Source: Sinorhizobium fredii (GTDB lineage Bacteria; Pseudomonadota; Alphaproteobacteria; Rhizobiales; Rhizobiaceae). From it: DNA of 64,000 nt. The position numbers were made by a program, and so were the translations under genes. This document shows, piece by piece, positions 1-64,000 of this stretch. The stretch's first letter is position 1, and every line of letters begins with the position of its first letter. The stretch covers positions 2,376,501 to 2,440,500 of the forward strand of contig NZ_CP024307.1 in the NCBI RefSeq assembly GCF_002944405.1, in the 5' to 3' direction. The notes beneath the pieces were generated by a model. That model had not been told where the DNA came from. It saw only the letters and a program-made list of their open reading frames with translations, and ran no database searches.

Positions 1-567
1 GTCCTTGGCATGCGCCCAGGCCATGCGGTTCGCCGAGATCTTGGCGAGGTCGTAGAAGGGCGAGAGCCGGTAGTGATCGGCATTGTATTGCGCCGTGCCG
101 TCGGTCACCTCGACCAGCAGCCCGCCCGGTCGCTCGATCAGGAGCGGCAGCGCGTAATGGGCGGTGATCAGATGCGTGTCGATCGCCAGCCGCAGGATCC
201 TCAGGCCGTTCTCGAGATTGTGATCCCAGACCGGCTTATTCCATTCGAAGAGCTTCTCGCCGCCCCAGATGTCGTTGACGAGGATGTCGAGCCTTCCCTC
301 CTTGCGACGGATGCGATCGACGAGCGCCTGCACCGCCGTCGGCTGCAGGTGGTCCACCTGGACGGCGATCCCCTTGCCGCCCGCGGCCGTCGCGAGCTCC
401 GCCGTTTCCTCGATCGTCTCGGGTCGCTGGTATTCCGACGGCTGCGCCCGCGTCGTCCGCCCCGTGACATAGACCGTCGCGCCCGCGGCGCCGAGTTCCA
501 CCGCAATGCCGCGGCCGGCACCGCGCGTTGCGCCCGCGACCAGCGCCACCTTGCCTTCAAGCGTCAT
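1..567 (-). CDS. SDR family NAD(P)-dependent oxidoreductase, 3' end cut by window edge
   Basis: The first 189 codons of a classical-length short-chain dehydrogenase are visible; the C-terminus lies beyond base 1. The protein begins MTLEGKVALVAGATRGAGRG, giving the Rossmann TGxxxGxG-type nucleotide motif at residues 12-20. The catalytic YxxxK pair is present as YDLAK (Tyr172, Lys176). The usual NNAG strand motif is replaced by VNDIWGG, as in a subgroup of uncharacterised SDRs. It reduces or oxidises an unknown alcohol/carbonyl substrate in the cytoplasm. The ATG at 565-567 follows a purine-rich stretch. It is divergent from a TetR gene with 83 bp between them, so the TetR protein probably controls it. 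Confidence 0.85.
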   Translation of the reverse strand, partial: MTLEGKVALVAGATRGAGRGIAVELGAAGATVYVTGRTTRAQPSEYQRPETIEETAELATAAGGKGIAVQVDHLQPTAVQALVDRIRRKEGRLDILVNDIWGGEKLFEWNKPVWDHNLENGLRILRLAIDTHLITAHYALPLLIERPGGLLVEVTDGTAQYNADHYRLSPFYDLAKISANRMAWAHAKD

Positions 568-614
568 GGCATCCTCCCTGAGAAATCCCTCTGGCCTTGA
601 TCGGCACACACATA

Positions 615-636
615 TATAAACGCTTATTCGGTTATA
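615..636. promoter_or_regulatory. Inverted repeat, candidate TetR operator
   Basis: TATAAACG, six bases, then CGGTTATA form an 8-bp dyad with one mismatch, in the AT-rich gap between the divergent SDR and TetR genes. TetR proteins usually bind such dyads between themselves and a divergent target. The assignment is inferred from position and symmetry only. Confidence 0.4.
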
Positions 637-650
637 AATAAAGGTCAAAA

Positions 651-1226
651 ATGCCACGCCCCAAAACTCTGCCAAACGAAGAGGTGCTCGACGCGGCCCT
701 CAACCTCATGCGCAAGGAGGGGCCGGATGCCCTCACCTTCGCGGCCCTCTCGGCCGCCTGCGGCCTTTCCCCCTCGACCCTGGTGCAGCGTTTCGTAACC
801 AAATCGGGCCTCATCCAGGCGGCCTTGCTGCAGGCCTGGGACCGGCTTGACCGGCTGACGGCGGAGCTGGTAGCCGCCGCGCCGAAGACCCCGGCGGGCG
901 CCGTCGCCCTGCTCATTGGGCTCTCCGGCGACTACGGCGGCATCGAAAGCTACGCGGACGATCTCCTGATTCTCCGCGAGGACCTGCGCGACCCGCTGCT
1001 GCGCGCCCGCGGCGCGGCTTGGCGCGACGTGCTCTCCGCGGCGCTCGACGAGCGTTTCGCGCGTGTTCCGGCCGCCCCCACCGGCATCGGCCTGATGATG
1101 GCCGCCCAATGGCAGGGCGCGCTCCTCTGGTGGAGCTTCGATCCGCGCATGCCGGTCACCGATTTCGTCAAGCAAAGCCTCGAGCACTTCGTCGCGGCTT
1201 TCACGGTGGGGCGGGAAACGCATTGA
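651..1226 (+). CDS. TetR/AcrR family transcriptional regulator
   Basis: A 191-residue protein of the usual TetR length. The N-terminal helix-turn-helix lies at about residues 8-55 (EEVLDAALNLMRKEGPDAL followed by LSAACGLSPSTLVQRF). The C-terminal three quarters is a helical ligand-binding domain with no recognisable ligand signature. The ATG follows an AAGG ribosome-binding site with six bases of spacing. It is divergent from the SDR gene, with an inverted repeat in the gap, which suggests repression of the SDR and of itself. The ligand cannot be told from sequence. Confidence 0.88.
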   Translation: MPRPKTLPNEEVLDAALNLMRKEGPDALTFAALSAACGLSPSTLVQRFVTKSGLIQAALLQAWDRLDRLTAELVAAAPKTPAGAVALLIGLSGDYGGIESYADDLLILREDLRDPLLRARGAAWRDVLSAALDERFARVPAAPTGIGLMMAAQWQGALLWWSFDPRMPVTDFVKQSLEHFVAAFTVGRETH

Positions 1227-1333
1227 GCTGACGATGGCCTTCACGGCGGATGAATCGCGAAGACTCCCCTTTTCTCTTCGCGCTGGCGCGCTATACTGAT
1301 TGCGAAACGCAACCAATCATTATAGGCACGCCC

Positions 1334-2008
1334 ATGGCTCTCACTCTCTATCTCCACCCGCTCGCCTCCTTCTGCCACAAGGTGCTGATCGCGCTCTATG
1401 AGGCCGGAACGCCCTTCGAGGCGCGGATCGTCGATCTCATGGACCCGCAGGAGAATGCCCGCTACCTCGAGGTCTGGCCGGTCGGCAAGATCCCGGTGCT
1501 GCACGATGGCGCTGAGAACCGGATCGTGCCGGAAACCTCGGTCATCATCGAATATCTCGATCGCCACTATGCCGGCCAAGAACCCCTGATCCCGCGCGAC
1601 GATGCGCTGGCGCTCGAGGCACGGCTGTGGGACCGCTTCTTCGATCTCTACATCCACGTGCCGATGCAGAAGATCGTCACCGACACGCTACGCGCTTCCG
1701 GCGAGAACGACCGCCGCGGTGTCGCCGACGCCCGCGGGTCGCTCGCAACCGCCTATGATCTGGCCGAGCGCCAACTCAAGGACCGGCGCTTCGCCATTGG
1801 GGAGGCCTTCACCATCGCCGATTGCGCCGCCGCCCCCGCGCTCTTCTATGCTGGCATCGTGCAGCCCTTCGGCGACACCCATCCGAACCTTTCGGCCTAT
1901 TTCGAGCGGCTGCTCGAGCGCCCCTCCTTTAAGCGCACGCTCGCCGAGGCGAGACCCTATTTCCACATGTTCCCCTACAAGGACGCGATGCCGGCACGCT
2001 TTCTTTGA
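1334..2008 (+). CDS. Glutathione S-transferase family protein
   Basis: A 224-residue cytosolic GST-like protein. The N-terminal thioredoxin-fold domain begins MALTLYLHPLASFCHKV, with a Ser-Phe-Cys in the active-site loop. VGKIPVL and PETSVIIEYL (about residues 52-80) supply the cis-Pro and glutathione gamma-glutamyl binding Glu/Ser. The C-terminal helical domain contains the FTIADCAAAPAL capping motif. The frame is open further upstream, but the ATG at 1334 aligns with the family N-terminus. The substrate is unknown; such proteins conjugate or reduce electrophiles. An aldo/keto reductase follows 80 bp downstream on the same strand, so a shared detoxification transcript is possible. Confidence 0.88.
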   Translation: MALTLYLHPLASFCHKVLIALYEAGTPFEARIVDLMDPQENARYLEVWPVGKIPVLHDGAENRIVPETSVIIEYLDRHYAGQEPLIPRDDALALEARLWDRFFDLYIHVPMQKIVTDTLRASGENDRRGVADARGSLATAYDLAERQLKDRRFAIGEAFTIADCAAAPALFYAGIVQPFGDTHPNLSAYFERLLERPSFKRTLAEARPYFHMFPYKDAMPARFL

Positions 2009-2088
2009 CCCTTTCGGCGGGACGCCGCTTGCGTTCGCGGCCATGCCCGCTACCCTCTCCGGCGACAACCACGCAAGGGAGCGAGACA

Positions 2089-3138
2089 ATGGAATATCGT
2101 CTGCTCGGCCGCTCCGGTCTGAAAGTCTCGACCGTCACGATGGGAACGATGACCATCGGCGGCGGCGGCAAATTCGCACAGGTCGGCAGTGTCGGGGTCG
2201 AGGAGGCGCGCCGCTATGTCGACCTCTGCCTCGATGCCGGCGTCAACCTGATCGACACCGCCGATATCTATTCGACCGGCACCTGCGAGGAAATCCTAGG
2301 CGAGGTACTGGGCGGCAAGCGCAAGAACGGCGTGCTTCTCGCCACCAAGGCGCGCTTCTCCATGGGCCCGGGTCCGAATGACGGCGGCCTGTCGCGCCAG
2401 CACCTGATCAGCGCCTGCGAGGCAAGCCTCAAGCGGCTGAAGACCGACGTCATCGACCTTTACCAGGTCCACGAATGGGATGGCCAGACGCCGCTCGAGG
2501 AAACGATGGAAGCGCTCGACACGCTCGTGCGCCAGGGCAAGGTGCGCTACATCGGCTGCTCCAACTATTCCGGCTGGCACATCATGAAGGCGCTCGGCAT
2601 CAGCGCGCTGGAACACCGCCAGCGCTTCGTCAGCCAGCAGATCCACTATACGCTGGAGGCCCGCGAGGCCGAATACGAGCTGGTTCCAATCTCGATCGAC
2701 CAGGGCCTCGGCATCCTCGTCTGGAGCCCGCTCGCCGGCGGCCTCCTTTCCGGAAAGCACCGCCGCGGCCAGTCACCGGAAGGCACCCGCCAGTTTGCCG
2801 GCTGGAACGAGCCGCCGATCCGCGACGAGGAACGGCTCTGGAAGATCGTCGACATGCTGGTGGCGATCGCCGCCGAGCGCAACGTCTCGCCTGCGCAGGT
2901 GGCGCTCGCCTGGCTGATCGGCCGCAAGGCGGTCACCTCGGTCATCATCGGCGGCCGCACCGAGGCGCAGTTCCGCGACAATCTCGCCGCCGCCAGCCTC
3001 AAGCTCACCGACGAGGAACGCGAACTGCTCGACGCCGTCAGCCTGCCGCCGGTCATCTATCCCTATTGGCACCAGCTCTGGACCGCCAAGGACCGGCTCG
3101 GCGCCGCCGATCTGTCGCTGCTCGGGCCGCATGTTTGA
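2089..3138 (+). CDS. Aldo/keto reductase
   Basis: A 349-residue NADPH-dependent aldo/keto reductase of the YajO/Tas-like type. The catalytic tetrad is visible: Asp and Tyr in NLIDTADIYSTGTCEE, Lys in VLLATKARFS, and His in DLYQVHEWDG. The C-terminal cofactor motif is SVIIGGRTEAQFRDNL. The ATG at 2089 follows AGGGAGCGAGACA, a good ribosome-binding site, and matches the family start MEYRLLGRSGLKVS. It probably reduces aldehydes in the cytoplasm; the natural substrate is unknown. It lies downstream of the GST gene and converges on an acyltransferase gene across a palindromic repeat element. Confidence 0.9.
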   Translation: MEYRLLGRSGLKVSTVTMGTMTIGGGGKFAQVGSVGVEEARRYVDLCLDAGVNLIDTADIYSTGTCEEILGEVLGGKRKNGVLLATKARFSMGPGPNDGGLSRQHLISACEASLKRLKTDVIDLYQVHEWDGQTPLEETMEALDTLVRQGKVRYIGCSNYSGWHIMKALGISALEHRQRFVSQQIHYTLEAREAEYELVPISIDQGLGILVWSPLAGGLLSGKHRRGQSPEGTRQFAGWNEPPIRDEERLWKIVDMLVAIAAERNVSPAQVALAWLIGRKAVTSVIIGGRTEAQFRDNLAAASLKLTDEERELLDAVSLPPVIYPYWHQLWTAKDRLGAADLSLLGPHV

Positions 3139-3180
3139 GGGGGAGCGGTGATTGCTTCTCGACTGCAGCAGTGTTGGATT

Positions 3181-3376
3181 ACCCCCCTCTGCCCTGCCGG
3201 GCATCTCCCCCACTAGGGGGAGATCGGCAAGCGGCAATGTGTCGCTCAACTTTCAGAGCTGAAATTCTGACGGTGCATTCGCCGACCTAGCATCATTGCG
3301 CTCACTCTCGGGCAGGTCTTCGCTTCTGGCCGATCTCCCCCCTTGTGGGGGAGATGCCCGGCAGGGCAGAGGGGGG
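3181..3376. repeat. RIME-like intergenic palindromic element
   Basis: Two 47-bp arms (3181-3227 and 3330-3376) are inverted copies differing at a few positions. Each arm also contains its own hairpin of the type ATCTCCCCC...GGGGGAGAT. About 100 bp separates them. The element sits between two converging genes. Its make-up resembles the Rhizobium-specific intergenic mosaic elements (RIME) described in rhizobia. Membership of a named subfamily is not proven here. Confidence 0.7.
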
Positions 3377-3396
3377 TGCGCCTCCGAGCCATATTG

Positions 3397-5370
3397 TCAG
3401 CGTCCCCCGAACACCGCTCGCTCCAGGCGAGGCGCGAGCGACTCAGCGTAGGGCGTCGCGATATGGTGGCGGTCGCGGAAGGTGAGCTTGCCGTCGACGA
3501 CCGCGGGGCATGTTGTCCTGTTGCAGAACAGATCAACCACATCGACATAAGACGCATGCGTCTCCACGGCGGCCTTTCTTTCCGCGGCGGGGATGGTTTC
3601 CTCCACCGCCTCGCGGCGCGGCGTGTCGCAGACGGTCGGGCTCTTCTGCTGCCACAGGGCGCGCGCCACGCATTTGTCGAGATAGGATTTGTGCACCGGC
3701 ACGTCGCGCAGGAGCACGACGTCGCTGCCGGCGCGTTCTAGCGTCTCGACCGAGCGCCTGATGCCTTTCTCCCAATCCCGCACATCCATCTGGTGGCTGG
3801 ATACGAAGTTGATGTCGTTCTTCACATAACTCGACGAATATTGCGAAAGGATCACCACATCCGGCTTCAGCGCCGCGATCTCGCCGAACGCCCGGCGCTT
3901 CCAGGCGTCGCATTCGTCATAGTTCCGCATGAGCACGCCGTTCCAGGTCGGCACATCCGCCGCCGGGCAGGACGACTTCAGATAGGTGACGAGCCGCCAG
4001 CCGTTCCTTTCGGCGATCTTCTTCAGCGGCGTCGACCAATGGTCGGCATGGGAGTCGCCGAGGAGGACGACGGTCTTCTTCGGCTTGGCGGCGCCGAATT
4101 CGCATGACTTCGGCTGCACCGCTTCCCTTTCGAGCACGCAGGCCGAATCGAATTCACGCGCCGCCGATTTGCGTTCGGCGCTTTGCTGGATCTGTCGCTG
4201 CTCCCCATCGAGGCTGTAGCCGGCCAGGGCGGCGCTGCCATAGGCGAGCGTCGTGCCCGCCCCTGTAAGCAACGCGGCGAGCCCCAGCGAGCGTCCGGTC
4301 CTCGCTGCCAGCCAGCCGTTGTGGCGGATCGGATTTTCGATGAAGTGATAGCTGAAGAGCGACAGGGCGAGCGTAACCGCCAGGCACAGAAGCCGGTCGA
4401 CGAGCGAAAGCTCCGGTTCGATGATGCCCGCATAGACGATGACCGGCCAGTGCCAAAGATAGAGCGAATAGGAGAGCTTTCCGATCTCCTGCAGCGGCCT
4501 AAGCGCGAGGACGGACTTCGGGCCTGCCGCTCCCTCATGGGCGCCGCTCAGGAGCAGAAGCACCGTGCCGAGAACCGGCACGAGCGCGATCGAGCCCGGA
4601 AAAGGTATTTCCTCCGTCACGGCCAGATAGGCGGTGACGATCAGAAAGAGCCCGAGCCAGCCGAGGGCAGGCGCAAAGCGAGAGCGCCGCGCCCATTGCT
4701 GCGGCAGCGCCATCGAAGCAAGCCCCCCGCAGGCAAATTCCCAGGCGCGCAGGGGCGAGAAATAGAAGGCCCAAGGCTGCGACACGGCCGTCATGTGCCA
4801 GCAGAGTGCGAAGGAGACGGCGGCGACTAGGGCGAGAAGAAAGAAAAGACCGCCCTTCCCCGGCCGCAGCCGCGCGAGGATCAGCAGCAGCGCGGGCCAG
4901 ACGAGATAGAACTGTTCCTCGACCGAGAGCGACCAGAAGTGGATGAAGGGATTGTTCGAGGCGTCCGAGGCAAAGTAGTCGACCGTCCACCTAATCAGCC
5001 AGAGGTTGATCATATAGGCCGAGGCGAACAGCGATCCCTTGGAATAGAACTGCTGCTCGGACGGCGCGAGGATGAAATAACCGACGAGCAGCGTGGTCAG
5101 GATGGCGAAGAGCGAGGCCGGAAGCAGCCGGCGGGCGCGGCGGGCGTAGAAGCGCCAGAGATCGACAGTGCCGCTTCTCGCAATCTCCTGTTGCAGGTGC
5201 CTGGTGATCAGAAAGCCGGAAATGACGAAGAAGATGTCGACGCCGACGAATCCGCCCGGCAAGCTGGTCATTCCGAAGTGGAAGGCGATGACACCCGAAA
5301 CTGCCAAGGCGCGCAGGCCTTCGATATCCGGACGAAAATTTCCTGAAGTCGCTGGTGTACTCATACGCAC
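3397..5370 (-). CDS. Acyltransferase family protein with C-terminal SGNH domain (OafA/YrhL type)
   Basis: A 657-residue membrane protein. The N-terminal half (to about residue 370) is an acyltransferase-3 domain with about ten membrane segments; it opens with RPDIEGLRALAVSGVIAFHF, carrying the conserved Arg and His. The C-terminal half is a periplasmic SGNH hydrolase-like domain with GDSHADHW (nucleophile Ser) and a distal DRHH (catalytic Asp/His). This architecture O-acetylates or otherwise acylates polysaccharide or lipopolysaccharide sugars. The first start is GTG at 5370; an ATG two codons later (5364) is an equally good choice. No polysaccharide genes adjoin it, so the acceptor is unknown. 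Confidence 0.9.
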   Translation of the reverse strand: MRMSTPATSGNFRPDIEGLRALAVSGVIAFHFGMTSLPGGFVGVDIFFVISGFLITRHLQQEIARSGTVDLWRFYARRARRLLPASLFAILTTLLVGYFILAPSEQQFYSKGSLFASAYMINLWLIRWTVDYFASDASNNPFIHFWSLSVEEQFYLVWPALLLILARLRPGKGGLFFLLALVAAVSFALCWHMTAVSQPWAFYFSPLRAWEFACGGLASMALPQQWARRSRFAPALGWLGLFLIVTAYLAVTEEIPFPGSIALVPVLGTVLLLLSGAHEGAAGPKSVLALRPLQEIGKLSYSLYLWHWPVIVYAGIIEPELSLVDRLLCLAVTLALSLFSYHFIENPIRHNGWLAARTGRSLGLAALLTGAGTTLAYGSAALAGYSLDGEQRQIQQSAERKSAAREFDSACVLEREAVQPKSCEFGAAKPKKTVVLLGDSHADHWSTPLKKIAERNGWRLVTYLKSSCPAADVPTWNGVLMRNYDECDAWKRRAFGEIAALKPDVVILSQYSSSYVKNDINFVSSHQMDVRDWEKGIRRSVETLERAGSDVVLLRDVPVHKSYLDKCVARALWQQKSPTVCDTPRREAVEETIPAAERKAAVETHASYVDVVDLFCNRTTCPAVVDGKLTFRDRHHIATPYAESLAPRLERAVFGGR

Positions 5371-5801
5371 AACGCCCCGTCCTAGAGCACTTGCAGTCGG
5401 GTCATGTCACCCGACGTCGCGCAAATGCGGCAATGAACAGATGGAGCGGCGTCGCAAACGCATCCCGCTCCGGTTCCGGCCGGCCGAAGGGTATCAGCAA
5501 ACCGGAAAACAAAGCTCCCTGATGCGCCGCAACAATCTTGCTGCAGCGCGGCGGAACGGGGCGAGATACTGGTTCAGAATATGGCCTCAATAAGGGGCCG
5601 GCGGTTGAAAGGCTCGCGCAACGGCTGACGCGGGGCCTCGGAGAGGCGACGCGGCGCTTCGATTCCGAAGGCCGCAAGGGCCGCCACGCTCATAGAATAT
5701 CGAGTTTCGGCAAGGACTTCAGCTGAAACCCTCGACTGAAGTAGCAGCTAAACGAGTGGCACGCCCGGCCAAGGCCTTCATGATTTGTTGAAAACTGCCG
5801 A
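5371..5801. other. 431-bp intergenic region
   Basis: No convincing gene is seen on either strand. The left part contains an inverted-orientation copy of the dispersed mosaic repeat (5384-5431). The remainder is ordinary intergenic sequence between the promoter of the acyltransferase gene and the 3' end of the aminotransferase gene. Confidence 0.5.
5384..5431 (-). repeat. Dispersed mosaic repeat, copy 1 (inverted)
   Basis: On the minus strand this reads TTGCCGCATTTGCGCGACGT, then a short palindrome and GACTGCAAGTGCTCTAG. It matches copies at 13560-13652 and 33808-33896. The core is a GTCAGGTG...CACCTGAC-type dyad. It resembles the ABC-type intergenic mosaic motifs reported in rhizobia. Confidence 0.65.
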
Positions 5802-7028
5802 TCAGGCGGCTTTCGCCATCCCGCCGCGAATCAACTCGCCCAGCCGGCGGATGCCTTCGTCGATCATGCTGTCGTTGGCGCAGGAGAAGCTCAGGCGCAG
5901 AGTGTTCACACCGGAGCCGTCGGCGAAGAAGGCGCGGCCGGGAACGAAGGCCACTTTCGCGCTCTGGATCGACTTGGCCAGGAGTTCGGCGCCGTCCGTG
6001 CCGTTCGGCAGCGTGACCCAGACGAACATGCCACCCTCCGGCTTGGTCCAGGTGACGCCGGCCGGCATGTATCTTTCGAGCGCCGCGAGCATCGTGTCGC
6101 GGCGGTGCTTGTAGACCTTGTGGACCTTCGCCACCTGCTCGTCGAAGCCGCGTTCGGCGACGGTGCAGATCGCCATCTGGTTGATGGTCGAGGAATGAAG
6201 GTCGGCCGCCTGCTTCAGGAGCACCAGCTTGCGGATCACCGGCTCTGCCGCGCAGACCCAGCCGACGCGCAGCCCCGGCGCCAGCGTCTTCGAAAAGCTG
6301 CCGCAATAGATCGTCCGGGCATTGTTGATGTCGCCCCTGCGGGCGATCTCCAGCGCCAGGATCGGCGGGATCGCCTCGCTGTCATAGCGCAGCGACTGGT
6401 AGGCGGCATCCTCGATCACCGGGATATCGAGCTCCTCGGCAAGGTCCAGCACCCGCTCACGGCCGGCGCGGTCGACCGTTTCGCCGGTCGGATTGGCGAA
6501 ATCGGCCGAGAGATAGGCGAACTTCACCCGGCCGCCCGCCTCGGCTGCCGCCTGGATATAGGCTTGCGGCGTGCGGTTGCCGCCGGGGTTCAGCTGGTCG
6601 TAGTTCGGCTCATAGGCGTTGAAGGCCTGCAGCGCGCCAAGATAGGTCGGCCAGGTGACGAGCGCCGTATCCTTGGGCGAGAGAAACAGCTTGCCGAGAT
6701 AGTCGAGCCCCTGCTGCGAGCCGGAGGTGATGAAGATGTTATCGACGGTCGCGGGAATGCCGAGCGCCGTCATCTGCTTGGCAAGCCATTCGCGCAGCGG
6801 CCGGTATCCCTCGCTGACGGAATATTGCAGGGCGGCACTGACCGCCGGCCCGCCGAAGATCTCCGCATAGGCCTGGGCGAACTCCGCTTGCGGAAAGAGC
6901 TCGGGATCGGGAATGCCGCCGGCGAAGGAGATGATGTCCGGACGGTCGAGCAGTTTCAAGAGCTCGCGTATTTCCGAAGCCTTCATCCGGCTGGAGCGCG
7001 TTGCGAAAATACTTTCCCAATTGAACAT
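5802..7028 (-). CDS. PLP-dependent aminotransferase (class I/II, 2-aminoadipate/LysN-like)
   Basis: A 408-residue fold-type I aminotransferase without a DNA-binding domain. It begins MFNWESIFATRSSRMKASEI, the usual opening of the subgroup that includes 2-aminoadipate and aromatic/branched-chain transaminases. The PLP-binding lysine lies in GSFSKTLAPGLRVGW; ITSGSQQGLDYL and IEDAAYQSLRYD are further cofactor motifs. A strong GAGGAGGG ribosome-binding site precedes the ATG at 7028; upstream codons lack such a site. It transfers amino groups between an amino acid and a 2-oxo acid in the cytoplasm. The exact substrate cannot be read from sequence. Confidence 0.88.
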   Translation of the reverse strand: MFNWESIFATRSSRMKASEIRELLKLLDRPDIISFAGGIPDPELFPQAEFAQAYAEIFGGPAVSAALQYSVSEGYRPLREWLAKQMTALGIPATVDNIFITSGSQQGLDYLGKLFLSPKDTALVTWPTYLGALQAFNAYEPNYDQLNPGGNRTPQAYIQAAAEAGGRVKFAYLSADFANPTGETVDRAGRERVLDLAEELDIPVIEDAAYQSLRYDSEAIPPILALEIARRGDINNARTIYCGSFSKTLAPGLRVGWVCAAEPVIRKLVLLKQAADLHSSTINQMAICTVAERGFDEQVAKVHKVYKHRRDTMLAALERYMPAGVTWTKPEGGMFVWVTLPNGTDGAELLAKSIQSAKVAFVPGRAFFADGSGVNTLRLSFSCANDSMIDEGIRRLGELIRGGMAKAA

Positions 7029-7152
7029 GCGGCCCTCCTCTTGGCGTGGGCCGGAGATGATCACAGCGCGCGATTTATGTCAATATTGCTGACCTATATT
7101 GCGATCCCCGCCGTCGTGAGGAAGAGGGCAAATCGCCGCCGCGGCATGGCGA

Positions 7153-8343
7153 CTATTGCGGAACGGGAGCCTGGCAGGTTCGGTTGGTATTCAAGGCGAT
7201 CGGGCCGGGATCAGGCTGCGGAGGCTCACACTCAATCTTCACGCCGACGATGTCGTCCCATCCTTTTATGATGACGTCTCGCGCCCTTTCCTGTTCCTGG
7301 ATGCTCGGAAAGGCCGGGTCCGAGGCGCCGCGATCACGCTCGATTTGCCGCAGCCTCTCGCGCCAATCAACAGGTATCGCACCTTTGCGCATCAGGTCCG
7401 CGCGGCGGATCGGCTCACAATGGCCCGCCAGCCAGGCAAGTTGCGCCTCGTCGGAGTAGAGGTGCTCCATCCACAGCCGGGCGGCGTTCGGATGCGGAGC
7501 AGAGGCACTGATCGCCTGGACATAGACACCGGCAATGTTGCCCGTCTTGGGTCTGACGACCTCGATCCTGGTTTTCCCCTTGAGGCGGTCGCGATCACCG
7601 AGCGCGAGATACTCCCAGCGGATGAGGATCGGTGTGCGGCCGTCTACGAGTGTGTCGGTGCTACCGACGAGCGGAACGAAGTTGCCTTTGCTGTTGAGAT
7701 CGGCGAAGAACCTCAGCCCCAGCCTCGCAGCTTCTTCGACGTTTCGGTCCGTTATGGAGAGGCCCGCGGCGTAAACACCGAGGATGGCCTGGTTCGAAGC
7801 GAGGTCGCCGGCAAGCGCGACTGCGTTCCTGTAGTCAGGCGAAGCGAGATCGGCCCAATCCCGCGGCATCGTCGAGACCCGGTCCGCATTGATCTCGAAA
7901 ACGAGCGCCCCGTAGTAGTCGCCATACCAATGACCGTCCGCATCCTTGACGGCGTCCGGGATCGTGTCCCAGGTGGAAACCTTGTAGGGCTGCAGCAAGC
8001 CGTCTTTTTTTGCGGGTGGGCCGAAGGAGATGCCGACATCGATCACATCCGGTCTCTCTCGGCCGGCCCCGATCCCCGCCTTAATCGCCTCGATCTGTTC
8101 TTCCGATCCCGCCTGAGGCTTCAGTTCGTTGACCGCCAAACCGTATTTCGCCTTGAAACCATCGATGATGCCGCCGTAGCCGCACCAGTCGCGGGGCAAG
8201 GCAATGACGTTGAGCTGTCCTTCCTCCCTGGCGGCGGTAACCAGTTCGTCCATCGAGCCTGCGGAAGCCACTGCCGCGCATGTCAGGACCGCGAGCGCCG
8301 CAGCCGGCGCCACCAGGTTTCTCGCTCTCCACTCCCATTTCAT
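7153..8343 (-). CDS. Extracellular solute-binding protein (ABC transporter, PotD/iron-type)
   Basis: A 396-residue secreted protein with a signal peptide (LVAPAAALAVLTCAAVASAG, cleaved near residue 29). The mature part has the two-lobed type II periplasmic binding fold: LNVIALPRDWCGYGGIIDGF near the start and DVIDVGISFGP in the first hinge. It resembles polyamine or Fe3+ binding proteins. A GGAGGG ribosome-binding site precedes the ATG at 8343, and an in-frame extension upstream lacks one. No permease or ATPase gene adjoins it, so the partner transporter must be elsewhere. The cognate ligand is unknown. Confidence 0.85.
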   Translation of the reverse strand: MKWEWRARNLVAPAAALAVLTCAAVASAGSMDELVTAAREEGQLNVIALPRDWCGYGGIIDGFKAKYGLAVNELKPQAGSEEQIEAIKAGIGAGRERPDVIDVGISFGPPAKKDGLLQPYKVSTWDTIPDAVKDADGHWYGDYYGALVFEINADRVSTMPRDWADLASPDYRNAVALAGDLASNQAILGVYAAGLSITDRNVEEAARLGLRFFADLNSKGNFVPLVGSTDTLVDGRTPILIRWEYLALGDRDRLKGKTRIEVVRPKTGNIAGVYVQAISASAPHPNAARLWMEHLYSDEAQLAWLAGHCEPIRRADLMRKGAIPVDWRERLRQIERDRGASDPAFPSIQEQERARDVIIKGWDDIVGVKIECEPPQPDPGPIALNTNRTCQAPVPQ

Positions 8344-8431
8344 CGCCGCGCCCTCCACGGTTCGGGCACCATTGCACCCAGTCTTACCAAACCTGCGCGG
8401 ACCGCGAAAAACCGCACCTCCGCCCGCTGGC

Positions 8432-10189
8432 TCAACGAACGACGGCCAGCCCTGCCTTATGCAATCCATCGAGGAAGTGCTCGTACTGGGCTGGTTCTGC
8501 ATACGGAGTCAGCATCCGCCAGTAGTGTGCGAGGTTGGTCGTCACGTTCGCCATGATGTCCGGAATCAGGGCACGTGCTTCCTGGTTGCGGCCAAGCTGG
8601 CCTAGGATGGCCAGCAGCACGACCCGGCTAAAGTATCCCCGGCGGAGCGAAACCCCTCGTTCCGAAGACCGCAACGCCTCGTCGTAATTGGCGAGATGGT
8701 AATGCGCGAGCGCGAGCCGATCGAGAAACAGATACGTCAGCGGATCGTGCGGGCTGAGCCTTAGTGCCGTGTGAAGGGAATCGAGCGCTTCTGCGCATTG
8801 ACCAGTGTAGATCCGGGCCCATCCCAAGCCCAAATGAGCGAGCGCGAGATTCGGATTGAGGTCGACCGCGCGCTGCGCCTCGGCGACCGCCGCGTGTGCC
8901 CGCTGCCCGACAAAATGGGCAAGACACATTGCATAGTGGGAATAGGGATCGCGATCATCCAGGGCGACAGCGCGCTCGGCCGCGGCTCGGAGCTCGGCAC
9001 CATCGCGATCGACGGCGGCGCTGAAACCATGGAAACATTGTGCATATAGCGCGCGGGCAAGCATCATGTGCGCTCGACCGAAGTCTGGATCGAGAGCAAT
9101 CGCCCGACGATGCCAGGCGATCGCTTCCTTGAAGTGCTCGGCGGTGTCCTGCGCGTTATGCAGCCACGTGCCGCGCATGTGGCATTCGTAGGCGTCGAGA
9201 TTGTCCGTTCCGCACGACAGCGCGCGGCGGCTTTCGCCAATTAGGATTTCGGGCTCGATGGCGCCGACGATGCTCTGGGCGAGCTCGTCCTGAATGGCAA
9301 AAATGTCGCCGATCTCGCGGTCATAGCGCTGTGCCCAGAGGTGTACGCCGGTGTTCGTCTCGACAAGTTGGCCGGAGACGCGCAAGCGGGTACCCGCTTT
9401 GCGCACGCTCCCCTCCACAATGTAGCGCACGCCGAGCTCACGACCGATCTGCTTTGCGTCGATGGCGCGCCCCTTATAGGCGAACGAGGAGTTTCGAGCG
9501 ACCACGAAGAACCAGCGATAAAGTGAAAGCGCCGTGATGATGTCTTCTGTCAGACCGTCGGCGAAATATTCCTGCTCCGGGTCGCCCGACATGTTGACGA
9601 AGGGAAGTACCGCAATCGACGGCTTGTCCGGTAGCGTAAGCGGGCCGCCCAGTACGGCCGCCTCGGCCGAGTCCTCCGGACGCCAATCGAGTCCGAAGAC
9701 CGCCATCGGCCGGGGGATGTTCTTGAGCTTGCGGTCGCCCAGCCGGACCATTGGAGAGCCGAGCTTGCCCTCGATCTGATCGCGCAATGCGCCCGAAACG
9801 CAGATACCGCCGGGCTGTGCAACCTCCTGCAGCCGCGCCGCAACGTTGACGCCGTCGCCGAGCAGATTGGTGCCTTCCACGACGACGTCGCCGAGATGGA
9901 GGCCGATGCGGAACTCCATTCGCCGATCCGGCGCAAGATCGGCATTGCGGCGCCTCAATATCCGCTGGATCGCAACGGCGGCGCGCGCCCCTTGCACGGC
10001 GCTCTGGAACTCTGCCACGACGCTGTCGCCGGCGGATGCGAATATGCGCCCGCCGTGCTCGCCCACAAGGTCGGCGACGATGGACCCATAAGTCCGCAGC
10101 TGCTCGAGGACGCCTTCCTCGTTCGCAGCGACGAGCCGGCTGTAGCCGGCCACGTCAGCGGCAAGGATCACTGCGAGCTTGCGTTCCAC
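8432..10189 (-). CDS. Adenylate/guanylate cyclase with TolB-like and TPR domains
   Basis: A 585-residue class III nucleotide cyclase. Residues 1-170 form the catalytic domain. Both metal-binding aspartates (LAADVAGYSRL, SAGDSVVAEF) and the transition-state Asn/Arg (GDGVNVAARLQE) are intact. Residues about 190-320 resemble the TolB-like segment common in rhizobial cyclases (KPSIAVLPFVNMSGDPEQ). The rest is tetratricopeptide repeats (ALDPDFGRAHMMLARALYAQ and similar). It has no membrane segment. It probably makes cAMP in response to a protein partner bound by the TPRs. The gene lies 150 bp downstream of a second cyclase gene on the same strand. Confidence 0.9.
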   Translation of the reverse strand: MERKLAVILAADVAGYSRLVAANEEGVLEQLRTYGSIVADLVGEHGGRIFASAGDSVVAEFQSAVQGARAAVAIQRILRRRNADLAPDRRMEFRIGLHLGDVVVEGTNLLGDGVNVAARLQEVAQPGGICVSGALRDQIEGKLGSPMVRLGDRKLKNIPRPMAVFGLDWRPEDSAEAAVLGGPLTLPDKPSIAVLPFVNMSGDPEQEYFADGLTEDIITALSLYRWFFVVARNSSFAYKGRAIDAKQIGRELGVRYIVEGSVRKAGTRLRVSGQLVETNTGVHLWAQRYDREIGDIFAIQDELAQSIVGAIEPEILIGESRRALSCGTDNLDAYECHMRGTWLHNAQDTAEHFKEAIAWHRRAIALDPDFGRAHMMLARALYAQCFHGFSAAVDRDGAELRAAAERAVALDDRDPYSHYAMCLAHFVGQRAHAAVAEAQRAVDLNPNLALAHLGLGWARIYTGQCAEALDSLHTALRLSPHDPLTYLFLDRLALAHYHLANYDEALRSSERGVSLRRGYFSRVVLLAILGQLGRNQEARALIPDIMANVTTNLAHYWRMLTPYAEPAQYEHFLDGLHKAGLAVVR

Positions 10190-10339
10190 GAGAAGAGCCG
10201 CTCCTGCGGCACTTGGCCAGGATGTTTCAAGGGTAGCTTAAATACGAAATCCGGAGAAGCGCGAAATGCCAGCTGGACCAAGGTGAGGTTGTGTTCCGGC
10301 GGGCCCAATCGGCGCTTCGCGAAAGCGATCTGGCATCGG

Positions 10340-11263
10340 TCAACGACCGACGCTGCCTCGTCCGCGCATGACCCATCGAATGGCGGCGGCGATCGCCAGG
10401 CCGAGCAGCGGCCAGCGCGCCCAAAATTCTCCGCTCCAGCTAAGAAGGTTGATCGTGACGATGGCGAGCCCGGCCACGGCGAGCGTGGCAAATCCGCGGT
10501 CCACCCGTGAGGTCCTGATCCAGAGCAATGCTGCGGCGAGCCCGATCCCGAAGAGCGGCCATACCGCCCAGAATTCGCCTCGCCACGAAAGAAGGTTTAT
10601 GGCGACGACACCGGCGGCAACCATGGCGAGCACCATATAAGCCCGAGAATGTCGGCGGATGGGTGCAGCCGCGGCCGGCTGCAGCGGCTGCGCCTGCCGC
10701 CCGAAGACGGGGTCGGCCGTCGGCGCGGCCCGATCTTCCCCGGCGCCGATCCGAACCGCATAGCTCGGAACGCCGCCCTCGATGTTCTTGACCTCGAGCT
10801 GCCCGAGAAAGTCGAATCCGACCGCTACCTTGTTGCGCACCTGATCATAGACGGTGTTGGAAATGACGACTCCACCGGCGGGTGCGGATGCCTGAAGCCG
10901 GGCGGCGATGTTGACGCCGTCGCCGTAGATGTCGTTGCCTTCGGCAATCACGTCGCCGAGGTTGATGCCGATGCGAAAGAACATCCGCGCCGCGCTTGGC
11001 AGCCCGGCGTTCAGCCCGGCCAGTTCGCTCTGGACATCGACGGCCGACCTCACCGCCTCCACCACGCTCGGGAACTCGGCAATAAGCCCGTCGCCCCAGG
11101 TGTTGACGACCCGGCCCCCATGCGAGGCGATAAGACGCGCCATGGCATCGCGGTATTGCTTGAGGGTGGCCAGCGTCCCCTCTTCATCCGCCCCCATCAG
11201 GCGCGAATAGTCCTGGACGTCGGCACAGAAGATGGTTGTCAGCTTGCGACGCGTTTCGGACAT
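10340..11263 (-). CDS. Class III adenylate cyclase with C-terminal membrane segments
   Basis: A 307-residue protein. Residues 1-175 are a cyclase domain with intact metal aspartates (FCADVQDYSRL, TWGDGLIAEF) and Asn/Arg (GDGVNIAARLQ). After a linker, the C-terminus has membrane helices arranged as two near-identical repeats. Each contains NLLSW.GEFWA.WPL and ends in a hydrophobic helix with RTS/RGR positive charge. The ATG at 11263 follows GAGGATCAAGGGCC. It makes cyclic nucleotide at the membrane. The small 2TM-type tail probably anchors or senses. It precedes another cyclase gene on the same strand. Confidence 0.88.
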   Translation of the reverse strand: MSETRRKLTTIFCADVQDYSRLMGADEEGTLATLKQYRDAMARLIASHGGRVVNTWGDGLIAEFPSVVEAVRSAVDVQSELAGLNAGLPSAARMFFRIGINLGDVIAEGNDIYGDGVNIAARLQASAPAGGVVISNTVYDQVRNKVAVGFDFLGQLEVKNIEGGVPSYAVRIGAGEDRAAPTADPVFGRQAQPLQPAAAAPIRRHSRAYMVLAMVAAGVVAINLLSWRGEFWAVWPLFGIGLAAALLWIRTSRVDRGFATLAVAGLAIVTINLLSWSGEFWARWPLLGLAIAAAIRWVMRGRGSVGR

Positions 11264-11482
11264 GGCCCTTGATCCTCGCTCGGTCACAGCGCCAAGGCAC
11301 AACCCGTAGATTGTAGACCCGTTGCACGATTCGCCACTCGAATCCAGCTCGCCTCCAGCATACAGAGTGCAGGCTGTTCCGGCGACTCCGCAGGACACCG
11401 GATGCGCAAAGGCGCCAACGCGTGGCATTATCCTCCGACATGCCCGGAACGATGCTGAAGGCCCGGCCCGCAGGAGGACGAT

Positions 11483-12079
11483 ATGACGACCATCGATGAC
11501 GGCACCGCCCGGTTTTACCGCGACAGCGCCGCCGCCTATGCGCGCCGTGCCCGCCGGACGCCCGCGAGGCGGCTCGATAAGTTCCTGGCGCGGCTGAACC
11601 CCGGCGCCGCCGTGCTGGAGATCGGCTGCGGCGGTGGTCAGCGCCTATATGATCGCCCGCGGCTTCGACGTCACACCGACGGATGGCTCGCCCGAACTGG
11701 CGGCCGAGGCCGAACGCCTGCTCGGTCGGCCCGTCGGCGTGGTCCGCTTCGAAGAGCTTTCCTGGCGGGAGCGGTTCGATGGCATCTGGGCGGAGGCCTG
11801 CCTGCTGCATGTGCCGCGTACGGCCCTTCCGGACGTGCTCACCCGCCTCCTCCGGGCTCTCAAGTTCGGTGGCGTGCTGCATGCAAGCTTCAAGGCCGGC
11901 GGTGGCCGGGTCGCGATGACTTCGGCCGCTACTACAACTATCCCTCGCACGAGTGGCTTCTGCGGCAGTTCGAAGAGACGGGCTGGAGGGCGGTCGAAAT
12001 CACCGAAGCCGACGGCGGCGGCTATGACGGCAAGCCGACACGCTGGCTGCATGTTGCGGCCGAGAAGCCGGAGATTTGA
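11483..12079 (+). pseudogene. SAM-dependent methyltransferase, interrupted by two compensating frameshifts
   Basis: The region reads as a class I methyltransferase of about 200 residues only if the frame is changed twice. The first frame gives MTTIDDGTARFYRDSAAAYA and the SAM-binding LEIGCGGG (to about 11635). A second frame, about 11636-11905, gives SAYMIARGFDVTPTDGSPEL and FDGIWAEACLLHVPR. The original frame then resumes with FGRYYNYPSHEWLLRQFEET to the stop at 12079. The first shift fits loss of a few bases after GGTCAG; the second needs one lost base near GGTGGCCGGG. An AGGAGG ribosome-binding site is intact. It is a recent pseudogene or a sequencing artefact. Confidence 0.7.
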
Positions 12080-12147
12080 CTTCGCAAGGTCGAGGCCTAG
12101 GTAACGGCGTTCCTCCTCATCTCGATCCAACACCCAGCGAGAACGCC

Positions 12148-13119
12148 ATGCACTACCGAACACTTGGCCGCACCGGCCTGCGCATCTCCGAAATCGGCTA
12201 CGGCGCCTGGGGCATCGGCAATAGCGGCTGGCAGGGCGCCAAGGACGAGGAGTCGGCGCGAGCCCTCAACCGCGCGATCGACCTAGGTCTGAACTTCATC
12301 GACACCGCGCTCGGCTACGGCGACGGCCACAGCGAGAGACTGGTCGGCAAGCTGCTGCGCGCACGGTCGGAGACCATCCACGTCGCGACAAAGATCCCGC
12401 CGAAGAACCGGATATGGCCGGCTCGCGCGGGCACGCCGGTCGAGGACGGCTTTCCGGCCGATCACGTCATCGCCTCGACCGAGACGAGCCTGCGCAATCT
12501 CGGCATCGAGACGATCGACGTGCAGCAGTTCCATGTCTGGTCGGACGAGTGGGTCGGCCGCGGCGACTGGCTGGCGGCGGTCGAGCGGCTGAAGCGCGAC
12601 GGCAAGATCCGCTTTTTCGGCGTCTCGATCAACGACTACGAACCGCACAATGCCCTGAAGCTGATCGATAGCGGCGTGGTCGACACTGTTCAGGTGATCT
12701 ACAACATCTTCGAGCAGGCGCCCGAAGAGCAGCTGTTCCCAGCCTGTGAGCGCCACAAAGTCGGCGTTATTGTCCGCGTCGCGCTCGACGAGGGCGGCCT
12801 GACCGGCCAGATCCGTGCCGCTACGGTTTTCCCGGAAGGCGATTTTCGCCAGAACTACTTCCGCGGCGAGCGCAAGCGCGACGTCGAGGAGCGCGTCCGA
12901 AAGATCGTCGAGGACCTGGAGATCGCACCCGACGCGCTCGCAGAAACAGCACTCCGCTTCGTCCTCAGCCACCCCGCCGTGTCGACAGTCATTCCCGGCA
13001 TGCGCTCGGTCCGCAATGTCGAGCGCAACTGCGTGATCGGCGACGGACGCGGCCTGTCGCAAGCACAGCGCGAGAAGCTGCGGTCGCACCGATGGTCCCG
13101 CAATTTCTACCGCGACTGA
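12148..13119 (+). CDS. Aldo/keto reductase
   Basis: A 323-residue aldo/keto reductase, about 30% diverged from the one at 2089. The tetrad residues are seen as Asp and Tyr in [15 protein letters not shown], Lys in [12 protein letters not shown], and His in [12 protein letters not shown]. The cofactor end reads [16 protein letters not shown]. The ATG at 12148 starts [19 protein letters not shown], the family N-terminus. It reduces an unknown carbonyl compound with NADPH. The gene follows the broken methyltransferase on the same strand. Confidence 0.9.
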
Positions 13120-13199
13120 CAGCCTCCTTGGGAACGGAACCGCCCAACGGCGGTTTGGCCCGCGTGTATCGCATGAAGCGATGGCATTGGAGGTTACAT

Positions 13200-13454
13200 A
13201 TGTTCAAGAAACTGTTGGTTGCAGCCGCGATCTCGGCGGCTTGCGTGTCCCCGGCTCTCGCCCAGGCCGATCTCGTCTGCGATCAGGCGGGCATGACGAA
13301 GCTCGAAACGGACGTGGGTCAGATCACCGACTCTGGACGTAAGGAGATGGCGCAGAAAGAGCTGACCATGGCCAAGGAAGCTTTGGCGGCTAATGACCAG
13401 GAGAAGTGCAAAACCCATATGGCCAACGCCATGAAGGGCAAAGATCCGATGTGA
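13200..13454 (+). CDS. Small secreted protein, unknown function
   Basis: An 84-residue protein with a clear signal peptide (MFKKLLVAAAISAACVSPALAQ, cleavage after ALA). The mature 62 residues are helical and charged, with two Cys (LVCDQAG, EKCKTHM) that could form a disulfide. GGAGG precedes the ATG with a spacing of six bases. Similar short periplasmic proteins are common in rhizobia. I do not recognise a function. Confidence 0.75.
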   Translation: MFKKLLVAAAISAACVSPALAQADLVCDQAGMTKLETDVGQITDSGRKEMAQKELTMAKEALAANDQEKCKTHMANAMKGKDPM

Positions 13455-13504
13455 TTCTGCGCCGCCTCGTGCCGCACCATCAGTCGCGTTCCGTCACCGC
13501 AAAT

Positions 13505-13536
13505 GAGAAAGCCGAGGCACGATGCCCCGGCTTCTC
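13505..13536. terminator. Hairpin between converging genes
   Basis: GAGAAAGCCGAGGC pairs with GCCCCGGCTTCTC around a short loop. No long U-run follows on either strand. It sits between the small secreted protein gene and ilvC, which converge, and may terminate both transcripts. Confidence 0.45.
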
Positions 13537-13559
13537 CAGCCTTGGGAGGTAAGGCTTTA

Positions 13560-13652
13560 GAGCGAGATGCGCTCACATTCGTTCGCGCCCCCGCTCTATC
13601 GTTTTTGCCGCATTTGTGCGACGTCAGGTGATTCCACCTGACTGCAAATGCT
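13560..13652 (+). repeat. Dispersed mosaic repeat, copy 2
   Basis: The sequence contains GATGCGCTCACATTC, then TTTTTGCCGCATTTGTGCG, then the palindrome GTCAGGTGATTCCACCTGAC, ending at the ilvC stop codon. It is the fullest of three copies in the window. It resembles the ABC-type intergenic mosaic elements of rhizobia. Confidence 0.7.
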
Positions 13653-15379
<1,727 letters not shown>

Positions 15380-15397
15380 TTCGCTGCCGCTCCATCA

Positions 15398-15411
15398 GTA
15401 CCGTACGGTAC
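15398..15411. promoter_or_regulatory. Perfect 14-bp palindrome, candidate TetR operator
   Basis: GTACCGTACGGTAC is fully self-complementary and lies between the TetR gene and the divergent MacA-like adaptor gene. A site here could control both. Assignment to the TetR protein rests on position and symmetry. Confidence 0.5.
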
Positions 15412-15625
15412 GGTTCGCCGTTTTAGTGAGATGGTCGCTGGCCGTCAAGCCCAATTCTGCCGATGCGAAACAGGCTCCTGCTATCAACATTGTCGGATTG
15501 CAGCATCGACCTGCCCCGGCAGCGGTAAATGATTACGAAAATATAATGATCCCGACGCTGTTCCCTCGCCCCGTTCGCCTTTATTTTGAAAGGAGAAAAT
15601 CCGCCGGCGGAAAGCCATTGTGCCG

Positions 15626-16894
15626 ATGAGCAAGACAGCGAAGACGATCAGACAGGAAGCGCCGGCTGCGGCGCCGAACGTCACCCTGATGCCGAGCCCG
15701 GCCCTACCCGTCCGCCGCAAGCGACGCTGGCGCCTGGTATTCGCCGTGCCGGTTCTAATCGCTGTGCTCGGCGCCGGCTATTATGCCTGGAGCCAATACG
15801 GCGCGCAGCCCGAGACCGCGATGATCACGCAAGCCGTGACCCGCGGCGACATTGAAGACAGCGTCACCGCCGTCGGCACGCTCGATGCGATCAAATCTGT
15901 CGATGCCGGTGCGCAGGTCTCCGGCCAGCTGAAGTCGCTGCATGTCGAGATTGGCGACAAGGTCGAGGCCAACCAGCTCGTCGCCGAAATCGATCCCGCC
16001 TCGATCGAAAACAGGATCGAGATCGACCAGGCGGAGCTTGCCAACCTGGAAGCTCAGCTTGTCTCGACGAAGGCCCAACTCGTGCTGAAGGAAGCGAATA
16101 TCGAGCGGCAGCGCAGTCTCGTCGCGACGAAGAGCGTTTCCCAATCGACGCTCGACCAGGCAATCGCGGATCACACCGCCGCTCAAGCCGACGTAAAGGC
16201 GATCGAGGCGCAGATCCGCAAGCAGAAGGCAACGCTCGCCGGCGACAAGGTCGATCTCGGCTACACCAAGATCTACGCGCCGATGGCCGGCACGATCGTC
16301 GCCAATCCGGCCAAGGAAGGCCAGACCCTCAATGCCAACCAGACGACGCCGACGATCGTCACGATCGCCGATCTCTCGACGATGACCGTCAAGGCCCAGG
16401 TGTCGGAAGCCGACGTCGGCAAGCTGAAAATCGGCATGGACGCCTATTTCACCCTGCTCGGCCAGCCGGGCAAGCGCTTCACCGGCAAGCTGCGGCAGAT
16501 CCAGCCGATGCCGGACACGGAAAACAACGTCGTCCTCTATTACGCGCTCTTCGACGTTCCCAATCCGACCGGCGAACTGATGATGTCGATGAGCGCCCAG
16601 GTCTTCTTCGTCGAGGCTGCCGCCAAGGACGTTCTTGTCGTGCCCAGCGCCGCCATCCGCACGGCGCGCGGCGATGGTGGAGGCAAACCGGGGACCGAAG
16701 TGACCGTGCTTACCCGGTCGGGCGCCACCGAAACCCGCCCGGTCGAAGTCGGCATCCGCAATCGCGTCAGCGCGGAGATCGTCAGCGGCCTGAAGGAGGG
16801 GGAGAGCGTCGTCGTCGACTCGGATTCAGGTTCGTCCGGCAGCAGCCAGCGCAGCACGCGAACGCGCGGCATGCGCATGCCGCCGATGTTCTGA
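15626..16894 (+). CDS. macA: MacA-like periplasmic adaptor (membrane fusion protein) of ABC exporter
   Basis: A 422-residue inner-membrane-anchored adaptor. A single N-terminal membrane helix (about residues 38-58, [19 protein letters not shown]) is followed by a biotinyl-lipoyl half-motif ([20 protein letters not shown]), a coiled-coil hairpin (about 130-200), the second lipoyl half ([18 protein letters not shown]), and beta-barrel and membrane-proximal domains. It links the MacB-like ABC pump to an outer membrane channel. A GTG two codons earlier (15620) is an alternative start. macB follows eight bases downstream, so the two form an operon. No TolC gene is adjacent. Confidence 0.9.
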
Positions 16895-16902
16895 AAACGC
16901 CG

Positions 16903-18846
16903 ATGCAGCCCCTCATCTCGCTCCGGAACGTCAGCAAGACCTATTTCAACGGCGACCTCGCCGTCGAGGTCCTCCATGATATCTCGCTCGACATCGAGGC
17001 GGGCGAGTTCGTGGCGATCATTGGTCAGTCCGGCTCCGGCAAATCGACCTTGATGAATATTCTCGGCTGCCTCGACCAGCCGACCGCGGGCGAATACCTG
17101 ATCGAAGGCGAAAGGATCTCCGGCTTCAACGGCGACGAGCTCGCAGCGTTGCGCCGGCGCACCTTCGGCTTCGTCTTCCAGGCCTACAACCTGATCCCGA
17201 CCGCGAGCGCCCAGGAGAATGTCGAGGTGCCCGCCGTCTATGCCGGTGTGCCGGCCCATGGCCGGCGCGAGCGTGCCGAGGCGCTGTTGAGATCGCTCAA
17301 CCTCGGTGAGCGGCTCGACCACCGGCCAAGCCAGCTTTCCGGCGGGCAGCAGCAGCGCGTCTCGATCGCCCGCGCCCTGATGAACGGCGGCCGCGTCATC
17401 CTTGCCGACGAACCCACCGGTGCGCTCGACAGCCAGAGCGGTCGCGACGTGATGGCGCTCCTGCGCGAGATGAACGACAAGGGCCACACGATCGTCGTCA
17501 TCACCCATTCGCGCGAGGTGGCGGAACAGGCCGACCGGCTGATCGAGATCCGCGACGGCCGCATTATCTCCGATCGCGCCAAGAAGGGCCGGAGCAATCC
17601 GGAAGCGGCTTTCGGCCTTGCGCAGCGCACGCGCGAGGGCCTTGCCGCGCTCGCCGACGTCTCGGAAGCGGTCAAGATGGCGATGCGGGCGCTGCGGGCA
17701 AACCTGTTCCGCACGATCCTGACACTGCTCGGCATCGTCATCGGTGTCGGCTCCGTCGTCGCCATGCTGGCGATCGGCACCGGCGCGCAGGATTCGGTGC
17801 TGAGCCGCATTTCCTCCATGGGCTCCGACCTCTTGCTGGTGCGCCCCAGCATGGCCAATTTCCGCGGCAGCGCCGGCGGCAGCAACGTCACGCTCGTACC
17901 GGCGGATGCCGACGCCATCCTCGAACTGCCGAATGTCGCCTTCGCCGTTCCGGAGATGACGAGTACCGTGACGCTCAGGCGCGGCAATATCGACTATCAG
18001 ACGACCGCCAACGGAACCGTGCCGCAGTTCACGGCAGCGAAATCCTGGCCGATCGGACGCGGGGAGTTCATCAACCGCGACGACATGGAGGGCTATGCGC
18101 CAGTCACGGTCCTCGGCCAAACGGTGGTGAGGACGCTCTTCCCCGACGGCTCCGATCCGATCGGTCAATTTGTGCTCGTCAACAAGATCCCCTTCCAGGT
18201 GATCGGCGTGATGAGCGAAATGGGCGCCAGCGCCGGCGGCAACGATCAGGACGACGTCGTCCTCGTGCCGCTCACCACCGGCAGCATGCGCATATTCGGC
18301 CAGCGCAACATCCGCACCATCACCGTCAAGGTGAAGGACGCCGCGGCCATCGACCTGACTCAGGAACGCATCCAGGCCCTGCTCAACGAGCGCCACAAGA
18401 AGGAAGACACGCAGATCACCAACATGTCCTCCGTGCGCGAGGCCTTCACCGAGACCTCGAACACGATGAAGCTCTTCCTCGGCTCCGTTGCAGCGATATC
18501 GCTTCTCGTGGGCGGCATCGGGGTGATGAACATCATGCTGGTCAGCGTCAGCGAGCGAACCCGCGAAATCGGCGTGCGCATGGCGACCGGCGCCCGCCAG
18601 CGAGACATACTCGTCCAATTCATCGTCGAGGCGCTGGTCGTCTCCGCCATCGGCGGCGCGATCGGCATCGTTGCCGGCCTCGGCACCGCTTACGTCGCCC
18701 GCACCTTCGGCATGCCCGTCAGCTTCACCGCCGGTCCGGTGGCGCTGGCCTTTGCCTGCGCCTTTTTGACGGGCCTGCTTTTCGGTTTCCTGCCGGCCCG
18801 CAATGCCTCACGCCTGCAGCCCGCCGTGGCGCTGAGTGCCGATTGA
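16903..18846 (+). CDS. macB: MacB-like ABC transporter, fused ATPase and permease
   Basis: A 647-residue protein with a LolD-type ATPase at residues 1-230: Walker [10 protein letters not shown], signature [15 protein letters not shown], Walker [13 protein letters not shown]. It is followed by a FtsX/MacB permease with four membrane helices (first at about 270-290, then three near the C-terminus) and a large periplasmic domain between. The family works as a mechanotransmission pump, driving export of substrates such as macrolides, peptides or siderophores from the periplasm through an outer-membrane channel. It is the second gene of an operon with the adaptor. The cargo is unknown. Confidence 0.93.
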
Positions 18847-18876
18847 AGAGCGTGTCACTGCACCGGACGGTGCCCG

Positions 18877-19443
18877 TCAGATCTGCTGTGCTCCGGCGAT
18901 CCGCTCCCAGCGGCTACCGTTTGATTGCGACTGGCGGGCGAAATAATCGTAGGGCGTGCGCGACCAGTCCCTGACAGAGTTGGTCAGATTGTCGAGCACA
19001 AGATCGCCTTCACTGGTGCGGACAGTCAGCACCGTATGGCCATCGCCGTGATAACGGGCGACTGTCAGCAACAATGCGGAAGCCGGCCAGCCGCGCTTGA
19101 GGAGCTCGCGCTTCTTCAAAATCGCAAAATCCTCGCAATCTCCGTAGGTCGTCGGCACGCGCCAGTCGTCGTCTCTGCCGACATTCGCGCGGTCGCTGCG
19201 TTCTTTAATACGAGCGTTGACGGCGCTGTTGACCTGCTGAAGTTCACTGGCCTTGTCTGAGCGAAGGACAACAGCCTTTTGCCCACCATCGGTCCTGCAC
19301 AACTGCGGTTCGCGCGAGCAGAACGAAGCGAAGGCCGGCGGTGCAAACGCCTTGCCGGCCGTTTTCATGATCGTCCCCGCATCAGCGATCGCCGGGGCAA
19401 AAAAAAGCAAAAGGAATGCGGTCTTCGCGATGAAGCGATTCAT
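18877..19443 (-). CDS. Transglutaminase-like cysteine peptidase (BTLCP family)
   Basis: A 188-residue secreted protein with a signal peptide (FLLLFFAPAIADAG, cleaved near residue 22). The bacterial transglutaminase-like fold supplies a Cys/His/Asp triad: TYGDCEDFAILKKREL (Cys), DGHTVLTVRT (His) and LVLDNLTNSVRDW (Asp). In other bacteria members of this family (LapG-like and relatives) cleave periplasmic or surface adhesins. This one has no LapD partner nearby. GGAG precedes the ATG at 19443. It is divergent from the Gly/Ser-repeat gene. Whether that protein is its substrate is only a thought. Confidence 0.87.
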   Translation of the reverse strand: MNRFIAKTAFLLLFFAPAIADAGTIMKTAGKAFAPPAFASFCSREPQLCRTDGGQKAVVLRSDKASELQQVNSAVNARIKERSDRANVGRDDDWRVPTTYGDCEDFAILKKRELLKRGWPASALLLTVARYHGDGHTVLTVRTSEGDLVLDNLTNSVRDWSRTPYDYFARQSQSNGSRWERIAGAQQI

Positions 19444-19641
19444 GAAGTGTTCTCCAACGGCAGGCGTAACGTCCCCCGCGTCCGACGTAGAGATTAAATC
19501 AGACGGGTTAATCCGGGGTTGATTAGCCCGGAATAGGGCGATGTTATGGCGACATACTAATAATTCGTAAATTGACCCCAAACATCTTTAAGTAAATCAT
19601 TGGATTTATTTTCATAGTTATATTTTGCGTGGAGTTAAGTA

Positions 19642-20550
19642 ATGAAAAGAATTCATAGATCGATTTTCCATACGTTCTTCCTTCTCTCTACGGCCGCGAT
19701 AGCATCCGTCGTCGTTACGACGGATGCGAATGCAGTAGAGCGTCGACGTATGACTACTGCGCAATGCAGCCCTTTGACAGAAGACAACTTTGCAGCGTGT
19801 TGCGTTGCGATAAATCGCTCGAAAATTCTTACTCCTGCGCAAATCAAAATGTGCCCGCCTCTGTCAACCGCGACCATTGGCAAGAACACGCGCCGAGATG
19901 ATCGCAGCGACACCGCCAGCCGCGGCAGCGGCAGCGGAGGCTCCGGTGGCTCCGGCTCCGGCGGTAGTGGCTCCGGTAGCGGGGGCTCCGGCGGTGGCGG
20001 TGGTTCCGGCGGTGGCGGCTCCGGCGGTGGTGGCGGTAGCTCCGGTGGTGGCGGCGGCTCTGGCGGTGGCTCCGGCGGTAGCGGTGGCTCCGGCGGCAGC
20101 GGTGGCTCCGGCGGTGGTGGTGGCTCCGGTGATGGCGGTGGCTCCGGCGGCGGTGGCGGCGGTGGCGGATCTGGCGGCAGCGGCGGCTCCGGCGGTGGCG
20201 GTGGCTCCGGTGGTAGCGGCGGCTCCGGCGGTGGTGGCGGCTCTGGCGGTGGCGGCTCCGGCGGCGGTGGCGGCTCCGGCGGCGGTGGCGGGTCCGGTGG
20301 TAGCGGCGGCTCCGGCGGCGGTGGCTCCAGTGGCGGTGGCGGCGGTTCCGGCGGTGGCGGTGGCTCCGGTGGCGGTGGCGGCTCCGGCGGCGGCGGTGGC
20401 GGCTCTGGCGGCAGCGGTGGCTCCAGCGGCGGTGGCGGCTCCGGCGGCGGCGGCAGCGGTGGCTCCGGTGGCGGCGGCAACAATGGAAATGGGAACGGCG
20501 GTGGCGACGGGACCCCGGGCAATTCCGGTAAAAGCGACGTCACCCGCTAA
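19642..20550 (+). CDS. Secreted Gly/Ser-repeat low-complexity protein
   Basis: A 302-residue protein. Residues 1-31 are a signal peptide ending DANA. Residues 32-92 are unique, with four Cys (positions 42, 53, 54 and 71) and the segment LTEDNFAACCVAINRSKIL. Residues 94 to about 280 are almost only Gly and Ser, in GGSGG/GGGGS-like units, with single Asp and Thr exceptions. The end is Asn/Gly-rich (NNGNGNGGGDG). GGAG lies upstream of the ATG at 19642. The upstream 140 bp are unusually AT-rich. The short Cys segment resembles small domains found in other rhizobial secreted proteins; function unknown. The repeats are likely to vary in number between strains. Confidence 0.8.
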   Translation: MKRIHRSIFHTFFLLSTAAIASVVVTTDANAVERRRMTTAQCSPLTEDNFAACCVAINRSKILTPAQIKMCPPLSTATIGKNTRRDDRSDTASRGSGSGGSGGSGSGGSGSGSGGSGGGGGSGGGGSGGGGGSSGGGGGSGGGSGGSGGSGGSGGSGGGGGSGDGGGSGGGGGGGGSGGSGGSGGGGGSGGSGGSGGGGGSGGGGSGGGGGSGGGGGSGGSGGSGGGGSSGGGGGSGGGGGSGGGGGSGGGGGGSGGSGGSSGGGGSGGGGSGGSGGGGNNGNGNGGGDGTPGNSGKSDVTR

Positions 20551-20633
20551 CGCATTGCGGTTAATGCGCGATCGCATCAAAGTCGTGCAACGCTCGCCTC
20601 CGATAGAGCGCAGCTACCGAGACATACGATCGA

Positions 20634-20666
20634 CAAGGGGCGGGTTCCGGCGGAGCCCGCCCCTTG
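20634..20666 (+). terminator. Strong GC hairpin downstream of Gly/Ser protein gene
   Basis: CAAGGGGCGGG and CCCGCCCCTTG form an 11-bp stem around a 10-base loop, followed by TTGCTG. The U-run is weak. It lies between the repeat protein gene and the nuclease-like gene and may end transcription of the former. Confidence 0.55.
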
Positions 20667-20765
20667 TTGCTGAGGAAAGTCAGAAACGAAGGCCGCCCGA
20701 CCTCCGCGAAACCTTTCAGCAACTCCTCGCCAGGATAATGCCCGCGCAATCAAGGACCGAATCGG

Positions 20766-21476
20766 ATGGCCAAGGCAAAATCCCCGCGACGGAAACGCAG
20801 CACACGCTCGAAAGGCAGCCGGGGCGGTATGATGCCCTGGTATCTCGCCGCTACGGTTCTTGTCGGGGGCATTATTGGCTATGATAACCGCGAACAACTC
20901 CGGGACTGGCTGGACCAAAGCGAAATGACCGCGTTCCTCTCCAAGTCGGAGAAGGCGCCCGAGAAGAGATCAAAGACGACCGTTATCGCCCCGCGTCCGA
21001 AGGAGCATGCGGGCACCGTCGCGACAAAATCGGCATTGGTCCCACCGGCACCGGTCGGCAGGCCGATGCAGCAGCCGCCGGCGCAACTCGCCTCCGTTCA
21101 AACGGGAAGCAACACTTTTTTCTTCTGCGGCATTCGCCACGATAACTGCGTGATCGACGGCGACACTTTCCTCTTCAACGGAGAAAGAATTCTTATCGCC
21201 GATATCGACGCGCCCGAGACGAAGCTCGCGAAGTGCGACGCGGAGCGGTCGCGCGGTTCCTATGCCAAGGCACGACTGCGTGAAGTACTGAACGCCGGGG
21301 AATTCACACTGGTCGCTTCATCGGGCGGATTCGCCGACGAGGAGGCGGGCAAGCCCCGCGTCGTCATGAGAGGCGGCAGGTCGCTGGGAGACCTCCTCCT
21401 TTCCGAGGGGCTGGTGAGAAAGCGCACCAGCCGGCCGGCAAGCTGGTGCGGCCAGGCTCCGCGCGCCTCCGGCTAA
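20766..21476 (+). CDS. Membrane-anchored thermonuclease-like (SNase) protein
   Basis: A 236-residue protein. A basic N-terminus (KSPRRKRSTRSKGSRGG) is followed by a membrane helix (about residues 24-40), a Pro/Ala linker, and a staphylococcal-nuclease-like OB-fold from about residue 120. The fold carries the family motif CVIDGDTF...ILIADIDAPE, with calcium/active-site Asp, and a later GKPRVVMRGGRSLGDLLLSEGLVR. If active it would cut nucleic acids outside the cytoplasm. Nuclease activity is not certain, because several rhizobial paralogues lack parts of the Arg/Glu/Arg triad. No clear operon partner is seen. Confidence 0.82.
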   Translation: MAKAKSPRRKRSTRSKGSRGGMMPWYLAATVLVGGIIGYDNREQLRDWLDQSEMTAFLSKSEKAPEKRSKTTVIAPRPKEHAGTVATKSALVPPAPVGRPMQQPPAQLASVQTGSNTFFFCGIRHDNCVIDGDTFLFNGERILIADIDAPETKLAKCDAERSRGSYAKARLREVLNAGEFTLVASSGGFADEEAGKPRVVMRGGRSLGDLLLSEGLVRKRTSRPASWCGQAPRASG

Positions 21477-21481
21477 ACCCA

Positions 21482-22384
21482 TCAACCGTACCGCAGGTGA
21501 TCGGCGAGCACTTCGGCAATCACGCGCCGCGACTTTTCGACTTCGAGACGATCGGTGCCCGGCATCTCGGCTGCAACGATCATGGCCTTCCACAGGGTCC
21601 AGCCGCGGCCGCGCGCCCAGGTTCCCCGGTCGAGAGGAAGTGCCGCACGAAACGCCTCGCGGCTATCGCCGCTGAACATCGTCCAGGCAATCGAGAGATC
21701 GCAGGCGGGATCGCCGACGCCGGACGTGCCGAAATCGATGACGGCGGTGAGACAGCCGCCTTCGACGAGCAGGTTGCCGGAACTGACATCGCCATGGAAC
21801 CAGACCGGGTTTCCCGTCCAGCTGGCGGCAAGCGCCGCCTCCCAGACAGAGCGCGTCGCATTTGTGTCGATTTGACCTTCAAGTGCATCGAGAGCCCAGC
21901 GCGTTTCGTGGTCGTAGACGGTCAGCGGACCGCCCCGGAAGAAATTGTGCTGCCCCGGTGACGGCCCTCCATCGGCGTCGATCCGCTGCAGGGCGGCGAG
22001 AAATTCGCCGAGCGTCGCCGCGAAGGCCGGCAGATCGGCGATCGGAGCATGCGTGGCGATCTCGCCATAGCGCCATCGATAGACGGACCAAGGCCAGGGA
22101 TAACCTTCGCCCGGCCGCCCCATCGCGACGGGCGCCGGAATCGGCAGCGGCAGGTGCGCTGCCAGCTGCGGCAGCCAGCGCTGTTCCTTCTCGACCTGCA
22201 GCGCATAGGACGCGGCACTCGGCAGACGAACGGAGAGATCATCGCCAAGATGAAAGGTCCGGTTGTCCCAGCCGCCATGCCGGACCGGTCGCACCGGCAG
22301 GTCCGCCCACTGCGGAAACTGAGCCGCGATCAGCCGCCTGACAAGGGAGCTGTCGATTTCGATGCTTTCGGAGGCGTTGACCAT
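21482..22384 (-). CDS. Aminoglycoside phosphotransferase family protein (APH fold kinase)
   Basis: A 300-residue protein kinase-like phosphotransferase. The Brenner motif is present as VWFHGDVSSGNLLV (catalytic Asp), and the metal-binding Asp lies in AVIDFGTSGVGDPACDL. The N-lobe has VRPVRHGGWDNRTFHLG with a nucleotide-binding loop. Members in environmental bacteria phosphorylate sugars, choline-like compounds or unknown metabolites as often as aminoglycosides, so resistance should not be assumed. The ATG at 22384 is preferred over a GTG two codons earlier. It converges on the nuclease-like gene with five bases between them. Confidence 0.87.
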   Translation of the reverse strand: MVNASESIEIDSSLVRRLIAAQFPQWADLPVRPVRHGGWDNRTFHLGDDLSVRLPSAASYALQVEKEQRWLPQLAAHLPLPIPAPVAMGRPGEGYPWPWSVYRWRYGEIATHAPIADLPAFAATLGEFLAALQRIDADGGPSPGQHNFFRGGPLTVYDHETRWALDALEGQIDTNATRSVWEAALAASWTGNPVWFHGDVSSGNLLVEGGCLTAVIDFGTSGVGDPACDLSIAWTMFSGDSREAFRAALPLDRGTWARGRGWTLWKAMIVAAEMPGTDRLEVEKSRRVIAEVLADHLRYG

Positions 22385-22447
22385 CGGCACTCGTTGTTAC
22401 GTCGGGCAGTCAGGTTGCATTGGCAGCGATCGTTTTGCAACCCAAGG

Positions 22448-23716
22448 CTATCCCTCCCCGCGCATCGTTTCCTTTTGCGTAATCAGGCGCGCGCTGTGCT
22501 GACCGCTCAGATAGATCCACAACCAGCTCCAGGCCACGGCGAAACGGCTGCGGGTGCCGATCAGGAAGTAGATGTGAGCGATGCCCCAGATCCACCAGGC
22601 AAGGCCGCCTTTGAGCTTTATCCTGCCGAAGTCGATGATTGCGGCCCGCTTGCCGATCGTGGCTAGGCTTCCCTGGTGGCGGTAGCGGAAAGGGCCCGGA
22701 GAAGGCCGGCCGGTGAGACGGGCGCGGATCACCCGGGCCACATAGGCGCCCTGCTGCTTGGCAGCGGGCGCAATGCCCGGCACCGGCATACCATTCTCCT
22801 GCTTGACCGCGGCGGTGTCGCCGATCACGAAGGCGTCCGCGTTGCCCGGTGCGGTGAGGTCAGGATCAACCATCGCCCGGCCCGCACGATCCGCCTCGAT
22901 CCCGAGCCACTGGGCGGCTGGAGACGCCTGAACGCCCGCCGCCCAGACGAGCGTGCAGCTTGGCACGAAACTGTCGCCGATCTTGACCCCGTCCGCCGTA
23001 CAGTCCGTCACCGGCGTTCCGGTGCGCACCTCGACGCCGAGCTTCGCGAGTGCGGCCATAGCATAGGCGGAAAGCTCTTCCGCGAAGGCCGGCAGGATGC
23101 GCGGCCCCGCCTCGACGAGGACCACGCGGGCCTGACGCGTATCGATGCGGCGGAACTCGTCCGGCAAGGTTCGGTGCGCCATTTCGGCAATGATACCGGC
23201 AAGTTCCACGCCTGTCGGACCGGCACCGATGATCGTGAAGGTCAACAGTGCATCGCGCCTCGCAGGGTCGTCCTCGACTTCCGCCTGCTCGAATGCGAGC
23301 AGCACGCGTCGGCGAATGGTCGTCGCATCCTCGAGCGTCTTCAGCCCGGGTGCGACCGCGGCCCATTCGTCATGGCCGAAATAGGCGTGGGTCGCGCCGG
23401 TCGCGAGCACCAGCGTGTCGTAGTGGATGGCCTGGCCGCTCGACAGCCGCACGGCCCTTTCCGCCCTGTCGATGCCCTGCACCTCGCCGAGCAGGGTCGT
23501 AACCTCCGGTCGATCGCGGTAGAGATGACGGATCGGCCAGGCAATCTCGGAGGTCGCAAGAATGGTGGTCGCGACCTGGTAGAGCAGCGGCTGAAAGAGA
23601 TGGTGGTTGCGCCGATCGATGAGCGTGATGCGGACCGGCGCGCCCTTGAGGTCATGCACCAGTTGCAACCCGCCGAAGCCGCCGCCCACGACCACCACGT
23701 GATGTCTTTCCTGCAT
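22448..23716 (-). CDS. Type II NADH dehydrogenase (NDH-2) / FAD-dependent oxidoreductase
   Basis: A 422-residue flavoprotein. FAD is bound at the N-terminal GGGFGGLQLV, NAD(P)H by IIGAGPTGVELAGIIAEMA (about residues 170-188), and the second FAD segment is DAFVIGDTAAV. The C-terminal amphipathic/hydrophobic part (WWIWGIAHIYFLIGTRSRF onward) attaches it to the membrane face. NDH-2 enzymes pass electrons from NADH to quinone without proton pumping. The gene lies 64 bp upstream of the APH-like kinase gene on the same strand. The closely related apoptosis-inducing-factor family is an alternative label. Confidence 0.9.
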   Translation of the reverse strand: MQERHHVVVVGGGFGGLQLVHDLKGAPVRITLIDRRNHHLFQPLLYQVATTILATSEIAWPIRHLYRDRPEVTTLLGEVQGIDRAERAVRLSSGQAIHYDTLVLATGATHAYFGHDEWAAVAPGLKTLEDATTIRRRVLLAFEQAEVEDDPARRDALLTFTIIGAGPTGVELAGIIAEMAHRTLPDEFRRIDTRQARVVLVEAGPRILPAFAEELSAYAMAALAKLGVEVRTGTPVTDCTADGVKIGDSFVPSCTLVWAAGVQASPAAQWLGIEADRAGRAMVDPDLTAPGNADAFVIGDTAAVKQENGMPVPGIAPAAKQQGAYVARVIRARLTGRPSPGPFRYRHQGSLATIGKRAAIIDFGRIKLKGGLAWWIWGIAHIYFLIGTRSRFAVAWSWLWIYLSGQHSARLITQKETMRGEG

Positions 23717-23792
23717 CGTCGCTGCCTCGTTCGCTGGATAAATCCAAAATTACACCGGCGCTTCCGACACGCCATGCCCGCGCCGCAGCATC

Positions 23793-24257
23793 CTACTCAG
23801 CGTAACGGACCGGAACCGCCGTGCCGCTTTTCAGCACTTCCATGGAGATCGAGGCGGTAACGTCGAAAAGCTCCACCTTTCGGACGATCTGCTTGTAGAC
23901 CATGTCATATTGCTCGACCCGCGGCAGGACAACCTTGACGATGTAATCGTAGTTGCCGGTCAACCGGTGCGCCTCGACGATTTCGGGAATGTCGCTGATT
24001 GCGCGCCGGAACGTCTCAATCCACTCATCGGAGTGATGCGCAGTCTTGATGAGCGCGAAGACCGTCGTGGGCACGCCCATCTTCTCGCGATCGAGAACGA
24101 CGATGCGCCTGGACACATAGCCGGCCTCTTCCAGCCGCTGAATGCGGCGCGAGCAAGCGGACAAGGAAAGGTTTACCCGCTCGGCGAGATCGCCCATCGC
24201 AACGCTCGCATCTTCCTGCAGAAGCGTGAGCAGCTTTCGGTCCCTCTCATCCAGCAC
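23793..24257 (-). CDS. Lrp/AsnC family transcriptional regulator
   Basis: A 154-residue feast/famine regulator. It begins MLDERDRKLLTLLQEDASVA, followed by the winged helix-turn-helix (LAERVNLSLSACSRRIQRLE, about residues 22-41). The C-terminal RAM/ACT-like effector domain contains HRLTGNYDYIVKVVL. It is divergent from the aspartate/glutamate racemase gene, with 221 bp between, and such proteins usually activate an adjacent amino acid gene on binding the amino acid. The inferred ligand would be an amino acid handled by that racemase. Confidence 0.9.
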   Translation of the reverse strand: MLDERDRKLLTLLQEDASVAMGDLAERVNLSLSACSRRIQRLEEAGYVSRRIVVLDREKMGVPTTVFALIKTAHHSDEWIETFRRAISDIPEIVEAHRLTGNYDYIVKVVLPRVEQYDMVYKQIVRKVELFDVTASISMEVLKSGTAVPVRYAE

Positions 24258-24478
24258 GCCCCTTACTCCTCACTCTATGCCACAACGACGCCTGAATCTT
24301 GCATGAACTGAAGAAATGACGCAAAAACCTATTGATGATTCTCTTTTAGATAGCCCTCAAAGCAAACAAATCCAACCCGAGTCGCGCCATAATCTTACGG
24401 CTGGATCGAGATAGGAAAGTGGCAACGCGCCCTTTCGGCTTCAGTTCCAGCAATTGGATGCAAAAAGGGAGCGAGTTG

Positions 24479-25198
24479 ATGGAAATGCGCAAGATCGGCC
24501 TCATCGGCGGCATGAGCTTCGAAAGTTCGGCGGTCTATTACCGGATGGTCAACGAGGCGGTTCGCGAGCGGCTGGGCGCGTTGCATTCGGCCGAGGTGCT
24601 GCTCCATTCCGTCGACTTCCAGAAAATCGTCGACCTGCAGAAGGCCGGCCGCTGGGACGAGGCCGCCCGGCGCCTGTCCGAGGTCGCGCGCGCACTTCAA
24701 TCCGGCGGAGCCGACTGCGTGCTGATCTGCACCAACACCATGCACCTGATCGCCGACGCGGTTGCCGCTTCCGTCGAGATCCCGCTGATCAACATCATCG
24801 ACGAGACCGCACTTCGTCTCAAGGCCGCCGGGAGTCGCCGGCCGCTGCTGCTCGCCACCCGCTACACGATGGAGCACGGCTTCTATGCCGAGCGGATGAA
24901 GGCGCACGGCATCGACGTGGTCGTGCCGGATGCAGACGGACGTACGCTGACCCACGGAGTGATTTTCGACGAACTCTGCGCTGGCAAGGTGCTGGACACG
25001 TCGCGTCAAGCGCTGGTGGCGCTGATCGAGAAGGCAAAGGCGGATGGCGCCGACGCCGTCATCCTCGGCTGCACCGAGATCTGCCTGATCCTTGATCCGG
25101 CAAACCTGCCCTTGCCCGGCTTCGATTCCACAGCCATCCACGCCGCAGCCGCCGTCGAGTTCTCGCTGAACTCGCGGAATGTGAGCCGCGCCGCCTGA
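24479..25198 (+). CDS. Aspartate/glutamate racemase family protein
   Basis: A 239-residue PLP-independent racemase. Two catalytic cysteines occur in the expected places: VLICTNTMHLIAD (about residue 80) and AVILGCTEICLIL (about residue 195). The N-terminus IGLIGGMSFESSAVYYRMVN is typical of the aspartate racemase branch. GGGAG lies seven bases before the ATG at 24479; a second ATG two codons later is possible. It interconverts L- and D-Asp or Glu, for cell-wall supply or D-amino acid use. It is divergently arranged with the Lrp-type regulator. Confidence 0.9.
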   Translation: MEMRKIGLIGGMSFESSAVYYRMVNEAVRERLGALHSAEVLLHSVDFQKIVDLQKAGRWDEAARRLSEVARALQSGGADCVLICTNTMHLIADAVAASVEIPLINIIDETALRLKAAGSRRPLLLATRYTMEHGFYAERMKAHGIDVVVPDADGRTLTHGVIFDELCAGKVLDTSRQALVALIEKAKADGADAVILGCTEICLILDPANLPLPGFDSTAIHAAAAVEFSLNSRNVSRAA

Positions 25199-25211
25199 GC
25201 CTCGGTGCCGC

Positions 25212-25616
25212 CTAGATGGCGGCGTCATACTCCGCCCGCGCGTTGCGGATCGCCTCGTGATTTTCGAGTGACCAGTCGACGAACGGCCTCAAAATCGTCA
25301 GAAACGATCGGCCGAGATCGGTGAGGCCGTATTCCACGCTCGGCGGCTGTGTCGGATAGACGGTGCGGCTCAAATAGCCGTCACGCTGTAGATCGCGCAG
25401 CGTCTGCGTCAGCATCCGCTGGGAAATGTCCGGGATCAGCCGGCGCAGTTGCGAAAAGCGCAGCGGGCCGTCGGCGAGCGACAGGATCATCAGCGAATTC
25501 CATTTGCCGCCGATATTGTCCATCACATCCCGCACCGGGCAGTCGTCGATGTCGAGCGGCACGCCGCCGACTAGGGCGACGCGCTTCCCCTTCACCTTGC
25601 CGGTCGCCTTGTTCAT
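25212..25616 (-). CDS. HxlR family transcriptional regulator (YtfH-like)
   Basis: A 134-residue winged-helix protein. [20 protein letters not shown] near residue 26 carries the redox-sensitive Cys typical of HxlR/QorR proteins, and [20 protein letters not shown] is the recognition helix and wing. It is divergent from an NmrA-type quinone reductase gene 154 bp away, the same pairing as ytfH-ytfG/qorR-qor2. It therefore probably represses that gene and is released by oxidation of the Cys or by electrophiles. Confidence 0.9.
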
Positions 25617-25770
25617 GGCGGTACCCTTTCCGTAACCTTCGCAGAAAAAACTGCCTCCTTTACAGCTCTTAGCAGATTACGGGATAAGAGCAACTCTCAA
25701 AAAGAGACCAGCATTCGACATCGGCCGGTCGAGGCATTGCGGAGCTGGAAAGCAAAGTGAAAGGAAGATC

Positions 25771-26658
25771 ATGTCCCAGAGATTGCTCGTAACCGGCGCT
25801 GCAGGTCAGCTCGGCAAACTCGTCCTCGATGCGCTTCTCGCCTCCGGCAAGACGAAGCCTGCCGACATCATCGCCACCAGCCGCGATACCGCCAAGCTCG
25901 CCGATTACGCCGCCAAGGGCGTAGAGACCCGCGCCGCCAATTTCGACGATCCGGCCTCACTCGAAAAGGCCTTTGCCGGCGCCGACCGGATCCTCATCAT
26001 CTCGACCGACACGCTTGACGAGCCGGGCAAGCGGCTGAAGCAGCATCTCGCCGCCGTCGAAGCCGCCAGGAAGGCGGGCGTCAAGCACATCCTCTACACG
26101 TCCATGCCCAACCCTGAAACCTCGGTCATTCCATTTGCCGCCGACCATCTCGGCACCGAAAACGCCATCAAGGCAAGCGGCATTCCCTATACGATCCTGC
26201 GCAATGCCTGGTACATGGAAAACCTGTTCCTGGCGCTGCCGCATGCGCTTCAGACGGGCCAATGGTTCTCGTCGGCGGGTGAAGGCCGGATCTCGCATGT
26301 GGCGCGCGACGATCTCGCCAAGGCCGCTGCCGCCGCGCTGGAAGCAGCTTCGACGGAAAGCCGCATTTATACGCTAACCGGAACAGAGGCGATGACGACC
26401 GCAGAGATCGCCGGCCTCGTCGCCGAAGCCACCGGCAAGCCGCTCGAGGTCGTCCAGATTTCCGACGAGGCTCTGGCGGGCGGGCTCAAGGGAGCCGGGC
26501 TGCCGGACTTCTTCGTGCCGATCCTCGTCTCCTTCGACACCAATACGCGCGAAGGTCATTTCGACCTGGTGACCGATGACGTCGCCATCTTGACCGGCAG
26601 AACCCCGGTCGGGCTGCCGGCCTTCCTCGCAGCAAACAAGCCTGCGCTCGTTCAGTAG
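25771..26658 (+). CDS. NmrA-family SDR, NAD(P)H:quinone oxidoreductase-2 like
   Basis: A 295-residue atypical short-chain dehydrogenase. It begins LLVTGAAGQLGKLVLDALL (GxxGxxG cofactor motif). Sections ILYTSMPNPETSVIPFAADH and YTILRNAWYMENL match QOR2/YtfG proteins, which reduce quinones with NADPH. No catalytic YxxxK is present, as expected for the family. AAGGAAGATC precedes the ATG. The divergent HxlR regulator gene supports the assignment. Confidence 0.9.
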   Translation: MSQRLLVTGAAGQLGKLVLDALLASGKTKPADIIATSRDTAKLADYAAKGVETRAANFDDPASLEKAFAGADRILIISTDTLDEPGKRLKQHLAAVEAARKAGVKHILYTSMPNPETSVIPFAADHLGTENAIKASGIPYTILRNAWYMENLFLALPHALQTGQWFSSAGEGRISHVARDDLAKAAAAALEAASTESRIYTLTGTEAMTTAEIAGLVAEATGKPLEVVQISDEALAGGLKGAGLPDFFVPILVSFDTNTREGHFDLVTDDVAILTGRTPVGLPAFLAANKPALVQ

Positions 26659-26727
26659 CAATCGCCGCGATGGCGATCGGCCCGGCGTCCCGACCCGGGC
26701 CCTCCATGCCCAGCCCGTCGTCAGTCT

Positions 26728-27060
26728 TTGCTCGAAGCCCGCATCCGCCACCCTGGCTGGTGCCCCGCCTATGCCATCGCCGCCTACCGGCGCTGGTTCG
26801 TCGACCGCGAGCCGGCCGGGAGCGAGCCAAACCTCTCGGCGAGCATCAAGGAAGCGGGGCAAGACCCTGCTCGCGTGCTGGAGGAGGCGAGCACACGGGC
26901 GGCCGCCGAGGCGCTAGACGCCGCCACTCAGGAGGCGTAGGAGATCGGCATCTTCGGTACGCCCTCCTTCGTGGCGGATGGCGAGCTGTTTTGGGGTCAC
27001 GATCGGCTGGAAGACGCCATCGAATGGCAGCACAATCTGGACCAGGGGAATCCGGGGTGA
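26728..27060 (+). pseudogene. Truncated 2-hydroxychromene-2-carboxylate isomerase/DsbA-family remnant with in-frame stop
   Basis: One frame reads FVDREPAGSEPNLSASIKEA and AGQDPARVLEEASTRAAAEA, then meets TAG at 26938-26940. It then continues as IGIFGTPSFVADGELFWGHD and RLEDAIEWQ to TGA at 27058. This is the characteristic C-terminal half of the DsbA-like isomerase family (FGTPSFV plus GELFWG.DRLE). The N-terminal half with the glutathione-binding Ser/Cys is missing upstream. The gene is therefore both 5'-truncated and interrupted, and is unlikely to work. Its former role was probably aromatic degradation or a GST kappa-like reaction. Confidence 0.7.
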
Positions 27061-27064
27061 ACGC

Positions 27065-27490
27065 TTAAGCCGCCCGCTGCCCTTCCTTCGCATCAGCGGG
27101 CGTTGCAATTGGCTTGCGCACCAGCTTGCCCTCTTCGGCCTTGTAGAAGAACTGGCTGGCGACCAGCCAGCCTTTCAGCGGCCTTAGCGGCGGAATACAG
27201 GTCAACAGCATGAAGGGCCCGGTGACGAGCAGATGCACCCAAAGCGGCGCACTGTATTGCACTTCCAGCCAGACGCCGAGAAACACGCTCGGCACGCAGG
27301 CAAAGCAAATGACGAAGAAGGCGGGGCCGTCGGCAGGGTCGGCGAAGGAATAGTCGAGGCCGCAGACCTCGCATTCTGGCCGGAGCTTCAAAAATCCCTG
27401 GAACAGATGCCCCTGCCCGCAGCGCGGGCAGCGGCCACGGAGGCCCGTATGGAGCGGCGACAGGGGCGGCCACTCATTGGTTGAAGACAT
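27065..27490 (-). CDS. DUF983 family membrane protein
   Basis: A 141-residue protein. The N-terminal part has two CxxC knuckles (RGRCPRCGQGHLF and CEVCGLDYSFAD) likely to bind zinc. Two membrane helices follow (about residues 60-85, FFVICFACVPSVFLGVWLE, and 90-112). The basic, charged tail is cytoplasmic. The family is widespread in alphaproteobacteria, has no proven function, and often sits near cytochrome oxidase genes, but not here. A second ATG one codon upstream (27493) is possible. Three GCATACA half-sites lie 90-125 bp upstream. Confidence 0.85.
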   Translation of the reverse strand: MSSTNEWPPLSPLHTGLRGRCPRCGQGHLFQGFLKLRPECEVCGLDYSFADPADGPAFFVICFACVPSVFLGVWLEVQYSAPLWVHLLVTGPFMLLTCIPPLRPLKGWLVASQFFYKAEEGKLVRKPIATPADAKEGQRAA

Positions 27491-27582
27491 CATTCTTCCT
27501 TTCCAAGATTCTCTTCGGGCGCGTGGGCAAACCGCGAATGGAGACCGACGTTCCACAGCACTGCCACAGGCCTCCCTCATGA

Positions 27583-27615
27583 GCATACATAGCATACACT
27601 CCTGGTATTGTATGC
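27583..27615. promoter_or_regulatory. Cluster of GCATACA half-sites upstream of DUF983 gene
   Basis: GCATACA occurs at 27583-27589 and 27592-27598 as direct repeats, and inverted (TGTATGC) at 27609-27615. A related TGTATG and TGCATG pair lies just upstream of the MocR-type gene at 29099-29115. MocR/GntR proteins often bind such repeats, so this may be a shared operator. The link is inference. Confidence 0.35.
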
Positions 27616-27683
27616 ATCCGCATCTGCGACAATTCGGCCCGCTTACGACGAAAGGCACGCCACGAGAAAAACGCAGTGCGTCC

Positions 27684-29081
27684 TCAGACAACGAGATTGA
27701 GCGCCGCGGGCGATTGTGCGAGAAGTTCGGAAATGACGTCAAGGCTTCGCTGCAGATCAGCCTGCGTCTCCGGCGCGCCAAGGCCGAGACGCACCGCCTC
27801 CGGCGGCTCCAAAAGCGCGAAGGCATCGCTCGCAACGATACCGATACCCGCCGCCCTGAGCCGGGCGGCAAACTCGCCGCGGCTCCAATGGGGCGGCAAT
27901 CTCAGCCACAGATGAAAGCCCTCGCGGTCGTTGAGAACATCGGCGCCCGGCAGGCTGACGGAAACCATCTTCTGGCGCCGCCCCGCCTCGCTTCGTATGG
28001 CGGACAGCACCGCTTTCGCCGTCCCCTCCTCGATCCAACGCGTAGCAACCGCCGCAGAAAGCGGCGAGGCCATTCCGGCCGTCGCCCGGATGGCGCTCTC
28101 CAGGCGACCGGCCGCTATCGGATTCGGCACGACCAGATAGGCGATCCGCAGGGCCGGCGAGAGACATTTGGCAAGCCCCGCCACATGATAGACGAGGTCG
28201 GGTGCGAGCGCCGCAAGCGGCGGCACCGGCGTTGCGGGCAATGCCCCATAGGCGTCGTCCTCGACGATGGCGACGCCGTGTCTGCGCGCAATGGCGACGA
28301 TCGCCTCGCGCCTTTTCAACGGCAGCGTAGCGGTTGTTGGATTGTGCAGTGTCGGATTGCAATAGAGAGCCTTGGGCCGCTGCTCGCGGCACACGGCCTC
28401 GAAGGCCTCCGGTACGAGGCCCTCTTCGTCCATGTCAACGCCCAGAACCTCGATGCCGAGATAGGCCGCCACGGAACGAAGACCTGGATAGGTGAGCGCC
28501 TCGGCACAGATCATGTCGCCCTTCGCCACCAGTAGGCCAAGGACGGCAAGCAGCGCGCCTTGCGCCCCGGGGCAAACCAGCACCCGCTCCGGCGACACCT
28601 CGCCGAGCCGCGGCTTCAGCCAAGCCGTCCCCGCCGCCCGGTCTTCCCGGGCACCACCGACGGGTTGATAGCGCATCAGCAGAGCGACACCCTGCTCGTG
28701 CTGCACGTCGGCGATATCGCGCCACATTCGTTCCGCAAGCGCCGGACCATCGAAAAGCGGCGGCAGGTTCATGCTCATGTCGACGAGTCCGCCCGGAGAC
28801 GAACGGCCCGTGCCTCTCGGCCGCGCCCGCACATAGGTCCCTTGCCCCACGCGGCCTTCGATCAAACCGCGACGCCTTGCCTCGTTATAGGCGCGGCTCA
28901 CCGTCGTGAAATCGATGCCAAGGGCGGCCGCGAGCGCCCGCTGCGGCGGCAAGCGTGTCCCGGCCGCCAGCCGCCCCGCCGCGCTGTCGGCAGCGATCTG
29001 GTCGGCGATGTCGAGGTAGAGCGGCCCCCGGGCCTTGCCGAGCACCGGCACCCATGAAAGGCCCTCGCGGTTTCCACCCAT
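27684..29081 (-). CDS. MocR-type regulator: GntR DNA-binding domain fused to aminotransferase-like domain
   Basis: A 465-residue protein. Residues about 15-80 are a GntR winged helix (LPPQRALAAALGIDFTTVSR and RRGLIEGRVGQGTYV). Residues 110-460 are a fold-type I aminotransferase-like domain with the PLP lysine in VAGLAKCLSPALRIAYL and IVEDDAYGALP. GGAGG precedes the ATG at 29081. The PLP-sensing MocR proteins known as PdxR control vitamin B6 genes. Here the gene lies 121 bp downstream of pdxJ on the same strand, which suggests but does not prove B6 sensing. Confidence 0.9.
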   Translation of the reverse strand: MGGNREGLSWVPVLGKARGPLYLDIADQIAADSAAGRLAAGTRLPPQRALAAALGIDFTTVSRAYNEARRRGLIEGRVGQGTYVRARPRGTGRSSPGGLVDMSMNLPPLFDGPALAERMWRDIADVQHEQGVALLMRYQPVGGAREDRAAGTAWLKPRLGEVSPERVLVCPGAQGALLAVLGLLVAKGDMICAEALTYPGLRSVAAYLGIEVLGVDMDEEGLVPEAFEAVCREQRPKALYCNPTLHNPTTATLPLKRREAIVAIARRHGVAIVEDDAYGALPATPVPPLAALAPDLVYHVAGLAKCLSPALRIAYLVVPNPIAAGRLESAIRATAGMASPLSAAVATRWIEEGTAKAVLSAIRSEAGRRQKMVSVSLPGADVLNDREGFHLWLRLPPHWSRGEFAARLRAAGIGIVASDAFALLEPPEAVRLGLGAPETQADLQRSLDVISELLAQSPAALNLVV

Positions 29082-29202
29082 GCAAACCTCCGTCGTAATG
29101 TATGGATATTGCATGGAAGCGCTTGTTGGGCAAGCACGCGGTTACCGGCACCCAAGCGGATAAATCCGCGGGCCTCGAACTCGTTACGATGCGGTGGACC
29201 GC

Positions 29203-29955
29203 TTACAGGGCTTCCCCGCAGGCGCGGCGGAAGCGGCGCACGGTCTCGGCCATGCCGTATTGCAGCGCGTCGGCCGTCAGGCCGTGGCCGATCGAGACCT
29301 CGGCAAGCGCCGGGATATGCTTGGCGAGCCGCGGCAGGTTGGCGACGGTCAGGTCGTGCCCCGCATTGACGGCGAGGCCGAGATCGATTGCGATCGCGGC
29401 CGTGCGGCCGAGCTCGCCGGCGATCCGCTCGGCCTTCTCCGGATCGTCGTGGCAGCCGCCGTAGGGCCCTGTATAGAGTTCGATGCGGTCCGCCCCGGTC
29501 TCCTTGGCGATTTTCAGCGCTTCGGCGTCCGGATCCCCATCGGCAAACAGCGACACGCGGAAGCCCTTCTTCTTGAGACGCCCGACGACCTTGCCGAGCA
29601 GAGCCTGGTTCTCGCGAAAGTCCCAGCCGTGGTCGGAAGTCGCCTGCGCCGGATCATCAGGCACCAGCGTCACCTGTTCCGGTTCGTTTCGCTCGACGAG
29701 TTGCAGGAACTCCTCGTTGGGATAGCCTTCCATGTTGAACTCCGCGCCCGCGAATTCGTCGTCGATCAGGTCGCGGATCGGCTGCAGGTCGGAAAAGCGG
29801 ATGTGCCGCTGGTCGGGACGCGGATGCACGGTCAGTCCGCTCGCCCCCGCCTGAAGCGCGATCCGGCCGAGCCCGGTCACGGAGGGCCATGGAAGATCGC
29901 GCCGGTTGCGCAGCATGGCGATGGCATTGAGATTCACGGAGAGCTTTGCGGGCAT
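29203..29955 (-). CDS. pdxJ: Pyridoxine 5'-phosphate synthase
   Basis: A 250-residue TIM-barrel enzyme that condenses 1-deoxy-xylulose 5-phosphate with 3-amino-2-oxopropyl phosphate to form pyridoxine 5'-phosphate in the DXP-dependent vitamin B6 pathway. Family blocks visible are [20 protein letters not shown] at the start, [18 protein letters not shown] (catalytic His and phosphate-binding Arg), [11 protein letters not shown], and [13 protein letters not shown] near the C-terminus. The ATG at 29955 starts [15 protein letters not shown]-fold MocR regulator gene follows downstream. Confidence 0.96.
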
Positions 29956-30138
29956 ATTGAAACTTTCAAAGCGACAGCTGGAAGGCGGGTGTCGGCGACC
30001 AAACCGATCGTCGCAGTTCTACCGCAGATTTTGCAAGACCGGAAACGGCCTTTGCACGGCTTCGTCGCGAAGTTTTGACACCGCGTAAATATGTTGAGAT
30101 CAACGTTATCAACCGCAGCATTCAAGGAGGAGAGCACC

Positions 30139-30855
30139 ATGACGACGCAGGCCCCACTCGTCCCGGCAACGGAACTCGCCGCAAGGAACCGCGCCCGCTT
30201 CCCGAACGAGAGTGCGGAGTATCGTCGGGCACGCAACGCTTTGCTCGCCGAGGAAATCGAACTCCGCCGCCATATCGAACGCGTCGCCGCGCAACGCCGG
30301 CAACTGCCGCCGGGTGGCGAAGTGCCACGGACCTACGTTTTCGAAAGTGAGAACGGTCCTGTGACGCTCGACGACCTCTTCGGGGACAAGGACACGCTCA
30401 TCATCTACAGCTACATGTTCGGCCCGAAGCGCGAAAAGCCCTGCCCCATGTGCACCTCACTCATGGCCGCCTGGGAGGGAAAAGTGCCGGACATCGAACA
30501 ACGCATCGCTCTGGCGATGGTCGCCCGATCACCGATCGAGCGGCTCCTCGAGGCCAAGAAGGCGCGCGGCTGGACCCAGCTGAAGGTCTATTCCGATAGC
30601 GAGGGGAGCTTTACCCGCGATTATGTCAGCGCCGAGGACGCGGACGTCCCCGGCTACACGGTCTTCACCCGCCGGGACGGTACGATCCGGCATTTCTGGA
30701 GCGGCGAGATGAGCGGCGAAATGGCCGATCCTGGCCAGGACCCGCGCGATGCACCCGACCCCGATCCGTTGTGGCACCTGCTCGACACGACGCCCGAAGG
30801 CCGCGGCGCCGATTGGTATCCGAAGCTTGAATATCGCGGCGCTGAGCGCGGTTAA
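30139..30855 (+). CDS. DUF899 family thioredoxin-like protein
   Basis: A 238-residue protein of the DUF899 family, which has a thioredoxin-like fold. A CxxC (KPCPMCTSLM) lies near residue 115 at the expected active-site position, after LIIYSYMFGP. The end has the family signature PDPDPLWHLLDTTPEGRG. AAGGAGGAGAG precedes the ATG at 30139, a strong ribosome-binding site. Biochemical function is unproven; a disulfide reductase role is plausible from the CxxC. It stands alone between pdxJ and a regulator-like gene. Confidence 0.87.
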   Translation: MTTQAPLVPATELAARNRARFPNESAEYRRARNALLAEEIELRRHIERVAAQRRQLPPGGEVPRTYVFESENGPVTLDDLFGDKDTLIIYSYMFGPKREKPCPMCTSLMAAWEGKVPDIEQRIALAMVARSPIERLLEAKKARGWTQLKVYSDSEGSFTRDYVSAEDADVPGYTVFTRRDGTIRHFWSGEMSGEMADPGQDPRDAPDPDPLWHLLDTTPEGRGADWYPKLEYRGAERG

Positions 30856-31168
30856 CTTGCACACTCTGCAGCGCCGCGCGTCTTATCAGACGCGCAAAGG
30901 TCGCTGTAGCACTTTGAGTTGCTGCATGTCTGTGTCCTTAAATCGAGTTCGATTTAAGGATACATGCAGTAGCATACGGCGGACCGATTTAATCCGGACA
31001 TCCGGCCGCGCCGCTCGCGCCTTCGCGAGAGGTGCGCGGCCTCGGCCGTTCAGAAAAGCCTCAATTTCGTATTACTAAACCTGACAACCATCGTTCTTTC
31101 GGTTTAAATTCCGAATCAGGGTATTGTTGCCCGATTTTCATTCGACACGGCTTCTTCCGGAGCAATTG
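30856..31168. other. 313-bp intergenic region
   Basis: No gene is seen. It contains the long hairpin repeat at 30922-30969 and an AT-rich stretch at about 31075-31140 that probably holds the promoter of the next gene. Confidence 0.5.
30922..30969. repeat. Long hairpin element of rhizobial type
   Basis: CTGCATGT and TCCTTAAATCG pair with CGATTTAAGGA and ACATGCAG around a four-base loop, with a small bulge. The stem covers about 20 bp. Elements of this make-up recur between genes in Sinorhizobium genomes. It may also end transcription of the DUF899 gene. Confidence 0.6.
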
Positions 31169-32272
31169 ATGACGCCAGCCGAAAGGCCCTGCGACGCGGC
31201 GATCCGCTCCGCGCTCGGCCGGATTCTCGACAGCAAGAGCTTTCAGCGCTCCGAGCGGCTGCGTGCCTTCCTCACCTATGTCGTCGAGAAGGAGATCGCC
31301 GGCGAGGCCGGGCAATTGAAAGGCTATTCGATCGCGGTCGACGTCTTCGGACGCAGCCAGGCTTTCGATGCCGATAGCGATCCGCTCGTGCGCGTTCACG
31401 CCGGAAAGCTGCGCAAATTGCTGAAAGGCTTCTATGACGCCGAAGGGGCCGGCGAGGAATGGCAGATCAGCATTCCGAAGGGAACCTACGTGCCGGAGTA
31501 CCGCCGGCTGCGTGAACCTGCGGCGGAACGCCTTGGGGAGCCGGCCACGAATGCCCGAGATCGCCTTTCCAGGCGCCGCCCCGCATGGCAGCCCTCGCCC
31601 TTCTCCTCCCCCTGGGCTGTGCTGACGGTGCTTCCGCTTCTTTTGTTCACGCCGCTGCCGTCACCGAAGGTCGCGCTCGACTTCGGTGCAGAAGCCAAGC
31701 TCGCAAACGGCCCGATGGCCGCCGTCCGGGGACTTCCGTCGGTAAGTTTCGTCATCGACGGGGAGCATGGCACCGCAGAACATTTCGCCGCGCTGTTGCG
31801 CGCAGCCGCGCTGCGTCACAGGACCCTTGCCGCGGCAGAGGTTGCGGGCACTTCACATCCGGCCGTTTCCATGGATTCGGCGCTCGCCTTCTCCGTCAAG
31901 GTCGACTGGCACGACAGTCCCGAGCCCGGCCTTCGGCTCACGCTTTCGCACAATGGCGAGCGCGTGCCGCTCCGCCAGGAGTTCATCGGCGCGCAACAGC
32001 TCGCCAATGAATCGGACATCCTCTACAAGACCACCTCGCTCGCAGCGCAGTTTTTCGCTCTCAATGGCGAGATCTACGCCCACGCCGCCACCGAGGGGCT
32101 GCAGAGTACATTGATGCGATGCATGGTGACGACGGCGCGCTACAAGAAGCTCCTGACGCGCGAGGCCTTTCAGGAGGCCTGGACATGCCAGCAGGAACTT
32201 GCCCCGCTCAAAGGCGATGAACCGCTCTTCATCCTCTCCTCGAAGAAACAGAATGAGCTTTTCAGCCACTGA
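31169..32272 (+). CDS. Membrane protein with cyclase-associated N-terminal domain, unknown function
   Basis: A 367-residue protein. Residues 10-115 match the domain often found at the N-terminus of rhizobial adenylate cyclase/TPR proteins (FQRSERLRAFLTYVVEKEIA, KGYSIAVDVFGRSQAFDADS, ISIPKGTYVPEY). That domain looks winged-helix-like. A membrane helix at about 145-165 (WAVLTVLPLLLFT) follows. Then comes a periplasmic domain with two Cys (LMRCMVTTARY, AWTCQQELAPL). There is no cyclase domain. CGGAG lies six bases before the ATG at 31169. It may be a one-component membrane-bound regulator of the ToxR/CadC style, but that is inference. Confidence 0.75.
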   Translation: MTPAERPCDAAIRSALGRILDSKSFQRSERLRAFLTYVVEKEIAGEAGQLKGYSIAVDVFGRSQAFDADSDPLVRVHAGKLRKLLKGFYDAEGAGEEWQISIPKGTYVPEYRRLREPAAERLGEPATNARDRLSRRRPAWQPSPFSSPWAVLTVLPLLLFTPLPSPKVALDFGAEAKLANGPMAAVRGLPSVSFVIDGEHGTAEHFAALLRAAALRHRTLAAAEVAGTSHPAVSMDSALAFSVKVDWHDSPEPGLRLTLSHNGERVPLRQEFIGAQQLANESDILYKTTSLAAQFFALNGEIYAHAATEGLQSTLMRCMVTTARYKKLLTREAFQEAWTCQQELAPLKGDEPLFILSSKKQNELFSH

Positions 32273-32611
32273 GCAGCTCGATCGGACTATAATTGCCCGC
32301 AACCACGCCAAGATTTTACCCGCAACATTGGGGCTGTTCATTTCGACGATTCGCGCCTACCGTGAATTCGTGCATTAGAAAATAAATGCCTGGTTGCTCG
32401 TTGGGGCATTGCGCGTTCGAGGAGCGCGCGAAGAAGCTCCCGCCCACCACTGCGGCCCCCGCGCCTCCAAAGCGCCGGGCCGGTGAAGGGCAAGCACATT
32501 GGTCTGTAGTAAGTCGTGCCGCGCGCACGATGTGCCCCGAGAGGCAGCCGGTAGTGGCCAGTGCGATTGGCGGATCGCATTCGTCACGGCGCGGAAACGG
32601 GGGGCGCGAAA
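32273..32611. other. 339-bp intergenic region
   Basis: No coding region or clear repeat is supported here. An AT-rich stretch at about 32370-32390 and a purine-rich segment before 32612 are consistent with the promoter and ribosome-binding site of the MerR-type gene. Confidence 0.4.
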
Positions 32612-33286
32612 ATGCCACAGGATTCTTGGAAGAATGCCGAGGCCGGCATGGCGCCTCGCACCGGCGGCTTTCTGCCGAAGCTGCCTATCCCCTATAGAGG
32701 CTCGAACGATCGGCTTACCATTGCCGAAATGGCAGAGGCTTTCGGCGTGACGCACCGCACCTTGCACTTCTACGAAGAGAAGGGACTGCTGAACGCCGCA
32801 CGCCTGGGCCCGATGCGGGTCTATGGCGAGAGCCATATCCGCCGCATGGCCGTGATCAACGCATGCCGGGAGATCGACATGCCGGTTGCCGGGATCCAGG
32901 ACCTGATGGCGGCGCTGGACGCGGCCGGAAGCCAGTCCGAGGCCAACCAAATCTTCGAGACGGCGCTTCGCTCGCGCCGGCGCGAGCTTGCGGCCCAGCA
33001 ATCGATCCTGCGCCGGCAGATGCAACGCATCGCCGAGCTGCTCGAAAACGGCTCCGGCGGGTCCGCTGATCCGGCATCCGGGGGCGTCCACCTGTCGCCG
33101 ATCGAGAGCGAATGCCTCGGCCTGATGGCGGAGGGGCACGCCGCCGCCCGCATCGCGCAACTGATGGAGATGGAAATCACCGCGGCTCTCGCGCTCGAGT
33201 CCGGAATTATCCGCAAATTCGATGCGCAAAATCGCTTCCAGGCGATCGCGAAGGCCGTGCTCGCCGGCATGATCGCGTCGGAATAG
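32612..33286 (+). CDS. MerR-type regulator with LuxR-like C-terminal helix-turn-helix
   Basis: A 224-residue protein. A MerR winged-helix lies at about residues 34-105 (LTIAEMAEAFGVTHRTLHFY followed by MRVYGESHIRRM). A coiled-coil dimerisation helix spans about 113-147. The C-terminal 60 residues (about 161-222) resemble a LuxR/GerE DNA-binding domain: LSPIESECLGLMAEG, then IAQLMEMEITAALALESGII, then AQNRFQAIAKAVLAG. MerR proteins normally carry a ligand domain there instead. GGGGGGCG precedes the ATG at 32612. Targets and ligand are unknown. Confidence 0.8.
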   Translation: MPQDSWKNAEAGMAPRTGGFLPKLPIPYRGSNDRLTIAEMAEAFGVTHRTLHFYEEKGLLNAARLGPMRVYGESHIRRMAVINACREIDMPVAGIQDLMAALDAAGSQSEANQIFETALRSRRRELAAQQSILRRQMQRIAELLENGSGGSADPASGGVHLSPIESECLGLMAEGHAAARIAQLMEMEITAALALESGIIRKFDAQNRFQAIAKAVLAGMIASE

Positions 33287-33561
33287 CACCGTCGGCACGA
33301 TTCCGCTCCACCAGGACCCGCCCTCCGAAAGGCCGCAGTCCACAAAGAGTTGTCATCATCCGTCCGTGGCGGTAGTATTTGCGCGCAGTTCCGGACGGCT
33401 GCGTCGACAGACTGCATGTTTCGTCAATGAGCTGCTTCTGATCGAACACAAGAGCCTCTCGTAGTTCGGGAGACATACTCAGAAGCTTATTTGCATCCGA
33501 CGCCAAGTTTGGCGCCTCCGCCGATTCGTATTGCATTCGGACGAATATTTTGGAGGAGAAG

Positions 33562-33807
33562 ATGAGCAAGCCTACTGTAACTTTGATTGTCTTTGGCGCC
33601 CTCGCCTTATCCGGGTGCCAGTCCGCTGCGACATCCCAGAGGGGAGGCGTCGGCGAATTCGGCTGTATTGCCGGGACCGTCGGCGGCGCGATCGTCGGCG
33701 GCGTGGTCGGCGCGACCATCGGTTCGGGCACCGGCCAGCTCTGGGCCGTCGGCGGCGGTGCCACGCTCGGCAGCGCGGCAGGCAACGCCCTGACCTGCGC
33801 CTATTAA
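33562..33807 (+). CDS. Small glycine-zipper lipoprotein
   Basis: An 81-residue predicted lipoprotein. Its lipobox is ALSGC, with lipidated Cys at residue 19, and the next residue is Gln, so outer-membrane sorting is expected. The mature part is a glycine-zipper (GGAIVGGVVGATIGSGTGQ) like SlyB/osmotically induced proteins, followed by Cys near the end (LTCAY). GGAGGAGAAG lies just upstream of the ATG at 33562. It probably sits in the outer membrane and helps envelope integrity; the exact role is unknown. Confidence 0.85.
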   Translation: MSKPTVTLIVFGALALSGCQSAATSQRGGVGEFGCIAGTVGGAIVGGVVGATIGSGTGQLWAVGGGATLGSAAGNALTCAY

Positions 33808-33896
33808 AGCGGAATGCGCTCGCTTACATTCCCGGCGCCAGTTCTATTGTTTGTTTTTGCCGCATTTGTGCGACGTCAGGCGATTCCGCCGTGCCG
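33808..33896 (+). repeat. Dispersed mosaic repeat, copy 3 (degenerate)
   Basis: The sequence has AATGCGCTCGCTTACATTC, then TTTTTGCCGCATTTGTGCG and GACGTCAGGCGATTCCGCC. It matches the copy at 13560-13652 but the palindrome arm is altered. It fills the gap between the lipoprotein and EF-hand genes, and part of it would be translated if an earlier start of the EF-hand gene were used. Confidence 0.65.
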
Positions 33897-33921
33897 CAAG
33901 ATGCTGAAGCGGAAGGTCGCC

Positions 33922-34275
33922 ATGCTGCCAAGACTCGCTCTTTCCACGGCGCTCGCGCTTTGCCAGCTCGTGTCGCCCGCACAGGCTCAGTCGGCGGCAA
34001 TGAACCAGGGTCAGATGGATCGCCTCGACCGTGACCGAAACGGAGCGGTTGACCGCTCCGAATACCAGGCGTTCATGACGATGGCCTTCGCAAGCCTGGA
34101 CAAGAACAAGGACGGCAGCCTGCGCTCCGACGAGGTGGCGCAGGCACTCACCGCCCAGCAATTTGCCGCCACCGACAAGAACGGCGACGGCAGGGTGAGC
34201 CAGACCGAATTCCTGAACAGGGTCATGGCCGATTTCCAGGCAGCCGACCGCAGCGGCGACGGCAACCTGGAATAG
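33922..34275 (+). CDS. Secreted EF-hand calcium-binding protein
   Basis: A 117-residue protein with a signal peptide (MLPRLALSTALALCQLVSPA, cleaved after AQA) and four EF-hand-type loops: DRDRNGAVDRSE, DKNKDGSLRSDE, DKNGDGRVSQTE and DRSGDGNLE (the last truncated at the C-terminus). GGAAGG lies five bases before the ATG at 33922. Earlier in-frame ATGs would put repeat sequence into the protein. It probably binds calcium in the periplasm. It converges with the last gene of the YcaO operon, 55 bp away. Confidence 0.85.
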   Translation: MLPRLALSTALALCQLVSPAQAQSAAMNQGQMDRLDRDRNGAVDRSEYQAFMTMAFASLDKNKDGSLRSDEVAQALTAQQFAATDKNGDGRVSQTEFLNRVMADFQAADRSGDGNLE

Positions 34276-34330
34276 CGGCTCGAACGCCGCCTGACAGCTC
34301 CCATGGACCGCGGACGTACCGTCCTATGCC

Positions 34331-35017
34331 TCAATCGCGGTGTCGGGCCGGCGCCAGCGCCATGGTTTGTGCATAGGCCATTGGCGAACGGCTGCCAGGC
34401 ATGTTCTCGTCGAGAACCAGCGTCTTTACATCATCGGAGCGAACGTCGAGAGCAATGACACGTTCGAGCTTGTCAATCTGCCAAACGGCGTAGCCAAGTT
34501 CCGGGACATATCCGCAGTCGCATCCACAATCGCCACCGATGATTTCTCTCGGCTCCGCGGGCAGATACATGATCTGCGGCTTCGGCAGCTTGTAGCAATG
34601 TCCCTCATAGGCGTAGCCATAAATCACGCCAATGCTCTTTATGTATTTACTGTCGTCTCCGCGAAAATTTCGCGACGGGATGTTTATCTCGACGGTAAGC
34701 TTTAGGACTTCCGCCTGGTTCTCATCAACTAAAGCCAAAACTATCTGCTGCTGAAACAGGTCAATGAGTTTCTTTTGGGCAACACGCCTGATGATGCCGG
34801 AGATAAGTTTCTTATCTTCGCTATTTATCTCACGACCTCTCAGTTCCTCTTCGAGAGTGAGGTCGATATTTCCGATTTCCTCGGGCGTAAATATCGATAG
34901 AGAGACAGCCGGGCGGCCATAAAGACGCACTTCGCTCGGATTGTAAGCGTCATATTGTGGAGCCTCGAGGCCTTTCGCCTGGTTGCCGACGCCGGGATGA
35001 TTGCAACAATCGCTCAT
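34331..35017 (-). CDS. Cys-containing protein of unknown family, last gene of TfuA-YcaO operon; candidate modification substrate
   Basis: A 228-residue soluble protein with no recognisable domain. The N-terminus is MSDCCNHPGVGNQAKG, with Cys4 and Cys5. A charged helical middle contains LEEELRGREINSEDKKLISG. A Cys/Gly cluster, GGDCGCDCGY (residues 161-170), follows Cys141. The C-terminal 50 residues are polar. GGAGAGGAAC precedes the ATG at 35017, and the gene starts 21 bp after the metallopeptidase-like gene. Its company with YcaO and TfuA and its Cys/Gly motif make it a candidate substrate for thioamide or azoline formation. It could equally be a structural or metal-binding partner. No leader-core peptide pattern is obvious. 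Confidence 0.7.
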   Translation of the reverse strand: MSDCCNHPGVGNQAKGLEAPQYDAYNPSEVRLYGRPAVSLSIFTPEEIGNIDLTLEEELRGREINSEDKKLISGIIRRVAQKKLIDLFQQQIVLALVDENQAEVLKLTVEINIPSRNFRGDDSKYIKSIGVIYGYAYEGHCYKLPKPQIMYLPAEPREIIGGDCGCDCGYVPELGYAVWQIDKLERVIALDVRSDDVKTLVLDENMPGSRSPMAYAQTMALAPARHRD

Positions 35018-35038
35018 GTTCCTCTCCTTTTCCTGGCC

Positions 35039-36223
35039 TCACCTTCGACCGATAATCTCGCGCCATGCGAAATTTGCTTCCAACACCTCCGCGGCCGCTC
35101 CAGGGGCAGCGGCAATGACGGCTGTTGCCGCCTGATCCAGACGCATCGTCGTGGGATCGAGCGTCCGCAATGAAGAGGCGAGCGCCTGTCCGACCGTGTC
35201 ACGCGCGGCGGCCAAAGCGAGCTCGAAGATCAACGGCTTCACCCGAAAGGCTTCGGCCGTTGCTGCGCGGAACGCATCGAAATCCCGCTGACTCAACGCG
35301 CGAAGGTCGAGGTCGAGAAGCCTGCTGTCGGCGCAATCCCGGGCAACCAGTTCGCGGTGATATAGCTCGACGATCGTATCGAAAATGGCGCCGACGAAGG
35401 GGAGCGCGCGGTCGTGGACTTCCCGGGTCACCTCCGACATGCGGCGAAAATTGGTGGCGAGCCGCACCTGGGTCTCGGGACTGGTTTCCGCAAAGCGGTT
35501 GAGCTCGTTGTATAAGAGAAGATTGCCCCTCGTTCGTCGCAACAGCCGGTCAATGGCAGAGCCGAAATGGAGGAACGAGATCAGCGAGACAGCGTCGGAA
35601 AACGCCTCCGAAAAGGGAAAGAAGTCAGCTTCGGGCGAGACTATCGTCGGCACGCCGGTTTCGGACAGAAGGATCAGATGTCCGACTTCGTGGGCGATCG
35701 TATCGAAATTCAACGCATACGGCCGTCGCACTCCGTCGGTATCCGAGCACCCCAATTCCAGGAAGCCGTAACCCGCCTGTGCGTTGTCCCAATTCACAAA
35801 GGCAACGATCTCGAGACGCGGAAAGGTCTGCTCGAAGAACCATCGAACCGGCCGGCCGAGATAGCTCTGCCATATGTCGAGAACGAAGTGCACACAGGCA
35901 TAGGCGTGCACGGCCAGGAATTCACGTGAGCTCGGCGATACATTGTCAAAATGACGGTCCGGCCCCGGCTTCGGTGCTGCGCGCCGCGGCCCGTCGAAGG
36001 GCGGCAGGCGATCGAAGCCGTAGGGTTGCTTTTCGGAGAGCGGATCGATGACATACATCGTCGCGTCACTTGGCCCCGCTCCGATCTCGTCCCTCAAAAT
36101 CGGCAGCCAAACTCGATCCGGTTGCTCGTAACCCGGGAGGAAAGGAGGCTGGGGGAAGATCCAGAAGCGCGTACCTAGACGCGCCTCGCCAGACTCGAGG
36201 GCCTCGTTCCGAAGCGGATGCAT
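35039..36223 (-). CDS. HExxH metallopeptidase-like protein of TfuA-YcaO operon
   Basis: A 394-residue protein from the ATG at 36223, which has a GAGGGGG ribosome-binding site. A TTG at 36259 directly abutting the tfuA stop is an alternative. The motif HEVGH (about residues 178-182), followed 24 residues later by EAFSD, matches the HExxH...ExxxD pattern of gluzincin-type zinc peptidases. No signal peptide is seen, so it should act in the cytoplasm. It may process the product of the YcaO/TfuA enzymes. No closer family is recognised. Confidence 0.75.
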   Translation of the reverse strand: MHPLRNEALESGEARLGTRFWIFPQPPFLPGYEQPDRVWLPILRDEIGAGPSDATMYVIDPLSEKQPYGFDRLPPFDGPRRAAPKPGPDRHFDNVSPSSREFLAVHAYACVHFVLDIWQSYLGRPVRWFFEQTFPRLEIVAFVNWDNAQAGYGFLELGCSDTDGVRRPYALNFDTIAHEVGHLILLSETGVPTIVSPEADFFPFSEAFSDAVSLISFLHFGSAIDRLLRRTRGNLLLYNELNRFAETSPETQVRLATNFRRMSEVTREVHDRALPFVGAIFDTIVELYHRELVARDCADSRLLDLDLRALSQRDFDAFRAATAEAFRVKPLIFELALAAARDTVGQALASSLRTLDPTTMRLDQAATAVIAAAPGAAAEVLEANFAWREIIGRR

Positions 36224-36259
36224 CGCACAATTGCCCCCTCGATCGGTGAAAACCGGCAA

Positions 36260-37066
36260 TCAGGGATTCAATTTATAAGTGTTCACTAATTTGGAGTCAA
36301 TGCCGCCAGCTTCCAGGTCCCGAATGAAGGTGTTCGTCGCGGCCCAAGCATTCTGGCCATCTGCCATCCGTGCCTCTCGCACAAGGCGCGGCGCCCTGTG
36401 AAGTGCCAGCAAAGCGTCTTCTCTCTTCTGACGCACCGCTTTCTGCCGTACCTCTTGAATGCGGCTGTCCGTCCATCCCGCGGCACCCAAAACCGCCGCT
36501 AGCGTCCGGTCGCGAAAGTTCATGTTTCGCGCCATTGTTGTGAGCTGCGCCCGTTCGGCGGCACTGATGACCCTGCGGCGCATCAGCGTGGAAAAGGTGC
36601 GCTGCAGATCGACGAGCGCGTCGGTCAGTTGCAGGAAGCCGAGCTCAGCCGGCCCCGAATGCACCGCCACGGCGTCGTCCGGGGCCAGGGCGGGGGGCGA
36701 GACGCAACCCTCCATTCGGGAAGAAAGAGCCCATCGCCGATACCACCTGTAGATCAGGCCGACGCCGATCATGCCGAAATCGCCGAGTTCCGCTGCTCTG
36801 AGCGCCCCCATGCTGGCGCCTCCGACCATGACAATTCCCTGGGCCATCGCCCAGAGGATTTCCTTGTGCCTGACGGCGGGCCGGTCTTCGAACCGGCCGT
36901 CGATCAAGACCATGGCACGGGGCCTGAAAGCATGGGCGGCCAGTAGAATATCACCTTGGGCGGCGGGCTGCAGATAGATGGCATCGAGCACCGCACGGGC
37001 CTCGTCAAGCCGCAGGGTCGGACCGAGAAACACCAGAATTGGACCGTCGCATCCCGCATCTGGCAT
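36260..37066 (-). CDS. TfuA-like core domain protein
   Basis: A 268-residue protein. The core resembles TfuA, the partner of YcaO in trifolitoxin synthesis: ILVFLGPTLRLDEARAVL near the start, RPAVRHKEILWAMAQG in the middle and GGASMGALRAAELGDFGMIG with IYRWYRRW (about residues 83-110). In characterised systems TfuA hydrolyses thiocarboxylated ThiS-like carriers to supply sulfide for YcaO-dependent thioamide formation. The ATG at 37066 lies four bases after the YcaO stop codon and follows AGGTGAGCAG, so the two are translationally coupled. A TTG start 13 codons earlier is less likely. Confidence 0.9.
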   Translation of the reverse strand: MPDAGCDGPILVFLGPTLRLDEARAVLDAIYLQPAAQGDILLAAHAFRPRAMVLIDGRFEDRPAVRHKEILWAMAQGIVMVGGASMGALRAAELGDFGMIGVGLIYRWYRRWALSSRMEGCVSPPALAPDDAVAVHSGPAELGFLQLTDALVDLQRTFSTLMRRRVISAAERAQLTTMARNMNFRDRTLAAVLGAAGWTDSRIQEVRQKAVRQKREDALLALHRAPRLVREARMADGQNAWAATNTFIRDLEAGGIDSKLVNTYKLNP

Positions 37067-37070
37067 CTGC

Positions 37071-38282
37071 TCACCTGACAACAGAGAAGGGATGGGCGCG
37101 GGCAAGGACCGTCCTCACGCACTGGACACCCGCTTCGCGATCATGCCCGACCGGAACGGCGACGACTGGGCCGAGGCCGGCCGCGAGAACGCTGCTCAGC
37201 AGGGAGCCAGCATCAGCCGCCGTCGACGAAGACGCCCCCTGCATCGGCCCTGCCGAAACCTCGGCGAGAATCAGCTGGCGGGCTCTCGCTACGACCTCCT
37301 CGGTGCTCCGCTTGTAGTGTGCTCTCGTCTGATCATCGCGAGCACCGGAGATCGCCCCTGCCCTCGCCGCCAGCGCTTCGAGCATGGCGCTTACGCCGGC
37401 TGCTTCGACGCTCGGACCTGCGGCATAGCCTTCCGTCGGCAGGGCGAGAATCGGCTCGCCAGAACCCGTCTCGATCGTCTGGCACCAGATGACCGCAAGG
37501 CCCGTCGGAGAAGGGGCCTGCCACAGGGCGACGGCTATGCCGCAGGATCCTGCAACGGAACAGACCCGATCGACCCCAGCGCCGAGCCCCGTCGTGGCGA
37601 TGCGCATCCGGTCGAAAAACCCGTGTGTGGCGAAAGCGCGGGCCATGGCGTCGCGCTCGATACATTCGAACAAGCCATGCAGATAGGCACTGTGGGCGTC
37701 CACATGGCAGGCCAGACCCGTTGTCGTGCGCACGAACCAGCCGTCGTGGACCGGCGGCGGTTCCGTGTAACAGGTGTGGACCAGCTCTAAAGGAACGGGC
37801 AGCGCGTGCCCCGTGGCGACATCGACGCCCATCGTCCAAGCTATGGTCCTGCTCCGCCAATCTTCCGAGCCGGCCACGACAAGAGTATCAAACAGGCCGT
37901 TGGCAATTTCGAGTTCCTCGGCCGTTGCGAGAAAGATGCGTTCGGGCGGAATGGCTTCGGCATAATAGCGCTCCAGCGATTCCATGATTGCTCCCACCGA
38001 CGCTTCAGTTGTCGTGAAGCCTCGCCCCAGAGAGGTGACTTCCGATAGAGCCGCCGGACGAACGGCTTGCACCACGGGGAGCCCCAGCCGGTCCAGCCCC
38101 GTCAGGTCGCCGATCCGCGTTATTCGAGCTCTCCTGCAAAGCGGCAGAAGTGCCTGGAACCGTCGTTTGGTTTCGTCAGGAGTGGAGTGAACGGAAAGGG
38201 CGGCGCGCGGGCATGAAACTAACGAGGCATAAAAATCGGCCAGATCCCCATTCAGGCTGGCTCGATCAGCGCCCCGCGACAA
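37071..38282 (-). CDS. YcaO-like ATP-dependent backbone-modifying enzyme
   Basis: A 403-residue protein from TTG 38282, seven bases after AGGAG; an ATG at 38384 lies 119 bp inside the upstream gene and is less likely. The ATP/Mg-binding acidic motifs are visible: SLERYYAEAI (about residues 102-111) and LFECIERDAMARAF (about 204-217), plus CHVDAHSAY just before. YcaO proteins phosphorylate peptide amide backbones so that a Cys/Ser side chain (azoline) or sulfide (thioamide) can attack. With an adjacent tfuA gene, thioamidation is the likely chemistry. The C-terminus ends HPFSVVR and lacks a Pro-rich PxPxP tail of azoline-forming cyclodehydratases. The upstream cyclase/ATPase gene overlaps it by 17 bp. 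Confidence 0.9.
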   Translation of the reverse strand: MSRGADRASLNGDLADFYASLVSCPRAALSVHSTPDETKRRFQALLPLCRRARITRIGDLTGLDRLGLPVVQAVRPAALSEVTSLGRGFTTTEASVGAIMESLERYYAEAIPPERIFLATAEELEIANGLFDTLVVAGSEDWRSRTIAWTMGVDVATGHALPVPLELVHTCYTEPPPVHDGWFVRTTTGLACHVDAHSAYLHGLFECIERDAMARAFATHGFFDRMRIATTGLGAGVDRVCSVAGSCGIAVALWQAPSPTGLAVIWCQTIETGSGEPILALPTEGYAAGPSVEAAGVSAMLEALAARAGAISGARDDQTRAHYKRSTEEVVARARQLILAEVSAGPMQGASSSTAADAGSLLSSVLAAGLGPVVAVPVGHDREAGVQCVRTVLARAHPFSVVR

Positions 38283-41200
38283 GACCCAGCTCCTGCATCG
38301 ATCGTCGGGCGCGCCTGACAAGCGTTGTCGCCCCCTGACTTTCGGCAATTTCAACGGCCGATCGAAGGTCTGCCGCGAGCGCATCGCGAGGCACTCCAGC
38401 CTGTGCGCCGAGTACCGTGCGGCAGCGGTGAAGCTCCGCCAGCCAATAGGCGTGACCGGTTTCCTCGGCCTTTTGGATCGCCTCGTTCACGATGTCGATC
38501 GCGTCCCCGAGCCTGCCGGCGAGCCCCACCAAGGTGGCATGCATATAGAGATAGATCGGCAGGTCGGCGACCGCCCCCAACGTCCTGAGAAGCGACAGGC
38601 CCTCCCGGAAGACGCTGTGACCACTCGCAAGATTTCCCCGATGAGCCTCGGCCCAGCCCCTGAAGAGTTGCGACAGGCCGGACAGCGACTGCATGTCGTG
38701 CTTCCTGGCAAAGTCCGCCATCCGCGCCGAAACCTCGATGAGGCGATCGAAATCGTCCCGGTAAAACGCCGATACGGCTTCCGTATCGAGCGAATGCGCC
38801 TTGCTCGGCGCATGGGCTATGCGGTCGACAAAAGCGATCATCCTGGAGAGCGCCGCATCCGATGCCTTGGTTTGCCCGGTCAGCCACAGGGAAAGCGCCA
38901 TTTGCCCAAGCCCGCAGACCTTCGCGTCGTGCCCACCGAATTCCGTCCGGCTCTTCCTCGCCGTTCGCTCGTCATAGAGCGCCAGGCCGGCCTTGATCGC
39001 CTCCTGGGTTTCGCGGTGCCGGCCGAGGTTGAAGTCGATCGCCCAGATGCAGTGGTTCACCTGCAGTTGGATCTCGGGGTCGTCCACCTTCGCCAGCATG
39101 GACTGCACTTCGAGCGCCCGGTCGTGCATGATGCGGAAGTCCGACCCGGTGAACCACCAGCCCCAGTAGATCGGGAACCACTTGGACTGCTCCTCCATCG
39201 GCTGCCGGCGGGCGATTTCCACGCCGTCTTCGTAGAGCTTGCGCGCGGGAGGCGAGTTCAGCCCCACCAGCCCCGTGAGAATCGGCCCCAGTGCCGTCAA
39301 CGCCGCCAGCTGCAAAGTCTCGACGGCGCTCTCCTCACCCAATTCGCTGCAGAGCGCCAGCGCATGTTCCAGATATTGCCGCGCCTCGATCATTGCCGAG
39401 CGGCTCGAGCTCTCCTTGCCGGCGGCAATCAGCAGTTCGACCGCATTCTCGATGAGCCCGGCCCGTTCGGCATGTTCGGCCAGTGCGCCGGTGTCGATCC
39501 AGGCGGCCATGCCGCGGTTCTGGTTGACGGCGCCGAAGAGCCGCCGGTGCAGCACCTGCCGCTGTTTGCGCAGCAGCGCGTTGTAGATCGTCTCCTGGAT
39601 CAGCACGTGGCGAAAGCCGTATGCAATGCTTCCTGGCGCGCGTACACGCGTCAGGAAGCCGGTCTCGCACAGCATATCGGCCGCACTTGCGATCGCCTTC
39701 TTGCTGAAATCGGGCAGAAGCACGCGCAGCAGGGGCAGGGTCACCTGCGTGCCGGCGGCGGCCGCCGCACGCGCCACTTCCCGGGCCGGCCCCAGATGCT
39801 GCAGCCGTGCGTCGAGTATGGATTCGAATGCGGATAGATGGACCGGCTTCATGGTCTCCGACAGGCTCGCCTCATCCGCTTCGGCACTTTGGGATGCCCA
39901 TTGGCAGATTTCCTCGATGAAAAGCGGGACGCCGCCGGATATCCGTTCCGCCACTTCGAAGAGCTCCGGCAGCCTCGCCAGCCGATGCTCAGGCCACTTC
40001 GCCCTGATCGCCAGCCGCGTTTCGTCGCTGTCGAGCGGCCGCAACGACAGCCGCAGCGGGGTTGCCGTATCCAGCCACTCGACCGGTGCACCGCGGCGCG
40101 ACGTCAAGATGAGAAAGATCGGGAATTGACCGATGAGCCGGGCTGCTTCGCCGAGCAGATCGCGCGAAGTCGGGTCTATCCAATGGATGTCCTCAACGGC
40201 GACGACCACAGGGCCGCTTCGCGAGACAGCTTCCAGCGTCCGCAAAAGCGCCCGGTGCGCCTTTTCACGGATCGCCTTGGGGTTGTCATTCGCCAGAAGC
40301 TGGTTTCGTCCCTCTGCTCCGAGCAGATAGGCGAAGACCTCGATCGCCTCCTTGTCCTCGATGCCGTTGCGCTCGAACAATGTCGCCACATCGGATGCCG
40401 TGACGCCCATCTGGCCGTTTCTCGTCGTCGACCCGGGAAAGCTGTGCAGCAGGGGATGCAGCGTCGAGCGCAATCCCCCGGGGAGGCACTGGAAGAAAAA
40501 CAGCTTCGAGCGCCGATCCCGCGTTCTCCTGCGGATCTCCCGCAAAAGGCGGGACTTGCCGATGCCGGCATCGCCCTCGATGAGCAGGCTTGCGCCCCGG
40601 CCGGCAAGAACGCCGTCCCAGGTACGAGCGATCGTATTAAGCTCGCTCTCGCGGTTGATGAACGGACCGCCCAGTCGCCCGTACGCATGGAAGCGATCGA
40701 CCTCCATCTTGTGTCCGAGCGCCCGCCACACTTTCTCGGGCGTTGAAAAGCCCTTGAGCGGCTTACTGCCCTGAAAAACGAAGGCGTGCGATCGCCCTGC
40801 CAGGTTTCGTGTCTCCTCCGAGACCAGGACGCTGTTGGGCTCGGCGATGACTTGCAGACGAGCGGCCATGGCGAGTGCCGCTCCGGTGACGGGCTCCTGC
40901 AGCCAGCTCTCGCGCTCCATGTCGCGGATGAGCGCCGCGGACGTGGCGATGCCGACGCGGACGCGAAGATCATCCCGTCCCCACTCTCGGCCGACGCGCT
41001 TGCAGGCGTCGACGATGTCGAGCCCCGCCCGGATGGCGAGCGAAGCCGCGTCCTTGGCATCGAGATCGATCGGAAACAGCGCCACGCCGCCATCGCCCGC
41101 CTCGTGCTGCATCACTCCGGAATGCGCGGCGATCGACTGCCTGCTCGACCGCTGGAAGGCGGACATCAGATCCTGATAATCCTCGATGTCCATGACATGC

Positions 41201-41340
41201 AGGAGATCGGTCGACCCTACGAGGTCGTAGCAAAGGGCGGTAACGATATGGCGCTCGCTGCCGTGTGCCGACGAACCGCCGGCGCGCGCGGTGCGACTGA
41301 CTCCTTTTCGTGGTGTATTGGTCCGGTTTTCGCGCAGCAT
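38266..41340 (-). CDS. Cyclase-domain/STAND AAA ATPase/TPR protein, first gene of TfuA-YcaO operon
   Basis: A 1024-residue protein from ATG 41340 (GGGGTGGTGGTGC upstream). Residues about 27-205 are a class III cyclase domain. The metal aspartates are kept (CYDLVGSTDLL, EAGDGGVALF), but the transition-state Asn of the NxxAAR motif is replaced by Ala (ALAMAARLQV). Residues 230-650 are a STAND-type AAA ATPase with Walker A GDAGIGKSRLLREI (about 256) and Walker B VVVAVEDIHWIDPTSR. The remainder is TPR-like repeats. It resembles large signalling ATPases of the LuxR/CyaA type and may act as regulator of the operon. It has no membrane segment. The overlapping YcaO gene follows. Confidence 0.85.
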   Translation of the reverse strand: MLRENRTNTPRKGVSRTARAGGSSAHGSERHIVTALCYDLVGSTDLLHVMDIEDYQDLMSAFQRSSRQSIAAHSGVMQHEAGDGGVALFPIDLDAKDAASLAIRAGLDIVDACKRVGREWGRDDLRVRVGIATSAALIRDMERESWLQEPVTGAALAMAARLQVIAEPNSVLVSEETRNLAGRSHAFVFQGSKPLKGFSTPEKVWRALGHKMEVDRFHAYGRLGGPFINRESELNTIARTWDGVLAGRGASLLIEGDAGIGKSRLLREIRRRTRDRRSKLFFFQCLPGGLRSTLHPLLHSFPGSTTRNGQMGVTASDVATLFERNGIEDKEAIEVFAYLLGAEGRNQLLANDNPKAIREKAHRALLRTLEAVSRSGPVVVAVEDIHWIDPTSRDLLGEAARLIGQFPIFLILTSRRGAPVEWLDTATPLRLSLRPLDSDETRLAIRAKWPEHRLARLPELFEVAERISGGVPLFIEEICQWASQSAEADEASLSETMKPVHLSAFESILDARLQHLGPAREVARAAAAAGTQVTLPLLRVLLPDFSKKAIASAADMLCETGFLTRVRAPGSIAYGFRHVLIQETIYNALLRKQRQVLHRRLFGAVNQNRGMAAWIDTGALAEHAERAGLIENAVELLIAAGKESSSRSAMIEARQYLEHALALCSELGEESAVETLQLAALTALGPILTGLVGLNSPPARKLYEDGVEIARRQPMEEQSKWFPIYWGWWFTGSDFRIMHDRALEVQSMLAKVDDPEIQLQVNHCIWAIDFNLGRHRETQEAIKAGLALYDERTARKSRTEFGGHDAKVCGLGQMALSLWLTGQTKASDAALSRMIAFVDRIAHAPSKAHSLDTEAVSAFYRDDFDRLIEVSARMADFARKHDMQSLSGLSQLFRGWAEAHRGNLASGHSVFREGLSLLRTLGAVADLPIYLYMHATLVGLAGRLGDAIDIVNEAIQKAEETGHAYWLAELHRCRTVLGAQAGVPRDALAADLRSAVEIAESQGATTLVRRARRSMQELGLVAGR

Positions 41341-41619
41341 GCACCACCACCCCGCGTTCGGCAGCGCGCCCCCGAAGACTATACGCGCATGTTCAAGACA
41401 AATAAGCTGGTTCTTGCAATTTCTGAAATATCTGGCTTGATAGGCGTGCTGCAGACCATGCGTCACGCTCCCCACTTGGCGTAGCCAAGGCTGCTCACCG
41501 AAACCGGTCTATGTCAATCGGCGCAGAGTTGCAACGATCCGATCTCTCTATTTGAGCCCGCACGATGGCATGTTGAGATCAAAAGCGATCGCGGCCGTAT
41601 GACGAAAGCGGCCATTCTG

Positions 41620-42252
41620 TCAGCTCTTCTGCAGGGCGAGATGGGCGCCCAATCCGATGAGCGTGGCGCCGCCAACGCGCTGAACCAGACGCTGGGTGCG
41701 ACTTGAATGCCTGAGCCTCGATACGAGCACGCTGGCGAGCATGACGCAGAGGATGTCCGCCGACGAGAACATCAGGTTGACGATCGACCCGAGGACGACG
41801 AATTGCACCCATACGGGAAGTGTGGCTGACGTGTCGATGAACTGCGGCAGGAAGGAAACGAAGAAGATCGCGGTCTTCGGATTGAGAACCTCGATTGTGA
41901 CGCTCTCGAAAAGGGCACGCCGGCCCGATTTCGCCTGCACCCCCGGCAATACCACATCGCCTTGAGCCTTGGCACGGAAGAGCGAAACACCCATCCAGAT
42001 CAGATAGGCGGCACCGGCCAGCTTGACGGTCAGATAAAGTGTGGGCACGGCATGAAAGAGGGCCGAAAGCCCTGCAGCAGCCGCAGCGACATGCACATAG
42101 CCGCCGATGTGAATGCCGAGCGTCGCCATCACACCGGACCAGCGGCCGCGCGCCATCGTCTGGGCGGCCGCGTAGAGCATGGCCGGTCCCGGCACATAGG
42201 CGAATACGGCGGTGGTGACGAGAAAGGTGATCAGCAAACCGGTCGACGGCAT
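41620..42252 (-). CDS. LysE/RhtB family amino-acid exporter
   Basis: A 210-residue inner membrane protein with about six helices. It begins MPSTGLLITFLVTTAVFAYVPGPAMLY, and the PGPAMLYAAAQTMARG segment is the LysE/RhtB signature. LNPKTAIFFVSFLPQFI is a second family motif. AAAGGAG precedes the ATG at 42252. It exports amino acids or derivatives (homoserine, threonine, cysteine and so on). Which one is exported here is unknown. It lies upstream of the cyclase/STAND gene on the same strand, with 279 bp between. Confidence 0.9.
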   Translation of the reverse strand: MPSTGLLITFLVTTAVFAYVPGPAMLYAAAQTMARGRWSGVMATLGIHIGGYVHVAAAAAGLSALFHAVPTLYLTVKLAGAAYLIWMGVSLFRAKAQGDVVLPGVQAKSGRRALFESVTIEVLNPKTAIFFVSFLPQFIDTSATLPVWVQFVVLGSIVNLMFSSADILCVMLASVLVSRLRHSSRTQRLVQRVGGATLIGLGAHLALQKS

Positions 42253-42288
42253 TAGCGGCTCCTTTGGAGGCAACTCTTCGCAGAACGA

Positions 42289-43416
42289 TTACCTGACGAT
42301 CGTCAGCCGCTCCGCCGCGCGGGTGATTGCCGTGTAGAGCCAGCGTTCGCGCGTATCGCGGAAGGCCCAGCTCTCGTCGAAGAGCACGACATTGTCCCAT
42401 TGCGAACCCTGTGCCTTGTGCACGGTCAGCGCATAGCCATAGTCGAACTCGTCGTAGCGTTTGCGGGTGGACCAGGGAATCTCGCCCTCGACCTCTTCGA
42501 AGGCCGCTTTCAAGAGCTTGATCTTCGCCGCGCCGCGGTCCATGTCATCCTCTTCGGGACGGATCATCAGGTTGATCCCCGGCTTCACCGTCTCTTTCGA
42601 CGAGCTCATCACCTGCCAGAGAGAACCGTTGAGCAGGCCTTTGGCAGGATCGTTCCTCAGGCAGACGAGCTTGTCGCCCGATTGAGGATACTCGCTCGAA
42701 AAACCCTTCAGCTCGCGCAGACGTTGGTTGTAGCGCCGCCGCGTCCGGTTGGTGCCGACAAGCACCTGGTCGGCTTCCAGCACCAGCGGCTGGGTGACCT
42801 CGCTCTTGGAGATGATCTGTGCCGTGCCGTAGTCGCCCTGCATGATCTCCTTGCCCTCGCGAACATGCATGGCGAGCTGGATGATCGGGTTGTCGCGCGC
42901 CTGGCGGTGGATATCGGTCAGCAGATAGTCCGGCTCGTGATTGGTGAAATAGCCGCCGCCCGACACGGGCGGCAACTGACCCGGATCGCCGAGCACCAGG
43001 ATTGGCGTGCCGAAGCTCATCAGGTCCTTGCCGAGCGCCTCGTCGACCATCGAGCATTCGTCGATGATGATCAGCGCCGCCTTGGCGACCGGGCTCTGGC
43101 GGTTGATGGCGAACATCGGCGCGATCGAGGTCTTGCCGGTCTCCTCGTCCGCGACCTCCTCCTCGCCACGAGGCCGGTAGATCAGCGAATGAATGGTCTT
43201 GGCATTGCTGGCGCCCTTGGAACGCAGCACCTGCGCGGCCTTGCCGGTGAAGGCCGCAAAGAGCACCTCGCCGTCGACGTGCTCCGCGAAATGCCGTGCC
43301 AGCGTCGTCTTGCCGGTGCCGGCATAGCCGAACAGCCGGAAGAGCGGCGAGCGGCCTTCCTTCAGCCAACGCGAAACGGCCTTCAGGGCCTCGTCCTGTT
43401 GCGGAGCGAATTGCAT
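42289..43416 (-). CDS. RecD-like ATP-dependent DNA helicase (superfamily 1)
   Basis: A 375-residue SF1B helicase fold. Motif I is GYAGTGKTTLARHF (about residues 30-43), motif II IIIDECSMVDE, motif III ILVLGDPGQLPPV, and motif VI YTAITRAAERLTIV at the extreme C-terminus. ALTVHKAQGSQWDNVVL is motif V. It is shorter than RecD2 and lacks its N-terminal domains, so it is a compact RecD-like/Dda-like enzyme that probably unwinds DNA 5' to 3'. A small ORF ends 11 bp upstream. Confidence 0.9.
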   Translation of the reverse strand: MQFAPQQDEALKAVSRWLKEGRSPLFRLFGYAGTGKTTLARHFAEHVDGEVLFAAFTGKAAQVLRSKGASNAKTIHSLIYRPRGEEEVADEETGKTSIAPMFAINRQSPVAKAALIIIDECSMVDEALGKDLMSFGTPILVLGDPGQLPPVSGGGYFTNHEPDYLLTDIHRQARDNPIIQLAMHVREGKEIMQGDYGTAQIISKSEVTQPLVLEADQVLVGTNRTRRRYNQRLRELKGFSSEYPQSGDKLVCLRNDPAKGLLNGSLWQVMSSSKETVKPGINLMIRPEEDDMDRGAAKIKLLKAAFEEVEGEIPWSTRKRYDEFDYGYALTVHKAQGSQWDNVVLFDESWAFRDTRERWLYTAITRAAERLTIVR

Positions 43417-43427
43417 GACCTGCAGTG

Positions 43428-43559
43428 TCAGGATTCGGTGGCCAGGCGCAAGCCCGGATTTCTGTCTGGCGTCGGTGTGGATGCTTCGGCGGTCACAATG
43501 CCGTCGAGCGGCTTCAGCGCGAAATCTTCTGCGGCGGGAGCACCGTCAATCACTTTCAT
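43428..43559 (-). CDS. Possible small protein upstream of helicase gene
   Basis: A 43-codon reading frame (MKVIDGAPAAEDFALKPLDG at its start, ending LRLATES). It has protein-like composition and no stop codons in the frame. It ends 11 bp before the helicase start on the same strand. The ribosome-binding site is weak (CGCAGCGC). No family is recognised. It could be a real short gene of the helicase transcript or chance. Confidence 0.3.
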   Translation of the reverse strand: MKVIDGAPAAEDFALKPLDGIVTAEASTPTPDRNPGLRLATES

Positions 43560-43698
43560 GCGCTGCGCGCCGAAGCCCTGTCTGGATCAAGATCGCCTGT
43601 GGCAGTTTCTTGCCACGGCACTTGAAACGGCGCGCGCGATGCTGCTAACAACAGGGTGGCTGCATACTGTGTGCACGAGCGGCCGTCCTCGCCGGAGA

Positions 43699-44793
43699 AT
43701 GCCGTTGAAGCCGGAACAGCCCGCAACGCCGATGACCCCCGAAAGCAGCCGGCTTGGTCGCTTGCCGCGCATCTGGCAATGGTGCCTGCTGGGCGTGCTT
43801 TCCCTGCTGCTTGCTGCTCTCTTCGAAATGGCGGGCATTCCGGCCGGGCTTCTCATGGGCCCCATGGTGGCCGGCGCGCTTGTCGGCATGAATGGCGGCA
43901 CGATCCGCCTGCCCCGCCAGTTCATTTTCTGCGTCCAGTTCGTCCTGGCGATGATGATCGCCGGCTCGATGCGGCCCGATCTGTTCGCCACCTTCTCCAG
44001 CAATTGGCCGCTCTTCCTCGCCGTCATCCTGTCGGTGATCGGCGTCAGCACGCTGTGCGGCTGGACGATCACGCGGATGCGCATCCTGCCTGGAACGACG
44101 GCGATCTGGGGGTCCTCGGCCGGTGCGGCCTCGACCATGCTGCTGATGGCCGACGCCTATGGCGCCGATGCCCGCCTCGTCGCCTTCATGCAATATTTGC
44201 GGGTCGTCTGCGTCGCCGGCGCCGCGACGATGGTCGCGCATCTCTGGGTCAGCGGCACGGAGGCCGAGACGGCAACCCATTGGTTTGCGCCGGTCGCTGC
44301 CCTGCCCTTCCTTGCGACGCTCGCCGTCGGCATCGTCGGCGGCTTCCTCGGCAAGCTGCTGCGCGTCCCGGCCGGCGCTTTCCTCGTCCCCTTCGCGATC
44401 GGCTCGGCTCTCAATGTCTCCGGCATGCTGACGATCGAATTGCCGCAATGGCTGCTGGCGCTCTCCTTCGCGCTGCTCGGCTGGAACATCGGGCTGGGCT
44501 TTACCCGCAGCATCATCGCGCATGCGCGTCGGGCCTTCGTGCCGACGGTCGTCTCCATCCTCGTGCTGATGGCCTCTTCCGGTTTGCTCGCACTGCTCCT
44601 CACCAAGGCGGTCGGCATCGATCCGTTGACAGCCTATCTCGCCACCAGTCCCGGTGGCCTCGATTCCATTGCCGTGATCGCCGCCTCGAGCGATGTCGAC
44701 CTTCCCTTTGTCATGGCGCTGCAGACGGCCCGCCTGCTGATCATCACGCTGATCGGCCCGGCTCTTGCCCGCTTCGTCGCCGACCGGGCCTGA
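43699..44793 (+). CDS. AbrB family membrane protein
   Basis: A 364-residue polytopic protein with two homologous halves of the AbrB/putative ammonia monooxygenase domain. About nine to ten membrane helices are visible. Family segments are AGIPAGLLMGPMVAGALVG, GSSAGAASTMLLMADAYGAD, FMQYLRVVCVAGAATMVAH and AYLATSPGGLDSIAVIAAS. The family is annotated as a transporter of unknown substrate; the ammonia-monooxygenase label is historical. The ATG at 43699 has GGAGA nearby; a second ATG at 43732 is an alternative. It is divergent from the helicase gene. Confidence 0.85.
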   Translation: MPLKPEQPATPMTPESSRLGRLPRIWQWCLLGVLSLLLAALFEMAGIPAGLLMGPMVAGALVGMNGGTIRLPRQFIFCVQFVLAMMIAGSMRPDLFATFSSNWPLFLAVILSVIGVSTLCGWTITRMRILPGTTAIWGSSAGAASTMLLMADAYGADARLVAFMQYLRVVCVAGAATMVAHLWVSGTEAETATHWFAPVAALPFLATLAVGIVGGFLGKLLRVPAGAFLVPFAIGSALNVSGMLTIELPQWLLALSFALLGWNIGLGFTRSIIAHARRAFVPTVVSILVLMASSGLLALLLTKAVGIDPLTAYLATSPGGLDSIAVIAASSDVDLPFVMALQTARLLIITLIGPALARFVADRA

Positions 44794-44861
44794 CGCCGTC
44801 ACGGCACCCCAACGCGAACGCGAAGCACCTTCCCGTCATTTGCAACCAGCACGAGCGCCTA

Positions 44862-44888
44862 GGGAATAAATTCTTGGCCCGCCGTGTC
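44862..44888 (+). promoter_or_regulatory. Candidate ECF sigma promoter
   Basis: GGGAATAAA, then 15 bases after the GGAAT block, then CGTGTC lie 45-72 bp upstream of the secreted-protein gene that leads the sigma operon. ECF-type promoters in rhizobia often have GGAAT-like -35 and CGT-like -10 elements, so this may be the autoregulated promoter. The match is by eye. Confidence 0.4.
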
Positions 44889-44933
44889 TCATCCATGAAC
44901 CCGCTTGGAACGGTTCTAGGAAGGAGCCCCGCA

Positions 44934-45308
44934 ATGAGAACGATCCCCTTGACCATCACCATTTGCCTCGTCACCAGCGCTTCCGCTTTCGCGGCACCGC
45001 CCGTCAAAACGGTTGAGAGCGAAAAAGGTCCGGTGCTTGCCGCGGCAAACGGCATGACGCTCTACACCTACAAGGATGATCAGAAGGGCGTCTCCACCTG
45101 CTATGATCAATGCGCAAAGAACTGGCCGCCCTTCATGGTGGAAGGCGACGCGATGGCAGAAGGCGCCTATTCGATCGTCGAACGCAAGGACGGCAGCAAG
45201 CAATGGGCAAAGGACGGCATGCCGCTCTACTTCTGGGTAAAGGACAAGAAAATGGGCGATATTACCGGTGACGGTGTGAAGGGCGAATGGGATGTCGCAC
45301 GGCCGTGA
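44934..45308 (+). CDS. Secreted repeat protein of the lipoprotein-15 (COG4315) type
   Basis: A 124-residue protein. Residues 1-21 are a signal peptide (TICLVTSASAFAA). The mature part has two repeats of the secreted YxF/W...D type: GMTLYTYKDDQKGVSTCYDQ with CAKNWPPF, and GMPLYFWVKDKKMGDITGD. Such repeats are found in extracytoplasmic proteins of unknown function. AAGGAG precedes the ATG at 44934. It shares 17 bp with the sigma factor gene, so it is the first gene of that operon. Confidence 0.87.
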   Translation: MRTIPLTITICLVTSASAFAAPPVKTVESEKGPVLAAANGMTLYTYKDDQKGVSTCYDQCAKNWPPFMVEGDAMAEGAYSIVERKDGSKQWAKDGMPLYFWVKDKKMGDITGDGVKGEWDVARP

Positions 45309-45840
45309 CGATTCGGAAGCAGGTGCGGATGCTTCCGCACCCGACGCTTTCGAGGAAGACGTCCTCACCCTCATGCCGGCGCTCAGGCGCTATTCACGTA
45401 GCCTCGCCCGATCCGACACGGACGGCGAGGACCTTCTCCAGGACTGCGTCGAAAAGGTGCTGGCGCGCCGGCAGCAATGGCGAGGCGTGAACCTGCGCGC
45501 CTGGGCCTTCACCATCATGACGAACCTCTACCGCAACCGTCACCGCCATCGCGCCTTGCATCCCGAGGTCGAATATGAGGAGGCTCTTGGCCTCGTCGCC
45601 GAAGACCAGAATGCCGACCCCCTGCAAAGCCGGCGGCTCGAGCGCGCGCTGGAGCGGCTGTCGGTCGACAACCGCTCCGTGCTGATGCTCGTGGTGATCG
45701 AAGGCTACCGCTATCAGGATGTGGCGGAGATGATGGCTATCCCGATCGGCACGGTGATGTCGCGCCTGTCGCGCGCGCGCCGCCAGCTCGCCGAAGCGAT
45801 GAAGGACGACAACGTGATCGCCCTGCGGAGACCGAAATGA
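45292..45840 (+). CDS. rpoE1: ECF RNA polymerase sigma factor
   Basis: A 182-residue extracytoplasmic-function sigma factor. Region 2 (DLLQDCVEKVLARRQQWRG, WAFTIMTNLYRNRHR) binds core and the -10 element. Region 4 (LMLVVIEGYRYQDVAEMMAI and GTVMSRLSRARRQLAE) binds the -35 element. It starts at an ATG inside the preceding gene and its stop overlaps the anti-sigma start (ATGA), showing translational coupling. Gene order matches the S. meliloti rpoE1 operon, reported to respond to sulfite; the symbol is from that resemblance. Confidence 0.88.
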   Translation: MSHGRDDSEAGADASAPDAFEEDVLTLMPALRRYSRSLARSDTDGEDLLQDCVEKVLARRQQWRGVNLRAWAFTIMTNLYRNRHRHRALHPEVEYEEALGLVAEDQNADPLQSRRLERALERLSVDNRSVLMLVVIEGYRYQDVAEMMAIPIGTVMSRLSRARRQLAEAMKDDNVIALRRPK

Positions 45841-46649
45841 CGGACGAATTCAACACCGTCTCCGAAGACGAACTGCATGCCTATGTCGATGGCCAGCTGA
45901 GCGAGCCGGAGCGCAGGCGCATCGAAGCCTGGCTCGAAAGGCACCCGGATCGCGCTCAGGAAGTCCGCGAATGGCAGGCCCAGGCGGCTGCGCTCCAACA
46001 CCATTTCGCATCCTATGCCCGTGATCATGAAGGCGATCGGGCGCTGGTCTCGGCCCGTCGAGGCCGGGGGCACGGCGTTGCCTCGGCCCCTGCGCCCGTC
46101 CTCCTACGGATCGCCGCCGGTCTCCTGATCTTCGCGGCCGGTGCCCTGACCGGGTTCTACGCCCCTGCGATCGTCTCCGGGGATCGGTTGCCCGCGGCGG
46201 CCGAGAGCACCGACAGCCTTCCGCGCCAGGCGCAATCCGCTTTTCTCGTCTATGCGAGCGAGGTGCGCCATCCGGTCGAGGTCGGCGCCGACCAGGAGGC
46301 GCATCTCGCCACCTGGCTCGGCAAGCGGCTCGATTACGGGTTGAAGATTCCGGATCTGTCGGCTTTCGGATTTTCGCTCGTAGGCGGCCGGCTGATCCCC
46401 GTCAACGGCACGGCGGGCGCCCTGCTGATGTATGAGGACGGCTCCCGCCAGCGGCTCACCGTACTTCTCGGCCGCAACAGCGACAATCGCGAGACGAGCT
46501 TCCGCATCGCGAGCCAGGGCGATCTCGAAACTTTCTACTGGATTGACGGCGAGATCGGCTACGCGGTTACCGGCGAGGTGCCGCGCAGCCTCCTGCAGCG
46601 GGTCGCCGACGCGTGTTACCGCCAGTTCGAGGGGTCGGAGGGCTCATAG
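45837..46649 (+). CDS. Membrane anti-sigma factor
   Basis: A 270-residue protein. Residues 1-60 are the cytoplasmic anti-sigma domain with a typical zinc-finger-less helical motif (VSEDELHAYVDGQLSEPERR). One membrane helix lies at about residues 89-111 (LLRIAAGLLIFAAGALTGFY). The periplasmic part has a beta-rich sensor (VGADQEAHLATWLGKRLDYG) and a single Cys near the end. It holds the preceding sigma factor inactive and releases it on an envelope signal. It overlaps the sigma gene by four bases (ATGA). Confidence 0.88.
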   Translation: MTDEFNTVSEDELHAYVDGQLSEPERRRIEAWLERHPDRAQEVREWQAQAAALQHHFASYARDHEGDRALVSARRGRGHGVASAPAPVLLRIAAGLLIFAAGALTGFYAPAIVSGDRLPAAAESTDSLPRQAQSAFLVYASEVRHPVEVGADQEAHLATWLGKRLDYGLKIPDLSAFGFSLVGGRLIPVNGTAGALLMYEDGSRQRLTVLLGRNSDNRETSFRIASQGDLETFYWIDGEIGYAVTGEVPRSLLQRVADACYRQFEGSEGS

Positions 46650-46658
46650 CACGCGGGC

Positions 46659-47054
46659 TCATCCTCGTCGCAGCGGATCGTTCTCCAGGACGATAGGCTT
46701 GCCATGCGGCGTCCCTTCGGCAGCACGCTGCCAGCTTCGGACGAGCGCCTCCAGCTCCGGCCCAGAGGTGATGGAAAGCTTCTCGACCAGGTGGCTGAGG
46801 GCCGCCACCCAGCAATCATAGTAATCGCTGCCGTCCGGCTTCCGGCCGGGCTTGTGGAGCTCGGCCGAAAGCGCCTCGGCCCACTCGCTCCAGGAAAACA
46901 CGCCCTGTTCATGGAGCCGGACGGTCATGGCGAAGGCGGCAGCCTGCCAGGGCTCGGCAAAGACTGGATCGCCGTCCGCCGATTTCGGCAGTTCGGCAGA
47001 GGCGACAAGTGGAGAGGTGGTGCTACACGGACTCAAGATAGCTCTCCCAGGCAT
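46659..47054 (-). CDS. Nitrile hydratase accessory (activator) protein
   Basis: A 131-residue protein similar in sequence to the NHase activator/beta-subunit-like family. VFAEPWQAAAFAMTVRLHEQ, FSWSEWAEALSAEL and YYDCWVAALSHLVEKL are typical. Activators deliver cobalt to the alpha subunit by subunit exchange. It starts 32 bp inside the beta gene, so it is co-transcribed; a TTG six codons later with GGGAGAG upstream is an alternative start. It converges with the anti-sigma gene. Confidence 0.9.
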   Translation of the reverse strand: MPGRAILSPCSTTSPLVASAELPKSADGDPVFAEPWQAAAFAMTVRLHEQGVFSWSEWAEALSAELHKPGRKPDGSDYYDCWVAALSHLVEKLSITSGPELEALVRSWQRAAEGTPHGKPIVLENDPLRRG

Positions 47055-47682
47055 CGATTGAGACGGTCAATGACGGATCGCCGCCCTCACCCCAGATCTC
47101 CCCGCCATCAAAGACGACCGTGTAGACCCATTGCGGGTTCTCGCCCTTGCCGTGGGCGTTGTCGTCCGGAAAGACAAAACTGCCCTGCACCGCTTCCACC
47201 ACGCCGACTTTGGCACGGGCGTAGCGCGGCAGGCGCGTGTGGGTTTCCGGATGGAAGTTCTTCGTACGGACACGGTCGCCGACGCCGAAACGCGGCGGCG
47301 TAGCGACCGGCCGGTCGCAAGGCCCGCCTCTGGCGAGCACGCCCGCCACCATATCGGCCTTGAGCACCCGCTTCGGCTCCCGCCCCTTCTCGTGCATATG
47401 GCCGGCATCGAGCTCCGCTTGGGTCACGAAGCCGTGGCGCTTCAGGAGCGTTTCCAGCGCACGGGTCCAGATCTCGTAATAGCTTGCCGCGAGATAAGTG
47501 GCGGGGGGCAGGCTTTCGCGCGCATGCCGGCTCTCGTCGATCGTCCAGGCGCCGAAGGCTCCGCAGGAGAGCGTGATCCCGAGTGCGCGCTTTTCCCATT
47601 CCGCATGGAAATAGGGCTCGTCCTTTTCCGGCGCGATCGGCCCAAGGCCATGCTGGCCGCCAAGGTCGTGAGGCCCGTTCAT
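47023..47682 (-). CDS. nthB: Nitrile hydratase subunit beta
   Basis: A 219-residue beta subunit. It begins [19 protein letters not shown], the conserved NHase beta start. Other family features are [29 protein letters not shown], and the C-terminal SH3-like part [20 protein letters not shown]. It pairs with the alpha subunit to hydrate nitriles to amides. Its ATG overlaps the alpha stop codon by four bases (ATGA). Confidence 0.95.
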
Positions 47683-48323
47683 GGCTTGGCCTGCGGTGAA
47701 AGGGCGAGCCCGGTGCCGATCATCGAATCGCGCGTGACGAGATCGGCGAGCGCCTCCTCGCTGAAGTCTTCGGTGCCGTCGGGCCGCTCCGGCACCACGA
47801 GATAACGCAGCTCCGCGGTCGAATCCCAGACGCGGATCTTCTTGTCGATCGGCAGCTCCAGCCCGAATTCGGCGAGCACGCCGCGCGGATCGATGACGGC
47901 GCGCGAGCGATAGGGTGGCGCCTTGTACCAGACGGGCGGCAGGCCGAGCACGGCCCAGGGATAGCAGGAGCAGAGCGTGCAGACGATGAGATTGTGGGTA
48001 TCGGGCGTGTTGAAGACGGCGCGCATGTGTTCGCCCTGCCGGCCGGTGAAGCCGAGACTCGCGATCGCCGCCGTTGCATCGCGCTTCAGCCAGTCCGCAA
48101 ACTCCGCATCGCTCCAGGCCCTGGCAACGACGCGCGCACCGTTCCTCGGACCGACCTTCGTCTCGTAGGTGTCGACGATCGCATCGATTGCCGCCGGGTC
48201 GATCAGTCCCTTCTCCGTCAGCACCGTTTCCAGCGCCTTCACCCGCGCTTCCACATCGGTGAAATGATTGTCGTGATGGTGATGGCCGTGATCGCCGTCC
48301 TGGCCACGATGATGCTCGGACAT
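47679..48323 (-). CDS. nthA: Nitrile hydratase subunit alpha, cobalt type
   Basis: A 214-residue subunit with the metal-binding motif [10 protein letters not shown] at residues 114-123. Cys115, Cys118 and Cys120 are the ligands, two of which are oxidised to sulfinic/sulfenic acid in the active enzyme. Thr116 in place of Ser marks the Co(III) type. The N-terminal tail is His-rich (eight His between residues 4 and 20), which could bind cobalt or other metals. Gene order alpha-beta-accessory is that of Co-type clusters. No amidase or nitrile-related gene is adjacent. Confidence 0.95.
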
Positions 48324-48402
48324 TCCGTGCCTCCTCCGCCGGAAACCCGGCCATCTCTAATGCATCAGGGCGGGAATCGGAATCGATATTTCAAGAGTTA
48401 CT

Positions 48403-48996
48403 CTACTTTAGCATCGGCCAGAGGCTGACGACGAGCAGCACGGCCATGGTGATGTTGAACCATTTGAGCCGCGCCGGCTCGGAGAGCCATTGCCTCAGCG
48501 CCGAGCCGAAGCCTGCCCAGGTCGAGACGCTCGGCACGTTAACGAGCGCGAAGACGAGGCCGACGACGAGCACGCTCGCGAGATAGCGTTCGCCACTGGT
48601 ATAAGTGGCCATGGCCGAGACAGCCATCACCCAGGCTTTCGGATTGACCCATTGAAAGGCGGCAGCCTGGAGAAAAGTCAAAGGCGCAGCCCCTGACTTG
48701 CCCTCGCCAAGCGAGCGCGAGGATCCGATCTTCCATGCAATCCAGACGAGATAGGCGCCACCGGCGAACTTCAGCCCGGTGTAGAGAAGCGGCACGGAGT
48801 GAAGCAGCGCGCCAAGGCCCAGGCCAACCGCAATCAACAGCAGGAAGAAGCCGCTACCGATCCCGAGCATATGCGGGATCGTACGGGCGAAGCCGAAATT
48901 CACGCCCGAGGCAAACAGCATCATATTGTTCGGGCCGGGCGTGATCGATGTCGTGAAGGCGAACAGGAACAACGCCAGAAGCGTATCGGCTTGCAT
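48403..48996 (-). CDS. LysE/RhtB family exporter
   Basis: A 197-residue membrane protein with about six helices. The N-terminus ALFLFAFTTSITPGPNNMML has the family PGPNN motif; FQWVNPKAWVMAVSAMATY is a second signature. GGGAG precedes the ATG at 48996; the upstream in-frame ATG lacks a site. It probably exports amino acids or cysteine-type metabolites. A 12-bp-stem dyad lies about 60 bp upstream. The nitrile hydratase genes follow on the same strand after 79 bp, so co-transcription is possible. Confidence 0.9.
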   Translation of the reverse strand: MQADTLLALFLFAFTTSITPGPNNMMLFASGVNFGFARTIPHMLGIGSGFFLLLIAVGLGLGALLHSVPLLYTGLKFAGGAYLVWIAWKIGSSRSLGEGKSGAAPLTFLQAAAFQWVNPKAWVMAVSAMATYTSGERYLASVLVVGLVFALVNVPSVSTWAGFGSALRQWLSEPARLKWFNITMAVLLVVSLWPMLK

Positions 48997-49056
48997 GCAT
49001 TTCTCCCAAGGCATTGTTCGAGACGGTCGTCGGCAGCGACGTTCCGCATTTTGGAA

Positions 49057-49083
49057 ATTTAGGTCAGCCTAGCTGACCTAAAT
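49057..49083. promoter_or_regulatory. Perfect dyad symmetry upstream of LysE-type gene
   Basis: ATTTAGGTCAGC and GCTGACCTAAAT are 12-bp arms with a 3-base centre. Flanking TTTGG and CCAAA extend it with a small bulge. It lies 61-87 bp upstream of the exporter start codon, on its promoter side. It could be an operator or an RNA hairpin. The regulator is not adjacent. Confidence 0.5.
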
Positions 49084-49159
49084 CCAAAGACCAGTCAAAT
49101 CTTGTCATGGTTACAAAACCGGAAGCGATGAATCGCCCGATACGTCGGTAGGAGGCAAC

Positions 49160-49187
49160 AAAAAAGGCCGGGTGAAAACCCGACCTT
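49160..49187 (-). terminator. Rho-independent terminator without an obvious gene
   Basis: On the minus strand, AAGGTCGGG, a six-base loop, then CCCGGCCTT form a nine-position stem with one mismatch, followed by a run of six U. It reads leftward, so its transcript would come from 49188 to about 49500. No protein gene there is convincing, so a small RNA is possible. Confidence 0.6.
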
Positions 49188-49512
49188 CCTCATCATCTCG
49201 ACCTGCCGATGCCGGTACATCCGTGGTCAAAGGCAGGGAGATGACATCTGTTGAACGAATGTCCCGCACCGAAATGGCCCGCCTTGCGCCTCCGAAAGGC
49301 AACCAAACTCGGGAGGACCCAGCGACATCGTGCCTTGGCGCAATAAAGAACGTCGCCGATCAACATCGATGAGCCGCCTGTCGTGAGACAATGTGGTCTT
49401 CGCAAGGCATTGGACGAAATTTTCAATCAGGTCTCCTGTCGCCCGCAGATCATGGACTTTTTCCGCCCGGGTGCCATTTTGTCATTGTCAGAAGCGAGCG
49501 AGGGCGCATGTC

Positions 49513-50358
49513 ATGCACGATCCTATCCCGACCACCACGTTCCCGGATGGGCGCAAGGTTCCGGTCCTCGGTCAGGGAACCTGGCGGATGGGCGAGAACC
49601 GCACCACGGCTGCCGACGAAATCCGCAGCCTCCAGATTGGGCTTGATCTCGGCATGACGCTTATCGACACGGCCGAAATGTACGGGAACGGCGGCTCCGA
49701 GCGGATTGTGGGCGAGGCGGTCCGCGGCCGTCGCGACGAAGCCTTCATCGTCAGCAAGGTGCTGCCCTCCAATGCCAGCCGCTCGGGCACCATTGCCGCC
49801 TGCGAGCGTAGCCTCCGCCATCTCGGCACCGACCGCGTCGATCTCTATCTGCTGCATTGGCGCGGCGGCTATCCGCTCGCCGAAACCCTCGCCGCTTTCG
49901 AGGAGTTGAAGCGGGACGGCAAGATCGTCGCCTGGGGCGTTTCGAACTTCGATGTCGACGACATGGAGGAATTGATATCGGTCCCGGGCGGCGGCAGCGT
50001 CGCGGCAAACCAGGTGCTCTATAACCTTGGCCGCCGCGGCATCGAATACGACCTCCTGCCCTGGTGCCGCGACCGCAGCGTGCCGATCATGGCCTATTCG
50101 CCGCTCGACGAAGGGCGCCTGCTCCACGATGCGGACCTCGTTCATATCGCCAAGGCGCACCAGGCGACCCCCGCTCAGGTCGCTCTCGCCTTCCTAAAGA
50201 CCCGCGCCGGCGTGATCTCCATACCGAAGACCGGCTCTGCCGAGCGCGCCCGCGAAAACCGCGACGCCATGGATATTCACCTGACGGCGGAAAACCTCGC
50301 CGAACTCGATCGCATCTTCCCGCCGCCAAGACGGAAGATGCGGCTGGAGGTGATTTGA
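49513..50358 (+). CDS. Aldo/keto reductase (AKR5-like)
   Basis: A 281-residue member of the shorter aldo/keto reductase branch that includes 2,5-diketo-gluconate reductases. The tetrad is Asp and Tyr in [15 protein letters not shown], Lys in [13 protein letters not shown], and His in [12 protein letters not shown]. The cofactor end is [20 protein letters not shown]. The ATG at 49513 has GAGGG nine bases upstream. It reduces a carbonyl compound with NADPH; the natural substrate is unknown. Confidence 0.9.
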
Positions 50359-50394
50359 GAACACAGGAAGATAGCCCTGCCCAAAAGGAAGAAT

Positions 50395-50536
50395 GCCCCT
50401 CCCCACAGGTGGGAGGGGCTTAACCTGCCGCGCCCTCTGCGGTAATTAATTCCTGGCCTTTGCAGCGAGCACAAAGCGACTGAAATTGCAGGAGCGCGCC
50501 GCGGGCGCCAAGCCCCTCCCACCTGTGGGGAGGGGT
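50395..50536. repeat. Palindromic intergenic element (RIME-like)
   Basis: Arms GCCCCTCCCCACAGGTGGGA...GGGGCTT (50395-50421) and their inverted copy (50510-50536) match at 26 of 27 positions, separated by 88 bp. Each arm also contains its own CCTCCC...GGGAGG dyad. It lies between the aldo/keto reductase and the converging ilvH gene, and is similar in style to the element at 3181-3376. Confidence 0.7.
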
Positions 50537-50570
50537 TGGGGCGGGGCGCGCACCAAAGGTGCGCAATCCC

Positions 50571-51143
50571 TCACATCCCCTGCGGGCCGCGGTTCATTGC
50601 GGCAATGCCCGTGCGGCAGACCTCGATCAGACCGAGCGGCTTCATGATTGCGATGAATTGCTCGATCTTCGAAGGCTTGCCGGTGATCTCGAAGACGAAG
50701 TGATCGATATTGGCGTCGATGACCGAAGCGCGGAAGGCATCGGCAAGTCTCAGCGCCTCCACCCGGTGCTCGCCCGAACCGTGCACCTTGACGAGCGCCA
50801 GCTCGCGCTCGACCGGCCGGTCGTGGCCAAGCCCTGCGGCGCGCACGGTGAGGTCGACGACGCGGTGCACCGGCACGAGCCGCTCGAGCTGGTTCTTGAT
50901 CTGCTCCAGCACGTGCGGCGTGCCGCGCGTGACGATGGTGATGCGCGACAGATGCGCCTCGTGCTCGGTCTCGGAGACCGTCAGGCTTTCGATGTTGTAG
51001 CCGCGGCCGGAAAAGAGGCCGATGACGCGGGCCAGCACGCCCGGCTCGTTGTCGACGAGGACGGAGAGCGTGTGCGTCTCCGCAAGCTCCGTCTCCTTGG
51101 CGATGAAATAGGCGGAGCCCGTCGGTTGAAGATGTGCGCTCAT
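50571..51143 (-). CDS. ilvH: Acetolactate synthase small (regulatory) subunit
   Basis: A 190-residue regulatory subunit. The N-terminal ACT domain (HTLSVLVDNEPGVLARVIGL, GRGYNIESLTV) binds valine for feedback control; the C-terminal part (RVVDLTVRAAGLG, VFEITGKPSKIEQFI) completes the ferredoxin-like fold pair. It increases activity of, and gives valine sensitivity to, the large subunit. It lies 23 bp downstream of ilvI and is transcribed with it. Confidence 0.95.
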   Translation of the reverse strand: MSAHLQPTGSAYFIAKETELAETHTLSVLVDNEPGVLARVIGLFSGRGYNIESLTVSETEHEAHLSRITIVTRGTPHVLEQIKNQLERLVPVHRVVDLTVRAAGLGHDRPVERELALVKVHGSGEHRVEALRLADAFRASVIDANIDHFVFEITGKPSKIEQFIAIMKPLGLIEVCRTGIAAMNRGPQGM

Positions 51144-51166
51144 TCTCTTGTTCCTAATCCTTATCC

Positions 51167-52945
51167 TCAGACGAGCTGGCGGCCCTTGGCATCGATGGCA
51201 TTGGCAACCGCCTCGTCCGTCGCCTCGTCGGGAAGCAGCATTTCGTTATGCGCCTTGCCGGACGGGATCATCGGGAAGCAGTTGGCGAGGTTGGCGACGC
51301 GGCAGTCGAAGATCACCGGCACCGGCGTGTCGATCATGCGGCGGATCGCGTCGTCCAGTTCGCCGGGCTTCTCGCAACGGATGCCGACGCCGCCATAGGC
51401 TTCGGCCAGCTTGACGAAGTCGGGCATCGCTTCCGTATAGGAATGCGACAGCCGGTTGCCGTGCAGCAGTTGCTGCCATTGGCGGACCATGCCCATGTAC
51501 TGGTTGTTGAGGATGAAGATCTTGACCGGCAGCCCGTACTGGACCGCGCAGGACATTTCCTGGATGCACATCTGGATGGATGCATCGCCGGCGATGTCGA
51601 TGACGAGGCTTTGCGGATGCGCCACCTGGACGCCGACAGCGGCCGGGAAGCCGTAGCCCATGGTGCCGAGGCCGCCCGACGTCATCCAGCGGTTCGGCTG
51701 CTCGAAGCCGAAGAACTGCGCCGCCCACATCTGGTGCTGGCCGACCTCGGTGGTGATATAGGTGTCGCGGTCCTTGGTGAGCTCATAGAGCCGCTGGATC
51801 GCATATTGCGGCATGATGACATCGTCGCTCGGCGTATATGCAAGCGAATTGCGCGCCCGCCACTTGGCGATCGACCCCCACCAATCGTTCAGCCGTGCCT
51901 TGTCGACCGTCTTTGCCGCCGCGTGCCACAGCCGGACCATGTCTTCGAGGACGTTGCCGACATCGCCGACGATCGGAACGTCGACCCGGACGTTCTTGTT
52001 GATCGAGGACGGATCGATATCGATATGGATCTTCTTGGAGTTCGGCGAAAAGGCGTTGAGGCGGCCGGTGATGCGGTCGTCGAATCGGGCGCCGATGCAG
52101 ATCATGACGTCGCAGTCATGCATCGCCATGTTGGCCTCGTAGGTGCCGTGCATGCCGAGCATGCCGAGCCAGTTCTTGCCGGAGGCCGGATAGGCGCCGA
52201 GGCCCATCAGCGTCGAGGTGATCGGAAAGCCGGTGAGGTCGACGAGCTCGCGCAGGAAATGCGCCGCCTCCAACCCGGAGTTGATGACGCCGCCGCCGGA
52301 ATAGATGACCGGTTGGCGCGCCGACTTCATCAGCGCGACCGCTTCCTCGATCTTCTTGAGGTCCCCTTGGGTCTTCGGCTGGTAGCTCTTCTGCGTCGGC
52401 ACGGCGGAAGGCGGCGTGTAGGTGCCGGTCGCGAACTGGATGTCCTTCGGGATGTCGACGACGACCGGACCCGGACGACCGGACTGGGCGATGCGGAACG
52501 CCTCATGGATGATGCGGGCAAGATCGTTGACGTCCTTGACCAGCCAGTTGTGCTTGGTGCAGGGCCTCGTGATGCCGACCGTGTCGCATTCCTGGAAGGC
52601 ATCCGAGCCGATCAACGGGGTCGGAACCTGGCCGGAGATGCAGACGAGCGGGATCGAATCCATCAGCGCGTCCTGGAGCGGCGTGACCGCATTGGTGGCG
52701 CCGGGACCGGAGGTGACCAGCATGACGCCGACCTTGCCGGTGGAGCGGGCATAGCCCTCGGCCATGTGGCCGGCGCCCTGCTCATGGCGGACGAGAATGT
52801 GCTGGATCTCTTCCTGCTGGAAAATTTCGTCGTAGATCGGAAGCACGGCGCCGCCCGGGTAGCCGAAGATGTGTTCGACACCATTGTCCTTCAGGGCCTG
52901 GAGAACGATCTCCGCCCCTGTCATCTGGTTTTCAGTTCCGCTCAT
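51167..52945 (-). CDS. ilvI: Acetolactate synthase large (catalytic) subunit
   Basis: A 592-residue ThDP enzyme that condenses pyruvate with pyruvate or 2-oxobutyrate, the first common step of branched-chain amino acid synthesis. FGYPGGAVLPIYDEIF, and the catalytic Glu in RHEQGAGHMAEGYAR, lie in the N-terminal PYR domain. The central FAD domain contains ICIGARFDDRITGRL. The C-terminal PP domain has the ThDP motif GDASIQMCIQEMSCAVQ. The ATG at 52945 gives the conserved MSGTENQMTGAEIVLQAL. A leader peptide and terminator precede it, so expression is attenuated by branched-chain amino acid supply. Confidence 0.97.
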   Translation of the reverse strand: MSGTENQMTGAEIVLQALKDNGVEHIFGYPGGAVLPIYDEIFQQEEIQHILVRHEQGAGHMAEGYARSTGKVGVMLVTSGPGATNAVTPLQDALMDSIPLVCISGQVPTPLIGSDAFQECDTVGITRPCTKHNWLVKDVNDLARIIHEAFRIAQSGRPGPVVVDIPKDIQFATGTYTPPSAVPTQKSYQPKTQGDLKKIEEAVALMKSARQPVIYSGGGVINSGLEAAHFLRELVDLTGFPITSTLMGLGAYPASGKNWLGMLGMHGTYEANMAMHDCDVMICIGARFDDRITGRLNAFSPNSKKIHIDIDPSSINKNVRVDVPIVGDVGNVLEDMVRLWHAAAKTVDKARLNDWWGSIAKWRARNSLAYTPSDDVIMPQYAIQRLYELTKDRDTYITTEVGQHQMWAAQFFGFEQPNRWMTSGGLGTMGYGFPAAVGVQVAHPQSLVIDIAGDASIQMCIQEMSCAVQYGLPVKIFILNNQYMGMVRQWQQLLHGNRLSHSYTEAMPDFVKLAEAYGGVGIRCEKPGELDDAIRRMIDTPVPVIFDCRVANLANCFPMIPSGKAHNEMLLPDEATDEAVANAIDAKGRQLV

Positions 52946-53000
52946 TGGCCTGCTTCCGTCCCTTTTGTAAGGCTTGGGGTGATTAGCTTGTTTGAGGACA

Positions 53001-53025
53001 TAAAAAAAGGCCCCATCAGGAGCCT
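53001..53025 (-). terminator. ilvIH attenuator terminator
   Basis: On the minus strand AGGCTCC, a loop of four, GGGGCCT and seven U form an intrinsic terminator between the leader peptide and ilvI. Upstream segments GCGCATGGG and CCCATGCGC (53071-53079 and 53032-53040) can pair with each other and offer alternative structures, as in classical attenuators. Confidence 0.8.
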
Positions 53026-53057
53026 CGTTCAGCGCATGGGTGGCTACCGCCGGATGG

Positions 53058-53114
53058 TTACACCATCCTGCCCATGCGCCGTCCCACCACAAGAATAACC
53101 GCGAAATTTTTCAT
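53058..53114 (-). CDS. ilvIH leader peptide (attenuator)
   Basis: An 18-codon reading frame, MKNFAVILVVGRRMGRMV, with Val, Ile, Leu, Val, Val in a row near the start, followed by UAA and a terminator before ilvI. Ribosome stalling at the Val/Ile/Leu codons when charged tRNA is scarce would favour an antiterminator and let ilvIH be transcribed. Its frame, position 112 bp upstream of ilvI and the terminator match known branched-chain attenuators. Confidence 0.75.
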   Translation of the reverse strand: MKNFAVILVVGRRMGRMV

Positions 53115-53187
53115 GGGTCGATTTGATAAACAGAAAACCGTGACCCGTCAACGCCGATTTAACGGACGTCCTTCCCGGACCGGACCC

Positions 53188-54528
53188 TTAGAACACAAGG
53201 AAATCCTCTGCGGCGAGCGAAGTGCCACGGCTCACGATGGCGAACCGAACGGCATCTGCGCCCCCGGTGCCATCCGCATCGTAAAATAGCTCCCCACGAG
53301 CTTGGTCATATACGATCCGGTCGTCCTCGTGGGACGCAGCCTTGCCAAAAGCCAAGGTCTCACTGTCCAGCGTGCCTACCGAGAGCGCCGCAAATACAGC
53401 AGCGTCCAGCCTGAACAGGTCATCGGCCGCGCAGAAGTCGAGGACGCGGTCGCAGCTTGCCGTGTCCGGGGCAACGTCGAACAGGAAGGTATCGGCTCCC
53501 TCCCCCCCGATCAGCTTGTCGCGACCGACGCCGCCGCTGAGGATGTCGTTGCCCGCGCCGCCATTCAGCCTGTCATTGCCCGCCATGCCCTCGAGTGTAT
53601 CGTCGAACCGGCTACCCGCGATCCGGTCGTTGCCGCCCGCGGCGACGACCAGCACAGGGTGATCATATGCCTGATAGCTGATCTTCTCGGCGGCATCTGT
53701 CAGTATGATCGATTGCGCGGGCGGAGTGACCGTTATGGTGATGGTCGCCAGATTGCTGTTTCCCTGACCATCGGTGACGTAGATGGTGAACCTGTCGGTC
53801 CCGAGAAAACCCGCCTGGGGAGTGTAGTCGAACAGGTTTCCACTGAGGAAATCCTGATGAAAGTGAAGGCTGCCCCCGTATTCACCCTGGGGGAATGGAT
53901 AGTAGCCGCTTTCGTAGCGCGTCTCCTGTTCCAGCGTGCCATGGGCCGGCCCCTCCACGACGATGAAGGCCAGCAGATCGAAATCGGCGTCCGCCGCACT
54001 AAAGGCCACGTCGTCGAGGGACTGGCCAGGGAGAAGCGTGAAGTTCATATCGGTCGCTACGGGGACATGGTTGACGAAGCTGTCCAGGTGCAGCGCGCCA
54101 TCCCGCAGGATGATCTGGTGTTGGCCGTATTGCGTGTTTTCGCCGCCAAAGTATTGATTTGCGCCGATCCAGGTCACCGTGATGTCGTCGGGACTCTCCG
54201 CGGTCACTGACACGATCTGGGCCGAAAGATAAGCGGCCTGATCAGACAAGCTGCGAATGTAATTGCCCTCGTTGTCGAAGACGAGGGTCTCTATCGTCGT
54301 TGCGACCTCGGTCCTGCCGTCATGGGTGAAAGTCGTGATCGTGAAGAACCCGTCGAACACGTCGATCGAAGCCACTTCAATCGAACCGAAAGGGTAATCC
54401 GCGCGTGCGCCGACGGGGCCGAGAACATCCCCATTCGATGCCGTTATCGTGAAGAGGACCGCATCAGGGCTTTGATTGTCGAGGTCCTCCCAGACGGTCA
54501 ACTCGCTCCCATTGCTCAAGCTCGGCAT
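53188..54528 (-). CDS. RTX-like calcium-binding secreted protein
   Basis: A 446-residue protein. A cadherin/Ig-like beta domain (FDYTPQAGFLGTDRFTIYVTD, about residues 235-255) is followed by GGxGxDxxx nonapeptide repeats (AAGGNDRIAGSRFDD, EGMAGNDRLNGGAGNDILSG, EGADTFLFD) that bind calcium and fold outside the cell. The C-terminal 90 residues are the secretion-signal type tail ending ... SLAAEDFLVF. No type I secretion genes adjoin it. The start MPSLSNGSELTVWED at 54528 follows GAGGGGGAAG. Confidence 0.87.
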   Translation of the reverse strand: MPSLSNGSELTVWEDLDNQSPDAVLFTITASNGDVLGPVGARADYPFGSIEVASIDVFDGFFTITTFTHDGRTEVATTIETLVFDNEGNYIRSLSDQAAYLSAQIVSVTAESPDDITVTWIGANQYFGGENTQYGQHQIILRDGALHLDSFVNHVPVATDMNFTLLPGQSLDDVAFSAADADFDLLAFIVVEGPAHGTLEQETRYESGYYPFPQGEYGGSLHFHQDFLSGNLFDYTPQAGFLGTDRFTIYVTDGQGNSNLATITITVTPPAQSIILTDAAEKISYQAYDHPVLVVAAGGNDRIAGSRFDDTLEGMAGNDRLNGGAGNDILSGGVGRDKLIGGEGADTFLFDVAPDTASCDRVLDFCAADDLFRLDAAVFAALSVGTLDSETLAFGKAASHEDDRIVYDQARGELFYDADGTGGADAVRFAIVSRGTSLAAEDFLVF

Positions 54529-54735
54529 GGCTTCCCCCTCGTCGACGCGGAGAAATGAATGGCTGCGCGGTCCATTCCGTGGATAACACGAGCCATTCGT
54601 GGCTACATCCCTCAATGCTTAGGGATGCGAGCGAAGTTCATTGTGAGCCGTTTGAACCTGAAGGGCGCCCCATAGTGCGCAACCACTTATTAAAATCGTT
54701 TCGTTATTCTGGAACGCTGTTAGCCGAGGTGTGTC

Positions 54736-56766
54736 TTGCTCAACAGTGAAACTCAAGCTCCGATCAGCGCCGGAGAACAGGACCGCCGCGACGGCATGAA
54801 GCCGGGGAACCGTTTCCTCGGGCGGGTCGTCGCGTGCAACGGCTCGCGCGCAACCATCGCAGCCGTGGCCGAGGGGGGCGAGACCTCCCTCACCGAACTC
54901 TGGTCGGTCGGTCGGCTGATTTCGATCTCAGTCGGCACAAACCGGATCGTCGCTCTGGTCTGCTCCATGCAGACCGCGGCCGAAGAATGGAGCGAGGAGA
55001 CCAACAACACCTTCCGCATCGAGGTCGAATTGATGGGCGAAGTCTTCAAGCGCCCCGACGGACAGGAAGAGTTCTCAGCCGGCATCAGCCGCTATCCCTA
55101 TCTCGGCGCCATCGCGCACCGGATCCGTGCAGCCGATCTTGCGCGGATCTATGATTCCCGGCAGGCGGACAGTTGCGTCATCGGCAAGCTGACGCAGGAC
55201 GAAAGCCTCGATGCCACCATCCATGTGCCCTCGATGCTGGCCAAGCATTTCGCCATCGTCGGCACGACCGGCGTCGGCAAGTCTACGGCCGTCACACTGC
55301 TGCTCAACAAGGCGATTGCCGCCGATCCGAAGCTACGCGTCCTGATTCTCGATCCTCACAACGAGTTCGCGGCCGCCTTTCCGGAGAGTGCGGTGGTCAT
55401 CGAGACCGATACGCTCGACCTGCCGTTCTGGCTCTTCCGCCTCGAGGAATTCGCGGAAGTCCTCTTTCGCGGTCGGCCGCCCGTGCCCGAAGAGCTCGAT
55501 ATCCTGCGCGATGTGATCCCGGATGCCAAGAAGGCCTTCAAGGGCGGCGAGTCCGGCCTAATGCGCCGTCAGACCGAAAAAAGCTCGATCACCGCGGACA
55601 CGCCGGTCCCCTACCGCATCGCCGATCTGCTGGCGATGATCGACGAGCGCATCGGCCGGCTCGAGGGCCGCAACGACAAGCCGCATTTGCGCTCGCTGAA
55701 GGTGAAGATCGTCTCGGCGATCAACGATCCGCGCTATCACTTCATGTTCTCGTCGAACACGATCACCGACACGATCCAGGACACGATCGCCAAGATCTTC
55801 CGTATACCGGGCGAAGGCAAGCCGATCGCCACCTTCGAACTCGCCGGCATTCCGTCCGAGGTCGTCAATTCGGTCGCCTCGGTGCTCTGCCGCATGGCGT
55901 TCGAAATCGGCCTCTGGAGCAATGGCGGCATCCATATGCTGGTGGTCTGCGAAGAGGCGCACCGCTACGTGCCCGCCGATCCGACGCTCGGCTTCCTGCC
56001 GACGCGCCAGGCGATCGCCCGGATTGCCAAGGAGGGCCGCAAATACGGCGTGTCGCTCGGCATCATCACGCAGCGCCCGGGCGAGCTCGATCCGACGATT
56101 CTGTCGCAATGCTCGACGGTCTTTGCCATGCGGCTCGCCAACGACCGCGACCAGGAAATCATCCGCTCGGCGATTTCCAATTCGTCGATGTCGACCACCA
56201 GCTTCATTTCCTCGATCGGCAACGGTGAGGCGATCGCATTCGGCGAGGCCGTGGCAGTGCCGATGCGCATGCGCTTCGGCCGGGTCGAAGAGGCGAGGCT
56301 TCCCCGCGCCCACGGCATCATCGACAAGGTCGACGAGGATCAGCCGCCGGTCGTCGACCTTCGTTCGATCGTCAGCCGCATGCGCGCCATGAACGGGCCG
56401 GACATTTCGAGCTTTCAGCAAAGCTATCTTGCCGCCCAAAGCAACCTGGCGGTTCCCTATGAGGATCGTACCGGCGATGCGCCCGACGAAGTCGAGCCGA
56501 TGGATCTGCGCGACGATTTCTCCACGTCCGCGCTTGAATCCTATCGGCCCGAAATGTTGCCGCGCGGGTCCGAGCCGACCAATCCGCAGCTTGAACGCTT
56601 CAACCAGATCCGCGACCAGATCCTCTCCGGGCAGGCGGAAAAAGACGCCGCGCGAATGCTGAACACGCCGGCAGTGCCGGAGCGCGGCTTCTCGGCCTCC
56701 GCAACCTCGGGATCGCTGCGCGAGAGCCTGCTGAAGCGCCCTCTCGGAAGCATCATCCGCAAATAG
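54736..56766 (+). CDS. HerA/DUF87-type ATPase
   Basis: A 676-residue P-loop ATPase of the HerA-FtsK type. An N-terminal barrel (about residues 25-120, FLGRVVACNGSRATIAAVAE) precedes the Walker A motif GTTGVGKSTAVTLLLNKAI (about 178), Walker B MLVVCEEAHRYVP (about 405) and IITQRPGELDPTILSQC (sensor). HerA-like ATPases form hexamers that move DNA or proteins, often with a NurA nuclease, which is absent here. The start is TTG at 54736 after GAGGTG; an ATG at 54796 is an alternative. Confidence 0.87.
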   Translation: MLNSETQAPISAGEQDRRDGMKPGNRFLGRVVACNGSRATIAAVAEGGETSLTELWSVGRLISISVGTNRIVALVCSMQTAAEEWSEETNNTFRIEVELMGEVFKRPDGQEEFSAGISRYPYLGAIAHRIRAADLARIYDSRQADSCVIGKLTQDESLDATIHVPSMLAKHFAIVGTTGVGKSTAVTLLLNKAIAADPKLRVLILDPHNEFAAAFPESAVVIETDTLDLPFWLFRLEEFAEVLFRGRPPVPEELDILRDVIPDAKKAFKGGESGLMRRQTEKSSITADTPVPYRIADLLAMIDERIGRLEGRNDKPHLRSLKVKIVSAINDPRYHFMFSSNTITDTIQDTIAKIFRIPGEGKPIATFELAGIPSEVVNSVASVLCRMAFEIGLWSNGGIHMLVVCEEAHRYVPADPTLGFLPTRQAIARIAKEGRKYGVSLGIITQRPGELDPTILSQCSTVFAMRLANDRDQEIIRSAISNSSMSTTSFISSIGNGEAIAFGEAVAVPMRMRFGRVEEARLPRAHGIIDKVDEDQPPVVDLRSIVSRMRAMNGPDISSFQQSYLAAQSNLAVPYEDRTGDAPDEVEPMDLRDDFSTSALESYRPEMLPRGSEPTNPQLERFNQIRDQILSGQAEKDAARMLNTPAVPERGFSASATSGSLRESLLKRPLGSIIRK

Positions 56767-56833
56767 CAGGGATCGGATCGCGACCTCCGACGTTGTTGCC
56801 ATAGAACGCGCAGCAACAGGACGGGAGGCTGCA

Positions 56834-57652
56834 ATGGACGAGCGAGAGGCCTGGCAACGGGAACGCGGACTGTGGCTCGAAGGTGCCGGCGCGTACCAGC
56901 AACTGCTCGACGACGAATGCCTGATGGCCTTTGCTCCGGTGGGCATCCTCGGCGGGGTGGAAATCATCCGGGCTCTCGATGGCGCGCCGCGCTGGCTGGA
57001 CGTGGAGATGACGGAGCGGAGGAGCGCTCGGCCGAATGACAGCGTCCTCGTATTGGCCTACAGGGTCGACGCCCGACGCGACTCCGATGCCCCCTATGCG
57101 GCCTATTGCACCTCGACCTATGCACGAACCGGGAAGGCGTGGCGGCTGGTTCAGCACCAGCAGACGCCGATCGATCCCTCGGCAAACCAACCGGGCACGG
57201 CGCCGCGACAGGAGAACGCAATGGATGAAATCCTTCGTAGCTTTTTCAATCGCTACGAGAGCATGGCAAACCGCGTGCTCGCCAGGGAAATGGACGTAGC
57301 CGAGACGACCTTCGCCTTCGCATCCGATTTCATCGCCGCCTCACCGGCGGGCGTCATGGCGGGGAAGAACGACCAGAGCCTCAAAGCGTCGATGGAAAAG
57401 GGTTACGCCCGCTACAGGGAAATCGGCACGAAGGAGCTGAAGATCCGCGACCTCAAGACAACGCCGATCGACCCGCTGCATTCGCTCGTCCGCGTCGACT
57501 GGCGGTCCGTCTATGAGGCCGATGGGCGACCCGATGTAGTCATCGATTTCGAGGTCCACTATCTTGTCCAGCTGCGCAATGGAGAGCCGAAGATCTTCGG
57601 CTGGGTGAGCGGCGACGAAGAGGCCGTGCTCCGGGAACACGGCATCGGCTGA
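56834..57652 (+). CDS. Protein with two NTF2-like (SnoaL/DUF4440-type) domains
   Basis: A 272-residue protein made of two cone-shaped NTF2-like domains in tandem. The first (about residues 1-118) ends GKAWRLVQHQQTPI, the usual DUF4440 tail. The second begins MDEILRSFFNRYESMANR and includes VHYLVQLRNGEPKIFGWVSG. A short flexible linker joins them. Such domains occur as enzymes or as ligand binders. GGAGGCTGCA precedes the ATG. No partner gene indicates a substrate. Confidence 0.75.
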   Translation: MDEREAWQRERGLWLEGAGAYQQLLDDECLMAFAPVGILGGVEIIRALDGAPRWLDVEMTERRSARPNDSVLVLAYRVDARRDSDAPYAAYCTSTYARTGKAWRLVQHQQTPIDPSANQPGTAPRQENAMDEILRSFFNRYESMANRVLAREMDVAETTFAFASDFIAASPAGVMAGKNDQSLKASMEKGYARYREIGTKELKIRDLKTTPIDPLHSLVRVDWRSVYEADGRPDVVIDFEVHYLVQLRNGEPKIFGWVSGDEEAVLREHGIG

Positions 57653-57663
57653 GCGAAACGCGC

Positions 57664-58575
57664 CTAGAGAACTTCGTCTGGCTGCGCGATCCGCTGCCAG
57701 CTGTCATCGAGCTGGTTGCGGAACCAGGTCATCTGGCGCTTGGCATATTGCCGGGTCGCCGCCGCGCCCGTGGAGATCACCTCCGCCTCCCTCATCTCGC
57801 CCCTCAGCATCGCGGCGATCTGCTGCACGCCGATTGCTTTCATCACCGGCATGTCCGGCGAAAGCTTCAGCGCCAGGAGCGCCTGCACCTCCTCGACCGC
57901 GCCGCTAGCGAGCATCGCCTCGAAGCGCCGATCGATCCGGCTGTGAAGAAGCGACCGTTCGGGCAGTACGACGATTTTCCGGGCTCGGTCCGGATCGACA
58001 ATCACCGGGCCGCGCATCTGCTGATAGTGACGAATCGGCTTGCCGGTCGCCTCGACGACCTCGAGTGCGCGGACGATCCGTTGGCCGTCTTCAGGCCGCA
58101 ATTGTGCCGCCGCCTGCCTGTCGCTGCGCTCGAGCTCGGCGTGGAGTGCGGCAGCCCCTTCGACCGTCAGCCGCTGTCGCAGCCGCTGCCGGATCGCCGG
58201 CGGAATGTCGGGCATGTCCGCCAGCCCACCGGTCAGCGCCTTGAAATAGAGGCCCGTGCCGCCGACGAAAACGGGCAACCTGCCCTCGCCGCGCAGTCTC
58301 TCGACCAAGACCTCGGCGTCCCGCAGCCAGGCGCCGGTGGAGTAGAGACGCCCGGCCGGCACATGGCCGTAGAGAAAATGCGCGATGCCGCCTATCTCGG
58401 GCTCGTCGGGACGCGCGGTCAGCACCTTCAAGGTATCGTAGACCTGCATGCTGTCGGCATTGACCACCACGCCGCCGTGCCGCTTCGCCAGCGCCACCGC
58501 AAGCGCGGACTTGCCGCTGGCGGTCGGCCCGGTTATCAGGATCGCGTCCAGATCTCGTTCAAGGTTTTTCATCAT
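57664..58575 (-). CDS. miaA: tRNA dimethylallyltransferase
   Basis: A 303-residue enzyme that adds an isopentenyl group to A37 of tRNAs reading UNN codons. The P-loop is ITGPTASGKSALAVALAKRH, and NADSMQVYDTLKVLTARPDE is the tRNA/substrate site. FVGGTGLYFKALTGGLADMP, EDGQRIVRALEVVEATGKPI and RQYAKRQMTWFRNQ are further family motifs. The start ATG (58575 or the next codon) overlaps the start of divergent serB by two bases. Confidence 0.96.
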   Translation of the reverse strand: MMKNLERDLDAILITGPTASGKSALAVALAKRHGGVVVNADSMQVYDTLKVLTARPDEPEIGGIAHFLYGHVPAGRLYSTGAWLRDAEVLVERLRGEGRLPVFVGGTGLYFKALTGGLADMPDIPPAIRQRLRQRLTVEGAAALHAELERSDRQAAAQLRPEDGQRIVRALEVVEATGKPIRHYQQMRGPVIVDPDRARKIVVLPERSLLHSRIDRRFEAMLASGAVEEVQALLALKLSPDMPVMKAIGVQQIAAMLRGEMREAEVISTGAAATRQYAKRQMTWFRNQLDDSWQRIAQPDEVL

Positions 58576-59461
58576 GGCTCTCGTTGCCACGCTTATCGCC
58601 AATCCGTCAAATCCCGTTCTCACCCCCGCGCTGGCTGAGGCGGCGGCCGCAGCCGTTGAGGCATCAGGGCTTTACTGGCTGGCCGATGGCGTTGCCTGCG
58701 ACCTTGCGCTAAAGGACGGCACGGATCCAATTGAAGCCGAAGCGCGGCTGCGGGACACGATGGATGGAGCCGCCGTCGACGTCGCCGTGCAGGATGCCGA
58801 GACGCGCCGAAAGAAATTTCTCATCGCCGACATGGATTCAACCATGATTGGCCAGGAATGCATCGACGAACTCGCCGCGGAAGTCGGGCTGAAGGAAAAG
58901 GTTGCCGCGATAACTGCCCGCGCCATGAACGGCGAGATCGCCTTCGAACCGGCGCTGATCGAACGCGTGGCGCTCCTGAAAGGCTTGCCGGCCACGGTCA
59001 TTGCCGAAGTGATCGCCAAGCGCATCACACTGACGCCCGGCGGACGCGAGCTGATCGCCACCATGAAGGCAAAGGGCCACTATACGGCGCTCGTTTCCGG
59101 CGGCTTCACCGTTTTTACCGGTCCGATCGCCGAAAAGCTCGGCTTCGATGAAAACCGTGCCAACGAGCTTCTGGAAGAGAACGGAGCACTGACCGGCGAG
59201 GTCGCCCGGCCGATCCTCGGCAAGCAAGCCAAGGTCGACGCGCTGATCGACATCACGGAACGGCTCGGCATCTCGACGGCGGACGCGATCGCCGTCGGCG
59301 ACGGCGCCAACGATCTCGGCATGCTGCAGCTTGCAGGCAGCGGCGTGGCGCTGCACGCCAAGCCGGTCGTTGCCGAACAGGCGAAGATCCGGATCGATCA
59401 TGGCGATCTCTCCGCCCTCCTCTATCTCCAGGGCTATCGCAAGACGGATTTTGTGACGTGA
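58574..59461 (+). CDS. serB: Phosphoserine phosphatase
   Basis: A 295-residue HAD-superfamily enzyme that makes serine from phosphoserine. Motif I is IADMDSTMIGQECIDELA (nucleophile Asp), motif II LVSGGFTVFTGPIAEKL, and motif IV AIAVGDGANDLGMLQLAGSG. An N-terminal ACT-like segment precedes it (about residues 1-75). Its start ATG shares bases with miaA on the other strand. The acetyltransferase gene downstream overlaps its stop (GTGA). Confidence 0.95.
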   Translation: MALVATLIANPSNPVLTPALAEAAAAAVEASGLYWLADGVACDLALKDGTDPIEAEARLRDTMDGAAVDVAVQDAETRRKKFLIADMDSTMIGQECIDELAAEVGLKEKVAAITARAMNGEIAFEPALIERVALLKGLPATVIAEVIAKRITLTPGGRELIATMKAKGHYTALVSGGFTVFTGPIAEKLGFDENRANELLEENGALTGEVARPILGKQAKVDALIDITERLGISTADAIAVGDGANDLGMLQLAGSGVALHAKPVVAEQAKIRIDHGDLSALLYLQGYRKTDFVT

Positions 59462-60030
59462 TCATCGGCAAGACCGAGCGCCTCATCATCCGCAACTGGC
59501 GCGAGGGCGATCGCGATCTCTTCGCCGAGATCAACAGCGATCCGAAGGTGATGGAATTTTTTCCGTTTCGACGTGACCGGGCGGCGGCCGATGCGCTGTT
59601 CGACCGCAATGCCGGCACCATCGCCGAGACGGGCTTCGGCTTCTTCGCGCTTGCGCTGCGCGACGGCGACGTGCCGATCGGCTTCTGCGGGCTGGCCCGC
59701 ACCCATCTTGAGCCGCATCTGCCCGACGGCACAGTCGAAATCGGCTGGCGCCTTGCCGTTTCCTATTGGCGCAAAGGCTACGTCACCGAGGCAGCGCTGG
59801 CGCTTGTAGACCTCGGTTTCGGTGAAAGGGATCTCGGCGAGATCGTCTCCTTCGCGGTGGCGACGAATGCCCGGTCGATCGCCGTGATGAGGCGCATCGG
59901 CATGCGGCCGGACCCATCTCGCGACTTCGATCATCCGGGCGTGCCCCACACGCATCAGCCTCTGAAGCGCCACGTGCTTTACACGATCACAGCGGACGAA
60001 TGGAGGCTGGGCGCAAAGACACCGAACTGA
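59458..60030 (+). CDS. GNAT family N-acetyltransferase (RimJ/RimL-like)
   Basis: A 190-residue acyltransferase. It begins MIIGKTERLIIRNWREGDRD; the acetyl-CoA-binding core is WRLAVSYWRKGYVTEAALAL followed by SFAVATNARSIAVMRRIGMR. This is the branch that includes ribosomal-protein Nalpha-acetyltransferases and many unknowns. The start GTG overlaps the serB stop by four bases, so it is cotranslated with serB. Substrate unknown. Confidence 0.9.
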   Translation: MIIGKTERLIIRNWREGDRDLFAEINSDPKVMEFFPFRRDRAAADALFDRNAGTIAETGFGFFALALRDGDVPIGFCGLARTHLEPHLPDGTVEIGWRLAVSYWRKGYVTEAALALVDLGFGERDLGEIVSFAVATNARSIAVMRRIGMRPDPSRDFDHPGVPHTHQPLKRHVLYTITADEWRLGAKTPN

Positions 60031-60071
60031 TTTCCCGCGCCCTCTCCGGCAAGCTCGAAGACTGGGCCTCG

Positions 60072-61661
<1,590 letters not shown>

Positions 61662-61788
61662 TCGTTTCGGCGAATTATACCACTGCCGCAAGGCGTTGCC
61701 GCGGCTGCTTCGCGCAGCAAACGATCTTCTGTTGAAGATACGGCGGTTTTCCGGAGCGTCCAGACACGATTTCCTGATCTTCGGCGGA

Positions 61789-62175
61789 TCAGCTGGTGAT
61801 TTCGTGGCCGTGCTCCTTCAGCGCCTGTACCGCCTTTTCGAGATCGGAACCGGCAACGAAGACATAGTCGGTGCTGAAGGTCGAATTGGCGAAGACGCCG
61901 ACACCGGCCGCCGAAAGCGGGCGGAGCACGGAAGACAGGACCCCCGGCACGTCGAAGCTGAAATGCTGTTCGATGCGGAGGCAGCGCCAGCCAAGCGAGC
62001 TCTGGACGCTCGAAGGGACACGGGCGGCACGGCAGACGAGCGTCATCTCCTCGCGCGAACTCGAAACGGTCCAAAACCCTGGCCCGGGCAGCCACTCCGG
62101 AATAGCGGACCCGATAGTCAGGCGGGTAATTGCATATTCGGCATCGACCAACCGGATCAGCAGTGTATGTGGCAT
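61789..62175 (-). CDS. ACT domain-containing protein
   Basis: A 128-residue protein of the CASTOR-like/ACT family. Two ACT-type halves are visible: MTLVCRAARVPSSVQSSLGW (first) and FDVPGVLSSVLRPLSAAGVG with TFSTDYVFVAGSDLEKAVQA (second). Small ligand-binding proteins of this type sense amino acids. It lies between the DUF2065 gene (six bp upstream) and degP and is on the same strand. Confidence 0.85.
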   Translation of the reverse strand: MPHTLLIRLVDAEYAITRLTIGSAIPEWLPGPGFWTVSSSREEMTLVCRAARVPSSVQSSLGWRCLRIEQHFSFDVPGVLSSVLRPLSAAGVGVFANSTFSTDYVFVAGSDLEKAVQALKEHGHEITS

Positions 62176-62181
62176 TTCGCA

Positions 62182-62367
62182 CTACCCTCGAAGCAACCAA
62201 ACAAGTCCGACGCCAACCGCCACCGATGTGAGCCCGGCGAGGCGCAGCTGATGCTCCGGGACATACGGCAAACGCTTCGCCAATTCCACAAGAACCAAAG
62301 GGGCCAGTGCGTACACCAGCCCCTCGATGATCAGGAAAAATGCAAACCCGGTCAAAAGATCGGACAT
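62182..62367 (-). CDS. DUF2065 family small membrane protein
   Basis: A 61-residue protein with two hydrophobic helices: LLTGFAFFLIIEGLVYALAP (about residues 4-23) and RLAGLTSVAVGVGLVWLL at the C-terminus, joined by a polar PYVPEHQ segment. DUF2065 proteins follow hflK-hflC in many proteobacteria. It is seven bases downstream of hflC. Function unknown; a link to FtsH-HflKC membrane quality control is inferred from the neighbourhood. Confidence 0.9.
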   Translation of the reverse strand: MSDLLTGFAFFLIIEGLVYALAPLVLVELAKRLPYVPEHQLRLAGLTSVAVGVGLVWLLRG

Positions 62368-62374
62368 CGTCCGC

Positions 62375-63307
62375 TCAATCTCCGGTCGCAGGCGCTGCCG
62401 GTACGGTCGGCGAAAGCGGCGCCGCCGCCCCGTCCGCGCTGTTGAAATAACGGAAGAATTCGGAGTGCGGCGACAGCACGACGGTTGTGTCCGGATTTCC
62501 GATCGACTGGGTATAGGCCGCCATCGAGCGATAGAATTCGAAGAAACCGGGGTCGCGTTGGAAAGCGTCTGCGAAGATGCCCGTCCGCTCGGCTTCGCCC
62601 TCGCCTCGAAGGATTTCCGAATCGCGCTGGGCTTCGGCGACGATCTCGACCACCTGGCGATCGGCAATAGCGCGACGGCGCTGGCCCTCTTCGTTGCCGC
62701 GGGCGCGGATCAGTTCGGCCTCGGCTAGGCGCTCCGCCTTCATGCGGTCGAAGGTCTGCTGCGAGACTTCCTGCGTCAGGTCCGTCCGGCGGATGCGGAC
62801 GTCCTCGATGTTGAGTCCGAGCGATTCCGCGTCTCCCCGCAGATCGGCGCGAACCTCGCGCATCATCGACGCGCGCTCGTCCGAAAGCGCCGCCTCGAAG
62901 CCCCTCAGGCCGTAGACGCGGCGCAGCGACGCGTCGAGACGCGTGCGAAGACGCGCTTCTGCAGATTCGCGGTCGCCGGACACCGTTTCACGGAAGCGGC
63001 GGGGATCGGCGATCCTGTAGACCACGAAGGCGTCCACCTCGTAGAACTTGCCGCCGGAAACCTGCACGCGGATATTGTCGAGGTCGAAGCGGAGCGCCTG
63101 GTCCTCGACATATTGTACACGGTCGGCATCCATGAAGGCGAAAGGCAGCTTGAAATAAAGCCCGGGCTCGGTCTTCACGTCGCGGATTTCACCGAAGCGA
63201 ACGACGATCGCCTGCTGGCGCTCATTGACGACGAACACCGACGAGTAGACGACGACCAGCAGCGCCGCGAGGACGATGAGGATGATGGAACTGCGATTGT
63301 TTATCAT
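62375..63307 (-). CDS. hflC: Protease modulator HflC
   Basis: A 310-residue SPFH/band-7 protein. One N-terminal membrane helix (SSIILIVLAALLVVVYSSVF) is followed by the band-7 domain (GLYFKLPFAFMDADRVQYVE), a long coiled-coil helix rich in Arg/Ala/Glu (about 180-260), and a Pro/Ala-rich end. With HflK it forms the cage that surrounds and regulates the FtsH protease. Its ATG overlaps the hflK stop codon (ATGA at 63304-63307). Confidence 0.95.
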   Translation of the reverse strand: MINNRSSIILIVLAALLVVVYSSVFVVNERQQAIVVRFGEIRDVKTEPGLYFKLPFAFMDADRVQYVEDQALRFDLDNIRVQVSGGKFYEVDAFVVYRIADPRRFRETVSGDRESAEARLRTRLDASLRRVYGLRGFEAALSDERASMMREVRADLRGDAESLGLNIEDVRIRRTDLTQEVSQQTFDRMKAERLAEAELIRARGNEEGQRRRAIADRQVVEIVAEAQRDSEILRGEGEAERTGIFADAFQRDPGFFEFYRSMAAYTQSIGNPDTTVVLSPHSEFFRYFNSADGAAAPLSPTVPAAPATGD

Positions 63308-64000
63308 TGGGTACCTCCCGACTGCGCGGGCCTGCCGATTTCGTTGAGCGGCAGATAGGGCAGCACGCCCTGGCCGTTCTTCTCGTCGAGAATGACCTTT
63401 TTCGACTTGCCGAGAACATCCTGCATGGTTTCGAGGTAAAGCCGTCTGCGGGTGACCTCCGGCGCCTTGGAATAGGCGTCATAGACCGAAATGAAGCGCT
63501 GCGCCTCACCCTGGGCCTCCTTGACGACGCGGTCCTTGTAGGCGGCCGCCTCTTCCCGGATCTGGGCTCCCTGGCCGCGCGCCTTGCCGAGCACCTGGTT
63601 GGCATATTGGTTGGCTTCCTCGACGAAACGGTCCTCATCCTGCTCGGCGCGCTGCACCTCGTCGAAGGCGTCGGCCACTTCGCGCGGCGGCGCCGCATCC
63701 TCGATCGCGACCGTGTTCACCGAAATGCCGGCGCCATAGGTGTCCATGGTGGCCTGGATGGTGTTCTTGACGTCGGCGGCGATCGCCTGACGGTTGTCGC
63801 GGAAGATGTCCTGGGCCGGGCGCCGGCCGACGACCTCGCGCATGGCGCTCTCGGCCACCTGCTGCAGCGTGTCGGCCGGGTTTTCGACGTTGAAGAGATA
63901 GGACTTCGGATCGGTGACCGAGAACAGTACCGAGAATTGCACGTTGACGATATTCTGATCGCCGGACAGCATCAGCCCGGCGCTCGACTGGGCGCCAACA
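63304..64000 (-). CDS. hflK: Protease modulator HflK, 5' part cut by window edge
   Basis: The last 231 residues of HflK are visible; the N-terminus lies beyond 64000. The SPFH domain is present (GDQNIVNVQFSVLFSVTDPK, MREVVGRRPAQDIF, VNTVAIEDAAPPREVADAFD), followed by the Ala/Glu-rich coiled helix and a C-terminal tail (VILDEKNGQGVLPYLPLNEI). It partners HflC in the FtsH-regulating complex. The stop overlaps the hflC start. Confidence 0.94.
   Translation of the reverse strand, partial: VGAQSSAGLMLSGDQNIVNVQFSVLFSVTDPKSYLFNVENPADTLQQVAESAMREVVGRRPAQDIFRDNRQAIAADVKNTIQATMDTYGAGISVNTVAIEDAAPPREVADAFDEVQRAEQDEDRFVEEANQYANQVLGKARGQGAQIREEAAAYKDRVVKEAQGEAQRFISVYDAYSKAPEVTRRRLYLETMQDVLGKSKKVILDEKNGQGVLPYLPLNEIGRPAQSGGTQ

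What the first reader, a model, noticed from the sequence alone, without database searches (positions are those of the whole stretch)
34331..41340. YcaO-TfuA operon with a metallopeptidase-like protein, an unknown Cys protein and a cyclase/STAND ATPase
Seen: five minus-strand genes with 17-bp overlap (cyclase/STAND to YcaO), 4-bp gap (YcaO to TfuA), and about 36 and 21 bp gaps after that. Known: YcaO with TfuA makes backbone thioamides (trifolitoxin-like peptides, thioamidated archaeal methyl-CoM reductase). Inference: this is a modification system for a peptide or protein. The set of partners (HEVGH protein, 228-residue protein, cyclase/STAND protein) does not match a thioamide pathway I know.
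Basis: partly seen in the sequence, partly recalled or inferred. Interest (0 to 1): 0.85.

Follow-up and report, generated by a model that had tools for sequence, protein, structure and literature searches.

The report
Rhizobial YcaO-TfuA peptide cassette with protease
A conserved set of five neighbouring genes in root-nodule bacteria and their relatives looks like a previously undescribed peptide-making system, in which a folded carrier protein holds a tail that two enzymes probably change chemically and a dedicated protease probably cuts off.

Summary
The five genes are there, at the stated coordinates, in a Sinorhizobium-like chromosome, and form a real unit: 80 of 80 returned loci, found through the metallopeptidase alone, carry all five in the same order on one strand. 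The 228-residue protein is best read as the substrate. In distant relatives of the cassette its counterpart ends in a tandem repeat (VSGAR x8, RAVMAS-like x12, GMSAR x6, DLVGRS x4, GMNV x4, MGRSGG x4). Units with the same peptide are mostly written in different codons, so selection kept the peptide. In the window's lineage the tail is single-copy but under strong purifying selection. The metallopeptidase has an M36/M4 fold with an intact zinc site. Best explanation: the folded domain presents a tail that YcaO-TfuA thioamidates and the peptidase releases, by the same logic as thiovarsolin but with a large folded leader, a dedicated protease and a cyclase/STAND protein. Against strict dependence on thioamidation: seven Rhizobium genomes have the precursor but no YcaO or TfuA match (cyclase-peptidase-precursor order seen in the two fetched). 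Chemistry and function are untested. New variant of a known kind.

The parts
34331..35017 (-). Precursor/substrate protein (228 aa): conserved N-terminal strand, variable insert, conserved globular core, conserved C-terminal tail
   Evidence: 117 proteins at E <= 0.001, alignment A3; AlphaFold2 pLDDT 83.5; profile of ten distant precursors against A3: probability 98.6, E 8.9e-16
34331..34417 (-). C-terminal tail (residues 201-228 and stop), candidate modified and released part; counterpart in position of the repeat arrays of distant relatives
   Evidence: block pLDDT 73, 56, 58, though the model draws a helix at 212-221; N205, P207, G208, R210, P212, Y215 in at least 97% of 81 rows; pN/pS 0.079
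34418..34642 (-). Conserved globular core of the precursor (residues 126-200, G-Y-x-Y-E-G ... W-x-x-D-K)
   Evidence: pN/pS 0.043 over nine Sinorhizobium/Ensifer loci; profile match to the distant precursors
34643..34909 (-). Variable insert of the precursor (residues 37-125)
   Evidence: pN/pS 0.516 in nine loci, 0.235 in five closer ones; variable length in alignment A3
35039..36223 (-). M36/M4-like zinc peptidase (394 aa), no signal sequence seen by eye; probable releasing protease
36260..37066 (-). TfuA
   Evidence: PF07812 126.9 bits; NF033432 155 bits, cut-off 235
37071..38282 (-). YcaO
   Evidence: PF02624 146 bits; E135, E138, E240, E243, R244 (numbered on the 437-aa ORF) in at least 97% of 81 rows
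38266..41340 (-). Class III cyclase-like domain + STAND/AAA_16 ATPase + long C-terminal part (TPR match only at E 0.8)
   Evidence: Walker A pattern in 78 of 81 rows; metal Asp positions Asp in 75 and 78 of 81; the transition-state Asn position is Ala in 69 of 81

Best explanation
The cassette makes a thioamidated peptide, or a thioamide-bearing protein tail, from the 228-aa protein. The folded core of that protein is a large leader recognised by YcaO-TfuA. These convert one or more backbone amides of the C-terminal tail into thioamides (the PGxRSP region in this lineage; each VSGAR, RAVMAS, GMSAR or DLVGRS unit in the repeat-tailed relatives). The M36/M4-like peptidase of the operon then cuts the tail off, and in repeat forms cuts it into several copies of a short peptide. 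The cyclase/STAND protein, whose gene overlaps that of YcaO, is an ATP-dependent sensor or regulator whose cyclase domain has probably lost normal catalysis. Shown: gene set, order, conservation, peptidase fold by model and zinc-site residues, homology of the core domain at profile level, repeat tails maintained at peptide level. Inferred: that the tail is the modified part, thioamide chemistry, cleavage by the peptidase, and the regulator role.
For: 80 of 80 loci keep the five genes in order; no other ORF family of 60 aa or more is shared by more than 15 of 81 loci. Genus: 30 of 33 genomes have a strong peptidase match, and 29 of those 30 have the precursor next to it. The core domain of the distant cassettes' last gene is homologous by profile comparison and its tail repeats: 7 of 9 distant precursors beat all 2000 shuffles (L130 and L154 are near kin). 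Seven more, five GMSAR and two MGRSGG ones, also repeat (no shuffle test). Same-peptide units differ synonymously: 8 of 8 VSGAR and 6 of 6 GMSAR (L159) units have distinct DNA. The window's tail has low pLDDT but is strongly conserved. In 119 Rhizobium genomes the precursor is in 34, TfuA in 33, both in 27; Fisher p 9e-15, not corrected for kinship. Precedent: thiovarsolins, thioamidated APR from a repeating core by YcaO+TfuA (PMC6511847, passages); YcaO reading a folded protein substrate (PMC13063428, passages).
Against: Seven of the 34 Rhizobium genomes with the precursor have no TfuA match and no YcaO match; the two of these whose loci I fetched have cyclase-peptidase-precursor with repeat tails. 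So peptidase and tail exist there without thioamidation. Paracoccus kondratievae has YcaO-TfuA-precursor without an adjacent peptidase. The window's own kind has no repeat in the tail: of 12 tested, the strongest signal is 26 of 1000 shuffles, and that one lies near the N-terminus. L113 has no repeat (680 of 2000) and L150 only a weak one (93 of 2000). The first precursor profile missed L112, L115 and L100 and gave L114 and L113 only 17 and 12 bits; the homology of the most distant rows, L112 above all, rests on their place in the profile and behind the peptidase. The model draws a helix inside the tail. Six Rhizobium genomes have TfuA but no precursor match (the profile used sees the window's kind only weakly). 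No mass data exist.
Confidence: 0.62

Rival explanations
1. Protein modification rather than peptide production: the 228-aa protein stays whole and works as a protein, with a thioamide in its conserved tail, as in McrA or ribosomal protein uL16. The peptidase is quality control or regulation.
For: In the window's lineage the tail is single-copy and strongly conserved, unlike a diversifying toxin core. No transporter family is conserved beside the genes. YcaO alone reads folded uL16 (PMC13063428, passages).
Against: Arrays of 3-12 short units in relatives fit multi-copy peptide release better; a peptidase with intact zinc site lies beside the precursor in the complete cassettes inspected other than Paracoccus kondratievae.
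Confidence: 0.2
2. Protease-inhibitor pair with an unrelated YcaO-TfuA neighbour: the last protein inhibits or chaperones the M4-like peptidase, as emfourin does for protealysin.
For: Intracellular M4 protease and inhibitor genes share an operon in Serratia proteamaculans (PMC9505478, passages). Cyclase-peptidase-precursor exists without adjacent YcaO/TfuA, and precursor genomes without any YcaO or TfuA match exist.
Against: Repeat tails have no role in an inhibitor that I know of. YcaO-TfuA-precursor without an adjacent peptidase exists. Precursor and TfuA co-occur (27 of 34).
Confidence: 0.1
3. A defence or STAND-signalling locus: the cyclase/STAND protein senses infection and the peptidase is the effector, with YcaO-TfuA modifying a regulator.
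For: STAND-type ATPase with a cyclase-like domain; weak similarity of the cyclase part to Pycsar cyclase models, E 3.9e-7; variable insert in one partner.
Against: No PADLOC match at E 0.01 for the other four proteins. Present in 30 of 33 genomes of the genus, with flank genes shared by up to 15 Sinorhizobium-type loci, not patchy as defence usually is. The Asn position of the cyclase is Ala in 69 of 81 rows.
Confidence: 0.08

Closest known systems
Thiovarsolin pathway (varA, varY, varT, varO), Streptomyces varsoviensis, PMC6511847 (passages seen)
   Same: YcaO + TfuA act on a precursor whose core repeats and whose unit ends in Arg (APR); a family member with a non-repeating precursor is known there too.
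   Different: Here: large folded leader domain (whole precursors about 150-290 aa, outside the 20-120 aa window of RiPPER), dedicated M36/M4-like peptidase, cyclase/STAND protein, different repeat units; none of the five genes is a VarO, transporter or ATP-grasp ligase by Pfam.
McrA thioglycine system (YcaO-TfuA of methanogens), PMC5589413 (passages)
   Same: Best-scoring NCBIfam models for YcaO and TfuA are the McrA ones.
   Different: Both score under the equivalog cut-offs; the partner proteins and the probable substrate differ.
E. coli YcaO acting on ribosomal protein uL16, PMC13063428 (passages)
   Same: Folded substrate read by YcaO; the modified site is at Met82, and many repeat units here contain Met.
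   Different: No TfuA, no nearby precursor gene, stand-alone YcaO with its own TPR part.
TOMM kinase/cyclase clusters (TIGR03903; cluster context recalled, from no call)
   Same: Cyclase/STAND protein next to YcaO.
   Different: No kinase part here; score 302 against a cut-off of 706; TfuA and peptidase instead of a thiazole/oxazole set.
Protealysin-emfourin operon, PMC9505478 (start of abstract and passages)
   Same: Intracellular M4-type protease sharing an operon with a second protein gene.
   Different: No YcaO-TfuA or repeat tail in the passages seen.
TfuA gene clusters of Rhizobium in the global mining paper PMC8120280 (passages and section 11 seen; supplements not seen)
   Same: Probably overlaps these loci: over 500 clusters in Rhizobium counted there.
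   Different: The parts seen name no folded precursor of this kind, no such repeat tail and no M36/M4 peptidase.

Membership tests
YcaO-TfuA thioamide RiPP pathway | YcaO with its conserved ATP/Mg residues | tested here: met
   PF02624 146 bits; E135, E138, E240, E243, R244 conserved; the role of these residues is recalled
YcaO-TfuA thioamide RiPP pathway | adjacent TfuA | tested here: met
   PF07812 126.9 bits, next gene after YcaO
YcaO-TfuA thioamide RiPP pathway | precursor with leader and core encoded nearby | tested here: inconclusive
   core domain + tail architecture and repeat tails in relatives; no biochemistry
YcaO-TfuA thioamide RiPP pathway | thioamide in the product | not testable with these tools
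   needs mass spectrometry
thiovarsolin family | repeating APR/GPR core and VarO | tested here: not met
   window protein without repeat (370 of 1000 shuffles reach its score); units in relatives are not APR; no VarO among the five genes
McrA thioglycine equivalogs (TIGR03266, NF033432) | score above the curated cut-off | tested here: not met
   118.9 of 365 and 155.2 of 235.2 bits
TOMM kinase/cyclase TIGR03903 | score above cut-off and N-terminal kinase | tested here: not met
   301.9 of 705.75 bits, match starts at model position 267
trifolitoxin (tfx) cluster | flavin dehydrogenase TfxB and small precursor TfxA (recalled) | tested here: inconclusive
   none of the five genes matches a dehydrogenase and no further family of 60 aa or more is conserved beside them; the flanking genes of the window were not scanned one by one and shorter ORFs were not clustered
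M36/M4 gluzincin peptidases | thermolysin-like fold | tested here: met
M36/M4 gluzincin peptidases | HExxH plus downstream Glu zinc ligand | tested here: met
   H190, E191, H194, E218 invariant in 20-row A1 and 19-row A4
emfourin inhibitors | emfourin sequence or fold | tested here: inconclusive
   no significant Pfam match; no clear PDB fold match
Pycsar cyclases | catalytic class III cyclase residues | tested here: inconclusive
   metal Asp kept in 75 and 78 of 81, Asn position Ala in 69 of 81; weak model matches

The most novel reading that the evidence does not exclude
A peptide-release system of Alphaproteobacteria whose centre is a folded carrier protein with a (often repeated) Met/Arg/Gly tail plus an intracellular M36/M4-like protease. 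Thioamidation by YcaO-TfuA is an add-on module that some lineages have and others lack, and a cyclase-like protein (cyclase/STAND in the window's kind) couples release to cell state. It would be a bacterial repeat-peptide signalling or regulatory system kept in nearly all Sinorhizobium.
Probability: 0.3. Interest if true: 0.9.

Novelty: new variant of a known kind. Interest (0 to 1): 0.8.

Why it matters
A 2015 survey left the substrate of TfuA-associated YcaO proteins unknown (PMC4603692, passages), and TfuA clusters are abundant in Rhizobium (PMC8120280, passages). This analysis names a specific substrate, a specific region of it and a specific protease, and gives one reason why such precursors are missed: at about 150-290 aa they fall outside the 20-120 aa default window of RiPPER. 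The natural experiment of cassettes with and without YcaO/TfuA can separate what thioamidation adds. Presence in 30 of 33 genomes of the genus suggests a role in ordinary or symbiotic life rather than strain warfare.

Tried and rejected
Judged unlikely: a trifolitoxin-like bacteriocin (no dehydrogenase among the five genes; no family conserved beside them; in 30 of 33 genomes of the genus). Looked for and not found: a separate small precursor beside the cassette. ORFs of 60 aa or more in the flanks gave no family shared by more than 15 of the 81 loci compared (first 40 clusters viewed); these are mostly Sinorhizobium flank genes and their reverse-strand shadows, plus one cluster scattered over many positions. 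Shorter ORFs were not clustered. Led nowhere: PDB sequence search with the peptidase alignment, nothing up to E 1, and with the precursor alignment, one chance-like row at E 0.53; Foldseek for the precursor, best E 0.8; VIA rows cover mainly residues 37-103, so the fold is unassigned, not shown to be new; promoter scan, 0 sites against 1.6 expected, and terminator scan, 9 against 6.6; Rfam, none in 33000-43000. Literature searches for this gene set (listings seen) showed no description of it in the open-access library; subscription papers and supplements were not seen.

Dropped rows: L001 and L002 were left out of neighbourhood counts; of 134 confirmed peptidase relatives only the best 80 were returned; the search for homologous proteins listed 120 of 442 and 120 of 288. 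Distant stretches L116 (60-bit match near a contig end) and L117 (contig ends at the peptidase) gave no precursor. The class and phylum samples share genomes.
Full report
OBSERVATION. The five minus-strand genes are present as described. Homologues back the starts of the cyclase gene (L003, L005), YcaO (L003) and the peptidase; that of TfuA was not tested. The window lies in a 6.56-Mb genome whose nearest relatives by these proteins are Sinorhizobium americanum and S. fredii.

IS IT A UNIT? I searched one genome per species with the peptidase alone. All 80 returned loci (the best of 134), from Sinorhizobium, Ensifer, Rhizobium, Mesorhizobium, Phyllobacterium, Chelativorans, Pseudaminobacter, Stappia, Roseibium/Labrenzia, Microvirga and others, carry all five genes on one strand in one order. 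In 5 of 80 one gene is in two pieces. Outside the five, no ORF family of 60 aa or more was shared by more than 15 of the 81 loci compared. In the genus, 30 of 33 genomes have a strong peptidase match (280 bits or more). In 29 of those 30 the 228-aa family lies directly behind it; the exception, G427, is a 70%-complete genome with a truncated match. G402 and G425 have neither; G422 has only a short precursor remnant. In evenly drawn samples of the phylum and class, 14 of 398 and 13 of 385 genomes match at E 0.001, of which 7 (over 500 bits) and 8 (over 300 bits) are strong; all strong ones are in the window's class. The five genes also stand as a run on three Rhizobium plasmids looked at (in L127 the annotated precursor start is short).

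THE 228-AA PROTEIN. Its family shows a conserved N-terminal stretch, an insert that varies in length and sequence, a conserved core and a conserved C-terminal tail. Over nine Sinorhizobium/Ensifer loci, uncorrected pN/pS is 0.26 for the N-terminus, 0.52 for the insert, 0.04 for the core and 0.08 for the tail; whole-gene values for cyclase, YcaO, TfuA and peptidase are 0.22, 0.36, 0.33 and 0.18. In five closer loci the insert is at 0.24 and the tail at 0.04. All values are below 1, so the insert is relaxed or fast, not shown to be under positive selection; pS of about 0.55-0.75 is near saturation. The model is good for the body (pLDDT 83.5) but low in the tail, blocks of 73, 56 and 58, with a helix drawn at 212-221. 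No clear fold match was found.

THE KEY RESULT. Distant cassettes suggest what the tail is for. A profile of ten of their last-gene products matches the 228-aa family profile over the core (probability 98.6, E 8.9e-16), and their tails are tandem arrays: RAVMAS-like x12, DLVGRS x4, GMNV x4, VSGAR x8, GMSV-x x3, and SRSGG or MGRSGG units. Caution: the earlier, narrower profile gave L114 and L113 only 17 and 12 bits and missed L112, L115 and L100, so the most divergent rows rest also on their place behind the peptidase. Of nine tested, seven beat all 2000 shuffles (two of them, L130 and L154, near kin); L150 (93 of 2000) and L113 (680 of 2000) do not. A further Rhizobium kind, YcaO-TfuA-peptidase-precursor-cyclase, has GMSAR tails (five loci, L159-L162 and L165; 5-6 exact units each). 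Within arrays, units with the same peptide are mostly written in different DNA: 8 of 8 VSGAR, 6 of 6 GMSAR in L159, 4 of 4 DLVGRS, 6 versions among 9 RAVMAS, 3 among 4 GMGRSGG. So the arrays are old and the peptide is what selection keeps. The 12 tested members of the window's kind have no repeat in the tail: here the tail is a single, conserved copy.

DOES IT NEED THIOAMIDATION? Of 119 Rhizobium genomes, 34 have the precursor, 33 TfuA, 27 both (Fisher p 9e-15, not corrected for kinship). Six have TfuA without a precursor match, but the profile used sees the window's kind only weakly. The seven with precursor but no TfuA also gave no YcaO match, while the seven other genomes given to the same search all did. 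In the two of those seven whose loci I fetched, cyclase, peptidase and repeat-tailed precursor are adjacent; plasmid records show the same order. Conversely Paracoccus kondratievae has YcaO-TfuA-precursor without an adjacent peptidase, and in G637 the only YcaO match lies on another contig. So the precursor is the constant member, and modification and cleavage look like separable modules.

MECHANISM. From the pathway logic of YcaO-TfuA (thioamide formation) and the anatomy, I propose: folded leader, thioamidated tail, proteolytic release by the M36/M4-like enzyme, regulation by the cyclase/STAND protein. The closest precedent is thiovarsolin, where YcaO and TfuA act on a repeating APR core and the Pro-Arg amide becomes a thioamide (PMC6511847; passages). 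Several units here also place a small residue before Arg (SGAR, MSAR, VGR); GMNV does not. A YcaO that reads a folded protein is documented (PMC13063428; passages). Which residue is modified, whether cleavage happens, and what the product does are not known.

NOVELTY. It belongs with YcaO-TfuA systems but not with any named family tested. RiPPER's default window of 20-120 aa excludes precursors of about 150-290 aa. In PMC8120280, of which I saw passages and section 11 only, Rhizobium TfuA clusters are counted, but no such precursor or peptidase is named in the parts seen. Six literature searches listed no description of this set. I rate it a new variant of a known kind.

Noticed in passing
L097:6504-7778 (G000:C1, about 2.60 Mb): A second YcaO without an adjacent TfuA, beside a BTAD-like regulator and an XRE-type regulator (by eye).
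   Followed up: partly
L096:7848-8588 (G000:C4): A second TfuA next to an XRE-type regulator (by eye); the genome's only two YcaO matches lie on C1. All 33 genus genomes have at least one TfuA, also those lacking the cassette. With the lone YcaO it may be a split second system.
   Followed up: partly
genus genomes (for example G413, G406, G412, G429): A larger, 711-719-aa open frame with a weak peptidase match lies about 21-28 kb from the cassette on the same contig in nine genomes; the window's genome gave no such match.
   Followed up: no
L128:10709-11074, L129:10686-11126, L151:9637-9975, L154:6624-6956: Small extra annotated ORFs behind the precursor in Rhizobium plasmid versions; the window has no counterpart that I noticed.
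   Followed up: no
window 34508-34528 (precursor residues 164-170) and L010, L011: The Cys-rich loop CGCDCGY grows to a long Cys/His/Asp/Glu-rich stretch in S. terangae and S. psoraleae and is shortened in Mesorhizobium; possible metal site.
   Followed up: no
L113:5964-7295, L150:4295-5584, L159-L162, L165: TfuA proteins of about 430-444 aa, with some 270 residues beyond the Pfam domain, in the GMSAR, Paracoccus and G560 kinds; no second Pfam domain in the two scanned (L113; L150).
   Followed up: partly
L023, L044 first gene: In a Chelativorans and a Pseudaminobacter the first gene is only 36% identical to the window's while the other four keep 45-69%; in L023 the first metal Asp of the cyclase part is Glu.
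   Followed up: partly
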